This document shows positions 1 through 64,000 of a stretch of DNA of 64,000 bases, in pieces. Numbering within the stretch: the first letter of the stretch is position 1; each line of letters begins with the position of its first letter. This stretch comes from Cryobacterium flavum (GTDB taxonomy: Bacteria; Actinomycetota; Actinomycetes; Actinomycetales; Microbacteriaceae), in assembly GCF_900103805.1 (NCBI RefSeq), contig NZ_FNIB01000006.1, positions 124,001 through 188,000 of the forward strand, given 5' to 3'. The translations under genes and the position numbers were made by a program. The notes below the pieces were generated by a model. The model was not told the DNA's origin and made no database searches. It was given only the letters and a program-made list of their open reading frames with translations.

Positions 1-987
1 GGAACCGATGGCCACAGCCGTGAGCAGATACCGACGGATGCCGGCGGCATCCGCTCCGGGAACGAAGCGCAGGTAGTAGTGACCGACGGCCGGGATGATG
101 CCGGCCGCCCCGTTGGTCGGTGCGGTGACCACCCGGCCGCCAGCCGCGTTTTCCTCGTTCACCGCGAGCGCGAAGGCGTGCAACCACTCGGTGGAGGTGT
201 CGCGGTCGCGCAGCGGCAGCCCGTCATATTCTTCCAGGCGCATACGTACCGCCGCGGCCCGACGCTTGACCTTGAGGCCCCCCGGCAGCAGCCCCGTGTG
301 ACTGAGCCCGGCGTCGACGCAGGTGTGCATGGCATCCCAAATGGCGTCGAGGCCCGCGTCGAGCGCTGCCGCACCGTGGATCGCTTCCTCGTTGCGGCGG
401 GCAACCTCGCAGATGGTGAGCTCGTGCGCTTCACACAGCGCGAGCAATTCGGCACTGGAATCGTAGGGGAGTGGTTGAGCGACACGGGCCTGTGCGCTCG
501 AGCGTTCGGTGCCGCGGCGGATGAACCCGCCACCGATCGAATAGAAGGTTTCCTCGAGCAGGGGCGGGGCGTCCGTTTCCTTCGCCCAAGCAGTCAGCGT
601 GAGCGCGTTAGGGTGGCCGGGCAGCCGGGTGCGCGGTTCGAAGTGCACGTCGTCGGTTTGGAAGGGAATGCTGTGCCCGCCGAGCAGGGTGAGCGAGGCT
701 CCGTCGTTGAGCCCGGACCAGGCTCCGTGCACCTCGCTCGGATCGCAAGTCTCGGGGCGTAAGCCGGTCAGACCGGCCAGAACGGCGTCGGGGGTGCCGT
801 GACCGAGACCTGTCGAACCGAGGGAGCCAAACAACGAGCAGCGGATGCGCCCCACCTCGCTTGAGCGGCCGGTCGCCACGAGGTCTTCGGCGAACACGCG
901 GGCAGCACGCATCGGACCCACCGTGTGGGAACTGGACGGGCCGATTCCAATGGAAAACAGGTCCAGGGCGGAGACGTACGCTGTCAC
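1..987 (-). CDS. sdaA: L-serine ammonia-lyase (L-serine dehydratase), 5' part, cut by window edge
   Basis: The first 329 codons are visible, starting at a GTG at 987; the C-terminus lies beyond position 1. The enzyme deaminates L-serine to pyruvate and ammonia using an iron-sulfur cluster. The N-terminus carries the family hallmark [20 protein letters not shown] (residues 9-28), and [23 protein letters not shown] near the visible end is the core of the catalytic alpha domain. Beta and alpha domains are fused in one chain, as in the single-subunit enzymes. The Fe-S cysteines, expected further downstream, cannot be checked. It lies downstream of the surface-protein cluster but is separated from it by a strong hairpin at 1025-1054. 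Confidence 0.93.
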
Positions 988-1024
988 GCTCTTCAGACTA
1001 TGTCACCAGGAGCCGTGACGCACG

Positions 1025-1054
1025 AACGCCTCGCACCGGAGGGTGCGAGGCGTT
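1025..1054 (-). terminator. Hairpin terminator between WxL gene and sdaA
   Basis: A perfect 13-bp stem (AACGCCTCGCACC / GGTGCGAGGCGTT) with a 4-base loop lies 22 bp after the stop of the WxL gene and 38 bp before the sdaA start. A short T tract follows on the plus strand; on the minus strand the tail is weak. Its position fits termination of the surface-protein transcript. Confidence 0.65.
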
Positions 1055-1075
1055 TCGAGTGATGGGTGCTGAGCT

Positions 1076-1660
1076 CTACGCGATGGTAAACGTGATGGTC
1101 GATACGTACGGGTTGAGGGGGGAGTCGCCGATTGCGCCGGAAAAGTTGGAGCGGAAGGTGTTGGCCGGAACGGTGAGGCTGAAGGTCGGGGTGAGGGTGA
1201 AGGTGCCCTTGCCGAGGGTTGTCGAGCGAACGAGGGTCTGACCCGCGTTGCTCATGGTGACGGCGGCGGCGGTGGGAGCCGCGTCGGACCCGGCGCCCGC
1301 TGTGATCGTGCCCGGCGTGATGACGAGGTTGGTGGCTGCCAGAGTGCGAACGTCTCCGTCGACCGAGCCGGCAGCGCTTTTGAAGTCTACGACGCTGGCC
1401 GAGAGCGACCAAGCGGTGCTGGTGCCGCGTGCGTTGGTGATGGTCCACGCGGCGGTGCCAGTGGACGACTGGGCGTGGACGCCGTCGAGAACGACCGGGG
1501 TCATCGCGCTGGGCGCGGTCGGGTTGGCACTGAGGTTGCCGCCGCTGATGGTCGCGTTGACCGTGTCGGTGCTGTCGGCTGCATGGGCGGGCGAGAGGGC
1601 CAAGCCGAACAGGATGCCGGTCGCGATGATGATTCCGGCGGTTTTGATTGAAGCCTGCAT
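1076..1660 (-). CDS. Secreted WxL-domain surface protein
   Basis: 194-residue protein. I chose the ATG at 1660 rather than 1714 because it gives a clean signal peptide (MQASIKTAGIIIATGILFG..., cleavage after AHA) and has GAGGA 7-8 bases upstream. The mature part resembles one WxL domain: WTITNARG, then the W-x-L motif in AWSLSASVVDF, and the terminal NPYVSTITFTIA corresponding to the second conserved motif of the family. In Firmicutes WxL domains attach non-covalently to peptidoglycan; the same role here is inferred. There is no sortase motif or membrane anchor. It is transcribed separately from the ice-binding gene, with a promoter-like region in the 290-bp gap. It is closely similar to the proteins at 5649-6320 and the C-terminus of 1951-4383. 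Confidence 0.8.
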   Translation of the reverse strand: MQASIKTAGIIIATGILFGLALSPAHAADSTDTVNATISGGNLSANPTAPSAMTPVVLDGVHAQSSTGTAAWTITNARGTSTAWSLSASVVDFKSAAGSVDGDVRTLAATNLVITPGTITAGAGSDAAPTAAAVTMSNAGQTLVRSTTLGKGTFTLTPTFSLTVPANTFRSNFSGAIGDSPLNPYVSTITFTIA

Positions 1661-1780
1661 GGGGTGTCCTCTGATGGGTGCTGGTGAAGTGGGAACGCCA
1701 AAAGGCGTGTCCACGCAAAGTGTGGGTGAGCAGATGTCGCAGGCTGTGAACCGAACTCGTTATCCGCTGGGAACGAGTTC

Positions 1781-1872
1781 CGGAGGCGATAAATCAATAC
1801 TCACACGGTGGGCTCGCGAAGTGTGGGTTGGTGGCTCAGGGTTGAATCAGCGTTAGCGCAAGGTTGGCGCAA
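1781..1872 (-). promoter_or_regulatory. Promoter region of the WxL gene with an 11-bp-period direct repeat
   Basis: On the minus strand TTGCGCCAA-CC-TTGCGCTAA (1853-1872) is a 9-mer direct repeat with 11-bp period, the geometry used by OmpR/PhoB-type regulators. It is followed 46 bp downstream by GTGTGAG-N8-TATCGCCTC (1781-1806). Both parts recur upstream of the DUF916 gene (5562-5641). Assignment as promoter and activator box is inferred from this conservation. Confidence 0.5.
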
Positions 1873-1950
1873 TACCTTTAATGGGCGGTAGAGAAAGGGC
1901 ATTCGGGCAGGAGCGCTTGTAATAACAACCGGGCCCCCGGCCTCGATGCG

Positions 1951-4383
1951 CTACGAGATGGTGAAGGTCAGAACCGTGACGTAGGGGTTCAGTGGCGAGT
2001 GATCGATGGCTCCGGAGTAGTTAGAGCGATAGGCGTTGGCCGGAATCATCAGGCTGAACGTCGGCGTCAGAAAGTAGGTACCCCGGTTCGGGCCCGACGT
2101 GGCGACCAGGGTCTGTGGGGCGGTCGAGAGTGTGAGGTCGGTCGCGGTGATTCCGCTGGGGGCATCGGAACTGGGAAGGGAGTCGATGATGCCCGGCACA
2201 ATGCTCAGGTTCTGCACCGGCAGCACGCGAGCCTCACTCTCGATCGTGCCGGCCGCGCTGATCGGCACCGTGGCGCTCACCGAGAGGTTCCAGGCGCCGC
2301 CGCTGCCGCGAGCGTCGCTGATCGACCATCGGCTGGAGACGCCGGTCGCGAACTGCGGCTGGTCCCCCAGCAGGGTCACTGCCGATAGGGTCGCCCCCGC
2401 GGTCGTTGCCGAAAGATCTCCGACGGGCGGTGCCGGGCTGGTCGATTTGGCCATATTCATGGTGACAGCGCCGTTGGCGGTCAGCGCTCGCCCGATAAAG
2501 CTGACGTCGTTACCGATCGAGATCGCGGCCATGCCGAGAATGGTTCCGCTGAAAGAGGCTGCCGCGCCCAGCGAAACCGCCCCGGCGATCTGCCAGTAGA
2601 CCCGTGAAGGCTGCGCCCCGTTGACTAACAGGATCTTGCTGCCCGCGGCCGCATTGAAGGCGGCGGGTACCTGGATGATGAAGATGGCGTTCGGATTGCC
2701 CTGTCCATCAAGGGTGAGCGTGGAGCTGATGGTGACGGCCGCCGTGGCCCTGTAGACGCCCGACGTGAAGATGCGTCCGGCGAGGTCGCCGGAAATCACG
2801 GCGCTCGACGGCCTCGCCGCGGCATCGCTATAGGCAGCAGCGAGGTCCACCTGAGCGGCGGCGGCGGCGGCGTCGCCGCCGTGGATGGTACCGGTGAGGA
2901 CTCCGGGCGGAAACCCGGTGATCGCAGTCCCCGGGCTCACCCCGATATCGCCGTCGAAGGAGGAAAAGCCGGTGTTCGCGACCGAGGTTGTAGACAGTAT
3001 GGAAAAGGTGGTGGCGCTGCCGAAGTCTACCGGCGCTTCGCTGGTGAAGGTATTGCTGGCGACGGTGACGGAGCCGTTGCGGGTGAGGGCGCGGCCGGTG
3101 AAGCCCGAATAGGCGCCCACGGTGATGTCGGTCCGTCCGAGGATGGTACCCGAGAATGACGAAGATCCGCCGAGCTGCACGACGCCGTCGGTCTGCCAGA
3201 AAATCCGTGAGACTTGCGCTCCGTTGATGAGGCGCACGGTGCTGCCGGTGCTCGTCGTCAGGGCGGAGTCAAGCTGAAAGATGAAGACGGCATTGGGGTT
3301 TCCCTGCGCGTCGAGCGTGACCGAGGAGTCCAGGGTCAGTGCCCCCGGTGCGGAATATACGCCGGCGGTGTAGGTCTGACCAGACAGATTGCCGCTCAGC
3401 GTCGAGGTGGGCGTGCGCGCGGATGCATCGTCGATGGCGGCCTGCAGGTCGATCTGGGCTTGCGCGCTTTCAGCCGTACCGAGATGCGTACTGCCGGTGA
3501 CCCGACCGGGCGGAAAACCGGTCAGACCAATTCCTGGGCTCACTCCGAGGCTGCCGCTGAGCGTGGATCCGCCGGAGTTTTCAACGGATGTCCCCGCCAG
3601 TACGGAGAAGTTCCCGGCCGTTTTCAGCATCACGGGAGGTTCGGTCATGAAGACGCTGTCCGCCAGCGATATGGCGCCATTAGCCGATAGTGCCCGGCCG
3701 ATGAAGGTTGAACCGGCTCCGCTGGTGATGGCGGTGAGGCCCAGAACATTCCCGGCGAAGGTGGAATTGGCGCCGAGCGAGACCGCGCCGACGACCTGCC
3801 AGACTACGTTCGATGCCTGCGCACCATTGGCGAGTACGACGCTGCTCGCCGCCGCGGTTGAGAACGCGGCGTCGATCTGAAAAATGAACACCGCGGTGGG
3901 GTCGTCCCGCGCGTCGAGGGTGAGGGTGGTGCTGACGGTGAGGGCCGCGGTGGCCTTGTAGATGCCCGCGGTGAGGGTTCGCCCGGCGAGATCGCCGTCG
4001 AGGGAATCGGTTGGGGTGCGACCGGCGGCATCGGCGTAGGCCGTAAGGAGGTCGGTCCGAGCCGTCATGGAATGCGTATCGCCGGCGTGGATGCTGCCGG
4101 TGAGAATTCCGGGTGGGAATCCAGTGATCGCCGTGCCCGGGCTGGTTCCCACATTGCCGCTCACGACGCTTCTGCCGGTGCTCGTGACGGCAGTTGCGGC
4201 CAGCACGGAGTAACTGCCGGCCGTTCTGAGATTGACAGTCGAGGTGGCGGCCTGCGCCGGCGATTGCGCAACCAACAAGCCGGTCAGGAGGATGAAAACG
4301 GTCAGGGCTGGCAGCGCAACGACGTGTGGTCGGCGGCCCCCGGGCCGCTGTGAGGGGCTTCGGGGCGCGTGCTTACGGCTCAT
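1951..4383 (-). CDS. Three-domain ice-binding (DUF3494) surface protein with C-terminal WxL domain
   Basis: 810 residues. A signal peptide (about 1-46, ending AQA) precedes three tandem DUF3494 ice-binding-protein domains at about 47-250, 252-453 and 455-655. Each carries the family pattern: SVLAATAV/SVLAGTSV, SPGTAITGFPPG, TSGVYRATAAVT, the FIFQI strand, and a closing GRALTANGAVT. The last 150 residues form a WxL-type domain (RWSISDARG, AWNLSVSA, terminal NPYVTVLTFTIS). Known DUF3494 proteins are right-handed beta-helices that adsorb to ice; known WxL domains bind cell wall. The fusion suggests a cell-wall-displayed ice-binding protein. Its ATG overlaps the stop of the upstream DUF916 gene (ATGA), so the two are probably made in concert. 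Whether each repeat keeps an active ice-binding face cannot be judged by eye. Confidence 0.9.
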   Translation of the reverse strand: MSRKHAPRSPSQRPGGRRPHVVALPALTVFILLTGLLVAQSPAQAATSTVNLRTAGSYSVLAATAVTSTGRSVVSGNVGTSPGTAITGFPPGILTGSIHAGDTHSMTARTDLLTAYADAAGRTPTDSLDGDLAGRTLTAGIYKATAALTVSTTLTLDARDDPTAVFIFQIDAAFSTAAASSVVLANGAQASNVVWQVVGAVSLGANSTFAGNVLGLTAITSGAGSTFIGRALSANGAISLADSVFMTEPPVMLKTAGNFSVLAGTSVENSGGSTLSGSLGVSPGIGLTGFPPGRVTGSTHLGTAESAQAQIDLQAAIDDASARTPTSTLSGNLSGQTYTAGVYSAPGALTLDSSVTLDAQGNPNAVFIFQLDSALTTSTGSTVRLINGAQVSRIFWQTDGVVQLGGSSSFSGTILGRTDITVGAYSGFTGRALTRNGSVTVASNTFTSEAPVDFGSATTFSILSTTSVANTGFSSFDGDIGVSPGTAITGFPPGVLTGTIHGGDAAAAAAQVDLAAAYSDAAARPSSAVISGDLAGRIFTSGVYRATAAVTISSTLTLDGQGNPNAIFIIQVPAAFNAAAGSKILLVNGAQPSRVYWQIAGAVSLGAAASFSGTILGMAAISIGNDVSFIGRALTANGAVTMNMAKSTSPAPPVGDLSATTAGATLSAVTLLGDQPQFATGVSSRWSISDARGSGGAWNLSVSATVPISAAGTIESEARVLPVQNLSIVPGIIDSLPSSDAPSGITATDLTLSTAPQTLVATSGPNRGTYFLTPTFSLMIPANAYRSNYSGAIDHSPLNPYVTVLTFTIS

Positions 4384-5522
4384 CGACGTGGTCGACGCAG
4401 GGGCGCGTCGGAATCGACAGCGTCGGACGCCGATACGTCGGCTGTGGCGACCGGCGCGGCGGCCGATCCGGCGACCGGCTCAGCTGCCGCGACTAGGGCG
4501 AGCGCGCGACGCGCGCGCTGCACGAACAGGGTGGTGCGCCAGGCGCCGAATGCGATCGTTGCGATCAGGATCAGCATGATGAGAATGATCCACCACGGCA
4601 CGTAGGCGAAGGTGGTGGTGACCTGTTCGGTTCCGGCGTCGGAGATCAGCTGGGCGTCGGCGCTGCCGAGCTGAATGAAGGCAGCCAGCGGAAGTGTCGC
4701 CGTCATGTCGAGGGTGGCTCCGGGAAGGAGGCTCTCCGGTGTCTCGAACTGGAGCTCGGTCGTGGCGCCGATCACGCTGTCGAGGTTCAGGCCAGCGGTC
4801 GGATACAGGATGGTGTTGCCGGTGTTCTTGATGGGCAGGGTGAAGGCGATCCCGTCCCCCGACCGTTCCCAGCTCAGGGCACCATGGCTCAGCTGGGTGG
4901 TGGTGGTGCCGGCAACGGTCAGGTAGATGCGTACGCCCTGACGCTGGATCACGTCCAGCCGCAGTGCTGCGTCGCCGTTCGACGTCGTGGTCTCACCCTG
5001 GATCGGCGGGCTCTGGATGATCAGCCCGCCGGCATAATCTCCCGGTGTGGCTGTGAGGGGAACGCTGAGCCGAAACGGTACCGTCAGGTCGGAGTTGGCC
5101 GGGATAGTGATCGATTCGGCATCGAGGGTCACCCAGCTGCCCACGGCCACTTGTACATCGGACTGTGCGGCAAGGGCAAACGCTCCCTGCTGGGTGCTTT
5201 GCCCGTCGACGGCATAGTTGAGCAGCGTGACCGGGGCATCGGAGTGGTTGCTGACGATCGCGTTCGCCTCGATCGCTGCACCGGGGGCGAGATCGATGTG
5301 GAAGAAATCCGATTCCAGTTCCGGGCGGATGCCCAGTGTTCCGTCGTCGATAGCGGCCGCCGGCTGGCTTATGAACAGGGTGGCCGCCATCGGAGCGAGT
5401 GCTGCGATGGCCGCGAGCAGAATGAAGCGCCGCAGTACTCGCGTGCGAACCGTTTCACGGATCGACGTGCGGCTGGGCTGAGCGACCGGCGAGGAGTGAC
5501 GTGCACTGGTGCGGTGTGACAT
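4380..5522 (-). CDS. DUF916/WxL-interacting-type membrane-anchored surface protein
   Basis: 380 residues from the ATG at 5522. A basic N-terminus and hydrophobic segment (about 31-53, ending QPAAA) form a signal peptide. The following 130 residues match the peptidoglycan-binding DUF916 type (DFFHIDLAPGAAIEANAIVSN, a TIPANSDLTVPF motif, then a YAGGLIIQ motif), followed by a second Ig-like module (about 180-300). A C-terminal transmembrane helix (about 308-328) is followed by a cytosolic tail ending LRRPRR. In Firmicutes, such proteins lie beside WxL genes and bind both peptidoglycan and WxL partners. The 4-bp stop/start overlap with the ice-binding gene and the flanking WxL genes support the same partnership here. 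Confidence 0.82.
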   Translation of the reverse strand: MSHRTSARHSSPVAQPSRTSIRETVRTRVLRRFILLAAIAALAPMAATLFISQPAAAIDDGTLGIRPELESDFFHIDLAPGAAIEANAIVSNHSDAPVTLLNYAVDGQSTQQGAFALAAQSDVQVAVGSWVTLDAESITIPANSDLTVPFRLSVPLTATPGDYAGGLIIQSPPIQGETTTSNGDAALRLDVIQRQGVRIYLTVAGTTTTQLSHGALSWERSGDGIAFTLPIKNTGNTILYPTAGLNLDSVIGATTELQFETPESLLPGATLDMTATLPLAAFIQLGSADAQLISDAGTEQVTTTFAYVPWWIILIMLILIATIAFGAWRTTLFVQRARRALALVAAAEPVAGSAAAPVATADVSASDAVDSDAPLRRPRR

Positions 5523-5561
5523 GGGGTGGACCTTAGCTGGTATCCGGTACAACCCCCGAAT

Positions 5562-5641
5562 GAGGCGATACCTCTAGTCTCACACGGGCGCGAGCGCTGT
5601 TGGCCAGCGCGGCAGTCAGTTTTGGCTCAATTTTGGCGCAC
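5562..5641 (-). promoter_or_regulatory. Promoter region of the DUF916-ice-binding operon
   Basis: Minus-strand reading gives GTGCGCCAAAATTGAGCCAA (5622-5641), an 11-bp-period direct repeat matching 15 of 20 bases of the element at 1853-1872. It is followed 36 bp later by GTGTGAG-N8-TATCGCCTC (5562-5585). The gap to the second element is exactly 10 bp shorter than upstream of the 1076-1660 gene, i.e. one helical turn. This suggests common control; the regulator is not identifiable in the window. Confidence 0.5.
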
Positions 5642-5648
5642 AGCGGCG

Positions 5649-6320
5649 TCAGGCGATCGTGAACGTCAAAACGGAGACGAACGGATTCACGGCAGATCCG
5701 TCGATCCTGCCTGAGAAATTAGATCGAAAGGCGTTGGGGGGAACGTCGAGGCTGAACTCCGGTGTCAGGGTGAACGTTCCCTTGCCGAGCGTGCGGGTCC
5801 AGACCAGGGCCTGGGGCCGGTGGGACACACTAACCGGCTCAGTCGTGGGGGCAGCATCGGCACCTTCACCGGTGTGGGCCGTGACGATTCCGGGTGTAAT
5901 GGTGAGGTTTTCCGCGTCGACCGTTCGCGGAAGGATGTCGAACGTTCCTGCCGCGCTGACGAAGTCCGTGGCGCTCACCGACAGGCTCCAGGCGTAGCTG
6001 GAGCCGCGAGCGTTCGTAATCGTCCACTCGACCGGGGTACCCACGGACGCCTGGTTAGCGCGACCGCCGAGGGGGATGGGGGACATCCTGATAGGCGCGG
6101 AGACGACGGCAGTCAGAGAACCGCCTAGAATTGCAGTGCTGACCGTGTCGGTGACCGTCGTATCAGCGTTTGCGGCCGGCGATGACCCGGTGATCGATCC
6201 CGCGACGAGGGCGAGGCTGGCCAATCCGATGACTGGCAATCTGGGGAAGGATCGAACGGCAGCGGTACCAGCCACGAATTTGCCCCACAAACTGTCGACG
6301 AGTTCGGTGCTAAGCGACAC
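5649..6320 (-). CDS. Secreted WxL-domain surface protein
   Basis: 223 residues. The N-terminus is longer than in its paralogue, but a hydrophobic segment (LPVIGLASLALVAGSITG) and an ANA site near residue 52 indicate secretion. The mature part is a single WxL-type domain: EWTITNARGSS, the W-x-L in YAWSLSVSATDF, GTFTLTPEFSLDVPPNAFRSNFSG, and the terminal NPFVSVLTFTIA. It is the first gene of the surface cluster in transcription order, 126 bp before the DUF916 gene. Either a structural partner or an assembly factor for the ice-binding WxL protein is possible; no function beyond wall association can be read from the sequence. An alternative downstream start cannot be excluded. Confidence 0.78.
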   Translation of the reverse strand: MSLSTELVDSLWGKFVAGTAAVRSFPRLPVIGLASLALVAGSITGSSPAANADTTVTDTVSTAILGGSLTAVVSAPIRMSPIPLGGRANQASVGTPVEWTITNARGSSYAWSLSVSATDFVSAAGTFDILPRTVDAENLTITPGIVTAHTGEGADAAPTTEPVSVSHRPQALVWTRTLGKGTFTLTPEFSLDVPPNAFRSNFSGRIDGSAVNPFVSVLTFTIA

Positions 6321-6390
6321 GTGTCGGCACCTTCGACAGGATGAGCGGGTCGAATGGACTTCATTCTAACAAGATCTAGCGACTTAATGT

Positions 6391-6412
6391 ACTAATACCC
6401 CAATACCCACAC
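6391..6412 (-). promoter_or_regulatory. Promoter-like element of the 5649-6320 WxL gene
   Basis: GTGTGGG-N8-TATTAGT on the minus strand, 71 bp before the start codon, has the same arrangement as GTGTGAG-N8-TATCGCC upstream of the other two transcription units of the cluster. The upstream 11-bp direct repeat is absent here. Confidence 0.4.
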
Positions 6413-6421
6413 AGACCAAAA

Positions 6422-6453
6422 ACCGGCCGCCTCTCTGATTGGAAGCGGCCGGT
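6422..6453 (-). terminator. Rho-independent terminator of the desaturase gene
   Basis: On the minus strand a 9-bp GC stem (ACCGGCCGC / GCGGCCGGT, extended by a partly paired TTCC/GAGG) starts 14 bp after the desaturase stop and is followed by a run of five T. Confidence 0.85.
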
Positions 6454-6466
6454 GCCCGAAGGCTGG

Positions 6467-7567
6467 TCAGTGCGTGCGGAAGCGTTGCACCATCGGGCAA
6501 TCGAACGGGTCACGCGCGGCCAGGCCCACCTTGTTGAGGTAGGCGATGACGATGCCGTAGCTCTCGAAGACGCCGGTTTCGGTGTACTTCACGTCGTGGG
6601 AGATGCAGTATTCCTTGGCGATCTCCTGCGCTTTCCGCAGGTGCGGTCGGGCCATGTTCGGAAACAGGTGGTGTTCGATCTGGTAGTTGAGCCCACCCAT
6701 GTAGGTGTCGATGAAGGTGCCACCGCGAATGTTGCGGCTGGTGAGAACCTGGCGGCGCAGAAAGTCGACGCGGCTTTCGGCCGGAAGCTGCGGCATCCCC
6801 TTGTGGTTGGGAGCAAACGAGGCGCCCATGTAGACACCGAACACGGCCATCTGCACACCGATGAAGGCGAAGGCCATGCCGAGCGGCAGAAAGTAGAAGA
6901 TGACGGCGAAGTAGGCGGTGATGCGCGTGACGAGCATCGTGATCTCGACCCAGCGTTCGCTGACCTTGTTCTTGCCGAAGACGGTTTTGAAACCCTGGAT
7001 GTGCAGGTTGATGCCTTCGAACATGAGCAGCGGGAAGAACAGGTAACCCTGCTTACGGGTGACGAACGAGCCGAGCCAACTGACCTGCTTGGCATCGTTG
7101 TCGGTGAAGACGATGAAGTCGGGCTCGATATCCGGGTCCTTGCCGATGACGTTCGGCTGCGCGTGGTGACGGCTGTGCTTGGTCATCCACCAGGCGTAGC
7201 TGATGCCGACGAAAAGGTTGGCGAGGATGCGACCGGCCCGGTCATTCGCCTTGCCGGAGGTGAACACGGCGCGGTGCGAGGCTTCGTGGGCCAGAAAAGC
7301 GAACTGGGTGAAGATGAGGCCGAGCGCGCCGGCGATGATCAGCTGGTACCAGGTATCGCCGAGCAGAACGAACCCTGCAGCAGCGCCGAGCGTGGCCACG
7401 ACGAGAATGGAGAAGACCATCCAGTAGAAACCAGTGCGACGGCCGAGAAGGCCGAGATTGCGCACGGTATGCAGGAGCGCCGAATATTCGGTTGTGGGAT
7501 TCTTTGTGTCTCCACCCGGCCGGGTCCTGATGATGCGGACCGAGGGTGCGGCTAGTGCTTCCGACAT
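6467..7567 (-). CDS. Acyl-CoA/acyl-lipid fatty acid desaturase
   Basis: 366-residue integral membrane di-iron desaturase. It introduces a double bond into fatty acyl chains, lowering membrane melting temperature. The three histidine boxes are HEASH (94-98), HSRHH (131-135) and QIEHH (296-300). Hydrophobic stretches at about 45-70, 74-92, 208-228 and 230-250 fit the family topology. Chain length and boxes match the DesA3/linoleoyl-CoA desaturase group common in actinobacteria; exact regiospecificity is uncertain. It lies directly upstream of the ice-binding cluster, with its own terminator. A long leader with a TATAAT box precedes it, consistent with cold-responsive expression (inference). Confidence 0.92.
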   Translation of the reverse strand: MSEALAAPSVRIIRTRPGGDTKNPTTEYSALLHTVRNLGLLGRRTGFYWMVFSILVVATLGAAAGFVLLGDTWYQLIIAGALGLIFTQFAFLAHEASHRAVFTSGKANDRAGRILANLFVGISYAWWMTKHSRHHAQPNVIGKDPDIEPDFIVFTDNDAKQVSWLGSFVTRKQGYLFFPLLMFEGINLHIQGFKTVFGKNKVSERWVEITMLVTRITAYFAVIFYFLPLGMAFAFIGVQMAVFGVYMGASFAPNHKGMPQLPAESRVDFLRRQVLTSRNIRGGTFIDTYMGGLNYQIEHHLFPNMARPHLRKAQEIAKEYCISHDVKYTETGVFESYGIVIAYLNKVGLAARDPFDCPMVQRFRTH

Positions 7568-7688
7568 GAGGCCTTATTAGATCGGGACTTCTCAGCCGGG
7601 ACGTGAGCAATTACTCGTGGAGCAGATAATCGTCAGTCTACGTTCGCCGGAGCGTAATCCGTGCCTCATTCACACAGCATTCTCAGTC

Positions 7689-7694
7689 ATTATA
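7689..7694 (-). promoter_or_regulatory. TATAAT -10 box, candidate desaturase promoter
   Basis: A perfect TATAAT on the minus strand sits in a locally AT-rich patch 122 bp before the desaturase start, predicting a leader of about 115 nt. No convincing -35 hexamer is visible 16-18 bp upstream. Confidence 0.4.
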
Positions 7695-7722
7695 TGCCAA
7701 AAATGGAATGTATCTGACCGAT

Positions 7723-9279
7723 CTATCGCCAACTTGGCATCCAAATGTGGAGTTGCCAAAACGCGAATGGAGTCTGCATTCCGGTCCATTCCGGGAAGAA
7801 GAACGCGGTCAGCAGCAGCGCCACCCCGAGGCCGACAATGACGGCGCCAAGCGCTCCGACCCGCGGTTGGGGGTCATATTCGTACACCTGCGAATGTGCT
7901 GAATGCCGGTGTTCTGGCCTGGACAGGTCGGGAATTCGCTTGAGGAACATGCCGATGACGAAAACGAGGCCGAGCAGCAGATAGGGTTCGAACGCGATCG
8001 TGTAAAACTGAAAAACCGTGCGGTTCAGGTACATCAGCCACGGCAGGTAGCCGGCGACCATTCCCATGAGAATGAGGCCGACCCGCCATTCCCGGTAACG
8101 GGCCAGTCGGTAGACCAGGTAGAGCAGCGCGGCGGTCGCCGCCCACCAGATCAGCGGGTTGCCGACCGAGGTGATCGCCTCGGAGCAGTTCTGAAACTGG
8201 CAGCCGAATTCGCCCTGACTGGAACCGCGGTAGTACATGCTGGTCGGGCGAATCATGAATAGCCAGGTCACCGGGTTGGCCTGGTACGGATGCGGCGTGG
8301 CGAGGCCCACGTGGTACGTGTATGCGGCCGCCTGATAGTGCCAGAAACTCTGCAGGGTGTGCGGAACCCAAGCGAGCGGACCGGTCCAGGCCGCTCCAGC
8401 CCCGTCTGCCCACTCCCGGTAATACCCGCCGCGGGTGACGAACCAGCCCGTCCAGGACACGAAGAACGTGGTGACGGCCACGGGAACCAGGAGCAGGAAC
8501 GTGGCGGGGGCCTGCTTTAGAATGGCGGCACTGGCCCAGAAAGTGACGCCGTTACGGCGCCGAGCGAGCGCGTCGACGACAACGAGGTAGACGCCGAAGG
8601 CGGCCAGAAAGTACAGCCCTGACCATTTCACCGAACTGGTCAGGCCGAAGGCGAGACCGGCGGCAAGCAGCCACGGTCGCCACCACAGGGTCGGGCCCCA
8701 TCCGACGTCGCTCACCCCGGCCATCCGGGCGGCCAGACGCTTCGCGTGCCATTGCCGATCCATCAGGATCGCCCCGAAACCGAGCAGTGCGAAGAACATC
8801 ACGAAGTTGTCGAGCAGAGCAACCCGACTCATGACGATGGCATGACCGTCGATGGCGAGCAAAAAACCAGCGATCACGGCCAGTAGGCGCGACTGGAACA
8901 GCTTGCGGGCCACGAGCATGATGAGCACGACCGCGAGCACCCCGACCACCACGGTGGCCAGGCGCCAGCCCCACGGGTTGCCGGGGCCGAGCAGGTTCAT
9001 GCCGAGGGCGATGAGCCACTTGCCGAGCGGCGGGTGCACCACGAACGACGGATCCGTCGTGAAGATGTCGGTCTGCCCGGCCTCGAACAAGGGATTGGCG
9101 TCCGCCGGCCAGGTGGACTCATACCCGTTATTGAAGAGGGTCCAGGCGTCCTTAACATAAAAGGTCTCATCAAATACGAGAGCGTGCGGCACGCCAAGGT
9201 TCCACAAGCGTAATCCGGCGGCCAGCAGGACCACGAGGAGGGGCGCGCCCCAGCGAACCCATCGACTAGTTGCGAGCAC
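7723..9279 (-). CDS. pmt: Dolichyl-phosphate-mannose--protein O-mannosyltransferase (PMT family)
   Basis: 518-residue multi-pass GT-C glycosyltransferase that moves mannose from polyprenyl-phosphate mannose to Ser/Thr of proteins during Sec export. The first extracytoplasmic loop holds the acidic motif FDETFYVKDAW (about 38-48), the metal/acceptor site of the family. WGWRLATVVVG, a SRVALLDNFVMFF segment and about ten further hydrophobic helices follow. Length matches actinobacterial Pmt (about 510-520). The GTG start at 9279 leaves 62 bp to the divergent rsmI; this pmt-rsmI divergent pair is common in actinobacteria. The Thr/Ser-rich surface proteins at 1076-6320 could be substrates, which is speculation. 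Confidence 0.88.
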   Translation of the reverse strand: MLATSRWVRWGAPLLVVLLAAGLRLWNLGVPHALVFDETFYVKDAWTLFNNGYESTWPADANPLFEAGQTDIFTTDPSFVVHPPLGKWLIALGMNLLGPGNPWGWRLATVVVGVLAVVLIMLVARKLFQSRLLAVIAGFLLAIDGHAIVMSRVALLDNFVMFFALLGFGAILMDRQWHAKRLAARMAGVSDVGWGPTLWWRPWLLAAGLAFGLTSSVKWSGLYFLAAFGVYLVVVDALARRRNGVTFWASAAILKQAPATFLLLVPVAVTTFFVSWTGWFVTRGGYYREWADGAGAAWTGPLAWVPHTLQSFWHYQAAAYTYHVGLATPHPYQANPVTWLFMIRPTSMYYRGSSQGEFGCQFQNCSEAITSVGNPLIWWAATAALLYLVYRLARYREWRVGLILMGMVAGYLPWLMYLNRTVFQFYTIAFEPYLLLGLVFVIGMFLKRIPDLSRPEHRHSAHSQVYEYDPQPRVGALGAVIVGLGVALLLTAFFFPEWTGMQTPFAFWQLHIWMPSWR

Positions 9280-9341
9280 CTGACTATCGTACCGAGCAAG
9301 CGAAGAACGAAAGGCTCGCCCGAGGCTGCGAGAATTGCAGC

Positions 9342-10205
9342 ATGATCATCCTTGCTGCCACCCCGATCGGAAATCTCGGCGACGCCTCCCGGCGCCTGAT
9401 CGAGACCCTGAGTACCATCACGATCGTGGCCGCCGAGGATACCCGCGTCACCGTGCACCTGCTCAAAGCCCTCGGCATCGAGAATCGGCCCAAGCTCATT
9501 GCCCTGCACGACCACAACGAACGCGGCAAGGCTGCCGAACTGGTCGAACTCGCCCGCGACGTCGACATCCTCGTGCTGAGCGACGCCGGAATGCCCACCG
9601 TCTCCGATCCCGGCTTTCACTTAGTGGATGCCGCGGTGGCGGCCGGCGTGCAGGTCACCGCCCTGCCCGGGCCGTCCGCAGTGCTGACCGCTCTCGCCGT
9701 CTCCGGGCTGCCGACCGACCGGTTCACCTTCGAAGGCTTCCTGCCGCGTAAGCACGGTGAGCGGATCAAGCTGCTGCGTGACCTCGCCGCAGAACGCCGC
9801 ACCATGGTGTTCTTCGAATCGCCCAACCGGCTGGCCGACTCTCTGCTCGACCTCGCGGCCACGCTCGGAGCCGACCGTCGCGTCGTGGTCTGCCGGGAAC
9901 TGACCAAGTTCTTCGAAGAGGTCAAGCGCGGCACGGCGGCCGAACTGGCCGAGTGGGCGGCGGCAGGCGTGCGCGGCGAGATCTGCATCGTCGTTGCGGG
10001 TGCTGAAGTGCGGGTGCTGGACCTGGCCATGGGCGTGGCCGAGGTGCTCGACCTGGTGTCGGGCGGCATCCGCTTGAAAGATGCTGCGGCCGACGTGTCG
10101 GCGGCCAGCGGCCTCGGCAAGCGCGAACTCTACGAGCACGCGCTGCAGGCCAAGACCGGGGCATCCGCGCCGAAACCCGACCGGTCGGCTTTTCCGCTCG
10201 GTTAG
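9342..10205 (+). CDS. rsmI: 16S rRNA (cytidine(1402)-2'-O)-methyltransferase RsmI
   Basis: 287-residue SAM-dependent tetrapyrrole-methylase-fold enzyme that 2'-O-methylates C1402 in the decoding centre. The start is the ATG at 9342, which gives the family N-terminus MIILAATPIGNLGD; reading further upstream adds a non-homologous leader. Key motifs are AAEDTRVT, ALHDHNE, VLSDAGMPTVSDPG and ALPGPSAVLTAL (SAM-binding region), and VFFESPNRL. It begins a plus-strand run of translation and RNA genes (metG, tatD, ksgA). Confidence 0.95.
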   Translation: MIILAATPIGNLGDASRRLIETLSTITIVAAEDTRVTVHLLKALGIENRPKLIALHDHNERGKAAELVELARDVDILVLSDAGMPTVSDPGFHLVDAAVAAGVQVTALPGPSAVLTALAVSGLPTDRFTFEGFLPRKHGERIKLLRDLAAERRTMVFFESPNRLADSLLDLAATLGADRRVVVCRELTKFFEEVKRGTAAELAEWAAAGVRGEICIVVAGAEVRVLDLAMGVAEVLDLVSGGIRLKDAAADVSAASGLGKRELYEHALQAKTGASAPKPDRSAFPLG

Positions 10206-10267
10206 GCCGCGGGCCCGCCCGGCGTAACAGGGAGGAGAGGCGGTGGCCTGGCGCATAAGATGAACGC

Positions 10268-11839
10268 ATGTCCGCTGGCTCTTTTTACATCACCACGCCC
10301 ATTTTCTACGTGAATGATGTGCCGCACATCGGGCACGCCTACACCGAGGTCGCTGCCGACGTGCTCGCGCGCTGGCACCGGCAGTCCGGCGATGACGCCT
10401 GGCTGCTCACCGGCACCGACGAACACGGCCAGAAAATTCTGCGCACCGCCATCGCCAACGGCGTCACGCCCAAGGAATGGGCCGACCGTCTGGTCGAGAC
10501 CGCGTGGAAGCCGTTGCTGGAGACCGTCAATATCGCCAACGACGACTTCATTCGCACCACCGACGAACGCCACGAGGTGAACGCGCAGAAGTTTCTGCAG
10601 CACCTGCACGATGAGGGTCACATCTACACCGGCGAGTACGAGGGCTACTACTGCGTCGGCTGCGAGGAGTACAAGCAGATCAGCGACCTCGTCGACGGCA
10701 CCGGTGACTATGCCGGCCAGCCGGTCTGTGCGATCCACTCCAAGCCGGTGGAACTGCTGCACGAGAAGAACTACTTCTTCAAGATGAGTGCCTTTGCCGA
10801 CCGACTGCTGGCCCTGTACGAGGAGAACCCCAACTTCGTGCAGCCGGAAGCGGCCCGCAACGAGGTCATGTCCTTCGTCAAGCGCGGCCTGAGTGACCTG
10901 TCGATCTCCCGGTCGAGCTTCGACTGGGGCATCAAGGTGCCGTGGGACGAATCGCACGTCGTCTATGTCTGGTTCGACGCTCTGCTGAACTACATCACCG
11001 CGGCCGGCTACGGCCAGAACGACGAGGAATTCGCGAGCCGCTGGCCTGCCACCCACATCGTCGGCAAGGACATTCTGCGCTTTCACGCCGTCATCTGGCC
11101 GGCCATGCTCATGGCCGCCGGCATCGAGGTGCCCAAGCAGGTCTTCGGCCACGGCTGGCTGTTGGTCGGCGGAGAGAAGATGAGCAAGTCCAAGCTCACC
11201 GGTATCGCCCCGAGCCAGATCACCGACACCTTCGGTTCCGACGCTTTTCGGTACTACTTCATGCGCGCCATCAGCTTCGGCCAGGACGGCTCGTTCAGCT
11301 GGGAGGACCTCTCGGCCCGCTACCAGTCTGAGCTCGCCAACGGCTTCGGCAACCTCGCGTCCCGCGTGATCGCCATGGTCGTGCGGTACTGCGACGGCGT
11401 CGTGCCCGAAGCTGGCGCGTTGACGGCCGACGACCTCGCGATTGCCGCGACCGAACAGCGCGTGACGGATGCCTCGCGCGCCTTCATCGAGACCCTCGCC
11501 ATCCACGACGCCCTCGCGAGCGTGTGGGAACTGGTCGACGAGCTCAACGGCTACATCACCCTGCAGGAGCCGTGGGCGCTGGCCAAGAACCCGGAGACGC
11601 GGGCGCGCCTGGAGAGCGTGCTGCACACCGCCGTGCGCGGCCTCGGCACCCTCACCGTGCTGCTCTCGCCGGTCATTCCCATCGCGACCGGCAAGCTGTG
11701 GACCGCCCTCGGTGGCGACGGCGCGCTCGCCGACCAGCGCATCGACCGGGCCTGGGAATGGGCCGGCGGCGCACACGTCAGCCCGCTCGAGCCGCTGTTT
11801 CCGCGCATCGAATCGATCGTGGAGCCGGCCGATGCCTAG
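10268..11839 (+). CDS. metG: Methionyl-tRNA synthetase
   Basis: 523-residue class I synthetase charging tRNA-Met. The HIGH motif is PHIGHAYTEVAADVLARWH near residue 18 and the KMSKS loop is GEKMSKSKLTG near residue 300. Only the CVGCEEYKQ part of the connective-peptide zinc region is visible, as usual for the short actinobacterial form, and there is no C-terminal EMAP/tRNA-binding domain. The 3' end overlaps the tatD start by 8 bp, indicating coupling. Confidence 0.97.
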   Translation: MSAGSFYITTPIFYVNDVPHIGHAYTEVAADVLARWHRQSGDDAWLLTGTDEHGQKILRTAIANGVTPKEWADRLVETAWKPLLETVNIANDDFIRTTDERHEVNAQKFLQHLHDEGHIYTGEYEGYYCVGCEEYKQISDLVDGTGDYAGQPVCAIHSKPVELLHEKNYFFKMSAFADRLLALYEENPNFVQPEAARNEVMSFVKRGLSDLSISRSSFDWGIKVPWDESHVVYVWFDALLNYITAAGYGQNDEEFASRWPATHIVGKDILRFHAVIWPAMLMAAGIEVPKQVFGHGWLLVGGEKMSKSKLTGIAPSQITDTFGSDAFRYYFMRAISFGQDGSFSWEDLSARYQSELANGFGNLASRVIAMVVRYCDGVVPEAGALTADDLAIAATEQRVTDASRAFIETLAIHDALASVWELVDELNGYITLQEPWALAKNPETRARLESVLHTAVRGLGTLTVLLSPVIPIATGKLWTALGGDGALADQRIDRAWEWAGGAHVSPLEPLFPRIESIVEPADA

Positions 11840-12830
11840 CGACGCGATGCCCAGCGATTCCCTCACCAGTCTCGACGGAGGCGTCGACGGCTACGGCAGC
11901 GCCATTCGGAAGCGCGAGAACACTCAGGGCCGTGACCTGAGCTACCCGCCGCTGCCGGAACCGCTCACGGTGCCCGTCTACGACAACCACACCCATCTCG
12001 AAATCAGTGACGGCGAGCATCCGCTCAGCTACCGGGAACAGCTTGATCGCGCCTCGAGCGTCGGCGTGCGCGGGGTGATCCAGGTCGGCGGCGACGTGGA
12101 AACGTCCCGCTGGTCGGCCGCGTGCGCCCTGATCGAGCCGCGCATGCTGGCCGCCGTCGCCATCCACCCCAACGAAGCGCCAGCACTCGACGCGGCCGGC
12201 ACCCTCGACGACGCCCTCGCCGTGATCAACGAACTCGCCGGACAGCCGCGCGTGGTCGCGGTCGGTGAGACCGGCCTCGACTTCTTTCGCACCGGCGAAG
12301 AAGGCCGCGCCGCCCAGTTTCGATCCTTCGAGGCGCACATTCGCATCGCCAAGGAGAACAACCTGGCGCTGCAGATTCACGACCGCAACGCCCACGAAGC
12401 CGTCATCGAAACCCTGCTCAAGGTGGGCGCCCCCGAACGCACGGTCTTTCACTGCTTCTCCGGAGACGCCGACATGGCTCGCCTCTGCGCCGATCATGGC
12501 TGGTATATGTCGTTCGCCGGCAACGTCACGTTCAAAAACGCCTCCTTGCTGCGCGACGCCCTGTTCGTTGCCCCACGCAACCTGCTGCTGGTCGAAACGG
12601 ATGCCCCCTTCCTCACCCCCCTGCCCTACCGCGGCCGGCCCAACGCGCCCTACCTGCTGCCGAACACGCTGCGCGGCATGGCTGCCCACCTCGAAACGGA
12701 TGTCTCCCTGCTCTCCGCTCAAATCACCGCCAACACCGAGCTGGTCTACGGCCGCTGGGACGCCGAACCGGTCACGGCCGCCCACGACGATCCAGGCCCG
12801 GACCCCACCCCGCGCGGCGGCATCGCATGA
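11832..12830 (+). CDS. tatD: TatD family metal-dependent hydrolase/DNase
   Basis: 332-residue TIM-barrel hydrolase of the TatD (YcfH) family, associated with 3'-5' DNase activity and quality control. Metal ligands are in DNHTHLE (about 52-58), GETGLDFF (Glu), LQIHDRNAHE (His), FHCFSGD (His) and VETDAPFL (Asp). The start at 11832 lies within the last codons of metG. An N-terminal extension of about 45 residues (to PVYDNHTH) is longer than in E. coli TatD, so a later start is possible. It ends in an ATGA overlap with ksgA; the metG-tatD-ksgA order is conserved in many bacteria. Confidence 0.93.
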   Translation: MPSDAMPSDSLTSLDGGVDGYGSAIRKRENTQGRDLSYPPLPEPLTVPVYDNHTHLEISDGEHPLSYREQLDRASSVGVRGVIQVGGDVETSRWSAACALIEPRMLAAVAIHPNEAPALDAAGTLDDALAVINELAGQPRVVAVGETGLDFFRTGEEGRAAQFRSFEAHIRIAKENNLALQIHDRNAHEAVIETLLKVGAPERTVFHCFSGDADMARLCADHGWYMSFAGNVTFKNASLLRDALFVAPRNLLLVETDAPFLTPLPYRGRPNAPYLLPNTLRGMAAHLETDVSLLSAQITANTELVYGRWDAEPVTAAHDDPGPDPTPRGGIA

Positions 12831-13699
12831 CCGACGTTGCTGACGAGCCGAAGCCCGCGAAGACCCTCCTCGGTCCGGCTGAGATTCGCGACCTCGCCGA
12901 GATGCTCGGCGTCAACCCCACCAAGAAGCTCGGCCAGAACTTCGTCATCGACGGCAATACCGTACGGCGCATCGTCAAGGTCGCCCGGGTCGCACCCGGC
13001 GACACCGTGGTCGAGGTCGGACCAGGCCTCGGCTCGCTCACCCTCGGCATGCTCGAGGTCGGCGCCGCCGTCGTCGCCGTTGAAATCGACGACCGCCTGG
13101 CCGAGCAGCTGCCACTCACCGTCGAACTCATGCAGCCCGGCGCCAGACTGTCGGTCATCCGTGCCGACGCTCTGAAGATCACCGAGCTGCCCGGCGACCC
13201 CACCCGGCTCGTCGCCAACCTGCCCTACAACGTCTCTGTGCCGGTGTTGCTCTACCTGCTCGAGCACTTCGAGTCGATTCGCGCCGGTGTCGTCATGGTG
13301 CAGGCCGAGGTCGGCGAACGCCTCGCAGCCCCGCCCGGCAACAAGATCTACGGCAGCCCGAGCGTCAAAGCCGCCTGGTACGGCGATTTTCGCACCGCTG
13401 GCAAGGTAAGCCGCCAGGTGTTCTGGCCGGTCCCCAACGTCGACTCGATCCTCATCGCCTTCGACCGGCGGCCCCAGCCGCTGGAATCCGAGGAGCTCCG
13501 GCTCAAGACCTTCGCGCTCGTCGACGCCGCTTTCCAGCAGCGCCGAAAGATGTTGCGGCAGTCGCTGTCGGTCGTCCTTGGGGACTCGGCCACGGCATCC
13601 GCTCTGATGAGCGCGGCGGGCATCGACCCCGAGGCGCGGGGCGAGCAGCTCACCGTGCACGATTTTCTCGCCATCGCGCGCGTCTGGTCACCCGCGTAG
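12827..13699 (+). CDS. ksgA: 16S rRNA (adenine(1518)-N6/adenine(1519)-N6)-dimethyltransferase
   Basis: 290-residue Rossmann methyltransferase (RsmA) that dimethylates A1518 and A1519. The N-terminal KKLGQNFVID is the family signature. VVEVGPGLGSLTLGM (about 62-76) is the SAM motif I, VEIDDRLAEQ the acidic loop, and VANLPYNVSVPVL (NLPY) the catalytic motif. Start overlaps the tatD stop by 4 bp. Confidence 0.97.
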   Translation: MTDVADEPKPAKTLLGPAEIRDLAEMLGVNPTKKLGQNFVIDGNTVRRIVKVARVAPGDTVVEVGPGLGSLTLGMLEVGAAVVAVEIDDRLAEQLPLTVELMQPGARLSVIRADALKITELPGDPTRLVANLPYNVSVPVLLYLLEHFESIRAGVVMVQAEVGERLAAPPGNKIYGSPSVKAAWYGDFRTAGKVSRQVFWPVPNVDSILIAFDRRPQPLESEELRLKTFALVDAAFQQRRKMLRQSLSVVLGDSATASALMSAAGIDPEARGEQLTVHDFLAIARVWSPA

Positions 13700-13747
13700 C
13701 TGCGGCGGCGGTCGGTGCGGGCACACAGGCTGGGCTAAGTTAAAAGC

Positions 13748-14677
13748 ATGATGACGACCGCCGGCACCACCGCTGTGCACGCGCGGGCACCGGGTAAAAT
13801 CAACGTCTTCCTCAAGGTCGGCGCCGTCATGGAAGACGGTTACCACGACCTCGCGACGGCCTACCAGGCTGTCTCCCTGTTCGAGGACGTGCGTGCCACG
13901 CCGGCCAGCGACTTCTCGGTCGAGTTCAGCGGCAGCATCGACACCTCCGGCCTCGCCACCGGCGGCAGCAACCTCGCCATCAAAGCAGCCAGGGCCCTCG
14001 CCCGCAAGACCGGCTATCGCGGCGGCGTGCACCTCGAGATCGAGAAGAACGTGCCCATCGCTGGCGGGATGGGCGGCGGCTCGGCCGACGCCGCGGCCAC
14101 CCTGCTCGCCTGCGACGCCCTGTGGGGGACCAGCGCCACCAAGGACGAGCTGCTCGCCATTGCCGCGACCCTCGGCGCCGACGTACCGTTCTCCTTCACC
14201 GGCGGCACCGCCATCGGAACCGGTCGCGGCGACCAGCTGAGCCCGGCGCTGGCCAAGGGAAAATTCCAGTGGGTACTCGCCCTGGCCGACTTCGGTATGT
14301 CGACGCCCGGCGTGTACCAGGAGCTCGACCGGCACCGCGATCGCCACGCGCAGGACATCTTTCCGGCCGAGCATCAGCCCAGTGTCGACGCGAACGTGCT
14401 GCAGGCACTGCGCGCCGGCGACCCGCACATGCTCGCCGACGTGCTGCACAACGACCTGCAGGCTCCGGCGCTGCACCTCGCGCCCGGGCTCGGCAAGGTG
14501 CTGCAGCTCGGCGAAGAGAACGGCGCCCTGGCCGGCATCCTCTCCGGCTCCGGCCCGACCGTGGCTTTTCTGGTAGCGGATGCCGACAGCGCGCTCGAAT
14601 TGCAGGTCGCGCTCTCTGCCTCCCGCCTCAAGGTCGTGCGAGCCACCGGCCCGGTGCATGGGGCCCGCCTCATCTGA
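13748..14677 (+). CDS. ispE: 4-diphosphocytidyl-2-C-methyl-D-erythritol kinase
   Basis: 309-residue GHMP kinase of the MEP isoprenoid pathway; phosphorylates CDP-ME at the 2-hydroxyl. [14 protein letters not shown] at the N-terminus includes the catalytic-site lysine region. [18 protein letters not shown] (about 97-115) is the ATP-binding glycine-rich loop, and [11 protein letters not shown] the third GHMP motif. It follows ksgA after 48 bp, the usual arrangement in Actinobacteria. Confidence 0.96.
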
Positions 14678-14732
14678 GCCTTCGCATTCGGCCCGGGATG
14701 ACAGCGCCCAGCGTGCCGTAAACTCGGAGGCT

Positions 14733-16526
14733 ATGGCACATCTTCTCGGGGCTGAGTCCCTGCACCTCGAATTTCCCACCCGCGTTATCTTTGACAGCGT
14801 CACCGCCGGCCTCAACGAAGGCGACCGCATCGGCGTCGTCGGCAAGAACGGTGACGGCAAATCCACCCTCATGCGTCTGCTGGCCGGCCGCATGGAACCC
14901 GACGAAGGCCGGGTCACCCGTCGCCGCGGCGTCACTATCGGCATGCTCGACCAGTCCGACGACCTCGCCAGCGGCCAGACCGTCGGCCACACCATCGTCG
15001 GCGGCATCGAAGAACACGTCTGGGCGGGCGACGCCAAGGTGCGCGACGTCATCGGCGGCCTCGTACGCGACATTCCCTGGGACGCCCTGGTCGACGACCT
15101 CTCCGGTGGCCAGCGCCGTCGGGTAGCCCTCGCCGCCGTGCTCATCGGCGACTACGACTGCATCTTTCTCGACGAGCCCACCAACCACCTCGATGTGGAA
15201 GGCATCTCCTGGCTCGCCGGGCACCTCAAGACCCGCTGGGCCGCCCAGTCGGGCGGACTTGTGGTCGTCACCCACGACCGGTGGTTCCTCGACGAGGTCT
15301 GCAACATCACCTGGGAGGTGCACGACCGCCTGATCGAGCCCTTCGAGGGAGGCTACGCCGCCTACATTCTGCAGCGCGTCGAGCGCGACCGCATGAGTTC
15401 GGTCGTCGAGTCCAAGCGCCAGAACCTCATGAAGAAGGAGCTGGCCTGGCTGCGCCGCGGCGCCCCGGCCCGCACCGCCAAGCCCAAGTTCCGCATCGAT
15501 GCCGCCAACGTGCTGATCGAGAACGAGCCGCCGCCCCGCGATACCGTCACGATGCAGTCGATGGCCATGCAGCGCCTCGGCAAGGACGTCGTCGACCTCA
15601 TCGACATCGGTGTGAAGTTCGGCGACAAGACCGTGCTGAACGACATCACCTGGCGCATCGCACCGGGGGAGCGCACCGGAATCATGGGCGTCAACGGGGC
15701 GGGCAAGTCCACCCTGCTGAACCTCGTCGCCGGCACCCTGCAGCCGACCAGCGGGCACGTGAAGCGCGGCAAGACCATCAAGGTCGCCGTACTCACCCAG
15801 CAGCTGTTCGAACTCGACGAAATCCGCAACGACCGCGTGAGCGACGTCATCGGCCGCCAGAAAACCAGCTACATGGCCGGCGGTAAGGAGATCACGCCCG
15901 GCCAGATGCTCGAACGCATGGGCTTTCTGAGCGCGCAGCTCACCACCCAGGTCAAGGACCTCTCCGGTGGCCAGAAGCGCCGACTGCAACTGCTGCTGAT
16001 CGTGCTCAGCGAGCCGAACGTACTCATCCTCGACGAGCCCACCAACGACCTCGACACCGACATGCTCGCCGCCATGGAAGACCTGCTCGACTCCTTCCCC
16101 GGCACCCTGCTGGTCGTCTCGCACGACCGGTACCTCATCGAGCGCGTCACCGACAACCAGTACGCCGTCATGGACGGCGGCTTTCGCCACCTGCCCGGCG
16201 GCGTCGACCAGTACCTCGACGTGCGCCGCAAAGCTGTCGCCGGCCCCGCTCAGGGGTCGCCGACGGATGCCGCTGGCAAGGCCAAAAAGATCCCCACCCT
16301 GGGTGGCGCCGAACTGCGCAACGCCCAGAAAGAGCTCGGCTCGATCGACCGCAAGGTGGTCAAACTGCAAGAGCGCATCGCACTCAAGCACGAAAAGCTC
16401 GCCGCGCACGACCAGTCCGATTTCGCCGGTCTCGGCGCGCTCGGCGTGAAACTGACCGAACTGGAAGAGACCATCGCCACGCTCGAAACCCGCTGGGTCG
16501 AACTTACCGAGTTGATCGAGGGCTGA
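14733..16526 (+). CDS. ABC-F family ATPase (ribosome-associated)
   Basis: 597 residues from the ATG at 14733, which has CGGAGG directly upstream; an in-frame upstream extension inside ispE is not homologous. Two ABC domains lack any transmembrane segment: Walker A GVVGKNGDGKSTL and MGVNGAGKSTLL, signatures LSGGQRRRVAL and LSGGQKRRLQL, Walker B IFLDEPTNHLD and LILDEPTNDLD. An Arg/Lys-rich linker (about 240-280) lies between them and a C-terminal basic coiled coil (about 520-597) follows. ABC-F proteins of this layout act on the ribosome (EttA/Uup group). Which subgroup is not resolved; its place behind ispE argues against a resistance role. Confidence 0.9.
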   Translation: MAHLLGAESLHLEFPTRVIFDSVTAGLNEGDRIGVVGKNGDGKSTLMRLLAGRMEPDEGRVTRRRGVTIGMLDQSDDLASGQTVGHTIVGGIEEHVWAGDAKVRDVIGGLVRDIPWDALVDDLSGGQRRRVALAAVLIGDYDCIFLDEPTNHLDVEGISWLAGHLKTRWAAQSGGLVVVTHDRWFLDEVCNITWEVHDRLIEPFEGGYAAYILQRVERDRMSSVVESKRQNLMKKELAWLRRGAPARTAKPKFRIDAANVLIENEPPPRDTVTMQSMAMQRLGKDVVDLIDIGVKFGDKTVLNDITWRIAPGERTGIMGVNGAGKSTLLNLVAGTLQPTSGHVKRGKTIKVAVLTQQLFELDEIRNDRVSDVIGRQKTSYMAGGKEITPGQMLERMGFLSAQLTTQVKDLSGGQKRRLQLLLIVLSEPNVLILDEPTNDLDTDMLAAMEDLLDSFPGTLLVVSHDRYLIERVTDNQYAVMDGGFRHLPGGVDQYLDVRRKAVAGPAQGSPTDAAGKAKKIPTLGGAELRNAQKELGSIDRKVVKLQERIALKHEKLAAHDQSDFAGLGALGVKLTELEETIATLETRWVELTELIEG

Positions 16527-16533
16527 TTCGAAA

Positions 16534-16579
16534 GAAGCTGTGACGAAGTGTGTCGGCGCAGGCCACACGTCGCAGCTTC
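16534..16579 (+). terminator. Imperfect hairpin after the ABC-F gene
   Basis: GAAGCTG and CAGCTTC arms enclose GAC/GTC and GTGTG/CACAC pairs with small bulges, starting 8 bp after the stop. There is no clear T tract, so it may act as a rho-assisted terminator. The rest of the gap to metQ shows no feature I can name. Confidence 0.5.
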
Positions 16580-16707
16580 GGCACGTATCGTTAAGGGGTA
16601 CTCGCGCAGCCGCGGTACCAAGCCCCGTGCGGGCGCAGCCTTCTGGTTTGACCGGTCATGGCAGTGCGCCCGGGAGCCCAATCCCCAGATCGCTCGAAGG
16701 AATCATC

Positions 16708-17601
16708 GTGAAAAAAAAGAACATATTCGCCGCCCTCGCCGTCATCCCGCTGGTCGCCCTGCTTGCCGGCTGCGCCGGAGCTTCCGACGGAGCCGCCACC
16801 GGCACCGACGGTGACGCCATCAAGATCGGTGTCGTCGGAGCCAGCGACCCGTACTGGGCCTTCTACACCGAGGCCGCCGCGGCCGAGGGTATCGAGATCG
16901 AACTCGTCGACTTCGCGCAGTACCCGCAGGTCAACCCGGCCCTGGCGGCCGGTGAGGTCGACCTCAACCAGTTCCAGCACATCGCCTACCTGGCCGAATA
17001 CAACGAGGCCAGCAGCGACAACCTGGTCCCGATCGGTGCAACGGCCATCTACCCGATCGCCCTGTACTCGTCCGAGTACAGCGATGTCGACGACATCGCC
17101 CGGGGCGACACCGTCGCTGTGCCCGACGACGACAGCAACCAGGCCCGCGCACTGGTGCTGCTCCAGTCCGAGGGACTCATCGAGCTGACCGACGGCGGAA
17201 CGATCTACTCCAGCATCGACGACATCGACGAAGCGGCCTCGAAGGTCAAGGTCACGGCCCTCGAAGCCTCGCTCACCGCGAGTTCGCTGCCCGATGTCGC
17301 CGCCGCGATCATCAACAATGACTTCGCCGAGAAGGCCGGCCTCAAGTTCGAGGACGCCATCGCCACCGACGACGCGACCGACCCCAACGCCCTGCCCTAC
17401 GCGAACATCTTCGCTGCGCGCGACGAAGACAAGAACAACGAGACATTGCTGAAGCTCGTCGAGATCTACCAGAGCACCCAGGCCGTGCAGGACGGCGTGT
17501 TCGCTGTGTCCGGCGACACCGCGGTCATGCTGACCACCCCGGTAGCCGACTTGGTTGAGTCCCTGGCCGGTATTCAGGCCGAAATCAAGGCCGCCAAGTA
17601 G
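16708..17601 (+). CDS. metQ: MetQ methionine-binding lipoprotein of ABC importer
   Basis: 297-residue NlpA/MetQ family substrate-binding lipoprotein. The GTG at 16708 has GAAGGA upstream and yields a lipoprotein signal VKKKNIFAALAVIPLVALLAGC, with the lipidated cysteine at residue 22. IKIGVVGASDPYW, FAQYPQVNPALAAGEVDLNQFQH and NIFAARDEDKNN match the family, which binds D/L-methionine. It is followed by its ATPase and permease genes. No SAM riboswitch could be recognised in the 181-bp leader. Confidence 0.94.
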   Translation: MKKKNIFAALAVIPLVALLAGCAGASDGAATGTDGDAIKIGVVGASDPYWAFYTEAAAAEGIEIELVDFAQYPQVNPALAAGEVDLNQFQHIAYLAEYNEASSDNLVPIGATAIYPIALYSSEYSDVDDIARGDTVAVPDDDSNQARALVLLQSEGLIELTDGGTIYSSIDDIDEAASKVKVTALEASLTASSLPDVAAAIINNDFAEKAGLKFEDAIATDDATDPNALPYANIFAARDEDKNNETLLKLVEIYQSTQAVQDGVFAVSGDTAVMLTTPVADLVESLAGIQAEIKAAK

Positions 17602-17629
17602 CTACCCGGTTATCGAGCGAGGCAAACGG

Positions 17630-18658
17630 ATGGCTGTAGTCAGTCTGCGCAACGTGGGCAAGGTGTACCCGCCTCAGGCCAAGGACGGCGCGAGCGTCAC
17701 GGCAATCGCCGACGTCAGTCTCGACGTTGAGGCCGGTGACATATACGGGATCATCGGCTATTCCGGTGCCGGCAAGAGCACCCTGGTGCGGCTGGTCAAC
17801 GCGCTCGAACGCTCCACCTCCGGCGAGATCTGGGTGAACGGGCAGAACATTGCCGCGCTGCGTGAGCGCGACCTGCGCCAGGTGCGCCTCGGCATCGGCA
17901 TGATCTTTCAACAGTTCAACCTGCTCGGTTCACGCACGGTGGCGCGCAACGTGGCTTACCCGCTCGAAGTGGCCGGGCATCCCAAGGAGCAGCGCGCCGC
18001 CCGCGTGGCCGAACTACTCGACTTCGTCGGCCTCTCTGATAAGGCCGGGTCCTTTCCCGACCAACTCTCCGGCGGGCAGAAACAGCGGGTGGGCATCGCC
18101 CGCGCCCTCGCTACCCAGCCGAGCATTCTGCTGGCTGACGAAGCCACGAGTGCTCTCGACCCGGAAACCACGCACGAGGTGCTCGCCCTGCTGAAGCGGG
18201 TGAACGCGGAATTTGGCGTCACCATCATCGTGATCACCCACGAAATGGACGTCATCCAGACCATTGCGACCAAGGTCGCCGTGATGGATCAGGGGCGAGT
18301 CATCGAACGCGGCCCCGTCTTCGACGTGTTCTCGAACCCGCAAGCCGCGGCATCCGCTCGTTTCGTTTCGACCGTGGTCAAGGGGATTCCGTCGCCCGAC
18401 GAACTCGCCGTGTTGCGTGAGCGGCACGCGGGCCGCATCGTGACGCTGGCCTTTCGCGACAGTGCGGTCGATCAGAAGGCCGTCTTCGGCGAGTTCTCGA
18501 GTGCCGGAGTGGCGTTCGAGGTCGTCTACGGTGGCATCAATGAGATACAGGGGCGCCCGTTCGGGCATCTCACCCTCGCGCTCACTGGCTTAGACCCGCT
18601 CATCGACCAGGTGCTCGCCCACATTCGAACGCTCACGACCGTCACGGAGGTGCGCTGA
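17630..18658 (+). CDS. metN: MetN methionine ABC transporter ATPase
   Basis: 342 residues from the ATG at 17630. ABC domain: Walker A IGYSGAGKSTLVRL, Q-loop FQQFNLL, signature LSGGQKQRVGIARAL, Walker B ILLADEATSALD. The C-terminal 80 residues are a NIL domain, which senses cytoplasmic methionine and inhibits transport in E. coli MetN. It starts 28 bp after metQ and ends one base before the metI ATG. Confidence 0.95.
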   Translation: MAVVSLRNVGKVYPPQAKDGASVTAIADVSLDVEAGDIYGIIGYSGAGKSTLVRLVNALERSTSGEIWVNGQNIAALRERDLRQVRLGIGMIFQQFNLLGSRTVARNVAYPLEVAGHPKEQRAARVAELLDFVGLSDKAGSFPDQLSGGQKQRVGIARALATQPSILLADEATSALDPETTHEVLALLKRVNAEFGVTIIVITHEMDVIQTIATKVAVMDQGRVIERGPVFDVFSNPQAAASARFVSTVVKGIPSPDELAVLRERHAGRIVTLAFRDSAVDQKAVFGEFSSAGVAFEVVYGGINEIQGRPFGHLTLALTGLDPLIDQVLAHIRTLTTVTEVR

Positions 18659-18659
18659 C

Positions 18660-19319
18660 ATGGACGCACTCATCGACCTGCTGCCCGAACTGTGGACGGC
18701 CACCTACGAGACCCTGTACATCGTCGCCCTGACCCTGTTCTTCGGTGGCCTGGGCGGCCTGCTGGTCGGTCTCGGGCTCTACTTGACCCGTGCAGGCAGC
18801 ATCCTCGAGAACAAGCCGTTGTTTTTCGTGCTGAATCTGCTGGTCAACTTCATTCGCCCGATTCCGTTCATCATCTTTCTGGCGGCGGCGCAACCACTGG
18901 CCCGGGCCGTCACCGGCAGCGGCATCGGCAATAACGCGATCATCTTCACGATCGCTCTCGCAGCCTCCTTCGCCATGGCCCGCATCGTGGAGCAAAACCT
19001 GCTCACCGTGACGCCCGGCGTGATCGACGCGGCCCGCAGCGTCGGCGCCGGGCCGATTCGCATCATCTTCACCGTGTTGCTGCCGGAAGCGCTCGGACCG
19101 CTGATTCTCGGCTACACGTTCATCTTCGTCGCGCTCGTGGACATGTCAGCCGTTGCCGGTTACGTCGGTGGCGGGGGCCTTGGTAATTTTGCGCTGCTCT
19201 ACGGCTACCGTCAGTTCAACCCCATCGTGACCTGGGCGGCGGTGCTGCTGATCATCGTGCTGGTGCAGTTCGTGCAGTTCTTCGGCAACTACCTCGCGCG
19301 CAAGGCTCTTCGCCGTTAG
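18660..19319 (+). CDS. metI: MetI methionine ABC transporter permease
   Basis: 219-residue permease with five predicted membrane helices. The EAA coupling motif region is PGVIDAARSVGAGPIRIIFTVLLPEALG. The N-terminus LWTATYETLYIVALTLFFGG is typical of MetI. It completes metQNI and ends 12 bp from the convergent MarR-family gene. Confidence 0.95.
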   Translation: MDALIDLLPELWTATYETLYIVALTLFFGGLGGLLVGLGLYLTRAGSILENKPLFFVLNLLVNFIRPIPFIIFLAAAQPLARAVTGSGIGNNAIIFTIALAASFAMARIVEQNLLTVTPGVIDAARSVGAGPIRIIFTVLLPEALGPLILGYTFIFVALVDMSAVAGYVGGGGLGNFALLYGYRQFNPIVTWAAVLLIIVLVQFVQFFGNYLARKALRR

Positions 19320-19331
19320 CGGTAGCGGTAG

Positions 19332-19823
19332 CTAGTCGAAGTCGAGGCTGAGCTTTCGCAGCAGGCCGGCCAGCCGGTCCTGGTCGGTCACCGAGAGGGT
19401 GTCGAGCAGGTCGGCTTCGGCGTCGACCAGCCGGGTTATGGCGGCATCCACTCGGGTGAGTCCGGCCGGCGTCATGCCCACCAGGATGCCGCGACCGTCG
19501 TTGGGTGCGGAGCGGCGCGTGACCAGACCGCGGTCAACGAGCCCGTCGATGCGGTTCGTCATGGTGCCACTTGAGACGAGCGTCTGCAGCAACAACGCCT
19601 TCGGGCTGAGCTCGTAGGGCGTGCCGGCGCGGCGCAGGGCCGAGAGCACATCGAACTCCCACGATGCGAGCTCCGACCGGGAGAAGGCGGTGCGGCGGGC
19701 CCGGTCGAGGTGCTTCGACAACCGGGCAACCCGGCTGAGCACCTGCAGCGGCGCAAAATCCAGATCGGGCCGTTCGCGCAGCCACGAATCGACGATTCGG
19801 TCGACTTCATCATGGGCAGGCAT
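19332..19823 (-). CDS. MarR family transcriptional regulator
   Basis: 163-residue winged-helix regulator. The helix-turn-helix and wing are in LSPKALLLQTLVSSGTMTNRIDGLVDRGLVTRRSAPNDGRGILV (about 72-116), with the DGR of the beta wing well conserved. A dimerisation helix (LVDAEADLLDTLSVTDQDRLAGLLRKL) follows. It faces away from tRNA-Gln/glmU and converges on metI; no target is evident. Confidence 0.88.
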   Translation of the reverse strand: MPAHDEVDRIVDSWLRERPDLDFAPLQVLSRVARLSKHLDRARRTAFSRSELASWEFDVLSALRRAGTPYELSPKALLLQTLVSSGTMTNRIDGLVDRGLVTRRSAPNDGRGILVGMTPAGLTRVDAAITRLVDAEADLLDTLSVTDQDRLAGLLRKLSLDFD

Positions 19824-19946
19824 TGCTCCATTATCCCGCTTACCCGGGGGTTTCTTCGCCCAGAGGCCGTCTGGCCGCCGTCAGCGGTGCTGCGCGCCGC
19901 TCAGAATCTGGCAGACTTGACTGGTTGCTGGCCTCGGCCGGCATGG

Positions 19947-20018
19947 TCCGCCATAGTGTAACGGCAGCACGGCAACCTTTGGAGTTGTTCGGTCCAGGTT
20001 CGAATCCTGGTGGCGGAG
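19947..20018 (+). tRNA. tRNA-Gln (anticodon TTG)
   Basis: 72-nt cloverleaf: acceptor TCCGCCA/TGGCGGA, anticodon stem GCAAC/GTTGT with loop CTTTGGA (anticodon TTG), and T arm CCAGG-TTCGAAT-CCTGG. CCA is not encoded. It lies 35 bp before glmU, a common actinobacterial arrangement. Confidence 0.95.
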
Positions 20019-20053
20019 CCCTCACTTTCTTCACCAAATGCGTTAGGAATCTC

Positions 20054-21499
20054 GTGACAGACGCCCGCCTCGCCATTGTTGTTCTGGCCGCCGGCCAGGG
20101 TACCCGCATGAAGTCCAGCCTGCCCAAGCTGCTGCATCCGCTCGCCGGCGTACCGATCGTCAGCCACGTGCTCGCGACCGCGCGGGCGCTCGACGCCGCC
20201 CACGTCGTGACCGTCGTGCGGCACGAACGCGACCTGCTGGCCGCCGTCGTGGCCGAAGACCTGCCGGAGAGCACGATCGTCGACCAAGACGAGATTCCCG
20301 GCACCGGCCGCGCCGTCGAGCAGGCCGTCGCCGCGCTGCCGGCCGATTTCGACGGTGACGTGCTCGTGATCAACGGCGACGTCCCGTTGCTGAACGCCGC
20401 AACGCTCGCCTCCTTCATCGCCTCGCACCGCCAGGGCAACGCGGCGGGAACCGTGCTGTCCGCCTACCCGGACGATGCGACCGGCTATGGCCGCATCATC
20501 CGCTCGGTGGAGGGTGCGTTCGACCGCATCGTCGAGCAGAAGGATGCGACGGATGCCGAACTGGCCGTCACCGAGATCAACGCCGGCGTCTACCTGTTCG
20601 GCCTGGCCGCGCTGCGCGAGCAGCTCGCCCAGCTCACCACCGCCAACGCCCAGGGTGAGAAATACCTCACCGATGTGATCGAACTGTTGCGCCGGGCCGG
20701 CTCCGAGGTGAGCGCTGTTCCGGTCGCGGATGCCTGGATCGTCGCCGGAATCAACGATCGCGCCCAGCTGGGCGACACAGCCCAGAAACTCAACGCCCTC
20801 ATCGTGCGCGGCTGGCAGCTGGCCGGAGTGACCGTGCAGGACCCGGCCACCACCTGGATCGACCTCAAAGCCGTGCTCGCGGCCGACGTCACCCTGCTGC
20901 CCGGCACCCAGATCATCGGCGCCACCGTGGTCGCAACCGGTGCCATCGTCGGCCCGGACACCACCCTGCGCGACTGCGAGATCGGCGAGAATGCCCGGGT
21001 TAATCGCACCGACGCGACCTTCGCGGTGATCGAGGCGGGGGCATCCGTCGGCCCGTTCTCCTACCTGCGCCCCAATACCGTGCTCGGTGCCGACGGCAAG
21101 ATCGGCGCCTTCGTCGAGACCAAGAACGCGCAGATCGGTGCCGGCAGCAAGGTGCCGCACCTGAGCTACGTGGGCGACGCCACCGTCGGCGAGGGGTCGA
21201 ATATCGGTGCCGGAACAATCTTCGCCAACTATGACGGCGTGGCCAAACACCACTCGGCGATCGGGTCGCACGTGCGCACCGGGTCGCACAACGTGTTCGT
21301 CGCGCCGATTACAATTGGTGACGGGGCGTACACGGGAGCAGGCACGGTCGTTCGCAAGAGCGTTCCGGCCGGCGCACTGGCCATCAACGTGACCCCGCAA
21401 CGCAACATGGACGGCTGGGTTCACGCCAACCGTCCGGGCACGGCCGCGGACACGGCGGCGGTCAATGCCCCCACAAGCAGCGATAAGACTGGAGAATAG
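20054..21499 (+). CDS. glmU: Bifunctional UDP-N-acetylglucosamine pyrophosphorylase / glucosamine-1-phosphate N-acetyltransferase
   Basis: 481 residues from the GTG at 20054 (VTDARLAIVVLAAGQGTRMKS). The N-terminal uridylyltransferase domain has the LAAGQGTRMKS nucleotide-binding loop and VINGDVPLL. The C-terminal left-handed beta-helix acetyltransferase domain has repeated hexapeptides, PFSYLRPNTVLG, FVETKNAQIG and NYDGVAKHHSAIGSHVRTGSHNVFVAPI. It makes UDP-GlcNAc for peptidoglycan. The reading frame is open through the upstream tRNA, but GTG 20054 matches the family start. prs follows with no gap. Confidence 0.96.
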   Translation: MTDARLAIVVLAAGQGTRMKSSLPKLLHPLAGVPIVSHVLATARALDAAHVVTVVRHERDLLAAVVAEDLPESTIVDQDEIPGTGRAVEQAVAALPADFDGDVLVINGDVPLLNAATLASFIASHRQGNAAGTVLSAYPDDATGYGRIIRSVEGAFDRIVEQKDATDAELAVTEINAGVYLFGLAALREQLAQLTTANAQGEKYLTDVIELLRRAGSEVSAVPVADAWIVAGINDRAQLGDTAQKLNALIVRGWQLAGVTVQDPATTWIDLKAVLAADVTLLPGTQIIGATVVATGAIVGPDTTLRDCEIGENARVNRTDATFAVIEAGASVGPFSYLRPNTVLGADGKIGAFVETKNAQIGAGSKVPHLSYVGDATVGEGSNIGAGTIFANYDGVAKHHSAIGSHVRTGSHNVFVAPITIGDGAYTGAGTVVRKSVPAGALAINVTPQRNMDGWVHANRPGTAADTAAVNAPTSSDKTGE

Positions 21500-22477
21500 G
21501 TGTCGGAAATCAAGACCAGCGGCGACAAACGACTAGTACTGGTTTCGGGGCGAGCGCACCCGCAGCTCGCTCTCGACATCGCCACGGAGCTTGGTTCTGA
21601 GCTGCTCCACACCGACGCACGCACCTTCGCCAACGGCGAGCTGTATGCCAGGTTCGACGAGAGCGTGCGCGGCTCGGATGCCTTCGTCATCCAGTCCCAC
21701 ACCGCTCCGATCAATGAATGGCTGATGGAACAGCTCATCATGGTCGACGCGCTCAAGCGGGCCTCTGCCAAGCGCATCACCGTGGTCGCTCCGTTCTACC
21801 CCTACGCCCGGCAGGACAAGAAGGGTCGCGGACGCGAGCCGATCTCGGCCCGCCTCGTCGCCGACCTGTTCAAGGTCGCCGGCGCCGATCGCATCATGTC
21901 GATCGACCTGCACGCCGCCCAGATCCAGGGCTTCTTCGACGGTCCCGTCGACCACCTCTTCGCGATGCCGGTTCTGCTCGAGCACTTCCGCGAGAAGCTC
22001 GACCCGGCCACCCTCACCGTGGTCTCGCCCGACATGGGTCGTGTGCGCGTCGCCGACATCTGGAGCGACCGCCTCGGTGTGCCGCTCGCCATCATCCACA
22101 AGCGCCGCGACCCACTCGTGCCCAACCGGGTCTCCGTGCACGAGATCGTCGGCCAGGTCAGCGGCCGCGTCTGCCTGCTCGTTGACGACATGATCGACAC
22201 CGGACGCACGATCGCCCTGGCCGCCGAGGCACTGCGCGAGGCCGGCGCCATCGGCGTCGTCGTCGCCGCCACCCACGCCGTGTTCAGCGACCCGGCCGTT
22301 GACATGCTGCAAAACCCGGCCATCAGCGCCGTCGTCGTCACCGACACGCTGCCGATCCCGCCGGAGAAGCGCTTCCCGACGCTCACAGTGCTGCCGATCG
22401 CTCCGTTGTTGGCGCGCGCCATCCACGAGGTCTTCGACGAGGGTTCGGTCACCTCGATGTTCGACGGCGCCGCGTAG
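21500..22477 (+). CDS. prs: Ribose-phosphate pyrophosphokinase
   Basis: 325-residue PRPP synthase supplying nucleotides, His and Trp. Start is the GTG immediately after the glmU stop, with GGAG 6-9 bases upstream. Catalytic flexible loop YARQDKKGRGREPIS, DLHAAQIQGFFDGPVDHL, and the PRPP-binding loop VDDMIDTGRTIALA are intact. glmU-prs linkage is conserved across bacteria. Confidence 0.97.
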   Translation: MSEIKTSGDKRLVLVSGRAHPQLALDIATELGSELLHTDARTFANGELYARFDESVRGSDAFVIQSHTAPINEWLMEQLIMVDALKRASAKRITVVAPFYPYARQDKKGRGREPISARLVADLFKVAGADRIMSIDLHAAQIQGFFDGPVDHLFAMPVLLEHFREKLDPATLTVVSPDMGRVRVADIWSDRLGVPLAIIHKRRDPLVPNRVSVHEIVGQVSGRVCLLVDDMIDTGRTIALAAEALREAGAIGVVVAATHAVFSDPAVDMLQNPAISAVVVTDTLPIPPEKRFPTLTVLPIAPLLARAIHEVFDEGSVTSMFDGAA

Positions 22478-22490
22478 GTTCAGGCGCTGC

Positions 22491-22546
22491 CGAGGTGTGA
22501 GTTCGAGCCCGATTTTCGTGATTTTCGGGTCAAAACTCACACCTCG
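22491..22546. terminator. Long nested inverted repeat between prs and a minus-strand gene
   Basis: 13-bp perfect arms CGAGGTGTGAGTT (22491-22503) and AACTCACACCTCG (22534-22546) enclose a 30-bp loop, which itself contains CCCGA/TCGGG arms. It lies 14 bp after the prs stop and 9 bp from the convergent gene's stop, so it probably serves both directions. Flanking T-rich stretches are short. Confidence 0.6.
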
Positions 22547-22554
22547 TTAGAGAA

Positions 22555-22920
22555 TTATGTGCGCGTGGCCGGGGCCAGATGGCGCGGCGCGGAGGGAATG
22601 ATGCCGAGCGGCGTCACGAAGGTCTCGCGCTCGTTCACGTCGATCGCGTAGCACTGCCAGCCGAACCCGCCGGGCCCGGCGAACTCGAATCGCGCGTCGA
22701 AGTCCACGGCTGAGGGATAGTACTGGGCCACCGCGGTCACACAGGCGTTGCTGGCGGTGTCGGAGGCGACGCGCATGGTCGTGAGCACGCCCGGCACGAC
22801 CAGGGCGATCAGCCCGAGCACCACGACGACGCGCAAAATGGTTGTGAAGTGCTTGCCGCGCAGGGGGCGGTAGTCGTCGTTCGGCTCGTAGCCGGAGAGC
22901 TCGGGGTGATTGTCAGTCAT
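22555..22920 (-). CDS. Conserved small membrane protein of unknown function
   Basis: 121 residues from the ATG at 22920 (GGGAG just upstream; an alternative ATG lies 12 bp earlier). A polar N-terminus containing NDDYRPLRGKHF is followed by one hydrophobic helix (ILRVVVVLGLIALVVPGVLTTM, about residues 27-48). An extracytoplasmic part has two cysteines (NACVTA and WQCYAI), possibly a disulfide. I do not recognise a named family. It is convergent with prs. Confidence 0.7.
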   Translation of the reverse strand: MTDNHPELSGYEPNDDYRPLRGKHFTTILRVVVVLGLIALVVPGVLTTMRVASDTASNACVTAVAQYYPSAVDFDARFEFAGPGGFGWQCYAIDVNERETFVTPLGIIPSAPRHLAPATRT

Positions 22921-22972
22921 GGGTACTCCCATTCTCCCAGACCTGGGTGTGAAGCGACCCGGTTAAACGAAG

Positions 22973-23022
22973 CGGCCGGCGGCATCCGTTCTCTACGCGT
23001 GAGAAGCGGATGCCGCCGGCCG
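22973..23022 (-). terminator. Strong terminator downstream of gnd
   Basis: A 16-bp perfect stem (CGGCCGGCGGCATCCG / CGGATGCCGCCGGCCG), extended by TTCTC/GAGAA past one bulged G, begins 9 bp after the gnd stop. On the minus strand it is followed by a T-containing tail. The arms contain the GGCATCCG word common in this genome. Confidence 0.85.
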
Positions 23023-23031
23023 ACACGGCCG

Positions 23032-24489
23032 CTAGTGCGTCGACGCCTCGGTGTCGATCTCGGTGCGGTCGCCGGACCACAGGGTGTGGAAGGTGCCGGG
23101 CATGTCGACGCGGTGGTAGGTGTGCGCACCGAAGAAGTCGCGCTGGCCCTGCACCAGGGCGGCCGGCAGGCGTTCGCTTGCGAGCGAGTCGAAGTAGCTC
23201 AGGCTCGAGCCGAAGCCGGGAACCGGGATGCCCGACAGCGCGGCGGTGGATACGACGCGGCGCCAGGCGGCCTCGCCGGCGGCGATGGCGTCGGCGAAGT
23301 ACTGGTCAACGAGCAGACTCGGGATGGACGGGTCGTTGTTGTAGGCATCCACGATGCGGTTGAGGAACTGGGCGCGAATGATGCAGCCGCCGCGCCAGAT
23401 GGTGGCGATGGCGCCCTTGTCGATGTTCCAGTTGTACTTGGTCGCACCGGCGATGATCGCGTCGAAACCCTGGGCGTAGGCAATGATCTTCGAGGCGTAG
23501 AGCGCCTGGCGCACGTCTTCCTGGAAGGTGTTGCCGACGACGGCGATTTCTGGGCGTGCCGTAATTGTGGCTCGCACCGGTTCGCGCTGCTCCGGGTGGG
23601 CCGAAACGGCGCGGGCGAAGACGGCTTCGGCGATGCCGCCGACGGGAACGCCGAGGTCGAGCGCGTTCTGCACGGTCCAGACGCCGGTTCCCTTGGAGCC
23701 TGCCTCGTCGAGCACGACGTCGATGAAGGGTTCGCCGGTCTTCGCGTCGACCTGGCGCAGAATCTCCGCGGTGATTTCGATCAGGTAGCTATTGAGCTCC
23801 CCGCCGTTCCAGTCGGTGAAGATATCGGCGATGGCCTCGGGGGAGTGCCCGCCGACCTTGCGCAGCAGGTCGTAGGCTTCGGCGATGAGCTGCATGTCGG
23901 CGTATTCGATGCCGTTGTGGATCATCTTGACGAAGTGGCCGGCACCGTCGGTGCCGATGTGGGTGACGCAGGGCACACCGTCGACGACGGCGGCGATGGA
24001 CTCAAGAATGGGGCCGAGGGTCTTGTAGGCCTCCACTGAGCCGCCGGGCATGATGCTCGGGCCGTTGAGGGCACCCTCTTCGCCACCGGAGATGCCGGCA
24101 CCGACGAAGTTGAGGCCCTTGGCGCTCTGCTCCTTTTCGCGACGAATGGTGTCGGTGAATTCGGCGTTGCCGCCGTCGACGATGATGTCGCCGGGTTCGA
24201 ACAGCTCAGAGAGCTGGGAGATGACGGCGTCGGTGCCGCGGCCGGCCTGCACCATGATGATGGCGGTGCGCGGCTTCGTCAGCGAGGCGACGAAATCGGC
24301 GATGTCCTCGGAGGCGACGAAGTTCGCCTCCGGGTGCTCGGTCGTGAGCAGGCGGGTGCGTTCGGGGGAGCGGTTGTAGACCGCTACGGTGTTACCCTCG
24401 CGGCCGGCGAGGTTGCGGGCGAGATTCGATCCCATCACCGCCAGACCCACGACACCAATGTTTGCCTGTGCTGAACCGGACTCTGACAC
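23032..24489 (-). CDS. gnd: 6-phosphogluconate dehydrogenase (decarboxylating)
   Basis: 485 residues, the usual length for the dimeric enzyme. It oxidises 6-phosphogluconate to ribulose 5-phosphate and CO2. Motifs: GVVGLAVMGSNLARN (coenzyme fold), VDGGNAEFTDTIRRE, GAGISGGEEGALNGPSIMPGG, HFVKMIHNGIEYADMQLIAEAY (catalytic Lys and Asn), and a DEAGSKGTGVWT motif. It faces the same way as the GntR regulator at 24590 and near a divergent gluconate kinase operon, so it may process 6-phosphogluconate from that pathway. Confidence 0.97.
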   Translation of the reverse strand: MSESGSAQANIGVVGLAVMGSNLARNLAGREGNTVAVYNRSPERTRLLTTEHPEANFVASEDIADFVASLTKPRTAIIMVQAGRGTDAVISQLSELFEPGDIIVDGGNAEFTDTIRREKEQSAKGLNFVGAGISGGEEGALNGPSIMPGGSVEAYKTLGPILESIAAVVDGVPCVTHIGTDGAGHFVKMIHNGIEYADMQLIAEAYDLLRKVGGHSPEAIADIFTDWNGGELNSYLIEITAEILRQVDAKTGEPFIDVVLDEAGSKGTGVWTVQNALDLGVPVGGIAEAVFARAVSAHPEQREPVRATITARPEIAVVGNTFQEDVRQALYASKIIAYAQGFDAIIAGATKYNWNIDKGAIATIWRGGCIIRAQFLNRIVDAYNNDPSIPSLLVDQYFADAIAAGEAAWRRVVSTAALSGIPVPGFGSSLSYFDSLASERLPAALVQGQRDFFGAHTYHRVDMPGTFHTLWSGDRTEIDTEASTH

Positions 24490-24589
24490 GTTTTCTCCTT
24501 TGGGGCTGTACTGAACAGACCACCTACGAGTTTAGCGCACAGGCCTGAACGGTCCCGCAATCGGGGGACAGCATTGCGCAATGCTGGTC

Positions 24590-25384
24590 CTATTTCGTGG
24601 GCTTGCCGTCCCAGATGGAACTCATCTCGTTGAAGGCGCGTTCCATGATGCCGAGCATGGCTTCGTGGGCTGCCTCCGGGTTGCCGCGCTGAATCGCGCT
24701 GGCCACATCGACGTGCAGTTGCAGTGCTTCGTTGTGCGGATGCCGCGGCATCAGTCCGTAGTTCGTGCGCCCGGTCAGCACCTCGGCCACCAGGGTGTTG
24801 AGTTTGGCGAACATTTCGTTGCCCGAACTGGCCAGCACAAGACGGTGAAACTCGATGTCGAGCACGAGGAAAGCCTCGGGGTCGTCGGCCTGGCCGGCGG
24901 CCCACAGCTTGCCGGCCAGCCCCATCAGCTCGCTGGCATCCGCCAGGGGAGCGCGGATGGCGGAGAGCCGGGCGGCCTCCGGTTCAATGGCGGTGCGCAG
25001 CTCGGTCAGGGAACGCAATTGGGCGATGCGGGCCGGCGACGCGAGCCTCCAGCGGATGACCTGTGGGTCATACAGGTTCCACTCGGAGGCTGGCAGAATC
25101 TGCACGCCGACGCGACGGCGAGAAGCGAGCATACCCATGGAGGCGAGCACGCGGATGGCTTCGCGCACCACCGATCGGGAGACACCGTATCGTTCCTCGA
25201 GCTCCTCGATGCGGAAGACCGACTTGCTGGCAAGTTCACCGGCGCAGATGGCCAGGCCCAGCAGATCGACGACGCGCGCGTGCAGGCTGGTCGAGGGGGT
25301 TCCGTAGTCAAGGCTCTCGGGCAAGTCGACGAGCGGGTCGGCGCCCGGCCCGGTCGTCAGATTGTGCGTCATGCGCTTGATCAT
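24590..25384 (-). CDS. GntR/FadR-family (FCD) transcriptional regulator of the aldonate operon
   Basis: 264 residues (or 260 from the in-frame ATG at 25372). N-terminal winged helix: FRIEELEERYGVSRSVVREAIRVLASMGMLASRRRVGVQI. The C-terminal FCD ligand domain has the metal-binding pattern D..FH at LVLDIEFHRLVLASSGN and later HVDVASAI. Proteins of this class are usually repressors released by sugar acids such as gluconate or galactonate. It is transcribed divergently from the importer operon with a 127-bp shared region holding an inverted repeat. Confidence 0.9.
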   Translation of the reverse strand: MIKRMTHNLTTGPGADPLVDLPESLDYGTPSTSLHARVVDLLGLAICAGELASKSVFRIEELEERYGVSRSVVREAIRVLASMGMLASRRRVGVQILPASEWNLYDPQVIRWRLASPARIAQLRSLTELRTAIEPEAARLSAIRAPLADASELMGLAGKLWAAGQADDPEAFLVLDIEFHRLVLASSGNEMFAKLNTLVAEVLTGRTNYGLMPRHPHNEALQLHVDVASAIQRGNPEAAHEAMLGIMERAFNEMSSIWDGKPTK

Positions 25385-25404
25385 ATCGTTCCGGCAATAA
25401 ACTT

Positions 25405-25423
25405 GAATAAGTATGCTTTATTC
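25405..25423. promoter_or_regulatory. Candidate GntR operator
   Basis: GAATAA-N7-TTATTC is a perfect inverted repeat located in the divergent region between the GntR gene and the solute-binding protein gene, in an AT-rich patch. Position and symmetry suggest the binding site of the adjacent repressor; FCD-type repressors normally use short AT-containing palindromes. Confidence 0.5.
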
Positions 25424-25511
25424 GGTAACGTTTCCTCTCGAGACAGATGTAAAGATGCATTCTGTTGGGAACCGTGGCTCAAAGCGCCGGTTCTTTCGAA
25501 TGGGAGACACA

Positions 25512-26804
25512 GTGAAGCGTCATTCAGTTGTTCGCGTTGCGGCCATCGTCGCAGCGATATTCTTCGCGGCGGGCACACTTACCGCGTGCAGTGCCGGTGC
25601 CGGTGATGACGGGGGCTCGAAGACTCTTCGAGTGACCCTCGCCAACCACGTGTGGACCGACACGATCAAGAGCAAGCTGCCCGAGTTCGAGGCAGCCACC
25701 GGCCTCACCGTCGAGCTCAGCCAGTACGGCGAAGACCAGCTCTCCGATCAGTACAACGTGAAGCTCAATGCGGGCACCGATGAGATCGACGTCATGATGT
25801 ATCGCCCGCTCCAAGAAGGCAAGCTGTTCGCGAAGAACGGCTATCTGGCCGACCTGTCTGACAACGTCGAGTCGAACGCCGACTGGAACTGGAGCGACTT
25901 CCAGTCCGGGCCGGTCGAGTCGACCACCTACGACGGCAACGTCGTTGGCGTGCCGATCATCACCGAGCAGGAAGTGCTCTACTACCGCAAGGACCTCCTC
26001 GCCAAAGCCGGACTCGAGGTGCCGACCACGATGGACGAGCTCGAAGCCGCGGCCAAGGCAATCAAGGAACAGAACCCCGGCGTGGCCGGCTTCGTCGCCC
26101 GTACCGGCAAGTCCGCCGCCGTCACCCAGTTCTCCAGCTTTCTCTACAGCTTCGGCGGTGACTTCATCGACGAAGACGGCAACTCAGCTATCGCCAGCCC
26201 TGAGGCCAAGGAAGCCTACGCGTTCTACGGCGGACTGATCCGCGACTACGGTCCGGAGAATGTCAGCACCGACATGAGCTGGCCTGAGGCCATGGCCATC
26301 TTCACGCAGGGCCAGGCCGGACTGTACACCGAGGCCGACAGCCTCTACAAGAACGCGACCGACCCCGAGACTTCCAAGGTCTCCGACACCGTCGGCTTCG
26401 CACCGATGCCAGCCGGTCCTGGCGGTTCGGCCGCCTACAACGTGCCGTCCTGGGCGCTCGGTGTCAACGCTGAATCGGCCTACACGGATGAAGCCTGGTC
26501 GTTCATCGAATGGGCCACCAGCGCGGACCTGACCCTGGAGGTGCAGCAGGACGGCGTTCCCGGTGCGCGCCAGTCGGTCTGGGAAGACCCGGAGGGCACG
26601 TCGACCTACCCGGCCGACCTTGCCGCCGCGATCGCCACGAGCACCAAGAACGGTGTCGGTCATGACCGCCCGCTCGTCATCAAGGTGCCCGAAGCGCGCG
26701 AGATCGTAGGAGATCCGATCGTCATCGCCATCACCGGCGGCGACTCCGACGCAGCAGCGGATGCCGCGAGCGAGGCTTTTCAGGGAATCCTCGACGACGA
26801 ATAA
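25512..26804 (+). CDS. Extracellular solute-binding lipoprotein of a carbohydrate (family 1) ABC importer
   Basis: 430 residues from the GTG at 25512, with GGGAGA just upstream; earlier ATGs add a non-signal leader. Lipoprotein signal VKRHSVVRVAAIVAAIFFAAGTLTAC with lipobox LTAC. The mature protein has the family-1 pattern: GTDEIDVMMYRPLQEG, VGVPIITEQEVLYYRKDLLAKAGLEVPTT, and MSWPEAMAIFTQGQAGLY. Two permeases follow; no dedicated ATPase is present, so a shared MsiK-type ATPase is likely. The gene context (gluconokinase and two sugar-acid dehydratases) suggests an aldonate or uronate-derived ligand. Confidence 0.9.
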   Translation: MKRHSVVRVAAIVAAIFFAAGTLTACSAGAGDDGGSKTLRVTLANHVWTDTIKSKLPEFEAATGLTVELSQYGEDQLSDQYNVKLNAGTDEIDVMMYRPLQEGKLFAKNGYLADLSDNVESNADWNWSDFQSGPVESTTYDGNVVGVPIITEQEVLYYRKDLLAKAGLEVPTTMDELEAAAKAIKEQNPGVAGFVARTGKSAAVTQFSSFLYSFGGDFIDEDGNSAIASPEAKEAYAFYGGLIRDYGPENVSTDMSWPEAMAIFTQGQAGLYTEADSLYKNATDPETSKVSDTVGFAPMPAGPGGSAAYNVPSWALGVNAESAYTDEAWSFIEWATSADLTLEVQQDGVPGARQSVWEDPEGTSTYPADLAAAIATSTKNGVGHDRPLVIKVPEAREIVGDPIVIAITGGDSDAAADAASEAFQGILDDE

Positions 26805-26817
26805 CCCGCACCACTGA

Positions 26818-26855
26818 GGCGGGGCGGATGCCCGAACGCGGTCGTCCGCCCCGCC
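26818..26855 (+). terminator. Intra-operon stem-loop after the binding-protein gene
   Basis: GGCGGGGCGGA / TCCGCCCCGCC, an 11-bp GC stem with a 16-base loop, starts 13 bp after the stop and is followed by a pyrimidine tract. In ABC operons such structures reduce read-through, favouring excess binding protein over permeases. Confidence 0.65.
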
Positions 26856-26899
26856 ACCCCCTTCTTTCTGAACGTGCAATACCAAGTGTGAGGTGAACG

Positions 26900-27823
26900 A
26901 TGACCACAATGGTCACCACCAAGCCCTCAATGTGGAAGAACTATTCCACCTGGGCAAACCGTCATCGCAAGTGGCTCTTCGCCTCCCCAGCGATGATCTT
27001 CGTCGGGCTGCTCATCGCGGTGCCGCTGGGCTGGACGCTGTACCTCAGCGTGACGGACTCCGAGGGCTCGGTGCGCGCAGCATCCAACCTGGTCGGATTC
27101 AGCAACTACGTCGAGGTGCTCACCGACACGGATCGCTTCTGGCCCGCCGTGATGCGCACGTTCGTCTTCACCGGCGGAGCGCTGGCCATTGAGCTTGTCC
27201 TCGGCATGTGCATTGCCCTGCTGCTCTGGCGCCCGTTCCGCGGCGAGAAATGGGTTCGCGTCGCGATCCTGCTGCCCCTGGTCGCTACCCCGGTCGCCGT
27301 CGGCATGATGTGGCGCCTCATCTTCGACCCGAACATCGGCTTCGCCAACCAGGTGCTCAGCTGGATCGGTATTCCGGCCCAGCCCTGGCTGTCCGGCCAG
27401 TACACCGCCCTGCCGACGCTCATGTTCGTCGATATCTGGCAGTGGACACCGATGGTCGTACTGATGCTGCTCGCCGGCCTCACCTCACTCTCCGACGAAC
27501 CCGACGAAGCTGCGCGCATTGACGGCGCCAACGCCTGGCAGCGATTCTGGTTCGTCACTCTGCCACTCCTGCGGGCCACCGTCATCGTGACCATCGTGCT
27601 GCGCGGAATCGACGCCCTCAAGACCTTCGACATCCTCTATGCCACCAAGGGCAAGGGCGGCGGGTCATTCCACGAAGTCGAGACGCTGAACATCTATGCC
27701 TTCGGCCTGAGCTTCGACTACAACGACTACGGGATCGCGTCCACCGTGCTGATCCTGTTCTTCCTGCTCATCATCGCGATCATGTGGGTACTCACCTACC
27801 GCAGAAAGGCGAACCGGTCATGA
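26900..27823 (+). CDS. Carbohydrate ABC transporter permease (MalF-like)
   Basis: 307 residues, six predicted helices beginning WLFASPAMIFVGLLIAVPLGWTLYLS. The EAA coupling motif is DEPDEAARIDGANAWQRFWFVTLPLL. It pairs with the next permease, which starts in a 4-bp overlap, to form the membrane channel for the 25512 binding protein. Confidence 0.92.
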   Translation: MTTMVTTKPSMWKNYSTWANRHRKWLFASPAMIFVGLLIAVPLGWTLYLSVTDSEGSVRAASNLVGFSNYVEVLTDTDRFWPAVMRTFVFTGGALAIELVLGMCIALLLWRPFRGEKWVRVAILLPLVATPVAVGMMWRLIFDPNIGFANQVLSWIGIPAQPWLSGQYTALPTLMFVDIWQWTPMVVLMLLAGLTSLSDEPDEAARIDGANAWQRFWFVTLPLLRATVIVTIVLRGIDALKTFDILYATKGKGGGSFHEVETLNIYAFGLSFDYNDYGIASTVLILFFLLIIAIMWVLTYRRKANRS

Positions 27824-28701
27824 CAACGACCCTGCCAGCCCGTCCTGTCACCCAGACTCCGCGCCCGGTCGCGATTGCACCGCGGCGCCGCAAGCCGCGA
27901 GCGTACAAAATCTTTCGGGTCGTCGCCCTCACCCTCACGGTGCTGCTGTTCGTCGCTCCGCTGGTCTGGATGTTCGTCGCGTCACTCAAGACCAATGTCG
28001 ACATCTACGACGCCAGCAAGACCCTGTTCTTCACGCCGACGCTCGACAACTACGACAACGTGCTCAGCCGCAATAACTATTTCGGATTCATCTTCAATAG
28101 TTTCTGGGTGGCGCTGTTGTCCACCGTCTTCTCCCTGCTCATCGGAGTTCCGGCCGCCTACGCGATGAGTCGTTTCGCGATGCACCGCTCCGCGCTGGTC
28201 GTCCTCATGGCACGCATCATTCCGGGCGTCAGCCTGCTCGTGCCGTGGTACTTCATCTTCGCCAACATGCGCATGGTCGGCGGCTTCGGCGTGCTGATTC
28301 TCTCGCACATGTTCGTCGCCCTGCCGCTCATCGTGTACATCATGATCAGCTATTTCGACTCGACTCCGCTCGAACTGGAGGAGCAGGCGCAGGTGGACGG
28401 CCTCACCCACATCGGCGCGTTCCTGCGGATCACCCTGCCGCTGTCGGTTCCGGGACTCGCGACGGCCGGCATCCTCTCCTTTATCTTTTCGTGGAACAAC
28501 TTCATGTTCGCGCTGGTGCTCTCCGGCGCGAATACCAAGACCCTGCCGGTGGCGATCTTCAACTTCGTCTCGTATGCCAGCATCGACTGGGGAAGCCTGA
28601 TGGCGGCAGCCGTCGTGGTCACCGTTCCGATCATGGTCATTGCGCTGTTCACCCAGAAGTACATCGTGTCCGGCCTCACCGCCGGTGCGACCAAGGGCTG
28701 A
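27820..28701 (+). CDS. Carbohydrate ABC transporter permease (MalG-like)
   Basis: 293 residues from the ATG overlapping the previous stop (ATGA). Six predicted helices; PAAYAMSRF and the EAA motif PLELEEQAQVDGLTHIGAFLRITLPLSVPG are typical of MalG-type subunits. The stop is followed after two bases by the gluconokinase start. Confidence 0.92.
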   Translation: MTTTLPARPVTQTPRPVAIAPRRRKPRAYKIFRVVALTLTVLLFVAPLVWMFVASLKTNVDIYDASKTLFFTPTLDNYDNVLSRNNYFGFIFNSFWVALLSTVFSLLIGVPAAYAMSRFAMHRSALVVLMARIIPGVSLLVPWYFIFANMRMVGGFGVLILSHMFVALPLIVYIMISYFDSTPLELEEQAQVDGLTHIGAFLRITLPLSVPGLATAGILSFIFSWNNFMFALVLSGANTKTLPVAIFNFVSYASIDWGSLMAAAVVVTVPIMVIALFTQKYIVSGLTAGATKG

Positions 28702-28703
28702 GG

Positions 28704-29237
28704 GTGGGCCTCCCGCCGATCGTCGTCATGGGTGTGCAGGGCTCTGGCAAATCGACCATCGGTGAATTTCTGGCCGAGCGCCTCGGCGCCCGGTTCCTCG
28801 ACGGCGATACCCTGCACCCCGCCGCGAACAAGGCCGCCATGGCCGCCGGAAACGCGCTGCAGGATGAACACCGGCTGCCGTGGCTGCATGAGGTGGGGCG
28901 CTGCCTGGCCGGGGACTACCCGAACGGCATCGTCATCGCCTGCTCGGCCCTCAAACGCAGTTACCGCGACCTGCTGCGCGATCACGCCGTTGACCTGTTC
29001 GTGGTTGATCCGGAAGGGTCGATCGACCTGATCGCAGCCCGGCTACGCGCACGCACCCACGAATTCATGCCTCCCGCGCTGCTGCAATCGCAGTTTGACA
29101 CGCTCGAGGTACGCACACACGATGAACGCGGCGTAACCGTGGACATCGTCGAACCGCCCGGCACCATCGTCGAACGGATCCTTGCGGCTCTCGCCGCCGA
29201 AACAGAAAGCGGTGAGGCTGCCCGTGTCACACATTGA
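28704..29237 (+). CDS. gntK: Gluconokinase
   Basis: 177-residue GntK-type P-loop kinase that phosphorylates D-gluconate to 6-phosphogluconate. The GTG at 28704 gives VGLPPIVVMGVQGSGKSTIGEFLA with the Walker A GVQGSGKST. FLDGDTLHPAANKAAMAAGNALQDEHRLPWL and IACSALKRSYRDLLR are diagnostic of the family. It is in the importer operon and its 3' end overlaps the galactonate dehydratase gene. The product can enter Gnd, encoded divergently nearby. Confidence 0.93.
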   Translation: MGLPPIVVMGVQGSGKSTIGEFLAERLGARFLDGDTLHPAANKAAMAAGNALQDEHRLPWLHEVGRCLAGDYPNGIVIACSALKRSYRDLLRDHAVDLFVVDPEGSIDLIAARLRARTHEFMPPALLQSQFDTLEVRTHDERGVTVDIVEPPGTIVERILAALAAETESGEAARVTH

Positions 29238-30372
29238 ACGAGTGGAAACTTTTCTCGTGGCACCCCGTTGGCTATTCGTGCGGCTTGAAACCAGCGATGG
29301 CGTCGTCGGCTGGGGCGAAGCCAGCCTGGAAGGGCATTCGGATGCCGTGCGCGCGGTCGTCGAACAGTTCGCGGAATATCTCATCGGCGCCGACCCCGAC
29401 CGCATTGAAGACCACTGGCAGGTATTGACCAAGAGCGGTTTCTACCGCGGTGGACCGGTGTTCGGCAGCGCTGTCTCCGGCATCGACCAGGCTCTGTGGG
29501 ACCTCAAGGGCAAGTCGCTCGGGGTACCGGTCTACCAGCTGCTCGGCGGCGCGGTGCGCGATCGCATCCGCATGTACGGCTGGGTCGGCGGCGACGACCC
29601 GAGCGGCATCGCCGACGCGATCGCGGCGCAGATGGCCGTGGGGCTGACCGCCGTCAAGATGAACGCCTCCGGCATCATGAGCCGAGTCGGCACGGTCGCT
29701 GAAATCGACGGTGTGCTCGAACGGGTCGCCGCCGCACGCGCCGTGCTCGGCCCCGACCGTGATGTGGCCGTGGACTTTCACGGTCGGTTCACGCTCGCCA
29801 ATACCCGCCGGATCGCCCCGTTGCTCGAACCCCTGCGACCGTTCTTCATTGAAGAACCGGTCGTGCCGGAGAATTCCCACCTGATTGGTCAGCTGGCCCA
29901 GGCCACCTCGATTCCGATCGCGACCGGGGAGCGGCTCTACACCCGGCAGGATTTTCTGCCTGTGTTCGAGGCTGGCATCGCCGTGGCGCAGCCCGACCTC
30001 TCCCATGCCGGCGGAATCTCCGAAGTACGCCGCATCGCGGCGATGGCGGAGGTGTACGACGTACAGCTGGCCCCGCACTGCCCGCTTGGCCCGATCGCGC
30101 TCGCCGCCTGCCTGCAGGTGGGCTTCGCCACTCCCAACTACCTCATTCAGGAGCAGAGCATCGGCATCCATTACAACCAGGGCGCCGAAGTTCTCGATTA
30201 CGTGCTCGAGAAGGAGCCATTGAAATTCGTCAACGGAAACATTGAACTGTTGACCGGCCCCGGTCTCGGCATCGAGATTGACGAGGCCGCAGTAAGGGCC
30301 GCCGACTCGCGCGGGCACACGTGGCGGTCGCCGATCTGGCGGCACGCGGACGGCGCACTGGCGGAGTGGTGA
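29224..30372 (+). CDS. dgoD: D-galactonate dehydratase (mandelate racemase/enolase superfamily)
   Basis: 382 residues from the GTG at 29224, matching the 382-residue E. coli DgoD; an ATG at 29182 would overlap gntK by 56 bp. GFYRGGPVFGSAVSGIDQALWDLKGK, VDFHGRF (metal Asp with His), FFIEEPV (Glu), ATGERLYTR (Glu), QPDLSHAGGISE and LAPHCPLGPIALAACLQ (catalytic His) follow DgoD closely throughout. It dehydrates D-galactonate to 2-dehydro-3-deoxy-galactonate. The kinase and aldolase that normally follow are not in this window. Confidence 0.92.
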   Translation: MSHIERVETFLVAPRWLFVRLETSDGVVGWGEASLEGHSDAVRAVVEQFAEYLIGADPDRIEDHWQVLTKSGFYRGGPVFGSAVSGIDQALWDLKGKSLGVPVYQLLGGAVRDRIRMYGWVGGDDPSGIADAIAAQMAVGLTAVKMNASGIMSRVGTVAEIDGVLERVAAARAVLGPDRDVAVDFHGRFTLANTRRIAPLLEPLRPFFIEEPVVPENSHLIGQLAQATSIPIATGERLYTRQDFLPVFEAGIAVAQPDLSHAGGISEVRRIAAMAEVYDVQLAPHCPLGPIALAACLQVGFATPNYLIQEQSIGIHYNQGAEVLDYVLEKEPLKFVNGNIELLTGPGLGIEIDEAAVRAADSRGHTWRSPIWRHADGALAEW

Positions 30373-30426
30373 CGGCCATCACCGTGCCGAGCCCCCTTCT
30401 GATGACACGCACGACCAAGGAGAACC

Positions 30427-31656
30427 ATGAAGATCGACAGAGCAGAAGTCATCGTCACCAGCCCGGATCGCAATTTCGTGACCCTGCGCCTCACCACCGA
30501 CGACGGGCTCGTCGGGCTCGGTGACGCCACCTTGAACGGCCGCGAACTGGCCGTGGTGGCCTACCTGCAGGAGCACGTCGTGCCGCTGTTGCTCGGCGCC
30601 GACGCCCACCGCATCGAAGATACCTGGCAGTTTCTCTATCGCAGCGCCTACTGGCGCCGGGGCCCGGTCACCATGGCCGCGATTGCCGCCGTTGACGTGG
30701 CGCTCTGGGATCTTAAAGCGCAGGCCGCCGGGATGCCGCTGTACCAGCTGCTCGGGGGAGCCAGCCGGGACAAAATTCTCGCCTACGGTCACGCATCGGG
30801 GCGCGACCTGCCCGAACTGTTCGATTCCATCCGCAAGCATCAGGCGCTCGGCTACCGGGCCATCCGGGTGCAGACTGCCATCCCCGGCCTGAAAGCCATC
30901 TACGGCGTTGCCGCGCAAACCCAGACCAGTGGCAAACGCTACGACTACGAACCGGCCCAGCGTGCGGCCAGGCCTGCGGAGGAAGACTGGGATACCCGCG
31001 CCTACCTGCGGCACCTGCCGACCGTGTTCGAGGGGGTTCGCGGCGAGTTCGGCGCCGAACTGCCCCTGCTGCACGACGGTCATCACCGGATGACGCCGAT
31101 CCAGGCCGCGAGACTCGGTAAGTCGCTTGAACCGTACGATCTGTTCTGGCTCGAAGACTGCACCCCGGCCGAAAACCAGGATGCCCTGCGGCTGGTGCGC
31201 TCGCATACCACCATCCCGCTCGCGATCGGTGAGGTCTTCAACACGGTCTGGGACTACCAAACCCTGATCAAGGACCAGCTCATCGACTACGTGCGGTCGG
31301 CGGTCACCCACACCGGCGGCATTTCGCCCCTGAAGAAGATTCTCGACTACGCCGCCCAGTACCAGATCAAGTCCGGCATTCACGGCCCGACCGACATCTC
31401 CCCGGTGGGCATGGCGGCGGCGCTGCACCTCGACCTGGCCATTCACAACTTTGGAATCCAGGAGTACATGCAACACGGCGACGCCACCAACAGCGTTTTC
31501 GAACAGTCCTTCAGCTTTTCCGACGGCTACCTGCACCCCGGTAACAAGCCCGGTCTGGGCGTTCAGCTGAACGTGGACGAGGCCGGCAAGTACCCGTACC
31601 AGACGGCGTACCTGCCCTTCAATCGTCTGGCCGACGGCACCGTTCACGACTGGTAA
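30427..31656 (+). CDS. Mannonate dehydratase-like protein (ManD/RspA, enolase superfamily)
   Basis: 409 residues with AAGG-AGA before the ATG. YWRRGPVTMAAIAAVDVALWDLKAQAAGMPLYQLLGG, HDGHHRMTP (metal Asp followed by the ManD-specific His), FWLEDCTPAE (Glu), IAIGEVFN-type Glu, and VTHTGGISPLKKI and SGIHGPTDISPV match the D-mannonate dehydratase/RspA subgroup. Members range from efficient mannonate dehydratases to low-activity gluconate dehydratases, so the exact substrate is open. It closes the aldonate operon, 54 bp after dgoD. Confidence 0.88.
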   Translation: MKIDRAEVIVTSPDRNFVTLRLTTDDGLVGLGDATLNGRELAVVAYLQEHVVPLLLGADAHRIEDTWQFLYRSAYWRRGPVTMAAIAAVDVALWDLKAQAAGMPLYQLLGGASRDKILAYGHASGRDLPELFDSIRKHQALGYRAIRVQTAIPGLKAIYGVAAQTQTSGKRYDYEPAQRAARPAEEDWDTRAYLRHLPTVFEGVRGEFGAELPLLHDGHHRMTPIQAARLGKSLEPYDLFWLEDCTPAENQDALRLVRSHTTIPLAIGEVFNTVWDYQTLIKDQLIDYVRSAVTHTGGISPLKKILDYAAQYQIKSGIHGPTDISPVGMAAALHLDLAIHNFGIQEYMQHGDATNSVFEQSFSFSDGYLHPGNKPGLGVQLNVDEAGKYPYQTAYLPFNRLADGTVHDW

Positions 31657-31899
31657 GGCAAGCCGACGACACGCCCGGGCTGCAGGGGTGGCTCGAACTG
31701 TGTAAGATTGAAACGAACTTCGGCGAGGGATAGTGTCGTGCCTGCATTCTGGGCCGGCGGCATCCGTTATCGACGCGGCGGACGAGGCCTTGGGCTTTTC
31801 CTCACGCTGACATGCGTTCGAGTTGAATCAGTACCCCTCTTTCTCGGGCTTCGGCCCGTGAATCACGATCTGGGCTTAGGCCCCGCAAGGAGAAATACC
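31657..31899 (+). promoter_or_regulatory. Long leader upstream of rplY
   Basis: 243 bp without a gene. GTGTAAGAT at about 31700 resembles a -10 region. A small GGGC-TTC-GCCC hairpin lies near 31846-31858, shortly before the ribosome binding site. Nothing else can be named. Confidence 0.3.
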
Positions 31900-32514
31900 A
31901 TGGCTAGAGAAGTTACCGCCGTCGAGGCAGACCTCCGCACGAACTTCGGCAAGGGTGCGGCCCGCAAGCTGCGCGTACTCGGCAAGATCCCGGCCGTCAT
32001 CTACGGCCACGGCACCGATCCGGTGCACGTGTCGCTGCCCGCCCACCGCATCGCCCTGCTGCTGCGTCGCGCCAACATGCTCCTCGAGCTCGACATTGAA
32101 GGCACCAAGCAGCTCGTGCTGGTCAAGGACGTGCAGAAGGACCCGGTGAAGGCCATCATCGAGCACATCGACCTCGTCGTCGTGCGCAAGGGTGAAAAGG
32201 TTCAGGTTGAAGTTCAGGTGCACATGTCCGGCGAGTCCTTCGCCGGCACGATCGCCGACTTCGACACCAAGACCCTGTTGCTCGAGGTTGAAGCCACCGA
32301 CATCCCCGAGAACGTCACCGTGTCGATCGAAGGCCTCGAAGACGGCGCCCAGATTCACGCCAAGGACGTTCCGCTGCCCATCGGCGCCGTGCTCATCTCC
32401 GATGAAGACGCTCTCGTCGTGTACATCCACACCCCGCGTGGCGAAGACGAAGAAGAGGCCGAGACCGAGGTCATCACGGCCGGCACCCCGGCCGCTACGC
32501 CTCCCGCCGCGTAA
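31900..32514 (+). CDS. rplY: 50S ribosomal protein L25/general stress protein Ctc
   Basis: 204 residues from the ATG at 31900, with AAGGAG upstream. The N-terminal 5S-rRNA-binding L25 domain (ADLRTNFGKGAARKLRVLGKIPAVIYGHG) is followed by the TL5/Ctc beta domain and an acidic tail (RGEDEEEAETEV). The Ctc form stabilises the ribosome central protuberance and is stress-linked in Bacillus. pth follows after 56 bp, a conserved pairing. Confidence 0.95.
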   Translation: MAREVTAVEADLRTNFGKGAARKLRVLGKIPAVIYGHGTDPVHVSLPAHRIALLLRRANMLLELDIEGTKQLVLVKDVQKDPVKAIIEHIDLVVVRKGEKVQVEVQVHMSGESFAGTIADFDTKTLLLEVEATDIPENVTVSIEGLEDGAQIHAKDVPLPIGAVLISDEDALVVYIHTPRGEDEEEAETEVITAGTPAATPPAA

Positions 32515-32570
32515 CACCTATTTTCACCTGGTTCCGTCTGGGCTTTCGCCCGCATATACGGAGGAATCCC

Positions 32571-33155
32571 CTGGATACGAACCTGTGGCTCGTAGTCGGG
32601 CTCGGCAACCCCGGGCCCGACTACGCCGGCAATCGGCACAACGTCGGCCAGATGGTGACGGCGCAGCTCGCCGACCGTCTCACGTCGAACTTCAAGCGTC
32701 ACAAAACGGCCGCCCTCGTCGCCGAGGGACACCTCTCACCGGGTGGCCCCAAACTGGTGCTGGCCAAGCCCACCACGTTCATGAACGTCTCCGGCAGCCC
32801 GGTCGCCGCCCTGCTGCGCTTCTATTCGCTGCCCGTCTCCCGGCTCATCGTCGTGCACGACGACCTGGACCTGCCCTTTGACACGCTCAAGATCAAGGTC
32901 GGCGGGGGTCACGGCGGTCACAACGGCCTGCGCGACATCATCGCCGCCACCGGAACCAACGAATTCATTCGCATTCGCATGGGCATCGGGCGTCCGCCAG
33001 GTCGCCAGAACCCGGCCGATTTCGTGCTGCACGATTTTGCTTCCGCCGAGCGCAGCATTCTGCCCAACCTCATAGCGGATGCCGCCGACGCGGTCGAACT
33101 GATCGCCTCCGACGGCGTCGTGGCCGCGCAGCAGAAGTTTCACTCGCCCTCCTAG
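32571..33155 (+). CDS. pth: Peptidyl-tRNA hydrolase with apparent CTG start
   Basis: 194 residues if translation begins at the CTG at 32571. Conserved Pth residues lie before the first ATG (32652): LWLVVGLGNPGPDYAGNRHNVGQ contains the active-site Asn (GLGNPG) and catalytic His (RHNVG). No in-frame ATG, GTG or TTG exists upstream, but GGAGG sits 6 bases before the CTG. Further motifs are KPTTFMNVSGSPV, VHDDLDLPFDTLKIKVGGGHGGHNGLRDI, and RMGIGRPPG. The enzyme recycles peptidyl-tRNA. A sequencing error at the start codon is the alternative. Confidence 0.92.
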   Translation: MDTNLWLVVGLGNPGPDYAGNRHNVGQMVTAQLADRLTSNFKRHKTAALVAEGHLSPGGPKLVLAKPTTFMNVSGSPVAALLRFYSLPVSRLIVVHDDLDLPFDTLKIKVGGGHGGHNGLRDIIAATGTNEFIRIRMGIGRPPGRQNPADFVLHDFASAERSILPNLIADAADAVELIASDGVVAAQQKFHSPS

Positions 33156-33173
33156 GCTGCGTAGACTCGTTCA

Positions 33174-36100
33174 GTGATCCTTCAGGGCTTAATCGCAGCG
33201 CTCGCGCGCGCCTCCACGTTCGATAACGCCCTCGCCTATGCCAGCCGGGACGCTGATTTCTCCCTGACCGGGGGCCTGCGTGCCCCGTTGCTGGCCGCGC
33301 TGCTCGACCTGCGCCGGGACGACGCTCAGGCCCTGTTCGTCATCACCGCGACCGGCCGCGAATCCGAGGCGCTGCGCGAGAACCTCGGCTGCTTCGCCAC
33401 GAGCGCTGAAATCATTGACTTTCCGGCCTGGGAAACCCTGCCGCACGAACGGCTCAGTCCGAGCGCCGAGATCGTCGGCAAGCGCCTGCACGCGCTCCGC
33501 CGCATGCGCGAGTGGCAGGAGCAAGACGCGAGCGAGCGGCATCCGCTTATCGTCGTCGCCTCGGTGCGGGCCGCGCTGCAGCCGGTCGCCGACAACCTCA
33601 CCGACTACGAACCGATCGAGCTCACGGTCGGCGGGCGCGGGCACGACCTCGCGGCGATCGTGCTGCAACTGGTCAACGTTGCCTACGCCCGGGTCGACAT
33701 GGTCACCCGGCGTGGCGAGTTCGCCGTGCGCGGCGGCATCCTCGACGTATTCCCGCCGGTCGCCTCGCACCCCTACCGGGTGGAGTTCTTCGGCGACGAG
33801 GTCGAGCAGATTCGGCTGTTCAGTGTTGCCGACCAGCGTTCGCTGCCCGAGCCGGTCGAGTCGGTCAGCCTGCCGCCGAGCCGGGAACTGCTGCTGAGCC
33901 CCGCCGTGCGGCAGCGTGCCCGGGAAATGCAGCACGAGTTTCCGAGCCTGGCCGGACTGCTGGCCAAGATCGCCGAGGGAATCCCGGTCGAGGGCATGGA
34001 AAGCCTCGCTCCCGCCCTGGTCGACCGGCTGGTGCCGGTCACCCACTACCTGCCGACCAACGCCGCCGTCGCCGTGATCTCGCCGGAACGGGTCGCGAGC
34101 CGGGCCATCAGCCTTGCCGAAACCAACCGCGAATTCCTCGGCGCAGCGTGGAGTGCCGCCACGGCCGGTGCCGACGCCCCGATCGACCTCGAATCCGGTG
34201 ATTTTCTCACCCTCGGGCGCCTGCGCGACAGCGTGAAGTACTCGGCGCCGGGGGTGCCCGCGACCGGTCACAGCTGGTGGACCCTGAGCACTTTTCAGGC
34301 CGCGCCGACCGATGCGCCCGTCTTGCCCGAACACCTCGAGATGGACGCACTGCTCACGATTCGTATCGAAGCGGATGCCGTCCCTACCTTCGCCGGCAGC
34401 GTCGACGGCGCCGTCGGGCACGTCGCAAGCCGGCTGCACGACGGTTGGGTCGTCGGCATCGTCGCCCAGGGAACCGGCCTCGTGGAACGAGCGGCGCAGG
34501 TGCTCGCGGAGCGTGAACTGCCGGTGCGCGTCGTGGACGTGTGGCCGCTGGAGCCGGAACCGGGTATCGCCTACCTGCTGAAAGCATCCGTCGATCACGG
34601 TTTCGAACTGCCGCAGAGCAAGCTCGCGCTGATCAGCGAGAGCGAGTTCTACGGTCGCACGGTCGGATATGACGCGCGTCAGATCAAGAAGCTCGCCAGT
34701 CGCCGCAAGAATGTCGTCGACCCGCTGCAGCTGGTGGCTGGCGACCACGTGGTACACCAGACGCACGGTATCGGCCGTTTTCTCGAACTGACCCAACGTG
34801 AGGTGTCCAGTGGTGGCCGCAACCCGGTCAAGACCACTCGGGAATACCTCGTGCTGGAATACGCGCCATCGAAGCGCGGGCACGCCGGCGACCGGCTCTA
34901 TGTGCCGACCGACCAACTCGACTTGGTCACGCGCTACGTCGGCGGTGAAGCGCCGACCCTGAGCAAGATGGGCGGCAGCGACTGGTCGAGTGCCAAGACC
35001 AAGGCGCGCAAAGCGGTGCGCGATATCGCCGTGGAGCTGGTCAAACTGTATTCGGCGCGCATGGCCAGCAAGGGGCACGCGTTCGGGCCGGACACTCCGT
35101 GGCAGCGTGAGCTCGAAGAGGCCTTTCCGTTCGTGGAGACGCCCGACCAGCTCACCACGATCGATGAGGTCAAGGCCGATATGGAACGGCCCATTCCGAT
35201 GGACCGGCTGCTCAGCGGTGACGTCGGTTTCGGCAAGACCGAGGTGGCCATTCGCGCCGCGTTCAAGGCCGTGCAGGACGGCAAGCAGGTGGCCATGCTC
35301 GTGCCGACCACCCTGCTGGTCAGCCAGCACATGGAAACGTTCAAGGAACGCTTTGCCGGGTTCCCCATTCACCTGCGGGCCCTGTCGCGGTTTCAGACCG
35401 ACAAGGAGTCCCGGGAGACGATCGCCGGCATGCTCGACGGCACCGTCGATGTCGTCATCGGCACGCACCGGCTGTTGTCGCCGTCGATCATCTTCAAAGA
35501 TCTCGGCCTGGTCATCATCGACGAGGAGCAGCGGTTCGGCGTTGAACACAAGGACGCCCTGAAGAAGCTCAAGACCAACGTCGACATTCTTGCGATGAGT
35601 GCGACGCCCATCCCGCGGTCCCTCGAGATGGCGGTCACCGGCATCCGCGAGATGTCGACCCTGGCGACTCCGCCCGAAGATCGACACCCCATTTTGACCT
35701 TTGTGGGGCCGTACTCGCAGCGGCAGGTGGCCGCAGCCATCCGTCGTGAGCTGCTGCGCGAGGGCCAGATCTTCTTCGTGCACAACCGGGTCACCAGCAT
35801 CAACCGCATCGCCGCGCAGATTGCCGAACTCGTGCCGGAGGCACGCATCGCGGTGGCACACGGACAGCTGCCCGAGGCACAGCTCGAACAGGTGGTCGGT
35901 GATTTCTGGGAGCGCAAGTTCGACATCCTGGTCTGCACCACGATCATCGAGACCGGCCTCGACATCAACAACGCCAACACCATCATCATCGACCGCGCCG
36001 ACAAGTTCGGGCTGAGCCAGCTGCACCAGCTGCGCGGTCGGGTCGGTCGCGGGCGCGAACGGGCCTACGCCTACTTTCTCTACGACGAGAACAAGCCACT

Positions 36101-36803
36101 GTCGGAGACCGCGCACGACCGGCTCGCCACCATTGCGGCGAACAACGAGCTCGGCGCCGGCATGCAGGTGGCCCTGAAAGACCTCGAGATTCGCGGGGCC
36201 GGCAACCTGCTTGGCGGCGAGCAGGCCGGCCACATCGCGGGCGTCGGTTTCGACCTGTACCTGCGCATGATCGGTGAGGCCGTTAGTACCTTCCGCGGCG
36301 ATGTCGCCGAGGGGCAGACCGAGCTGCGGCTGGAGCTGCCGGTGGACGCGCATATTCCGCACGACTTCGTCGACAGTGAGCGGTTGCGGCTGGAGGCCTA
36401 CCAGAAGCTTTCCAGCGCAAGCTCGCCCACCGCGACCGACGACCAGATCGACCTCGTGCTCGACGAGCTGACCGACCGTTACGGCGAACCGCCGGTGCCG
36501 GTGCAGAACCTCGTCGCCGTCTCTCGGCTGCGCTGGCAGGCCCAGCAGGCCAACCTCAGCGAGGTCGTCGCCATGGGGTCGAACCTGCGTGTGGCACCGG
36601 CGGACCTGGCCGACTCGATCCAGGTGCGATTACAGCGGATGTATCCCGGCTCGCGTTACGTCTCCTCAACGGGGGCGCTCAGCGTGCCGATGCCGCGGCC
36701 GAACGGCGAGCCGCTCGATGACAACGCCCTGATCGAGTGGACGAAGACGCTGCTCGCCGCGATCTTTCCGCCGCCCGTGCCGGCAGTTGCGGGGCCGGCC
36801 TAA
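33174..36803 (+). CDS. mfd: Transcription-repair coupling factor
   Basis: 1209 residues from a GTG 18 bp after pth. Mfd displaces stalled RNA polymerase and recruits UvrAB. Visible order: UvrB-like N-terminal domains (GRESEALRENLGCF; FPAWETLPHERLSPSAEIVGKRL; VRGGILDVFPP), the RNA-polymerase interaction domain (GDHVVHQTHGIGRF ... YVPTDQL), SF2 translocase motifs (GDVGFGKTEVAIRAAF; a DEEQRFGV motif; SATPIPRSLEMA; TTIIETGLDI; QLHQLRGRVGRGRERAYAYF), and the C-terminal TRCF domain. Length is typical for actinobacterial Mfd. Confidence 0.97.
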   Translation: MILQGLIAALARASTFDNALAYASRDADFSLTGGLRAPLLAALLDLRRDDAQALFVITATGRESEALRENLGCFATSAEIIDFPAWETLPHERLSPSAEIVGKRLHALRRMREWQEQDASERHPLIVVASVRAALQPVADNLTDYEPIELTVGGRGHDLAAIVLQLVNVAYARVDMVTRRGEFAVRGGILDVFPPVASHPYRVEFFGDEVEQIRLFSVADQRSLPEPVESVSLPPSRELLLSPAVRQRAREMQHEFPSLAGLLAKIAEGIPVEGMESLAPALVDRLVPVTHYLPTNAAVAVISPERVASRAISLAETNREFLGAAWSAATAGADAPIDLESGDFLTLGRLRDSVKYSAPGVPATGHSWWTLSTFQAAPTDAPVLPEHLEMDALLTIRIEADAVPTFAGSVDGAVGHVASRLHDGWVVGIVAQGTGLVERAAQVLAERELPVRVVDVWPLEPEPGIAYLLKASVDHGFELPQSKLALISESEFYGRTVGYDARQIKKLASRRKNVVDPLQLVAGDHVVHQTHGIGRFLELTQREVSSGGRNPVKTTREYLVLEYAPSKRGHAGDRLYVPTDQLDLVTRYVGGEAPTLSKMGGSDWSSAKTKARKAVRDIAVELVKLYSARMASKGHAFGPDTPWQRELEEAFPFVETPDQLTTIDEVKADMERPIPMDRLLSGDVGFGKTEVAIRAAFKAVQDGKQVAMLVPTTLLVSQHMETFKERFAGFPIHLRALSRFQTDKESRETIAGMLDGTVDVVIGTHRLLSPSIIFKDLGLVIIDEEQRFGVEHKDALKKLKTNVDILAMSATPIPRSLEMAVTGIREMSTLATPPEDRHPILTFVGPYSQRQVAAAIRRELLREGQIFFVHNRVTSINRIAAQIAELVPEARIAVAHGQLPEAQLEQVVGDFWERKFDILVCTTIIETGLDINNANTIIIDRADKFGLSQLHQLRGRVGRGRERAYAYFLYDENKPLSETAHDRLATIAANNELGAGMQVALKDLEIRGAGNLLGGEQAGHIAGVGFDLYLRMIGEAVSTFRGDVAEGQTELRLELPVDAHIPHDFVDSERLRLEAYQKLSSASSPTATDDQIDLVLDELTDRYGEPPVPVQNLVAVSRLRWQAQQANLSEVVAMGSNLRVAPADLADSIQVRLQRMYPGSRYVSSTGALSVPMPRPNGEPLDDNALIEWTKTLLAAIFPPPVPAVAGPA

Positions 36804-36857
36804 CTTCAGGGGCTTCCCGCGGTGCGCGGGTGTTGCGCCGGTGCGCGCGAGGCACAC

Positions 36858-37073
36858 CTCCCGCGCACTGGCGCAGGTCCCGCGCCTCGCGTGGCGCGGC
36901 AGTTCTGGCCAGACCGGAACTCCCGCGCACTGGCGCAGGTCCCGCGCAGCGTGCTCGGTCGGACCCGTATCAGTGCCGGATCTCCCGCGCACTGGCGTAC
37001 CTCCGGCGCACTGCGACACGGCCGAACGGATGCCCGCTACCGGAACCCCCGCGCACTGGCGCAGGTCCCGCGC
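36858..37073. repeat. Four regularly spaced 28-bp direct repeats (non-CRISPR)
   Basis: Copies at 36858-36885, 36920-36947, 36982-37009 (diverged) and 37046-37073 share the core CGCGCACTGGCGCAGGTCCC. Unit-to-unit distances are 62, 62 and 64 bp. Intervening 34-36-bp stretches differ in sequence, but the last bases before copies 2-4 (CCGGAA/CCGGAT) are shared. This is the whole gap between mfd and nhaA. No cas gene is nearby and the repeat does not resemble known actinobacterial CRISPR repeats, so an interspersed intergenic repeat family is more likely. Confidence 0.8.
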
Positions 37074-37114
37074 GGCCGACTCGAGTGGTGCTTGGTAACG
37101 GAACGTGTCGGTTG

Positions 37115-38482
37115 CTATCGGGCTTCTTCCGACTGGTAGACATCCGGAATGCCATCGTTGTCGCTGTCGATGGCTTCCTTCTCGGCGATCCGCCCGTAGT
37201 GGCGGTTACGCGAACGCAGGATCGCCGTGGCCAGCAAGGCGGCCAGGAGCGAACCGACCAGAATGGCGACCTTGGCGTGGTCGTCGTGCGGGCTGCCCTG
37301 GCCGAAAGCCAGTTCGCTGATCAGTAGCGACACGGTGAAGCCGACGCCGGCCAGCAGGGAGACCCCGATGACGTCGATCCAGGCCAGGTCGGGGTCGAGT
37401 GACGCCTTGGTGGTCTTGGTCACGATGAAGGTCGCGAGCAATACCCCGGTGGGCTTACCCACGACGAGTGCAACGACGATGCCGATCGCGACCGGGTCGG
37501 TGAGTGCCCGATACAGGCCGTCGGCGCCGCCGATGGTGACGCCGGCCGAGAAGAAGGCGAATACGGGAATCGCGAATCCGCTGGAGAGCGGGCGAATGCG
37601 ATGTTCCAAAGTTTCGGCCAGGCCGGGCCCGGCGTCGGGCCCACCGCCACGCTTGCTGCGCAGTACCGGCACGGCGAAACCCAGCAGCACCCCGGCTACG
37701 GTCGCGTGCACGCCGGAACCGTGCACGAGCGCCCAGACGATGAAACCGAGAGGCAGAAGCAGCGTCCACGCCGCCCAAGCCCGCGTTCCGAAGAAGTAGG
37801 AGAACTTGTGGGTCAACACCCAGAACAGGGCCAGCGGCACGATCGCGAGCAGCAGCAGCGGAACATTCATGTCGGTCGTGTAGAAGAAGGCGATGATCGC
37901 GATGGCGAGCAGGTCGTCGACCACGGCGAGGGTCAGTAGAAAGATGCGCAGGGCTGGTGGGAGCTTCGAGCCGATCACCGCGAGCACGGCCAGGGCGAAG
38001 GCGATGTCGGTCGCGGTAGGGATCGCCCAGCCGCGCAGCGTCTCAGCTCCGGTTTCGAGGTTGATCAGCACGTAGATGACCGCGGGGATGATTACTCCAC
38101 CCACGGCGGCGGCCACCGGCACGATGGCGCGGTTGACGCTGCGCAAGTCACCCGCAACGAATTCGCGTTTGAGCTCGAGCCCGGCGAGGAAGAAGAAGAT
38201 CGCGAGGAATCCGTCAGCCGCCCAGGCGCCGAGACTCAGCTCGAGGTGCCACGGTGCGTAGCCGATCTTGTAGTCGCGAAAGGCGTAGTAGGCGTCGGAA
38301 AAACCGGAGTTGGCCATGATGAGCGCGGCCACGGTGGCGGCGAGCAGAATGGCTCCGCCGACGGTTTCTTTGCGCAGGATACCGGAGATGCGCACAAACT
38401 CGTTGTGGCTGCCGCGGCGCAGAATGATCGCGGTTGACGGTGCAGATTTCGGGGGAGTGGGCAGATTGGATGGTTCGGTCAT
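37115..38482 (-). CDS. nhaA: Na+/H+ antiporter NhaA
   Basis: 455 residues from the ATG at 38482 with AGAGGA upstream. About eleven helices; [13 protein letters not shown], the [21 protein letters not shown] region containing the two essential aspartates of the ion site, and [18 protein letters not shown] are diagnostic. It exports Na+ in exchange for protons. A hydrophilic C-terminal tail of about 45 residues (ending YQSEEAR) is longer than in E. coli. Confidence 0.95.
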
Positions 38483-38629
38483 AAGAATTCCTCTGGTGTT
38501 TCGAGCGCGCACAAGCAACTGCCGACCAGACTTCCCGGCTCACCGTGCATCAGAATACACGACGTACCTGAGCGACCCTCTGGCAGCAGGCCCGCCTACG
38601 ATTGAAACAACGATCCAGGAGTGTTGACC

Positions 38630-39382
38630 ATGACGAACCCGCTGTTTTCCTCCGCCCCCGCACCGAAGCACGAGGTGCCGACGAGCTCGCTCGACACGCT
38701 CATCGCGACCGTCGCGCGGCTGCGTGCTCCCGGCGGATGCCCGTGGGACGCCGACCAGACGCACGCCTCGCTCGTGCGCCACCTGGTCGAGGAGACCCAT
38801 GAACTGATCGAGGCGATCGAGGCCGGCAGTCGTGACGATCTGCTCGAAGAACTCGGTGATGTGCTCTACCAGGTGCTCTTTCACGCCGACCTGGCCGCGC
38901 ACACGCCCGAGGAGGACTTCGATATTCAGGAAGTCGCTGCCCGGCTGACCGAGAAGATGGTCGGGCGGCACCCGCACGTGTTCGGTGATGTCACGCTGGA
39001 GACGGCGGAGGAAGTCTCGGCCGCCTGGGACGGTTTCAAGGCCGAGGAGAAGCCGGGGCGCACGAGCGTGCTCGACGGTATTCCGACCGGCATGCCGGCG
39101 CTGGCCCTCGCCGACAAGGTGCTCGGTCGGGCCGAGAAGATCGGCCTGCTCGATACTGACGAGGGCTTCCCTCTTCCGATCGAGTCCGAGGCCGACCTCG
39201 GGCCGCTGCTGTTGGCCATCGTGGCGTCGGCTCGCTCTCAGGGCCTCGACGCGGAGCGTGCCCTGCGCGCCGCCGTGCGCGATCTGCAGACGGAGATCCG
39301 CGGAGCGGAAGCCCCCACAGCTTCAGACAACGCGGTCCATGACGACGCCTTCGACGCCGGAATCATCGCCTTCCCTTCCTGA
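38630..39382 (+). CDS. mazG: MazG family nucleoside triphosphate pyrophosphohydrolase
   Basis: 250 residues from the ATG at 38630, with CAGGAG 8 bp upstream. The MazG signature RLRAPGGCPWDADQTHASLVRHLVEETHELIEAIEAG with the EExxE pattern and EELGDVLYQVLFHADLA (EXXD) provide the metal site. The second half is diverged from E. coli MazG, as is usual in actinobacteria. It removes damaged or excess NTPs. It converges on the ABC exporter with a 3-bp gap. Confidence 0.93.
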   Translation: MTNPLFSSAPAPKHEVPTSSLDTLIATVARLRAPGGCPWDADQTHASLVRHLVEETHELIEAIEAGSRDDLLEELGDVLYQVLFHADLAAHTPEEDFDIQEVAARLTEKMVGRHPHVFGDVTLETAEEVSAAWDGFKAEEKPGRTSVLDGIPTGMPALALADKVLGRAEKIGLLDTDEGFPLPIESEADLGPLLLAIVASARSQGLDAERALRAAVRDLQTEIRGAEAPTASDNAVHDDAFDAGIIAFPS

Positions 39383-39385
39383 CAT

Positions 39386-40468
39386 CTAGGCGATACGACT
39401 TCCGGTGGGTAGGTGCGTCGCGGGGGTGCGAGTGCGACGCCAAGCCCAAGCCAGGGCGCCCGCGCCGAGCAGCAGGTGAATGGTGAGGCCGATGAACCAG
39501 CTCGGCACCGCGCCGTCGTAGGTCTCCTGTGCGGTCGGTCCCTGCCCGTAGGCCTGGACGGAGCCGTTGGCAGCCTCGTCGCATCCGTTGTACTCGGTAT
39601 ACAGCTCCGGCGCGGTCTGGGCTCCGCGAACGCCGACGGCGATCTGCCCGAACAGGTCGGTTGGGGAGCCGTTCTCATCGAAGCTGCCGGGCGCGGCATC
39701 CGCTACGACAACGTAGGGGTTCGCCGCGAGAATCCACCAGTAGTAGTCGAACCGCGGCACGGGGTAGGTCGAGGTCTGCGCGGTGGAGCAGACGATGTCG
39801 GACTGCTTGCCGGTTTGCTCGTCGTAGGTCGACGACACGACCTGATAGTTCACACTCGTCGCGTCCTGCTGCGTGGCGGTACCGAGCAGCGCGAATGCGA
39901 TGAGGGTGCCGAGGCTGAGTGCCGCGACCACGAGATAGGTCAGCACGATCGAGAACAGCGGCCGGGTCAGGATGCCCGACAGCCCAACGCCGACCGCAGC
40001 GATGACCCCGAGCTCGGCGGCGAGCACGAGTACGGAGACGCTGATCGTGCCGAGGGAGACCTCGCCGAGAACGACCGCGAAGATAAGAAACGGTAGTGCC
40101 GCCGCGAGAAAGGCGAGCGCTGTGATCCAGGCGGCCAGAAACTTGCCGAGCACGAGCTGCCCGGTGCTGATCAGCGTGACCTGCGTGGTGGCGAGGGTGC
40201 CGGCATCCCGGTCGCCGTTGATCGCATTGCCGGACACCGCCGGCGAGACCAGCGTGCCGAGCAGCAGCACGAAGAAGATGATGGTCGAGAACACGCCGCC
40301 ACCGCCGGACAGCCAGGCGGAGGTGGCCAGCCAGAGCAGAAAAGTGACGATCCCCACGAGCAGCATGAAGATGCCGAGCAGTACGTACCAGGAGACGCCG
40401 CGCACCCGTTGGCGCAGTTCCAGAGTGACGATCAGCCAGAGTCCGGTCAAGAACACGCGCTTGTTCAT
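39386..40468 (-). CDS. ABC-2 type exporter permease
   Basis: 360 residues with about six hydrophobic helices (for instance WYVLLGIFMLLVGIVTFLLWLA and LAFLAAALPFLIFAVVLGEV) and a large extracytoplasmic loop (about 215-320) before the last helix. Its GDRDAGTLATTQVTLISTGQLVLGKFLAAW is the typical ABC-2 cytoplasmic coupling segment. The start overlaps the ATPase stop by 4 bp. The substrate is not predictable. Confidence 0.85.
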   Translation of the reverse strand: MNKRVFLTGLWLIVTLELRQRVRGVSWYVLLGIFMLLVGIVTFLLWLATSAWLSGGGGVFSTIIFFVLLLGTLVSPAVSGNAINGDRDAGTLATTQVTLISTGQLVLGKFLAAWITALAFLAAALPFLIFAVVLGEVSLGTISVSVLVLAAELGVIAAVGVGLSGILTRPLFSIVLTYLVVAALSLGTLIAFALLGTATQQDATSVNYQVVSSTYDEQTGKQSDIVCSTAQTSTYPVPRFDYYWWILAANPYVVVADAAPGSFDENGSPTDLFGQIAVGVRGAQTAPELYTEYNGCDEAANGSVQAYGQGPTAQETYDGAVPSWFIGLTIHLLLGAGALAWAWRRTRTPATHLPTGSRIA

Positions 40469-41472
40469 GGGGTTACCTCCGGGTTGACGACGATCGAACT
40501 GTGTCGTGCCGGTCTCTCCCGGGTGAGGTCGAGAAAAGTATGTTCGAGGTTGCCGACGGCCGGGCCGAAATCGCAGACCGGAACCCCGCTCAGCACGAGG
40601 TTGTGCAGCAGGGCCGCGGCCGAGGCTTCGTTCTCGACCTGCACGAGGGTTCCGAGCTGGTCAACGCCGAGAACCTGCACGAGCGCACCGACCACGCCGG
40701 GGGTTGCCAGCGCACGTTCCAAGGCTGCTTCATCGAGTGAGCGGATGCGCCAGGCCCTGGCGCTCGCGCCGGCCGCGGCCACCTGCTCCGGGCTCGCTGT
40801 GCGGCCGTCGGACAGGTACACCGCGGCATCCGCCATCTCGTCGAGCTCGGCGAGAACGTGACTGGACACGAGGATGGCGGCGCCATCACCGGCCAAGCGT
40901 CTCAGCAGCTGGCGCAGCGCGGCGCGGGCTGCCGGGTCGAGGCCGGAGGCCGGCTCGTCGAGCAGCAGCACGCCGGGGGAGTGCACGAGCGCCCTGGCCA
41001 GGCTCAGTCGTTGCTTCTGGCCCCGCGACAACACCCGCGAGGGTCGGTCGGCGAAGTCCGTGAGGTCGGTCAGAAGGATCAACTCGTCGGCGCGCACGGC
41101 GGCCTGCTCGCGGGTCATGCGGTACATGCGCCCGGTGGTCTGCAGGGCCGCGCGGGCGGAGAGGCTCGGCCAGGAGCCGAGGGTGTCTGGCATCCAGCCC
41201 ATCAGGGCGCGCACGCGCTCCGGTTCGGTGACCGGGTCGTGACCGTTGATGCGAATGCTGCCCGCATCGGGTGTGAGCAGCGTGGCGAGCATGAGCAGCA
41301 GCGTGGTCTTGCCCGAGCCGTTCGGCCCGATCAGTGCCGTGACCGACCCGGCCGGTACCGTGAGGGTCGCATCGAGCAGCGCGAACACGCTGCCGAATGC
41401 CCGGCTCACCCCGGTCACCGCGATGCCGCTCGGCACGATTCCATCCGAGCCGAAAATCGTCGTCGCTGACAT
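40465..41472 (-). CDS. ABC exporter ATP-binding protein
   Basis: 335 residues from the ATG at 41472. Walker A LIGPNGSGKTTLLLML, signature LSRGQKQRLSLARAL (R in place of the usual G, common in this CcmA/DrrA-like class), Walker B LLLDEPASGLD, and H-loop VSSHVLAELDEMAD. A C-terminal extension of about 100 residues resembles the accessory domain of ABC-2 exporters. It forms a two-gene unit with the permease. Confidence 0.9.
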   Translation of the reverse strand: MSATTIFGSDGIVPSGIAVTGVSRAFGSVFALLDATLTVPAGSVTALIGPNGSGKTTLLLMLATLLTPDAGSIRINGHDPVTEPERVRALMGWMPDTLGSWPSLSARAALQTTGRMYRMTREQAAVRADELILLTDLTDFADRPSRVLSRGQKQRLSLARALVHSPGVLLLDEPASGLDPAARAALRQLLRRLAGDGAAILVSSHVLAELDEMADAAVYLSDGRTASPEQVAAAGASARAWRIRSLDEAALERALATPGVVGALVQVLGVDQLGTLVQVENEASAAALLHNLVLSGVPVCDFGPAVGNLEHTFLDLTRERPARHSSIVVNPEVTP

Positions 41473-41567
41473 AGCCACCACCCCCAGTTGTTTCCCCCGA
41501 GTCTAGGGGGGCTCCCGTTCGGGGCTGGGCGGTGAAACACATCGACGGCACCTGAGAGAATTGCCCC

Positions 41568-44218
<2,651 letters not shown>

Positions 44219-44245
44219 CAGCGCCCCACAAGAAAGCACGGGAGC

Positions 44246-44281
44246 GGGCTCCCGACCACCGATTCGGCTGGTCGGGGGCCC
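44246..44281 (+). terminator. Hairpin after eno
   Basis: GGGCTCCCGACCA / TGGTCGGGGGCCC, 13 bp with one mismatch and a 10-base loop, starts 27 bp after the eno stop. No strong T tract. A competing smaller hairpin GGGAGC-GG-GCTCCC overlaps its left arm. Confidence 0.65.
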
Positions 44282-44338
44282 ACAGCTTTCACTTGGTACC
44301 ATTTTCACCAGCACGTTCAGCCAGCGGAAGGAGTTGCC

Positions 44339-44842
44339 GTGGATCAGAAACGACCTGCCCAGAGCACGTCGGCAGCACGGCAACCCGCTGTTTCGGAAAC
44401 CGAGACGCCCGCCGGCGGCTGGCTGCGCAGCATCCGCTTCTCCGGATTTTCCCTCGTGATGATGGTCGTACTGATTCTTGCCGTCGTGGTGCTCGCGCCG
44501 AGTCTGCGCACCTACGCCGAACAGCGGCAGCAAATCAGCCAGCTCAGTGCAGCTGTCGCCGACCAGAAAGCCGAGGTCGACCAGCTCACGAGCCAGCGGG
44601 AGCGCTGGAACGACCGCACCTATGTCACGACGCAGGCCCGAGAGCGGCTGTCGTACGTGCTGCCAGGAGACATCAGCTTTCTCGTCATCAACGATCTGCC
44701 GATCGTCGCTCCGCTCGAAGCGGATACGAGCCCGGTCAGCACCAATATTCAAAGCACCACAATTGATTGGCTGGGTTCCTTGTTCGCCTCCACCATGACG
44801 GCCGGCCTCGCTCCGCAAGCACCCGCACCGGTGGTGCCATGA
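44339..44842 (+). CDS. FtsB/DivIC-like septum formation initiator
   Basis: 167 residues from a GTG with GGAAGGAG close upstream. A polar N-terminus is followed by one transmembrane helix (FSLVMMVVLILAVVVLAPSL, about 39-58), then a coiled coil (RQQISQLSAAVADQKAEVDQLTSQRERW) and YVTTQARERLSYVLPGD, the conserved FtsB/DivIC end. In the divisome such proteins bridge FtsQ and FtsL. It sits between eno and DUF501, the standard actinobacterial order. Confidence 0.88.
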   Translation: MDQKRPAQSTSAARQPAVSETETPAGGWLRSIRFSGFSLVMMVVLILAVVVLAPSLRTYAEQRQQISQLSAAVADQKAEVDQLTSQRERWNDRTYVTTQARERLSYVLPGDISFLVINDLPIVAPLEADTSPVSTNIQSTTIDWLGSLFASTMTAGLAPQAPAPVVP

Positions 44843-45381
44843 CCCGGCCGCCGTTCGAACCGTTCACTGCGGCCGATATCGATCTCGTTTCGGCGCAGCT
44901 CGGTCGCCCGGCCCGCAACGTGGTCGGCATCGCCGCTCGCTGTGTCTGCGGAGCGCCGACCGTGGTCGCTACCGCTCCCCGGCTGGCCGACGGCACCCCG
45001 TTTCCCACGCTGTACTACCTCTGCCATCCGGCCGCGACGGCGGCGATCTCTTCGCTCGAGGCCACCCAGGTCATGAACGAATACAACGACCTGCTCGCCG
45101 ACGATGACGAGGTGCGGGCAGCTTACGAGCGCGCTCACGAAAGCTTTCTGTTCGACCGCGACCAGCTCGGCACCGTGCCGGAAATCGCCGGGATCTCCTC
45201 CGGCGGCATGCCGAACCGGGTCAAGTGCCTGCACGCCCTCGCCGCGCACTCCCTGGCCGCCGGGACCGGCGTGAACCCGATCGGCGACCTCGCGCTGGCG
45301 CGTGCGGCCTGGTCGCCCACGGTCTGTGTCTGCCTGGACTACACCGCGTTGGCCGCTGCTTCAGGGTCGGCTTCGGAGTGA
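44839..45381 (+). CDS. DUF501 domain protein
   Basis: 180 residues; the ATG overlaps the FtsB-like stop (ATGA). The conserved block VVGIAARCVCGAPTVVATAPRLADGTPFPTLYYLCHP contains paired cysteines plus a later CLHAL and His, and GMPNRVKCLHALAAHSLAAGTGVNPIGDLAL matches DUF501. The family is widespread in actinobacteria, nearly always behind eno-ftsB, but has no known biochemical role; the Cys/His set suggests metal binding (inference). Confidence 0.9.
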   Translation: MTRPPFEPFTAADIDLVSAQLGRPARNVVGIAARCVCGAPTVVATAPRLADGTPFPTLYYLCHPAATAAISSLEATQVMNEYNDLLADDDEVRAAYERAHESFLFDRDQLGTVPEIAGISSGGMPNRVKCLHALAAHSLAAGTGVNPIGDLALARAAWSPTVCVCLDYTALAAASGSASE

Positions 45382-46694
45382 CCGCACGCTCTCGCCCTGT
45401 CACCACCGGTGTCGCGCTCGCCCTCGCCACAACGCTGTTCGCCGGCACTATCGCCGGCTCCGTCGTGGTCGACGCGCCCGCAGCCCACGCCGACCAGATT
45501 CGTGACCTGCAGTACTGGCTGAACGACTACGGGTTCACCGAAGCCTGGAACACCACGCGGGGCGCCGGCGTCACCGTCGCCGTCATCGACTCCGGGGTCA
45601 ACGGCAGCGTTCCCGAGCTGAACGGCGTCGTGACCGGGGGAACGGATGTTTCCGGCCTCGGTTCCGCAAATGGCCAGACGCCGGTCGCCGGCGACGACGA
45701 TGACGGAGAGCACGGCACTCTGGTGGCCTCGCTGCTGGCCGGTCGCGGAACCGGTGACGGCGCGGGCCTCATCGGGGTGGCGCCGGAAGCATCCATTCTG
45801 GCGGTGTCGGTCGGGTTCGGAAGCACCCGTTCCACGGTGAGTAACGATGACCAGATCGCGCAGGGCATCCGCTGGGCTGTCGACAACGGTGCTGATGTCA
45901 TCAATATGTCGCTTACCCGCAACACGCTGTACTGGCCGGAAAGCTGGGACGACGCCTTTCTTTACGCGTTTGAGAACGATGTCGTCGTCGTTGCTGCGGC
46001 CGGCAACCGGGGGAGCGGTACCACCGAGGTCGGTGCTCCCGCGACTATTCCCGGTGTGCTCACTGTGGCCGGTGTTGACCGCAACAAGACGGCAAGTTTC
46101 GACGCGTCCTCGCAGGGAATCACTATCGCCATCGCCGCTCCGAGTGAGAAGTTGGTGGGTGTCATGCCGGACTCGTCGTACGTGCAGTGGGACGGAACCA
46201 GCGCGGCGGCGCCGATTGTGTCCGGGCTCGTTGCGCTGGTTCGAGCCGCGTATCCCAACCTTGACGCGGCGGGGGTCATGAACCGGGTGATCGCCACCGC
46301 GAACGCGAACGGGCAATCAGTGCCGAGCCCGATCTACGGCAATGGTCTGATCGATGCCGCAGCCGCGGTGACCCGATATGTCGCTCCGGCGACCGGGGCC
46401 ACTCCGAGCGAGTTGCTGACGGAGTGGATCACCCTGCACCGTCGGGCCCAGATCGAGGTGGTTCCCACCGAGGAACCCGCCGCCGAGGCGCCCGCAGCCG
46501 TGGACGACGACCCGGCGCTACCGACCCAGAACGTGCTCACGGCCTGGCTTCCCAACCAACTGACATTGACCTATATTAGTCTGCCGCTCGCTGTACTCGT
46601 GGTGTTTGGTATCCTAGTAACGCTGTTGGGCATTGGGGCCACTCGGCAAATCAAGCGAATTCGGCGCAACCCCAAAGATTTCGCACAAACATAA
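45378..46694 (+). CDS. Membrane-anchored subtilisin-like serine protease (S8)
   Basis: 438 residues from the GTG at 45378, overlapping the DUF501 stop by 4 bp. Signal peptide to about residue 38 (AHA). The catalytic triad is Asp71 (VAVIDSG), His112 (GEHGTLVAS) and Ser275 (WDGTSAAAPIVSG), with oxyanion Asn210 (AAAGN). A linker rich in Pro/Ala/Glu leads to a C-terminal helix (TYISLPLAVLVVFGILVTLLG) and a basic tail. The layout resembles mycosins (MycP), but no ESX/type VII genes are present. Target unknown. Confidence 0.9.
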   Translation: MTARSRPVTTGVALALATTLFAGTIAGSVVVDAPAAHADQIRDLQYWLNDYGFTEAWNTTRGAGVTVAVIDSGVNGSVPELNGVVTGGTDVSGLGSANGQTPVAGDDDDGEHGTLVASLLAGRGTGDGAGLIGVAPEASILAVSVGFGSTRSTVSNDDQIAQGIRWAVDNGADVINMSLTRNTLYWPESWDDAFLYAFENDVVVVAAAGNRGSGTTEVGAPATIPGVLTVAGVDRNKTASFDASSQGITIAIAAPSEKLVGVMPDSSYVQWDGTSAAAPIVSGLVALVRAAYPNLDAAGVMNRVIATANANGQSVPSPIYGNGLIDAAAAVTRYVAPATGATPSELLTEWITLHRRAQIEVVPTEEPAAEAPAAVDDDPALPTQNVLTAWLPNQLTLTYISLPLAVLVVFGILVTLLGIGATRQIKRIRRNPKDFAQT

Positions 46695-46716
46695 TCATGT
46701 AGGAGGCCTTCTCATC

Positions 46717-48219
46717 GTGCCCAAAATTCTCATTGTTGGTGGCGGCTACGCCGGTTTTTACACGGCGTGGAAGCTCGAGAAATGGCTACGATCCGGCGAA
46801 GCCGAGGTCACCATTGTTGACCCGCTGCCATACATGACGTACCAGCCCTTCCTGCCGGAGGTGGCTGCCGGGTCTATCGAGCCGCGTCACGTGGTTGTGT
46901 CGCACCGTCGGCACCTCAAGAAGACCAATGTTGTCTCCGCCAAGGTTACGTACGTGAACCACGCCGAGAAGACGGCCACGATCACTCCGCCGATCGGCGA
47001 GCCGTACGAGTTCAAGTACGACATCGTCGTGGTCACGGCCGGTGCTGTGTCGCGCACCTTCCCGATCCCAGGTGTTGCCGACCAGGCCATCGGCCTGAAG
47101 ACCGTCGAAGAAGCCGTCGCCATTCGCGACCGCGTGCTCACCAACTTCGACCGGGCGGCTGCCCTGCCGGCTGGCCCGGAACGCGAACGTCTGCTTACCT
47201 TCGTCGTGGTCGGTGGCGGTTTCGCTGGTATCGAGGTGTTCGCCGAGCTGCGCTCCTTCGCCACCTCGCTGCTTACCCTCTACCCGGAGATCAGCTTCGA
47301 AGAGACCAACTTTCATCTCATTGAAGCCATGGGTCGCATCATGCCCGAGGTTTCGCTCAAGACAAGCCTGTGGGTTATCGACAACCTGGCCGGTCGCGGT
47401 GCGCAGATTCACCTCGACACCCAGCTGACCAGCGCGGTCGACGGCAAGATCGAGCTCTCCACCGGAGAGACCTTCGAGACCGACCTCATCGTCTGGACGG
47501 CCGGAGTCATGGCCAACCCCACGATCGTGCGTCACACTGATCTGCCGATCGAAGAGCGTGGTCGTCTGCAGGTTCGTGCCGACCTGCGTGTTGGAACCGA
47601 AGACGACATCATCGCTGACGCCTGGGGTGCCGGCGACGTGAGCTGCGTTCCCGACCTGAGCGGTGGCGGTGTCGGCGGCAACTGCGTGCCCAACGCCCAG
47701 CACGCCGTGCGTCAAGGCAAGCTGCTCGCCAAGAACTTGGTTGCTGTGCTGCGCGGCGAAGAGCCCGTGCAGTACCTGCACAAGAACCTCGGTGCCGTGG
47801 CCGGTCTCGGCATTGGTGTCGGCGTGTTCCAGAGCGGTAACCTCGCCATCACCGGTCTGCCGGCCTGGTTCGCGCACCGCGGCTATCACGGCCTGGCCAT
47901 GCCCAGCTGGGAGCGCAAACTGCGCGTCGTCTGGGGCTGGGTCAACAACGTGTTCCTCGGTCGCGATGTCGTGTCGCTCGGCGCCACCGAGAACCCGCGC
48001 GCTGTGTTCGAAGAGTTCGCGTCGCGTCCGAAGCCGCCGGCACCGGCTGCTGCTGCGCCCGCAGCCAAGGCGCCGACGGCTCCGCGTGCGCCTCGTGCGC
48101 CGCGCAAGCCCACGGTCAAGGCTGCTGCAGCGGATGCCGCCGCTGGCGCCACGAAGGCACCCGCCGCGCAGGCGCCGGTTGCGGAGAAGGCGGCCGCTGA
48201 GGCATCCGCTTCGAAGTAG
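46717..48219 (+). CDS. ndh: Type II NADH dehydrogenase / FAD-dependent oxidoreductase
   Basis: 500 residues from the GTG at 46717 with AGGAGG 10 bp upstream. Two dinucleotide folds: VPKILIVGGGYAGFYTAWKLE (FAD) and TFVVVGGGFAGIEVFAELRSF (NAD(P)H). DAWGAGDVSCVPD and NCVPNAQHAVRQGKLLAKN complete the family pattern. It transfers electrons from NADH to menaquinone without pumping protons. The last 60 residues are an Ala/Pro/Lys-rich low-complexity tail (for example APRAPRAPRKPTVKAAAADA) absent from canonical NDH-2. Confidence 0.9.
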   Translation: MPKILIVGGGYAGFYTAWKLEKWLRSGEAEVTIVDPLPYMTYQPFLPEVAAGSIEPRHVVVSHRRHLKKTNVVSAKVTYVNHAEKTATITPPIGEPYEFKYDIVVVTAGAVSRTFPIPGVADQAIGLKTVEEAVAIRDRVLTNFDRAAALPAGPERERLLTFVVVGGGFAGIEVFAELRSFATSLLTLYPEISFEETNFHLIEAMGRIMPEVSLKTSLWVIDNLAGRGAQIHLDTQLTSAVDGKIELSTGETFETDLIVWTAGVMANPTIVRHTDLPIEERGRLQVRADLRVGTEDDIIADAWGAGDVSCVPDLSGGGVGGNCVPNAQHAVRQGKLLAKNLVAVLRGEEPVQYLHKNLGAVAGLGIGVGVFQSGNLAITGLPAWFAHRGYHGLAMPSWERKLRVVWGWVNNVFLGRDVVSLGATENPRAVFEEFASRPKPPAPAAAAPAAKAPTAPRAPRAPRKPTVKAAAADAAAGATKAPAAQAPVAEKAAAEASASK

Positions 48220-48226
48220 CTTTTCG

Positions 48227-48267
48227 GTAGGTGCTGCCGGGCGGTATTCGCGCTCGGCAGCACCTAC
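48227..48267 (+). terminator. Terminator after ndh
   Basis: GTAGGTGCTGCCG / CGGCAGCACCTAC, a perfect 13-bp stem with a 15-base loop, starts 8 bp after the stop. The T tract is weak. Confidence 0.75.
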
Positions 48268-48292
48268 GCTGTAACTGCCCGTCACCGGGTAT

Positions 48293-48369
48293 GCCCCCAT
48301 AGCCCAATTGGCAGAGGCAGACGACTTAAAATCGTCACAGTCTGGGTTCAAGTCCCAGTGGGGGCACCA
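48293..48369 (+). tRNA. tRNA-Leu (anticodon TAA), short variable loop
   Basis: Acceptor GCCCCCA/TGGGGGC, discriminator A and an encoded CCA. Anticodon stem GACGA/TCGTC holds loop CTTAAAA (anticodon TAA). T arm CTGGG-TTCAAGT-CCCAG. The variable region is only five bases (ACAGT), unlike the long arm expected for tRNA-Leu. The 3' half is duplicated in degenerate form at 61512-61535, and a tyrosine integrase remnant follows immediately, so this is the probable island attachment site. Confidence 0.9.
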
Positions 48370-48404
48370 CGAGAATTTCTACTCTGATCTAGGATTTAAC
48401 TTGG

Positions 48405-49049
48405 TCACCGGGGCCTCAGTACCCTGATTGCCCACATTCCGCCCACACTTAAAATCATTCGGGCCTGATCGAGGGCCACTGCGACGCTGTTCAGGTCGTC
48501 GTCGAAGAGCTCCGCGTACACGTCGAGGGTCATCGCGGCCGAGGCGTGGCCGAGCATCCGCTGCAGCGCTTTGACGTTCGCGCCGGCGGACACAGCCAAG
48601 CTCGCGGCGGTGTGCCGTAGATCGTGCGGCGTGACGCGCGGGAAAGTCGGATCGACCTCCCGGGCGCGTTTGAGGGCGTAGACCAGCCAGCCGTCCCGAG
48701 CTGACGGGGTGCGCTGGTGCGACAGCCCGTTGCCAAACAGGATCTGGTCAGGTGTCTTGTCGGCGCAAAGCAGTGCCAGGCGGTCCGCCAGGAACGGCGG
48801 GAACGGAACCGTGCGTGCCTCGTGCGACTTGGGCGTGCCGAGGAGAATCTTGCCGCCGACCCGCACGGCGTTCTCCCGTACCGCCAGACGCCTGCGGGTG
48901 AGGTCCACGTCTCGCACCCGTAATCCAGTCACCTCACCCCAGCGCAGGCCGGTGTAGGCGAGGGTCAGTATGACTGTTCCGTGCGTCGTCGCCGAGGTTG
49001 CGAGCAGGTCGACCTGTTCGTGTGAGAGATACGTGTGCGGTTTCTTCAA
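48405..49049 (-). pseudogene. Truncated tyrosine recombinase (phage-type integrase)
   Basis: 214 residues covering only the catalytic domain. Arg of TGLRWGE, HDLRHTAA (HxxR), LGHAS (His) and the nucleophile Tyr in TLDVYAELF are all present. The N-terminal arm- and core-binding domains (about 170 residues) are missing, and the open frame begins at a TTG codon, LKKPHTYLSHEQVDLL, that corresponds to mid-protein of intact homologues. It ends 36 bp from the tRNA-Leu, the usual place for a tRNA-integrating island. It is probably a non-functional remnant. Confidence 0.85.
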
Positions 49050-49206
49050 CCGTAGGCTTCACCGAGCCTCAGATACCTCTCACCAACCGAGTTCAAGCAA
49101 GCCCGCTACGCGGCCCTCAACCGAGAGCCGCAATCCGCATAGGAGCGGCAGCAAACCTGGGGCGATTCAGCGAGGGAAACAACGCCGGAAACACCGTTTA
49201 AGAGAC

Positions 49207-49238
49207 AACCCCTCGAAATTCGTGGCGTCGAGGGGGTT
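49207..49238 (-). terminator. Terminator of the dab operon
   Basis: On the minus strand AACCCCCTCGA and TCGAGGGGTT pair (10 bp, one bulged C), 22 bp after the last stop of the operon, followed by a T-containing tail. The remaining 49050-49206 stretch shows nothing I can name. Confidence 0.65.
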
Positions 49239-49259
49239 GGCCTGGACGCGGGCGTCGGG

Positions 49260-50099
49260 TCAGGGGTTGCAGTAGTCGCACCAGGTGGGGTCGGCGCGAG
49301 TGTTGTCGCGTGAGACTCTGCTCCGGTGGTCGCATTTGCCGCAGGCGTGGATGTCGGCGGCGATGACGCGGGTCGGGGAACCGCATTGGGAGCAGGGGAG
49401 GCCGTGTTCGACGTCGACTTGCCCGAACCCGGGGGTCTGACAGGTGGGGCATTCGGTGGCGAGACGTTGGGCCATTTGGGCGCAGAGGGTTCGGATGGTA
49501 TCTGCGCGGGAGGGTGCGTGGTGCGCCCGGTAGTCGGGTAGAACGATCACGGTGGACCCATTCTTGAGCATTGCCTGAACGGTCTGCTCAAGCTGGTCAA
49601 GGTCCGTGATGTTTTTGTGGGCGGTGGTTAGGGCAGCTTTCGTGCTTTGCACGATCACTCCTTGGGCGGGGAAGCCTAGCGCTTCACCGTAACGTCGGGC
49701 TTGGGGTGCCGCGGTGATGGTGTGGCCTCCGGGGATGGGGGAGGTGGTGCGGGTGCCTTCAATGAGTTCCAGTCCGAGGTCGTCGTCGATGAACAGCAGA
49801 ATCTCCATGTGCTCGACCGGCCCGAAGGTTGCGCTGAAGCTTCCCTCGGAGGCAAGACCGAGGGTGCTGCTGGCCATTTGCATGCCGAGGCGAGCTTTTA
49901 CGCGGGCGGCAGCTCTGGGGGTGAGGATGCGGGGGATATCGCCGGCGAAGGTTCCGAACTGGTCGGTGTCCAGTCCTTCGGGGGCGGTGACTGTCGCACC
50001 GAGAACGTCACGGAATGCGTCGCGTGCGAGGTGTTCTTTGCCGTGCATGGTTGCGAAGGTGATGTGGCGGTCTTTATAGTGCGTGGGGCGGAGAGTCAT
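49260..50099 (-). CDS. DUF6671 zinc-ribbon protein in dab operon
   Basis: 279 residues. The N-terminal part (MHGKEHLARDAFRDVLG; LDTDQFGTFAGDIPR; TLGLASEGSFSATFGPVEHMEILLFIDDDLGLE) matches DUF6671. The C-terminal 64 residues hold four CxxC pairs (CPTC, CSQC, CGKC, CDYC, ending CNP), suggesting two zinc sites. It is cytosolic, with no signal or membrane segment. Its ATG overlaps the stop of the PII-like gene, so it is the last member of the inorganic-carbon uptake operon. Function unknown; a zinc-delivery, nucleotide-sensing or enzymatic role are all possible. Confidence 0.85.
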   Translation of the reverse strand: MTLRPTHYKDRHITFATMHGKEHLARDAFRDVLGATVTAPEGLDTDQFGTFAGDIPRILTPRAAARVKARLGMQMASSTLGLASEGSFSATFGPVEHMEILLFIDDDLGLELIEGTRTTSPIPGGHTITAAPQARRYGEALGFPAQGVIVQSTKAALTTAHKNITDLDQLEQTVQAMLKNGSTVIVLPDYRAHHAPSRADTIRTLCAQMAQRLATECPTCQTPGFGQVDVEHGLPCSQCGSPTRVIAADIHACGKCDHRSRVSRDNTRADPTWCDYCNP

Positions 50100-50413
50100 T
50101 GGAAGTACTCGGGGCGGGAGACGTAGGTGTCGGCCACGAACATGACTCCGCTGGAGGTGCTGAGCAGCTCGCGGATGGCGTCGATGAGCTCGCCGGATTT
50201 GCCCGGGGGAAGGACGGTGATGAGCATGGTGAGGGTGTCGTATTCGTTGAACAGCAGGGCACCAGAGTGTTGGCCATGGTGGCCGATGCCAGACACCCCG
50301 GATACCGAGGTGTAGCCGGTGGCGCCGGCGGTGGTGATCAATTCGCGGATGGCGGAAGCGTCACGGGCGGGCACGATCACCTCCAATCGAGTCATCTGAG
50401 TCAGGTTGTTCAC
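50096..50413 (-). CDS. PII-like signalling protein of the dab operon
   Basis: 105 residues from the GTG at 50413, which overlaps the dabA stop (GTGA). The beta-alpha-beta ferredoxin-like pattern RLEVIVPARDASAIRELITTAGATGYTSV, a T-loop-like GVSGIGHHGQHSG and a second half TLTMLITVLPPGKSGELIDAIRELL are characteristic of PII/SbtB-type proteins. The canonical uridylylation Tyr of GlnB is not evident. PII-like proteins next to bicarbonate transporters gate uptake in response to adenine nucleotides; this role is inferred here from context. Confidence 0.82.
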   Translation of the reverse strand: MNNLTQMTRLEVIVPARDASAIRELITTAGATGYTSVSGVSGIGHHGQHSGALLFNEYDTLTMLITVLPPGKSGELIDAIRELLSTSSGVMFVADTYVSRPEYFQ

Positions 50414-52848
50414 AGTGAGGTCCCTTCCGTGGTCGAGTTTGTCGGTTTCCACCCGTAGGCGCCGTACTGGTGCCAGGGTTCGTGGGCGGTGCTGCGGGCG
50501 GTGAGGGTGATCCAGTCGTTGTCGAACAGGTTCCTCAGCACCTGGTTGCGGGAGATGATGACACCGATCCGCTCCAGGGGTGCCTCGATGATGACGGCCA
50601 ACCGCATCGGCTCATGGAAGAGTGTTGTGCCGACCCCGACCGATTGCCAGGGCAGCCCGCGCCGGAGGTCCCCGGCCTGACCGGCGATCACTCCGATGGT
50701 GCCGATGGCGTTGTGAATGGTTTTCGTGCCCGCACCCAAGGTGTCGGGGTTGAGCGCGGAGAAGTAGTACTGGTGGTTGATCCACTGCGCGACCACAAGG
50801 GGGGCAGTCATGATTGTCTCCAGCGCGGTCCCGTCCGGGTCGAGGGAGGTGTCGTAGGAGTGCAGGAACACGCGCCGGCCGAGGTCGATCCCGCGGGTCA
50901 GGGTGCGGGAGCCGATGACCATAGCGGCGTTGCCGGCGAGCCCGAGCTCGGGGTACACCTCCGCCCAGTCATACGCCCGCGCCCGCACCCGTGCTGGGGA
51001 CTGCCTCCTCGTCGCTCCCGGAAGATCTGCCGCGCGCTCGTTCAGGAGCGCTAGTCCAGCGTCGTAGTGCAGCTGATCAAACTGGCTAGTCAGGCCGCGG
51101 TGGGTGTCGGGGATGAGGTGATGGTCGAGCAGGGTGATGGTGTCGCGGGTGGTGTTGTGGTCGGCTGCGACGAAAACCGTGTCTTCCGGGATGTCGATTC
51201 CTCGCAGCATCAGCAGCGCCCGGACGGCCGGGTCGTTGAAGATTGTTGCGGCGGCGCGAGCGTTGGCAGCGCCAGGGTTTCCGCCACACGCGCCGCAGTC
51301 CAGGGCGGACTGGTAGAGGTTGTTGGCCGACTCGGAGGAATGTCCGGCCAACACCACCAGTGGTGCGAAATCGGTCATTCCCATCATCCTTACGGCGGTT
51401 TCGGCGATGCCGGCGCGTTCCTCGAGCGTGAAAGCGTCCGCGATCGTCACAGCACTATGCAGCGGAACTGAATGCCAGCGGTTCAGTCGTCGATGCAGGC
51501 TGGGTGCAAAGGTGCGTAGCATGCTGGTTGGACCGTAGAGCCAGCCGGCCGTTTCCGCGAACGCGAACGGGGTTGCGGTGCTGGAGTCAGCGTTGTGCAC
51601 GGCCCGACGAAGCGCGTCCCGGGCACGACCGCGCGCCACATACTTCTCAGCGTGAACGGTGTCGGTCGGGTCCTCAGTGAGAGTGTGACGTGGCGTGAGC
51701 AGAGCGGGCAGCGAGTTGATGCTCCCGCGGGCGCTGTATCGGGCGAACCGGACGGGTACCCCGAAGAACCCGGCGAACCCGAACGTCTCCACCTCGTCCG
51801 TGATTTCTAGGTGACGTCGCATGCCTTCCGATCTGGGGTCGATGCACATCACCACCTGAAATGTGGGCCGCACTCCACGAGTCGAAGTCGCCGGGCTCAG
51901 GGACCGGATCAGGGTGGTGCGGTAGTGCAGTTCGTAGGCTTTCTGCCAGGTGAACGGGTGCTCAGTGATCGGGTGGTGGGCCAGCACGCGGGCAATGGCC
52001 GCCACGGCTTCACGCGTGGGTCGTTCACTGAGGCGCGCGGTGAGCTGTTCAGCCCGCTGCCAGAGCCCCGCCCGCTCATCGGCTACGCCAGCGGGCGACG
52101 GCAATGCTGCCACTGGGAGGGTGAGCACTGCTCGTAGGACGAACCGGCTGGCGAGGTAGGAGGTCAGGTCAATATCGCCGTGCTTCTCTGCCCGCCACTT
52201 GATGTAACCGACCCATCCTGGCTGGTGCTCCAGTTCTTGGGCGAGGGTACCCCGGATCAGTTCTGGGGCGATGGCGAGCCGGGCCAGCGCCCAGTCGAGG
52301 GCCGCGTCCGCCTGCACTGGTGCTTCCCGCAGGGTCCGTCGTGCGGCCCGAGGCAGACAGGGGTCCCGGAGGGCCAGGCGGCGCCAAGCCCCAAAGAACC
52401 CGTCTCCGATGTGAGGCATTGGCCACAGCGGATCCGGGGTCAGGCCCGCGGGCAACCATGCAGCCAGATACTCATCAAGCCACCGCGTCGAGCGCGAAGG
52501 TGCGGACGGTGTCGGGATCGGAGCCCACGAGGCGGTGGTCATGTCGAGGACGGCGACTCGAACGGCGGGGACCGTCTGCCCGTCCACGCTGAACGTGGCG
52601 GAGGAAAGTTCCGGGATTCGTTCGCTGATTGCTTGGGCAAGGTCGGCATCGGTAATGCGGCCCTTCCTCAGATCCTCCAAATAGTCGTGCTGATCGCGGG
52701 TCAGCGCAACCCCAGCCGCGGTGACAGTGTGGAAAGGGTTGGCCTCGTGGCCGGCCAAGGGGTTCACGGCGATGAACGACTCCACCGGCCACCCGGACAC
52801 GATGTTCCGGGCGGCAGACGCGATCTGCGCGCGAAGAATCAAACTCAT
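50410..52848 (-). CDS. dabA: Inorganic carbon transporter subunit DabA (DUF2309)
   Basis: 812 residues from the ATG at 52848 (overlapping the dabB stop); an upstream in-frame extension is not homologous. DabA is a beta-carbonic-anhydrase-like subunit that, with DabB, hydrates CO2 vectorially using an ion gradient. Zinc ligands are visible: Cys335 and Asp337 in VVMCIDPRSE, His503 in VVLAGHSSESANN and Cys518 in ALDCGACGGNPG. The His-Cys spacing (15) equals that of the characterised Halothiobacillus protein, where these residues bind zinc. VNPLAGHE near the N-terminus is also conserved. No carboxysome or RuBisCO gene is in the window. Confidence 0.94.
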   Translation of the reverse strand: MSLILRAQIASAARNIVSGWPVESFIAVNPLAGHEANPFHTVTAAGVALTRDQHDYLEDLRKGRITDADLAQAISERIPELSSATFSVDGQTVPAVRVAVLDMTTASWAPIPTPSAPSRSTRWLDEYLAAWLPAGLTPDPLWPMPHIGDGFFGAWRRLALRDPCLPRAARRTLREAPVQADAALDWALARLAIAPELIRGTLAQELEHQPGWVGYIKWRAEKHGDIDLTSYLASRFVLRAVLTLPVAALPSPAGVADERAGLWQRAEQLTARLSERPTREAVAAIARVLAHHPITEHPFTWQKAYELHYRTTLIRSLSPATSTRGVRPTFQVVMCIDPRSEGMRRHLEITDEVETFGFAGFFGVPVRFARYSARGSINSLPALLTPRHTLTEDPTDTVHAEKYVARGRARDALRRAVHNADSSTATPFAFAETAGWLYGPTSMLRTFAPSLHRRLNRWHSVPLHSAVTIADAFTLEERAGIAETAVRMMGMTDFAPLVVLAGHSSESANNLYQSALDCGACGGNPGAANARAAATIFNDPAVRALLMLRGIDIPEDTVFVAADHNTTRDTITLLDHHLIPDTHRGLTSQFDQLHYDAGLALLNERAADLPGATRRQSPARVRARAYDWAEVYPELGLAGNAAMVIGSRTLTRGIDLGRRVFLHSYDTSLDPDGTALETIMTAPLVVAQWINHQYYFSALNPDTLGAGTKTIHNAIGTIGVIAGQAGDLRRGLPWQSVGVGTTLFHEPMRLAVIIEAPLERIGVIISRNQVLRNLFDNDWITLTARSTAHEPWHQYGAYGWKPTNSTTEGTSL

Positions 52849-54299
52849 GACACAACTCTCTGAACACTCGGCGGGCGGGATACGGTCGTCGTCACAGCGC
52901 GGGCATAGACGAGATTGCGGAAACCGGTGAGGCACTGGGTGCTGGCAAGCAGTTGCACGCCCAGCAGACTGAGCCCCGGAAGTAGCAGCAGCCATGCGGG
53001 GGCAGCAGTGATGGAGAAGACCGGCTGTAAGGCAGCGGTGAAAGTGTGGAGGAACGCGACGTAGCCGACCAGGAGGAGCACTGTCGCGCCGACACCGGAC
53101 ACGAAGGTGCGGAGCGTGAAGTGAGTGATCAGGGCGGAAGCCAGGGCGACGGAGGCGGTCAGGGAGACGAAGCCGAGCAAGCCGATCGTTGCCGCTGAGG
53201 CTGTGGGCGCCAGGACCAGTTTTGCGGCCAGCAGCGTGCCGCCGGGCACGAGGACACCCACCGCTACCGCGATGCCGTAACTGACACGGGTGCGAGGTTT
53301 CGGGTCAGGTAGGTCGCGGCTGACGGTGTGTTGGGTGATGCCCGCGCCGGCTCCCAAGAACAGTGCGGACTTGAAGAGGGAGTGAGCGATCAGGTGGAAG
53401 ATCGCGGCGGCGAACAGCCCGAGGCCGCAGGCCATGATCATGAATCCCATCTGCCCCATCGTCGAAAACACCAACCGACCCTTCACGTCCGCACGCACCA
53501 ACCGCACCGCAGCAGCGTAGGTGAGTGTTGTCGCTCCCACCAGAAAAACGATCGTCATGACCGAGGCGTGCAGAGCAATGGCGGGAGCGAACCGGAACAA
53601 CAGGATCGCGCCTGCGTTGACGACACCGGCGTGCATCAGGGCGGACACAGGAGTGGGTGCCGCCAAAGTGAACGGCAACCAGCCGTGAAAAGGGATCTGG
53701 CTGGAGCGTGCGAACGCACCTGTCGCCAGCAGCCCGGCCACGATCACCTGCACCGGCACCGGCAGGCCCGTGACCACAGCACCCAGCCGGGCCCAGGACA
53801 GGTCCCCGCCACCCGCCACCAGCAGCACCACCACCGCGGACACGAACGCGGCATCGGCGAGGATGAACCTCACCGCGGTGGCCCGCTTCCCGCGCCGAGC
53901 CTGAGCTAGCGGAAAATACGTTCCCAGCAGCAGTACCAACGCCGCTCCCGCGCCGATCCACCCGACTGCAAATACCGCGACGGAGCCTGCACACACCATC
54001 AGAACGGTGAACCCTGTCAACAAGGCGGAGGCGGCCACAAACCAGAGCTGGCGTGAGTCGCCTCGAAGGTAGCGGATCGCGAAGCTCTGGATCAGGGCGC
54101 TGAGGCCTAGCACCAACGCCGATAACACCACCGCCAGGCCATCCACCTGCAGCGTCGACCGCTGGATCCCCACGCGCAGAGAGCCCGAGGAGAAGATGAC
54201 CGGAATGGCAACGACCGTGACCAAAAATCCGACCCCCATGACCACCGCTACGAGACGTGCGACCACCTCCGCCGGCTGGTTCAGTTGGTTGCCGTTCAT
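52845..54299 (-). CDS. dabB: Inorganic carbon transporter subunit DabB (NuoL/Mrp-like membrane protein)
   Basis: 484 residues with about 13 hydrophobic helices, of the proton-antiporter family (NADH dehydrogenase subunit 5-like). RSSQIPFHGWLPFTLAAPTPVSALMHAG (199-225) is the family signature, and HLIAHSLFKSALFLGAGAGI another. In known DAB systems this subunit carries the cation flux that drives DabA. It is the first gene of the operon, with a 4-bp overlap into dabA. It is shorter than NuoL (about 600), as expected for DabB. Confidence 0.93.
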   Translation of the reverse strand: MNGNQLNQPAEVVARLVAVVMGVGFLVTVVAIPVIFSSGSLRVGIQRSTLQVDGLAVVLSALVLGLSALIQSFAIRYLRGDSRQLWFVAASALLTGFTVLMVCAGSVAVFAVGWIGAGAALVLLLGTYFPLAQARRGKRATAVRFILADAAFVSAVVVLLVAGGGDLSWARLGAVVTGLPVPVQVIVAGLLATGAFARSSQIPFHGWLPFTLAAPTPVSALMHAGVVNAGAILLFRFAPAIALHASVMTIVFLVGATTLTYAAAVRLVRADVKGRLVFSTMGQMGFMIMACGLGLFAAAIFHLIAHSLFKSALFLGAGAGITQHTVSRDLPDPKPRTRVSYGIAVAVGVLVPGGTLLAAKLVLAPTASAATIGLLGFVSLTASVALASALITHFTLRTFVSGVGATVLLLVGYVAFLHTFTAALQPVFSITAAPAWLLLLPGLSLLGVQLLASTQCLTGFRNLVYARAVTTTVSRPPSVQRVVS

Positions 54300-54300
54300 A

Positions 54301-54405
54301 CCCGCCCTTCATAACACGTAACATAAAACACGATAAATATAACACGTGTTGTGGATCGGAAATCAGCAATGGGGAAAAGCGGGTCCCGTGGGGGACAATG
54401 ATTTG
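54301..54405. promoter_or_regulatory. Divergent dab/regulator promoter with three phased AACACG repeats
   Basis: A strikingly AT-rich patch in high-GC surroundings. AACACG occurs at 54313, 54327 and 54341, an exact 14-bp period; the last copy is part of the palindrome AACACGTGTT (54341-54350). TATAAC- and TAAATAT-like hexamers overlap the repeats and could serve as -10 boxes. Probable operator of the divergently encoded winged-helix protein at 54406. Confidence 0.6.
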
Positions 54406-54834
54406 ATGACGCACTGGACGTTTCTGACCAATCACGCGCACGTGCTGCTGTGTGTGGCCGATAACCCGAACGTTCGGCTGCGGGACGTGGCAGTGCAGGT
54501 CGGCATCACCGAGCGGGCAGCGCAACGCATTGTCACCGAGTTGGAAGAGGCCGGCTACCTGGAGCGGGAGCGAGACGGGCGGCGCAACCTCTACCGCCTG
54601 AACACGGCGATGCCGCTACGGCACCCGCTGGACCGCGACCACCGCATCGGGGAACTGCTTGCTTTTCAAGCTCTACGGCCCGCCGGCACGACCGGGCTGC
54701 CTCAGGACTCCAAGGCCCAGGCCGAGCAGGTCCGCTCGATCGCCGTCGATCGACTGGGCGCGATCCTCTGGCACGCCCCTGCAGAGGTCATGGCGCGCCT
54801 TGACGACGCATTGCGTCTTCACTTGCAGCTATAG
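54406..54834 (+). CDS. Winged-helix transcriptional regulator divergent from the dab operon
   Basis: 142 residues from the ATG at 54406 (ORF continues upstream but the MTHWTFLTNHAHVLLCVADNP start is family-like). Helix-turn-helix: VRLRDVAVQVGITERAAQRIVTELEEAGYLERERDGRRNLYRLN (about 25-68), a MarR/ArsR-type fold with wing. The C-terminal 70 residues have no recognised ligand domain. Divergent placement with phased repeats between the genes points to control of dabB-dabA-PII-DUF6671. Confidence 0.82.
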   Translation: MTHWTFLTNHAHVLLCVADNPNVRLRDVAVQVGITERAAQRIVTELEEAGYLERERDGRRNLYRLNTAMPLRHPLDRDHRIGELLAFQALRPAGTTGLPQDSKAQAEQVRSIAVDRLGAILWHAPAEVMARLDDALRLHLQL

Positions 54835-55213
54835 AGAAACTGCCCTCCACGGCGAGATCCACTCCCGGACGTTGGGGTGTCCGTTGACCGTTCGGCTTAC
54901 GGTCGGTGGTGGGTGGTGGCATTCTTCAACTCTGGCTATCCATAGACAAATTCGAGGATGATCGTTTGGGGGAACGGATGAGTGTGAATTGCTTGTATTT
55001 CAGGTTTTTCTCCTGTGAGATCAGTCGTGTGTGTTGGCAGAATTGTGTGCACCGGTCGAAGTGAACTTTCTGTCTGATGACCATCTGCCTACGGATCTGG
55101 ATCCGACCATTCAGGCCATCAAACCGACAACAGTCCCTCTGGTTAGAGTAACGAGGCCCTACCATTCTGGGATACACGAGTAAATCGTTCGGGGCCAAGC
55201 CTGGGAGGGACCA
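54835..55213. other. 379-bp stretch without a supported gene
   Basis: Lower GC than the surroundings. A small GACCG-N9-CGGTC hairpin near 54890-54910 may terminate the regulator transcript. A 90-codon minus-strand frame has no recognisable family. GGGAGGGA immediately precedes the next gene. Confidence 0.4.
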
Positions 55214-55654
55214 ATGGAGATTGTTGAACTTGGTGAGACTGCCGTCATCGGAATCGAAGTTGTCGCTTACTTCGGCCAGCTACGCTCCGAGATGCCTGCG
55301 GCCTGGCGCGAGCTGTTTTCCCGTCAAGACGAGCTGCCCGCCTTAGGCACAGGCGTCTTCGTCGAGGCCAGCAACCATTTAGGCGACGGCCGTTACCGCG
55401 AGATTATTGGAGCAGTAGCTGTCGTCGCCGACGTTGCAGTGCCTGATGGTATGGCTGTTGCGCTCCTTCCCGGTGGAAGATTCGTCCACCACCGGCATGA
55501 CGGTTCGGTGGCAACCATCGCAGGCGGTTACCAGACGATTTATGACTGGGCTGCAGAGCAGGGATTGACTCTCGGGAACCGCAAGCTCGATGTCGGATAC
55601 ACGGCCGATGATGTTCAACAACCGCACGAACTTTACGTCGACATTCTCATCTGA
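55214..55654 (+). CDS. GyrI-like small-molecule-binding domain protein
   Basis: 146 residues with GGAGGGA upstream. The pattern matches GyrI/AraC effector-binding (SOUL/GyrI-like) domains: two beta-alpha-beta repeats with VVAYFGQLRSEMPAAWRELFSRQDEL, AVVADVAVPDGMAVALLPGGRFVHHRHDGS, TIYDWAAEQGLTL and terminal HELYVDILI. Stand-alone members bind hydrophobic or cationic ligands, or inhibit gyrase (SbmC). No DNA-binding domain is fused. It lies among island genes with no clear partner. Confidence 0.75.
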   Translation: MEIVELGETAVIGIEVVAYFGQLRSEMPAAWRELFSRQDELPALGTGVFVEASNHLGDGRYREIIGAVAVVADVAVPDGMAVALLPGGRFVHHRHDGSVATIAGGYQTIYDWAAEQGLTLGNRKLDVGYTADDVQQPHELYVDILI

Positions 55655-56116
55655 CGGCCGCCCCCATTCACGACGAGATCAGGCTATACCGGCCGAACCG
55701 CCGTGCAATGCCAGTGATCCGCGCAGCTGTCGAAGTCGTCCGGATGCGGCAGCCTCGTCTACTTGTTGAGAGAGGGACTCGGTGGCAGGTCATCTTTCCC
55801 GTGTGGCACAAAATCAGCGAGTTCGGCAATTCACGTAGTCCACCCGAGATCTCTCCCGTTGACTGTTTCCCTTGCGGGCGTTCTCGTCCAGCCCGCCCAC
55901 ATTGCTCCTCCGACTCGCTGGGTGGAGCAGCCTTCGGTCGACAGACCTTGTTGGCCGGAGGCGATCTCGTCCTCGTCGCACTCATCGCATTTTTCAAGGC
56001 AGTGCTGAGTCTGCGGAAGCTATCGCGAGCGACCGGGTGGTTTTCCGCGCAATGACAAACCCAGATACGGCCAACCGCTCGGGCTGTCAGATGGCCTGGA
56101 CGAATCTCACCGGCGC
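55655..56116. other. Degraded or non-coding island segment
   Basis: About 460 bp. Open frames of 109-115 codons on both strands show no recognisable family and poor codon pattern. The segment leads into the DJ-1/PfpI pseudogene and is probably decayed island DNA. Confidence 0.4.
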
Positions 56117-56740
56117 GTCTCGATTGTCCTCTTCGACGGTTTCGAGCTACTCGACGTTTTTGGCCCGTCAGGCCTACTCGGAATGCTGCCGTAGGCGTTT
56201 TCTGTCGAATTGGTCGGCTCCTCTCAAGGGCTTGTGAGGAGCAGTCAGGGTGCCGAGGTCGTGGCGACCGTTGGGTATCGTGACGCGAAACTTCCCTCCA
56301 TCGTTCTCGTTCCTGGAGGACGAGGTACTCGCTCGCTCGTCAACGACGCCGAATTCTTCGAGAGGCTGGCAGCGTGGGCGAGCGAGGCAAGACTCGTGAC
56401 GTCGGTGTGCACCGGGGCCGCTCTGCTCGCCGCGGCCGGGCTGCTCGACGGGTTTCGAGCGACGACTAATAAACGTGCGTACTGATGGGCGACGTCGTAT
56501 GGTTCGTCCGTCGAATGGGTCACTCAAGCACGGTGGGTAGAGGACCGCAGCTGATGGCCGTCTTCAGGCGTTGCGGCAGGAATTGACATGATCGCCGCAT
56601 TGGTTGTACATCTCTTCGGACCAGAGACTGCTGCGGCGGTGGCCGCCGCTGCCGAGCTCAAGATCCACACGGACCCGCACTGGGATCCCCTCGCTGCGGC
56701 AAACGGACGAAAGCCGTCCCGCAGAGGGTTCCCTTTCAAA
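56117..56740 (+). pseudogene. DJ-1/PfpI (GATase1-like) family protein, inactivated by three in-frame stops
   Basis: One reading frame runs through VSIVLFDGFELLDVFGP, LPSIVLVPGGRGTRSL, ARLVTSVCTGAALLAAAGLLDG (nucleophile Cys elbow), SSVEWVTQARWVED and SGVAAGIDMIAALVVHLFG, clear DJ-1/PfpI family signatures in the right order. It is broken by TAG at 56192, TGA at 56483 and TGA at 56552. No start codon is visible upstream in frame. The high retained similarity suggests recent inactivation. Confidence 0.85.
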
Positions 56741-56819
56741 CACGAGGTGCTCGAGACCCCGCCTCGCGTGCTGGCACAGCCCGATGTCCCCCTGACGTGC
56801 CGATCCGTACACTGGTCAC

Positions 56820-57335
56820 ATGTCAGCCAGAGTGCGCCTTGCGCGATCGGGAGACCTCGACGTCATCGAGAAGATTGAAAACGATGCCGACCAGCTCTTG
56901 ATCAACACACTCAAGCCGGAGGGTTGGGCTGCCGCCCCCTCTGGAGCTGCTCGTGCGTCGCAGCCCGGCTTCATCCTTGTCGTCGAGCTCGACGACGGTC
57001 ACGTTGGCGGGTTTGTTCATGTTCTCGAGGTCGACGGCCTGTGCCACTTGGAGCAGCTGTCCGTAGCGCCGGCGGAGGCGCGGAAGGGTTGGGGGCGGGC
57101 GCTCGTGGCGGCCGCCAAAATCCAAGCGCAGGAGCGCGGGTACCACCGCATCTCGCTTCGAACCTACGCGGACGTCCCATGGAATGCCCTGTTCTACGCA
57201 AGTGCCGGTTTTGTCGAGGAAGAGCCATCCACGCAATTTCATCGTTCCCTGGTCGGCGTCGAGGCCGAACTTGGACTTAACCAATATGGGCACCGGGTAC
57301 AGATGGTTGCCTACGCTGAACCATCAACCCCGTAA
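56820..57335 (+). CDS. GNAT family N-acetyltransferase
   Basis: 171 residues. ARVRLARSGDLDVIEKIENDAD is a typical GNAT N-terminus; LEQLSVAPAEARKGWGRALVAAAKIQAQERGY is motif A with acetyl-CoA loop (K-G-W-G-R-A). WNALFYASAGFVEEE is motif B. Substrate unknown. The gene appears intact between two pseudogenes. Confidence 0.88.
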   Translation: MSARVRLARSGDLDVIEKIENDADQLLINTLKPEGWAAAPSGAARASQPGFILVVELDDGHVGGFVHVLEVDGLCHLEQLSVAPAEARKGWGRALVAAAKIQAQERGYHRISLRTYADVPWNALFYASAGFVEEEPSTQFHRSLVGVEAELGLNQYGHRVQMVAYAEPSTP

Positions 57336-57389
57336 GAGGTTCGTCTTTCGGAGTGAGGTCGTTGTGGAATCGGGCGGCCAAGCCGGCGA

Positions 57390-57877
57390 TGCGACGAAAA
57401 CGTTCACTGTGATGAAGATCGTGCGCTACCCCGGCAAGTTCGACCCGACGCCGAAGCAGGGCGTTGGCGCGCATAAGGATTCCGGGGTGCTGACACTCCT
57501 GCGTCGAACCGGGCAAGGGCGGCCTGCAGGTCGAGAAGGACGGTGCCCGGATCGATGCGCCGCCGCTGGATGGGGCCTTCGTGGCGAACATCGGCGAGCT
57601 GCTCGAGGTGGCCACCGACGTCTACCTGAACGCGACCGTGCACCGGGTGATCTCGCCGCTCATCGGCGAGGACAGGATCACGATCCCGTTCTTCTTCGGG
57701 CCGGCATTCGACGCGACGATCCCGCTCCTCGCCCTGCCCGACGAGTTGGAGACCCCAGGCATCATGGCAGAACCGGAGAACCCGATCTTCACCACGTACG
57801 GTGAGAATGCGCTTAAGAGCCGGCTGCGCACGCATCCGGATGTGGCCGCGATCCACTACTCCGACCTCGCCAAGTAA
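57390..57877 (+). pseudogene. Isopenicillin-N-synthase-like 2OG-Fe(II) oxygenase, 3' fragment with frameshift
   Basis: The first part reads FTVMKIVRYPGKFDPTPKQ and GVGAHKDSGVLTLL (iron-binding H-x-D). A shift near 57505-57520 moves the frame; the second part continues GLQVEKDGARIDAPPLDG, ANIGELLEVATDVYLNATVHRV (iron His) and DRITIPFFFGPAFDATI (2-oxoglutarate Arg), ending YSDLAK. The N-terminal half of about 170 residues is absent, with the intact GNAT gene lying directly upstream. Clearly non-functional. Confidence 0.85.
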
Positions 57878-57897
57878 CCCCCGGCCGCGGGCCGCGG

Positions 57898-58539
57898 TTA
57901 TGGCTGGAGCCGCTCCATCGTCCAGCCACCCGCGTCACCGGCCGTGAACCGCAGGCGGTCGTGCAGCCGGGACGTGCGGCCCTGCCAGAACTCGATCGCG
58001 CGCGGAACCACACGGAACCCGCCCCAGTCGTCCGGCCGCGGAATGTCCGTGTCGTCCGGATAACGCTCTTCCACCCGGCGTACCTGCTCCTCGATCAGGG
58101 CGCGGCTTGCGATGGGCCGCGACTGGTCACTGGCGACCGCGGCGACGCGAGACGCCCTCGGCCGGCCTACGAAATAGGCGTCGCTGGTGGCGGCATCCGT
58201 GGGGCTTGCCGTGCCGTAGACGATCACCTGGCGCTGCATGGCATACCAGGGGAACAGCAGCGAGACGTCCGGGGTGACGCTCAACGCCCGGCCTTTGCGG
58301 GACGCGTAGTTGGTGACGAATTCGAAGCCGCTGCCGTCGAGGCCCTTGAGCAGCACGGTTCGGCTGCTCGGCCAGCCTTCCGGGTCGACGGTGCTTAGCA
58401 CCATGGCATTCGGCTCGTAGAGCCCGGCCTGCTCCGCGGCAGCCAGCCACACGTCGAACTCGACCATCGGGTCGGGGTTGACCCCGGACTCGTTCAGGCT
58501 CACTGCGCCGTAGTCGGTGTGACTCGTCAGGGATTCCAT
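57898..58539 (-). CDS. pdxH: Pyridoxamine 5'-phosphate oxidase
   Basis: 213 residues, the normal length. FMN enzyme making pyridoxal 5'-phosphate from PNP/PMP. EPNAMVLSTVDPEGWPSSRTVLLKG, FVTNYASRKGRAL, LLFPWYAMQRQVIVYG and WGGFRVVPRAIEFWQGRTSRLHDR with the terminal MERLQP are all diagnostic. A housekeeping gene within an otherwise decayed region, so either part of the ancestral chromosome or carried cargo. Confidence 0.95.
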   Translation of the reverse strand: MESLTSHTDYGAVSLNESGVNPDPMVEFDVWLAAAEQAGLYEPNAMVLSTVDPEGWPSSRTVLLKGLDGSGFEFVTNYASRKGRALSVTPDVSLLFPWYAMQRQVIVYGTASPTDAATSDAYFVGRPRASRVAAVASDQSRPIASRALIEEQVRRVEERYPDDTDIPRPDDWGGFRVVPRAIEFWQGRTSRLHDRLRFTAGDAGGWTMERLQP

Positions 58540-58579
58540 CAGTATTCTCGCCCTCGGTTTGAGCCGCCGGAATACGAAA

Positions 58580-58628
58580 GCTCCCCGGCCTGCCCCTCCA
58601 GCCTAGGAGGAACAGGCGGACGGGGAGC
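58580..58628. other. Structured hairpin upstream of pdxH
   Basis: GCTCCCCG...CGGGGAGC outer arms enclose CCTG/CAGG and CCTCC/GGAGG pairs with small internal loops. Forty bp upstream of the pdxH start; could be a terminator for a lost gene or an mRNA leader structure. The remaining 58629-58793 holds nothing nameable. Confidence 0.45.
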
Positions 58629-58793
58629 CTGTGGCCGCGTGTGTGTCAGTCGCGCTTTTCATAATCGTGGCCTGAGTTGTGGCCCTGTAGTGGTTCCCTT
58701 TGCGGGTAGTTCGACTTCCGATGGTGCGCTCGAAGTTCGAGAAATCCTTCGACGTGGACATCATGGCGTCAGTGCCCGGTGTACAGTCCCGCC

Positions 58794-59048
58794 ATGCCCT
58801 CGCTTATTCAGCAGAGAATGGCCCTCGAGCGTATTCGCACGTCCGCCATTGTGTGGACCGTGTTCGGCGGGTTTTGGGGCCTGCTTTCAATCGCCAACCT
58901 GCTTGTCGGCACAGAGCCGACGCGAGGGGCCCTATACCTTGCCGTCGCGGGAGGGCTGATCGCCGTTGGGCTTGTCAAAATGAGGCGATACCGACGTGAA
59001 ATTACAGCGTTTGCGGTCGAGAATAGCCCCGACGCCGGCAAGCGTTAA
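58794..59048 (+). CDS. Small two-helix membrane protein, unknown function
   Basis: 84 residues from ATG 58794 (an ATG at 58779 is also possible). Two hydrophobic helices, IVWTVFGGFWGLLSIANLLVG and ALYLAVAGGLIAVGLVKM, are followed by a basic stretch RRYRRE. No family recognised. Confidence 0.6.
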   Translation: MPSLIQQRMALERIRTSAIVWTVFGGFWGLLSIANLLVGTEPTRGALYLAVAGGLIAVGLVKMRRYRREITAFAVENSPDAGKR

Positions 59049-59092
59049 CTCCAGTCCGGGCGTCTCGTAGAGGGTTCCGCATACGGCCTGCG

Positions 59093-59353
59093 TTAGCGCC
59101 CGTGATGGTATCGACATCCGGCGATACGGACTTCGTCGTTCTCGACCTTGTAGATCAGGCGATGTTCGTCTGTAATCCGACGTGACCAATACCCGCGGAA
59201 GCCGTGCTTGAGGGGTTCGGGTTTTCCGATGCCTTCATTGCCGTTGCGATTAACGTCGCTCAGGAGCGTATTGATGCGTTTGAGGATCTTGCGGTCTTGC
59301 GTCTGCCACCAGCAGTAGTCGTCCCAGGCATCCTCGTCCCAGATCAACTTCAT
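59093..59353 (-). CDS. yoeB: Txe/YoeB family toxin
   Basis: 86 residues, usual YoeB size. Ribosome-dependent mRNA endonuclease. MKLIWDEDAWDDYCWWQTQDRKILKRINTLLSDV and KPEPLKHGFRGYWSRRITDEHRLIYKV with terminal RYHHGR include the family's catalytic Glu, Arg and terminal His/Tyr residues. Start overlaps the antitoxin stop (ATGA). Confidence 0.95.
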   Translation of the reverse strand: MKLIWDEDAWDDYCWWQTQDRKILKRINTLLSDVNRNGNEGIGKPEPLKHGFRGYWSRRITDEHRLIYKVENDEVRIAGCRYHHGR

Positions 59354-59601
59354 TCATCAAGGGCGTGCTGCGTGCCGTGGCCGGCCTCGAGTCGATCGAT
59401 CGATCCGAGGAGGCGGCGCGCGTTCGCGGGGTTCTTCAGCAGATAGGCGGTTTCCTTGAGCGACTCGTAGTCGTCGAGCGAGACGATGACCACGGGTTCG
59501 TGTCCTGCACGAGTGATAACAACTTCTTCTCGGTCATCCACCACTGCTGAGAGTGTCTCGGCGTACTTCGCCCGGGATTCTGAATATGTCATGGTGCGCA
59601 T
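59350..59601 (-). CDS. yefM: YefM/Phd family antitoxin
   Basis: 83 residues from the ATG at 59601 (another ATG 9 bp later). MTYSESRAKYAETLSAVVDDREEVVITRAGHEPVVIVSLDDYESLKET is the Phd/YefM DNA-binding fold; the C-terminal third wraps YoeB. Upstream palindrome with TGTAC cores fits autorepression. Confidence 0.95.
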   Translation of the reverse strand: MRTMTYSESRAKYAETLSAVVDDREEVVITRAGHEPVVIVSLDDYESLKETAYLLKNPANARRLLGSIDRLEAGHGTQHALDE

Positions 59602-59613
59602 TGGGATCCTTTC

Positions 59614-59633
59614 ACGTACAGAAAATTGTACGT
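59614..59633. promoter_or_regulatory. yefM-yoeB operator
   Basis: ACGTACA-GAAAAT-TGTACGT is a perfect 7-bp inverted repeat 13 bp before the antitoxin start. E. coli YefM recognises TGTACA cores, so this is a likely autoregulatory site. Confidence 0.75.
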
Positions 59634-59707
59634 CACCTTGATTACGACTACAAGATTCACCCACAGCTCCACCATCGTCGCGTAAGCCGTTCCTGTTGCG
59701 GGATCAC

Positions 59708-59971
59708 CTATCGGGATTCGTATATCTCGCGACGATGTCCGAGTCGGAGGACGAGCATGATTAATAGGTCGTCGTGAATCTCGTAAATGATGCGGTAGTC
59801 ACTCGTTCGGACCCGCCACTCGCCAGAGCCCCCGACGAGTTGGATCGCCTTGGGTGGCCGCGGATCGTCTGCCAAGAGGTCGATCGCTGCTTGAACTCGA
59901 CGTCGGGCCTGCGGATCGAACTTGCGCAGTTGCCGTTCGGCGGCTGGTGCGATCTTCACCGAGTAAGTCAT
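59708..59971 (-). CDS. RelE/ParE superfamily toxin
   Basis: 87 residues from the ATG at 59971 (overlaps antitoxin stop by 4 bp). YSVKIAPAAERQLRKFDPQARRRVQAAIDLLADDPRPP, GEWRVRTSDYRIIYEI and LVLRLGHRREIYE match RelE: basic catalytic surface with Arg/Lys and a terminal Arg-x-x-x-Tyr. Second toxin in tandem with yefM-yoeB. Confidence 0.92.
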   Translation of the reverse strand: MTYSVKIAPAAERQLRKFDPQARRRVQAAIDLLADDPRPPKAIQLVGGSGEWRVRTSDYRIIYEIHDDLLIMLVLRLGHRREIYESR

Positions 59972-60243
59972 ACGAGGCCGAGGTCCGCCTTTACCTGTTC
60001 CCAAGGAGTCGGTTCGCTTTTCGTGCGACGCATCTCTTCACGCGATTCCTCAGCGGCACGAATATCGGCCATGTCTTCGGCCAATTCAATGAGGCGCTCC
60101 AAATCGTCGACGTCGATAACGGCCGCGACTCGCCGCCCGCGGCGAGACAAGAAGACCGGCCCGTGCTCGGTGCGAGCGCGGTCGATGATCGATGCGAGCT
60201 GGTCGCGTGCATCCGAGACGCTGACAGGGACTGTGGTCGACAT
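59968..60243 (-). CDS. Phd/YefM family antitoxin
   Basis: 91 residues. VPVSVSDARDQLASIIDRARTEHGPVFLSRRGRRVAAVIDVDDLERL is the Phd fold; the C-terminal half (MADIRAAEESREEMRRTKSEPTPWEQVKADLGL) is the toxin-binding tail. Partner of the RelE-like toxin. TGTACA-type sites lie directly upstream. Confidence 0.92.
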   Translation of the reverse strand: MSTTVPVSVSDARDQLASIIDRARTEHGPVFLSRRGRRVAAVIDVDDLERLIELAEDMADIRAAEESREEMRRTKSEPTPWEQVKADLGLV

Positions 60244-60251
60244 GCTTTAAT

Positions 60252-60296
60252 CGTACATTTCACCTACCTGATGTACAAGAGATCTTCAAATGTACA
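60252..60296. promoter_or_regulatory. Operator sites upstream of the Phd/RelE pair
   Basis: CGTACA (60252), TGTACA (60272) and TGTACA (60291) lie about 20 bp apart just upstream of the antitoxin start. They share the core of the neighbouring yefM operator, so cross-regulation between the two pairs is possible. Confidence 0.6.
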
Positions 60297-60437
60297 ACTG
60301 GCCTCCCGCTCAGGGTTCCCTTACGAACACCGCAAGACTCTGTTGCGGCACAAACTTCAGCACGCGTTGTTGTGCCGAGTGCCCCTGCCCTCGCTCCGGT
60401 CTTGTTTATCCACATAGCCGATAGTATTATCGCGTAT

Positions 60438-61031
60438 GTGAACATACAGGCGCCAGCGCTAAGCCCGCTCTTCCGGTCAGATGCGCAGGGAGAAATTCTC
60501 GCACGGCTGTTTCTCAATGCCGATCGATCATTCACAATCGCCGAACTTGCTCGCGCCGCTAAGTCGCCGTATGCGAGCGCTCACCGAGAAGTCTCTCGCA
60601 TTGTCCAGATGGGACTTGCCAGCACGGAGAAGCGCGGTCAGTCCGTCGAGGTGCGAGTGCGCGCTGATACGCCGGCCTTTCGGCCCCTCGCGGAACTGCT
60701 TGCCCTGACGTACGGGCCGGCTGTCGTGATACCCCAGCATTTGTCAGGGATATCCGGAATCGATCTGGCATTTATCTATGGTTCCTGGGCCGCCCGCCGT
60801 GCGGGGGAGCCGGGGGATGCTCCAGCAGACATTGACGTACTCCTCGTCGGCAACCCGCCCCGTGGTGCTGTCAACGAGGCGGCACGCCGTGCGGGCACCA
60901 ATTTGGGGCGCGAGGTGAACGTGCGAATAGTCAGCACGGCCGCGTGGGAGGCCGCCAGCACGGACCCGTTCTTGCGCACACTGACCGAGCGTCCAATCGT
61001 GAGCCTTGAACTTCGTGAGGAAAACCCATGA
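60438..61031 (+). CDS. Winged-helix MNT-type nucleotidyltransferase (antitoxin-like)
   Basis: 197 residues from the GTG at 60438 (frame open from 60372). N-terminal winged helix: LFLNADRSFTIAELARAAKSPYASAHREVSRIVQMGLASTEKRGQSVEVRV. C-terminal minimal nucleotidyltransferase: FIYGSWAARRAGEPGDAPADIDVLLVG, with the GSW...DxD-type motif (DID). Such MNT proteins pair with HEPN ribonucleases and inactivate them, often by AMPylation. The ATGA overlap with a HEPN remnant downstream supports this pairing. Confidence 0.85.
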   Translation: MNIQAPALSPLFRSDAQGEILARLFLNADRSFTIAELARAAKSPYASAHREVSRIVQMGLASTEKRGQSVEVRVRADTPAFRPLAELLALTYGPAVVIPQHLSGISGIDLAFIYGSWAARRAGEPGDAPADIDVLLVGNPPRGAVNEAARRAGTNLGREVNVRIVSTAAWEAASTDPFLRTLTERPIVSLELREENP

Positions 61032-61356
61032 TCGACCGTTGGGACCGCGGTAGATCCGAGGTTGACTTGCTTCTCAAGCAAGGCCGCCTTACGCGGGTCT
61101 GGTCAATCAAGGGCTGAAAGCCCGCGGCGAGGGTGCACACGCCGTTCTGCTTGAAGTGGCGATCGCTCAACTCGAGCCACCACGGCAGATTGAAATTCGT
61201 GAATTCGACTGGATGCGGCGGCTCCGCAACTCGACGCAATATTCCGACCTCGACCGCCCGTCGGCGAGTGTCGACGACGTCGATCAAGCCGTTCCCGCAG
61301 CAGGAGCGATCGTTGATCGTGCAGCTCGACTCTTTGAACTGATGCCGGCCTATTGA
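61028..61356 (+). pseudogene. HEPN-type partner of MNT protein, internal deletion
   Basis: The start (MIDRWDRGRSEVDLLLKQGRLTRV) and the C-terminal half (QGLKARGEGAHAVLLEVAIAQLEPP, FDWMRRLRNSTQYSDLDRP, DQAVPAAGAIVDRAARLFELMP) are present but in different frames, joined near 61100. About 60 codons expected between them are lost. The RNase-type Arg motif (RRLRNSTQY) survives, but no full-length product can be made. The MNT gene therefore lacks its intact partner. Confidence 0.75.
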
Positions 61357-61511
61357 CGGGGTAGAGACACCGAAAAAGGCTCTCGGGTTTGCCCACATTT
61401 TGCCCACAAATGTAGGAAAATGACGTGATTGTGGCACTACTCAAATAACCAAAAACGTTGATATTATGCGGAACTTGCCCGATCGCGGAGTGGCCATTCG
61501 CCTCCCAATTG

Positions 61512-61605
61512 GTTTCAAGTTCCAGTGAGGGCTCCATGAATATTTCGCGTTGATCTCGGCTTTAACTAGGTAACAGGCTCCTCAGGTGCCCCGTTTGCCC
61601 AGAGC
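61512..61605 (+). repeat. Degenerate copy of the tRNA-Leu 3' end and flank (probable far att site)
   Basis: TTTCAAGTTCCAGTGAGGGC and the following 75 bases align with the tRNA-Leu T arm and downstream flank at 48346-48441 at roughly 75% identity by eye, including the TTTAAC and GCCTCAG words. CCCAATTGG just before it matches the tRNA D-loop region, as if the middle of the tRNA had been deleted. It marks the likely right end of the island. Confidence 0.65.
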
Positions 61606-61630
61606 GCGGTGATGGTCATTTGAAGGTGGC

Positions 61631-61815
61631 ATGTCAGCCGACGACTTCGCCGTGGAGGTTGGCATCACACCAGCGAACGTCGCCATGCTCAAGAACGGTT
61701 GCGCTCGAACGATCCCGATTTTCAACCACACTCGACATAATCAGCCTCTTCCTGACTTACCAGCCCGGCGTCATCGTGGTCTGGGACGACGAGCCCACGT
61801 GCCAGCTCTATCCGC
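61631..61815 (+). pseudogene. XRE/YozG-type HTH regulator, frameshifted
   Basis: MSADDFAVEVGITPANVAMLKNG is the helix-turn-helix of short Cro/C1-type regulators. The expected continuation, a stretch like LDIISLFLTYQPGVIVVWDDE, is in another frame, giving a shift near 61700. The intact family is about 70 residues. Confidence 0.7.
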
Positions 61816-61827
61816 TAGATTCGGCCC

Positions 61828-62205
61828 ATGACCAAACCACAAAGCGTCGGGCCATATGTGAAAGTGACGCAGCGCGGATGGCCGGAATGGGTTGCCGTTA
61901 TCGACGCTATGGGTGGCCGGGAGCTTTTTCATCCCGACATCGTGCCGCTGGTACAACATGAAATCGCGCATCTGGAATTGAAAAATCACGGGTGGTGGGC
62001 GCAGGCCATCACGATCGCTTACGAACAGCACATCGGCCGCCGGACAGCGCGGCCCTCACTGCTATCAAGATGAACAGTCCGCTGATCGACCATTGCCAGA
62101 GATTCGGGTTGAGGATCATGAATGGTTCGCCGTCGAGGTGCACAAAACCCTGAAGTCGGTCCCAGAGCAGCGCTACAGCCGGGCGGCACACCGTAGTCAA
62201 AGATG
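61828..62205 (+). pseudogene. DUF4287 domain protein, frameshifted and truncated
   Basis: VKVTQRGWPEWVAVIDAMGG and HGWWAQAITIAYEQHIGRR match DUF4287. The frame then closes at 62073, and FAVEVHKTLKSVPEQ, which normally follows in the same protein, appears in another frame from about 62120. The C-terminal half typical of the family is missing. Confidence 0.65.
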
Positions 62206-62246
62206 CACATTCCCGCCGTGCGTCAGGACTGTGCAAGTCTCAATGA

Positions 62247-62753
62247 ATGGATTGGCCAAGATCTGCACCTATTACGACTGCGCGCCTCGTGCTGGAACCG
62301 CTGTCGGTACTTCATGCCCCTTCTATGGTCGACGTCCTGGCCGCCCCCTCGCTCTATGACTTCACCGGCGGGGAAGCGCCGTCGCTCGAGCAGTTGGAAG
62401 ACCGTTATGCGGCACAGGCAGTCGGGCACTCGGCGGATGGTTCGCAGTGGTGGTTGAACTGGGTCGTCATTCAGCGTGATGGCATGCAGCCGATCGGGTT
62501 CGTGCAGGCAACCGTCGAGAACGACGGATCGAAACTCGTAGCCGACATTGCCTGGGTGATCTCACCGACCTGGCAAAGGCACGGTTTCGCGTCGGAGGCC
62601 GCTCAGGGGATGCTCGAATGGTTGCGATCAAACGGGGTGGACCATTTCACGGCACACATCCATCCGGCCAATCATGCGTCAATGCACGTCGCGCACAATC
62701 AACAATTACACGTGACATCGTCCAAGAAAGATGGCGAAAATCGTTGGGAATAG
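62247..62753 (+). CDS. GNAT family N-acetyltransferase (RimJ/RimL-like)
   Basis: 168 residues. TARLVLEPLSVLHAPSMVDVLAAPSLYDFTGG is a RimJ/RimL-type N-terminus; WVISPTWQRHGFASEAAQGMLEWL is the acetyl-CoA motif (Q-R-H-G-F-A); HIHPANHASMHVAHNQQLHVTSSKKDGENRW closes the fold. Substrate unknown. It appears complete. Confidence 0.83.
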   Translation: MDWPRSAPITTARLVLEPLSVLHAPSMVDVLAAPSLYDFTGGEAPSLEQLEDRYAAQAVGHSADGSQWWLNWVVIQRDGMQPIGFVQATVENDGSKLVADIAWVISPTWQRHGFASEAAQGMLEWLRSNGVDHFTAHIHPANHASMHVAHNQQLHVTSSKKDGENRWE

Positions 62754-62781
62754 GGGCTGCGCTGGGGGCTTCGACCATCCT

Positions 62782-63312
62782 TCACTTCAAAGTTGCCTTG
62801 TGGTCAGGCTCCGCTGGCGCACGTCGAATCATCCGAATTTCCTTGATTCCGTATTCTTCCTTGCACGAACCGTCGGGAATAAAACCGTGCTTACGGTAGA
62901 ACGCCTGGGCTCGCGGATTGGGATCTGCTACCCAGAGCCCCGCCGCTGTTTCGGGAGAGATGACAGCGTCGAGGAGAGCTTTCCCGGCGCCGGTGCCGTG
63001 CGCGGATGCAAGCACGTAGAGGACGTTGAGTTGCTGGCTCCATGTCGCATCGGTATCCGTGGCGGCCGCGCTCTGTGCGATTCCGATCAGGTCGCCGTTC
63101 TGTTCCGCGACCGCGATTCGATCGTGAGCGAATCGATCATCCGTGAGCCCGATCGTCCAGAAGCGCTCTCTCGTCGACAGTAACGCTGGGTCGTCCAGCA
63201 TCTCGTCGCGCATGATGCCCCGATAGGTTTCCTGCCAGGTGGCGACGTGCAGACGTGCCATGGCCGCCGCGTCCGTTGGTACCGCCGATCGGATGACAGG
63301 TTGCGTCTTCAT
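62782..63312 (-). CDS. GNAT family N-acetyltransferase
   Basis: 176 residues. IRSAVPTDAAAMARLHVATWQETYRGIM is a common GNAT start; LNVLYVLASAHGTGAGKALLDAVI holds the acetyl-CoA loop (H-G-T-G-A-G-K-A), and LWVADPNPRAQAFYRKHGFIPDG motif B. Convergent with the previous gene. Substrate unknown. Confidence 0.88.
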   Translation of the reverse strand: MKTQPVIRSAVPTDAAAMARLHVATWQETYRGIMRDEMLDDPALLSTRERFWTIGLTDDRFAHDRIAVAEQNGDLIGIAQSAAATDTDATWSQQLNVLYVLASAHGTGAGKALLDAVISPETAAGLWVADPNPRAQAFYRKHGFIPDGSCKEEYGIKEIRMIRRAPAEPDHKATLK

Positions 63313-63542
63313 ACGTTCGATACTAATAACGAATGTTTCGTCAGGCTACTGATCAGCAAGTTTGGTCTCCCAGGCGCCATGTAGACGACTAGCCGAATGG
63401 CGACCGACACGGGATCGACCGAGTCGGATGCGGCAAGAGACGATGCATTGGTCAGAGCGCCAACCAGTGAAACGGCGACGAGATAAGCAGTCGCAGCGAC
63501 TAGAGCGGATGCGGGGCGGTTGGCGGTATGCCCGCCCTGCGA

Positions 63543-63953
63543 CTACGCCCCCCCGCCGAGACCTTGTTGGGGGAACGCAGCTACGGCTTCGATTTCGACG
63601 AGAGCGCCCGCGCGTGCTGGGGTGACCGCTAGTACCGTGACCGCGGTGCGACGGTTTCCCCAGACCGTGGCAGTGGCGGCGTACGCTTCACCGGGGTCGA
63701 TGCCAGTCGCGAGATAGATCGTCAGCTTGACCACGTACTCCGGTCCGGTTCCCGCTTCGGCCAGAACGGCGAGCACGTTGCGCAAAGCCTGCTCGGTTTG
63801 CGCTCCGAGCCCATCGAGCAGCGCGCCGCTGCCATCAGTGCCGTTCTGCCCGCCAACGTAGAGCGTGGGCCCTGCGGGCGCGATCATGCCCTGCGCGAAG
63901 GCGGGGCTCTGAAAAAGCTCGGGCGGGTTGATCGGTGTGGGAAATGAAGTCAT
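63543..63953 (-). CDS. RidA/YjgF family protein
   Basis: 136 residues. Rid proteins deaminate reactive enamine/imine intermediates. LYVGGQNGTDGSGALLDGLGAQTEQALRNVLAVLAEAGTGPEYVVKLTIYL and terminal ALVEIEAVAAFP are typical. The canonical RidA Arg in (C/I)xRxxVxV is replaced in this copy (TARAGALVEIEAV region lacks the usual CR), so it may belong to a Rid subgroup other than RidA. The 230 bp upstream of the adjacent GNAT gene (63313-63542) shows no further gene. Confidence 0.88.
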   Translation of the reverse strand: MTSFPTPINPPELFQSPAFAQGMIAPAGPTLYVGGQNGTDGSGALLDGLGAQTEQALRNVLAVLAEAGTGPEYVVKLTIYLATGIDPGEAYAATATVWGNRRTAVTVLAVTPARAGALVEIEAVAAFPQQGLGGGA

Positions 63954-63965
63954 GGTGCTGTCCCC

Positions 63966-64000
63966 TCAGTCGGTGCGCAGGCCGTAGGTGAGCAGGGCGT
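63966..64000 (-). CDS. 3' end of an unidentified gene
   Basis: Minus-strand codons ALLTYGLRTD followed by TGA. The ending is common in TetR-family regulators, but eleven codons are too few to assign it. It would be transcribed just ahead of the RidA gene, 12 bp away. Confidence 0.4.
   Translation of the reverse strand, partial: ALLTYGLRTD

What the first reader, a model, noticed from the sequence alone, without database searches (positions are those of the whole stretch)
49260..54299. Four-gene DAB inorganic-carbon operon with PII-like and DUF6671 partners
dabB, dabA, a PII-like gene and a DUF6671 gene all overlap by 3-4 bp, so they are certainly one translational unit. DabA retains the zinc ligands of active enzymes. 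A PII-like protein suggests nucleotide/bicarbonate-responsive gating, and DUF6671, with four CxxC pairs, is an unexplained component. This regulated DAB variant in a heterotroph could feed bicarbonate to anaplerotic enzymes.
Basis: partly seen in the sequence, partly recalled or inferred. Interest (0 to 1): 0.8.

Follow-up and report, generated by a model that had tools for sequence, protein, structure and literature searches.

The report
Regulated DAB bicarbonate pump gene cassette
A bacterium without the usual CO2-fixing enzyme carries a bicarbonate-accumulating pump together with a sensor-like protein, an unstudied protein that resembles nucleotide enzymes, and a gene switch whose sister copy sits beside a second bicarbonate transporter, which suggests a dedicated control system for inorganic carbon.

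Summary
dabB, dabA, a PII-like gene and a DUF6671 gene overlap by 4 bp at each junction; DabA keeps the zinc ligands and DabB the proton-path residues of the solved DAB2 complex. DabAB with PII was already in print; the paper library holds nothing on DUF6671. Of 31 DUF6671 loci, 18 hold DabA in the flank, 8 isocitrate dehydrogenase, 1 SbtA, 6 none of these.

(2) The divergent MarR-like regulator has relatives beside dabB (10 of 26) or near sbtA (12 of 26), and a 26-bp inverted repeat learned from other genomes' dab promoters also marks this genome's dab and sbtA promoters, though 8 of 12 sbtA-linked upstreams lack it. This is a regulated variant of a known pump; the role of DUF6671 is unknown but testable.

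The parts
52845..54299 (-). dabB, 484 aa, NuoL/Mrp-like membrane subunit
   Evidence: PF00361 E 1.4e-31; 9rd0 DabB2 E 5e-44, the proton-path Ser, His, Lys, Ser, His, His, Lys aligned to identical residues
50410..52848 (-). dabA, 812 aa, zinc CO2-hydrating subunit; Cys335, Asp337, Arg339, Glu432, His503, Cys518 counted from ATG 52848
   Evidence: PF10070 E 6.5e-214; 9rd0 DabA2 E 3.9e-108; residues in 44 DabA sequences; start and overlap
50096..50413 (-). PII-like protein (CPII type), 105 aa from GTG
   Evidence: PF00543 E 6.9e-19; 5d4l E 3.7e-17
49260..50099 (-). DUF6671 protein, 279 aa: N-terminal part with ITPase-like predicted fold, C-terminal part with four CxxC pairs
   Evidence: PF20376 E 7.4e-41; AlphaFold2 pLDDT 87.2, and 93.2 for a relative; Foldseek
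54325..54350 (.). 26-bp inverted repeat in the dabB-regulator gap, putative operator
   Evidence: matrix from 7 sites of 6 other genomes scores it 33.8 bits; maximum 14.0 in 1,919,250 base-shuffled positions; a pattern written after seeing it matches exactly in 2 places of the genome
54346..54834 (+). divergent MarR-like winged-helix regulator (likely start ATG 54406) with a MazF/PemK-like C-terminal tail
   Evidence: MarR_2 E 7.7e-8, above cut-off; PemK_toxin residues 110-159 E 2.5e-5; no PemK match in the 4 relatives scanned

Best explanation
This is a DAB inorganic-carbon cassette with its own control layer. DabA and DabB form a membrane-potential-driven, one-way carbonic anhydrase that turns CO2 into cytoplasmic bicarbonate. 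The PII-like protein, probably made from the same transcript, gates the pump by reading adenylates and/or bicarbonate. A MarR-like regulator transcribed the other way binds a 26-bp inverted repeat between itself and dabB; its paralogue, with the same kind of site, stands before sbtA in the same genome, so the cell has a small inorganic-carbon regulon covering two transporters. DUF6671 is most likely a nucleotide-handling protein (ITPase/YjjX/Ham1-like predicted fold with a zinc-ribbon-like tail) that sets or reads a nucleotide signal of this control layer. Shown: gene content, overlaps, conserved residues, recurrent neighbourhoods, shared promoter repeat, resemblance of predicted folds. Inferred: pumping, gating, DNA binding, and everything about what DUF6671 does.
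For: DabA and DabB residues. PII-like protein closest to CPII-type entries. DUF6671 and DabA: 7 and 20 of 296 genomes, both in 5 (Fisher p 1.6e-5); 9 and 9 of 150, both in 7 (p 4.3e-9), uncorrected for kinship; all 7 with regulator, dabB, dabA, PII and DUF6671 in this order. Of 31 DUF6671 loci, 18 hold DabA, 8 isocitrate dehydrogenase, 1 SbtA, 25 any of these, 19 the regulator. Regulator relatives: 26 matches in 150 genomes after setting aside 3 tail-only matches; 10 beside dabB, 12 with sbtA within 1.5 kb, 1 beside isocitrate dehydrogenase, 3 none. Repeat matrix. No RuBisCO match. Best Foldseek hits of both models are ITPase, YjjX and Ham1 types.
Against: No expression, binding or uptake data. 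TM-scores to ITPase-type structures are 0.36 to 0.47 on the target length, only 3 and 1 hits reach E 0.001, PelC chains are mixed in from rank 10 of the first search, and sequence comparison sees no link. The repeat with 3 or fewer mismatches is missing from 2 of 10 dab-linked, 8 of 12 sbtA-linked and 16 of 17 upstreams of the named loci. At 2 or fewer mismatches the genome count (14) is near its control (10), and at 3 or fewer the window holds 2 against 3.9 expected, so a wider regulon is not supported. 6 of 31 DUF6671 loci hold none of DabA, isocitrate dehydrogenase or SbtA, 3 of them cut short on one side; a PII-like gene is seen in only 6 of 31. DUF6671 and DabA are far apart in G080. Many of the 31 loci are metagenome bins and some are near-copies.
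Confidence: 0.55

Rival explanations
1. Plain DAB: only dabAB matter; the PII-like and DUF6671 genes are loosely associated passengers of a cassette that spreads as a block.
For: A tRNA-Leu and an integrase-like ORF adjoin the cassette and both sampled same-genus genomes lack DabA and DUF6671, so block transfer is plausible. 15 of the 20 DabA genomes of the phylum sample lack DUF6671.
Against: DUF6671 recurs with DabA in different gene orders (4 of 18 DabA-bearing loci in the same direction, 14 divergent) and, without DabA, beside isocitrate dehydrogenase or SbtA, which simple hitch-hiking does not explain.
Confidence: 0.2
2. MpsAB-like sodium/bicarbonate symport: the pair imports bicarbonate with sodium instead of hydrating CO2.
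For: The homologous MpsAB complex of a heterotroph has been argued to use sodium (stated in PMC13144422).
Against: Zinc ligands, Asp-Arg dyad, finger Glu and proton-path residues of DAB2 are retained; this does not by itself exclude sodium use.
Confidence: 0.15
3. DUF6671 is a housekeeping cleaner of damaged nucleotides, or a zinc-ribbon protein that binds nucleic acid, unrelated in function to carbon uptake.
For: ITPase-type proteins are known (recalled) mainly as nucleotide cleaners; chance-level matches of the CxxC part are to zinc ribbons; PF01931, the YjjX family, is in 0 of 296 genomes of the phylum, leaving room for a substitute.
Against: A general cleaner would not be expected to be so patchy (7 of 296) and so often beside dab or isocitrate dehydrogenase genes.
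Confidence: 0.25

Closest known systems
DAB2 of Halothiobacillus neapolitanus (DabA2/DabB2, 9rd0)
   Same: Both subunits, zinc ligands, Asp-Arg dyad, finger Glu, proton-path residues
   Different: Here with a PII-like gene, DUF6671 and a divergent MarR-like regulator; tunnel residues Arg653 and Trp656 are Tyr and Leu
nuoL-ybcC operons with a 3' PII gene (PMC5700660, passages) and nuoL-DUF2309-PII genes of alpha-carboxysome loci (PMC4633670, passages)
   Same: dabB-dabA with a PII-like gene at the 3' end
   Different: No RuBisCO match here; DUF6671 and a MarR-like regulator are not named in the passages seen, which name LysR for another clade
CPII, carboxysome-associated PII-like protein (5d4l, 5d4n; the name is recalled, the paper's title was seen)
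   Same: Closest PDB sequences to the PII-like protein
   Different: Encoded in a DAB operon of a genome without a RuBisCO match; ligands untested
ITPase/YjjX/Ham1/Maf nucleotide pyrophosphatases
   Same: Best Foldseek hits of two DUF6671 models
   Different: TM-scores near 0.4, no sequence-level match, added CxxC tail
Ham1 of Prochlorococcus and marine Synechococcus alpha-carboxysome loci (PMC4207490, passage)
   [quoted passage not shown] a possible parallel
   Different: PMC12918739 (passage) describes Ham1 as having a putative histone acetyltransferase domain; homology to DUF6671 was not tested
MpsAB of Staphylococcus aureus
   Same: Homologous pair in a heterotroph (PMC13144422; PMC6689103 seen in listings only)
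   Different: Ion used here unknown

Membership tests
DAB inorganic-carbon complex | Adjacent PF10070 and PF00361 genes | tested here: met
DAB inorganic-carbon complex | Cys2His zinc ligands and Asp-Arg dyad | tested here: met
DAB inorganic-carbon complex | Finger Glu of DabA and proton-path residues of DabB | tested here: met
DAB inorganic-carbon complex | Rescue of carbonic-anhydrase-deficient E. coli | not testable with these tools
   needs an experiment
PII-like, CPII type | P-II family membership and closest solved kin CPII | tested here: met
   (5d4l 3.7e-17)
PII-like, CPII type | Adenylate and bicarbonate binding | not testable with these tools
   ligands of CPII recalled; paper not held
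ITPase/YjjX/Ham1 superfamily (for DUF6671) | Fold | tested here: inconclusive
   best hits, but TM-scores near 0.4
ITPase/YjjX/Ham1 superfamily (for DUF6671) | Sequence-profile similarity | tested here: not met
   profile against one YjjX sequence; profile against PDB, no ITPase hit; no such Pfam match
ITPase/YjjX/Ham1 superfamily (for DUF6671) | NTP pyrophosphatase activity | not testable with these tools
   needs an assay
MarR-type regulator | MarR_2 domain above the Pfam cut-off | tested here: met
   (32.8 bits, cut-off 27)
MarR-type regulator | Binds an inverted repeat in its own promoter | tested here: inconclusive
   repeat present and shared with sbtA; binding not tested

The most novel reading that the evidence does not exclude
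DUF6671 is a previously unrecognised ITPase-type nucleotide protein dedicated to inorganic-carbon uptake: it makes or removes the nucleotide that the PII-like protein reads, and together with a MarR-like regulator and its 26-bp operator it forms an actinobacterial carbon-sensing regulon covering DAB, SbtA and, in some lineages, isocitrate dehydrogenase. The unexplained Ham1 gene of cyanobacterial alpha-carboxysome loci would be a parallel case.
Probability: 0.3. Interest if true: 0.82.

Novelty: new variant of a known kind. Interest (0 to 1): 0.62.

Why it matters
How DAB pumps are switched on and gated is open, above all in organisms that do not live on CO2. This cassette offers a small testable set: a pump, a PII-like sensor, an unstudied partner with a predicted nucleotide-enzyme-like fold, and a regulator with a predicted 26-bp site that also stands before sbtA. 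If right, it gives an outline of an inorganic-carbon regulon in Actinomycetota and a function to look for in DUF6671 and perhaps in the carboxysome-linked Ham1.

Tried and rejected
Rejected: dabA starting at 52995 (151-bp overlap with dabB; ATG 52848 gives a 4-bp overlap as at the other junctions). Not supported: the cassette as a compositional island; G+C of its genes is 0.62-0.66 against 0.646 for the window. A direct repeat of the tRNA-Leu end was looked for in the window and not found, so insertion at that tRNA stays open. DUF6671 against the PDB by sequence: nothing as a single protein, only chance-level matches, mostly to zinc-binding proteins, with a 32-sequence profile. A profile of YjjX-type NTPases from the same phylum could not be built: PF01931 is in 0 of 296 genomes. 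A wider regulon by whole-genome pattern search is not supported (14 matches at 2 or fewer mismatches, control 10). A second palindrome (TTCACGAA or TTCGTGAA), picked by eye, was counted in the 31 DUF6671 loci: 24 found, 5.0 expected from base composition; 10 of the 24, in 8 loci, lie within about 120 bp upstream of a regulator start when compared. Paper searches for a regulator beside sbtA or for dab regulation listed nothing relevant by title; the word DUF6671 gave 0 papers. The library lacks most subscription papers; Desmarais 2019 and Wheatley 2016 are not held.

Full report
OBSERVATION. The four genes exist as described, on the minus strand: dabB 52845-54299, dabA 50410-52848, PII-like 50096-50413, DUF6671 49260-50099. 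With these starts, which are my choice among the possible ones, all three junctions are 4-bp stop-start overlaps.

PUMP. DabA matches PF10070 at 6.5e-214 and the solved DabA2 chain 9rd0_A at 3.9e-108. Counted from ATG 52848, Cys335, Asp337, Arg339, His503 and Cys518 align with Cys351, Asp353, Arg355, His524 and Cys539, and Glu432 with the finger Glu444; PMC13144422 (abstract, Introduction and Results read) reports that mutating these impairs or abolishes activity. Zinc ligands and Asp-Arg dyad are identical in 44 of 44 DabA sequences from ORFs over 1500 bases (some contigs are in twice under two handles). DabB aligns with DabB2 (5e-44) with Ser256, His260, Lys310, Ser316, His339, His343 and Lys347 identical; by my reading of that alignment Lys235 is Arg and Arg182 is Ile. 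Two residues of the second tunnel, Arg653 and Trp656, are Tyr and Leu here; Tyr is seen in 10 of 44 and Leu in 7 of 44.

PII-LIKE PROTEIN. P-II family; nearest PDB sequences 5d4l and 5d4n, which I recall to be CPII of Thiomonas. [quoted passage not shown] the paper is not held. For a precedent of gating, PMC8438413 (passages) reports that the PII-like SbtB abolished SbtA uptake when both were expressed in E. coli. A PII gene at the 3' end of nuoL-ybcC operons is described in PMC5700660 (passages) and DUF2309 with nuoL and PII in alpha-carboxysome loci in PMC4633670 (passages). This part is therefore known.

DUF6671. No paper of the library holds the word. In 296 genomes of the phylum it is in 7 and DabA in 20, both in 5; in 4 of these 5 the two lie within about 4 kb, in G080 they are far apart. 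In 150 genomes of the family each is in 9, both in 7, and all 7 show dabB-dabA-PII-DUF6671 with the divergent regulator; G361 holds a second copy of each on other short contigs. DabA without DUF6671 is in G369 and G378, DUF6671 without DabA in G354 and G389. Fisher p is 1.6e-5 and 4.3e-9, or 1.7e-4 and 5.6e-8 without the window's own genome, uncorrected for kinship. A scan of genome contigs gave 31 loci, three of them on contigs of the same length as contigs of the phylum sample (L054, L075, L084). Within the DNA held, DabA is in 18, isocitrate dehydrogenase in 8, SbtA in 1, any of the three in 25, the regulator in 19 and a PII-like gene in 6 of 31. Of the 6 loci with none of the three, L063, L065 and L079 are cut off within 1 kb on one side. 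Of the 18 with DabA, 4 have DUF6671 in the same direction and 14 divergent: L070 has the order found here, L076 (Actinotalea lenta) a fused DabB-DabA, and Jiangella muralis and Microlunatus parietis show dabB-dabA-isocitrate dehydrogenase-ilvD-DUF6671. Two of the dehydrogenases were named by NCBIfam, both as NADP isocitrate dehydrogenase. Many loci are metagenome bins and some are near-copies, so the counts are not independent events.

FOLD OF DUF6671. Two AlphaFold2 models, one of the window protein (pLDDT 87.2, 7 sequences) and one of the Jiangella relative (pLDDT 93.2, 28 sequences), were compared with the PDB. Best hits are YjjX (1.4e-4), a Ham1 homologue and VC0702 at ranks 1-9, with PelC chains from rank 10 on; and human ITPase (2.7e-4), YjjX, archaeal NTPases, a mycobacterial dITP/XTP pyrophosphatase and KomBC at ranks 1-10 (that the KomBC chain is Ham1-like is recalled). 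TM-scores on the target length are 0.36 to 0.47 for these, and sequence profiles do not see the link. I therefore call this a probable, not a proven, membership. [quoted passage not shown] PMC12918739 (passage) ascribes a putative histone acetyltransferase domain to Ham1. Whether this is a true parallel is open.

REGULATOR AND REPEAT. The divergent gene is MarR-like. Its C-terminal part resembles MazF/PemK toxins; no PemK match was found in the 4 relatives scanned, and 3 of the 29 family matches at E 1e-12 hit only this tail (L143 is a PemK toxin). The other 26 matches fall in 23 of 150 genomes: 10 are beside dabB, 12 have sbtA within the 1.5-kb flank, 1 is beside isocitrate dehydrogenase, 3 have none of these (only two of the sbtA genes were confirmed with Pfam). 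In this genome the second copy stands before an Sbt_1 gene. A symmetrised 26-bp matrix was built from 7 dab-linked sites of 6 other genomes, chosen by eye out of 9 such upstreams. It scores the window's dab promoter 33.8 bits, this genome's sbtA promoter 29.3, the sbtA promoter of a same-genus genome 25.3, and L130, L136 and L127 20.3, 18.7 and 18.2, against a maximum of 14.0 in 1,919,250 positions of base-shuffled window. A pattern written after seeing both own sites matches exactly at these two promoters only. Against: 3 or fewer mismatches are reached in 8 of 10 dab-linked, 4 of 12 sbtA-linked, 1 of 4 other family upstreams and 1 of 17 upstreams of the named loci (L076 could not be scored), and looser matches in the genome and the window are at chance level.

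SETTING. No RuBisCO large-subunit match; one beta-carbonic anhydrase outside the window. A tRNA-Leu (48293-48369) and an integrase-like ORF of 214 aa (48405-49049) adjoin the cassette. The two sampled same-genus genomes have neither DabA nor DUF6671. This suggests horizontal gain, but no att repeat was found and G+C does not differ.

VERDICT. A regulated variant of the known DAB pump. The pump and the PII link are known kinds; DUF6671 with its ITPase-like predicted fold, and a regulator with a repeat shared by dab and sbtA promoters, are the new, testable parts.

Noticed in passing
window 54346-54834: The regulator ORF ends in a MazF/PemK-like tail not found in the 4 relatives scanned; it looks like a fusion to a remnant of a toxin-antitoxin gene.
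   Followed up: partly
window 48293-49049: tRNA-Leu next to a 214-aa tyrosine-integrase-like ORF.
   Followed up: partly
L041-L045, L050-L053: In 9 of 44 DabA sequences the residue equal to Leu658 is His, Ser356 is Glu and Glu444 is Gln, His or Asp; 7 of these 9 loci hold several NuoL-like genes. PMC13144422 states Leu658 to be strictly conserved among its 150 homologues.
   Followed up: no
L133, L135, L136, L138, L139, L140, L071, L081: TerC-like membrane protein genes recur between or beside the regulator and sbtA, and beside DUF6671 in two loci (L138 confirmed).
   Followed up: no
L064:6669-7892, L106:9714-10652: Two DUF6671 loci without DabA carry purK or a threonylcarbamoyl-AMP synthase gene nearby, enzymes that I recall to use bicarbonate; chance not excluded.
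   Followed up: no
31 DUF6671 loci, L054-L084: Other recurrent neighbours: a FabI-like reductase in 8, ilvD in 5 and a CysD-like gene in 3 of 31; unexplained.
   Followed up: no
L054, L057, L059, L060, L061, L073, L074, L083: TTCACGAA-type palindromes lie just upstream of the regulator in these 8 loci, in L059 between isocitrate dehydrogenase and regulator.
   Followed up: partly
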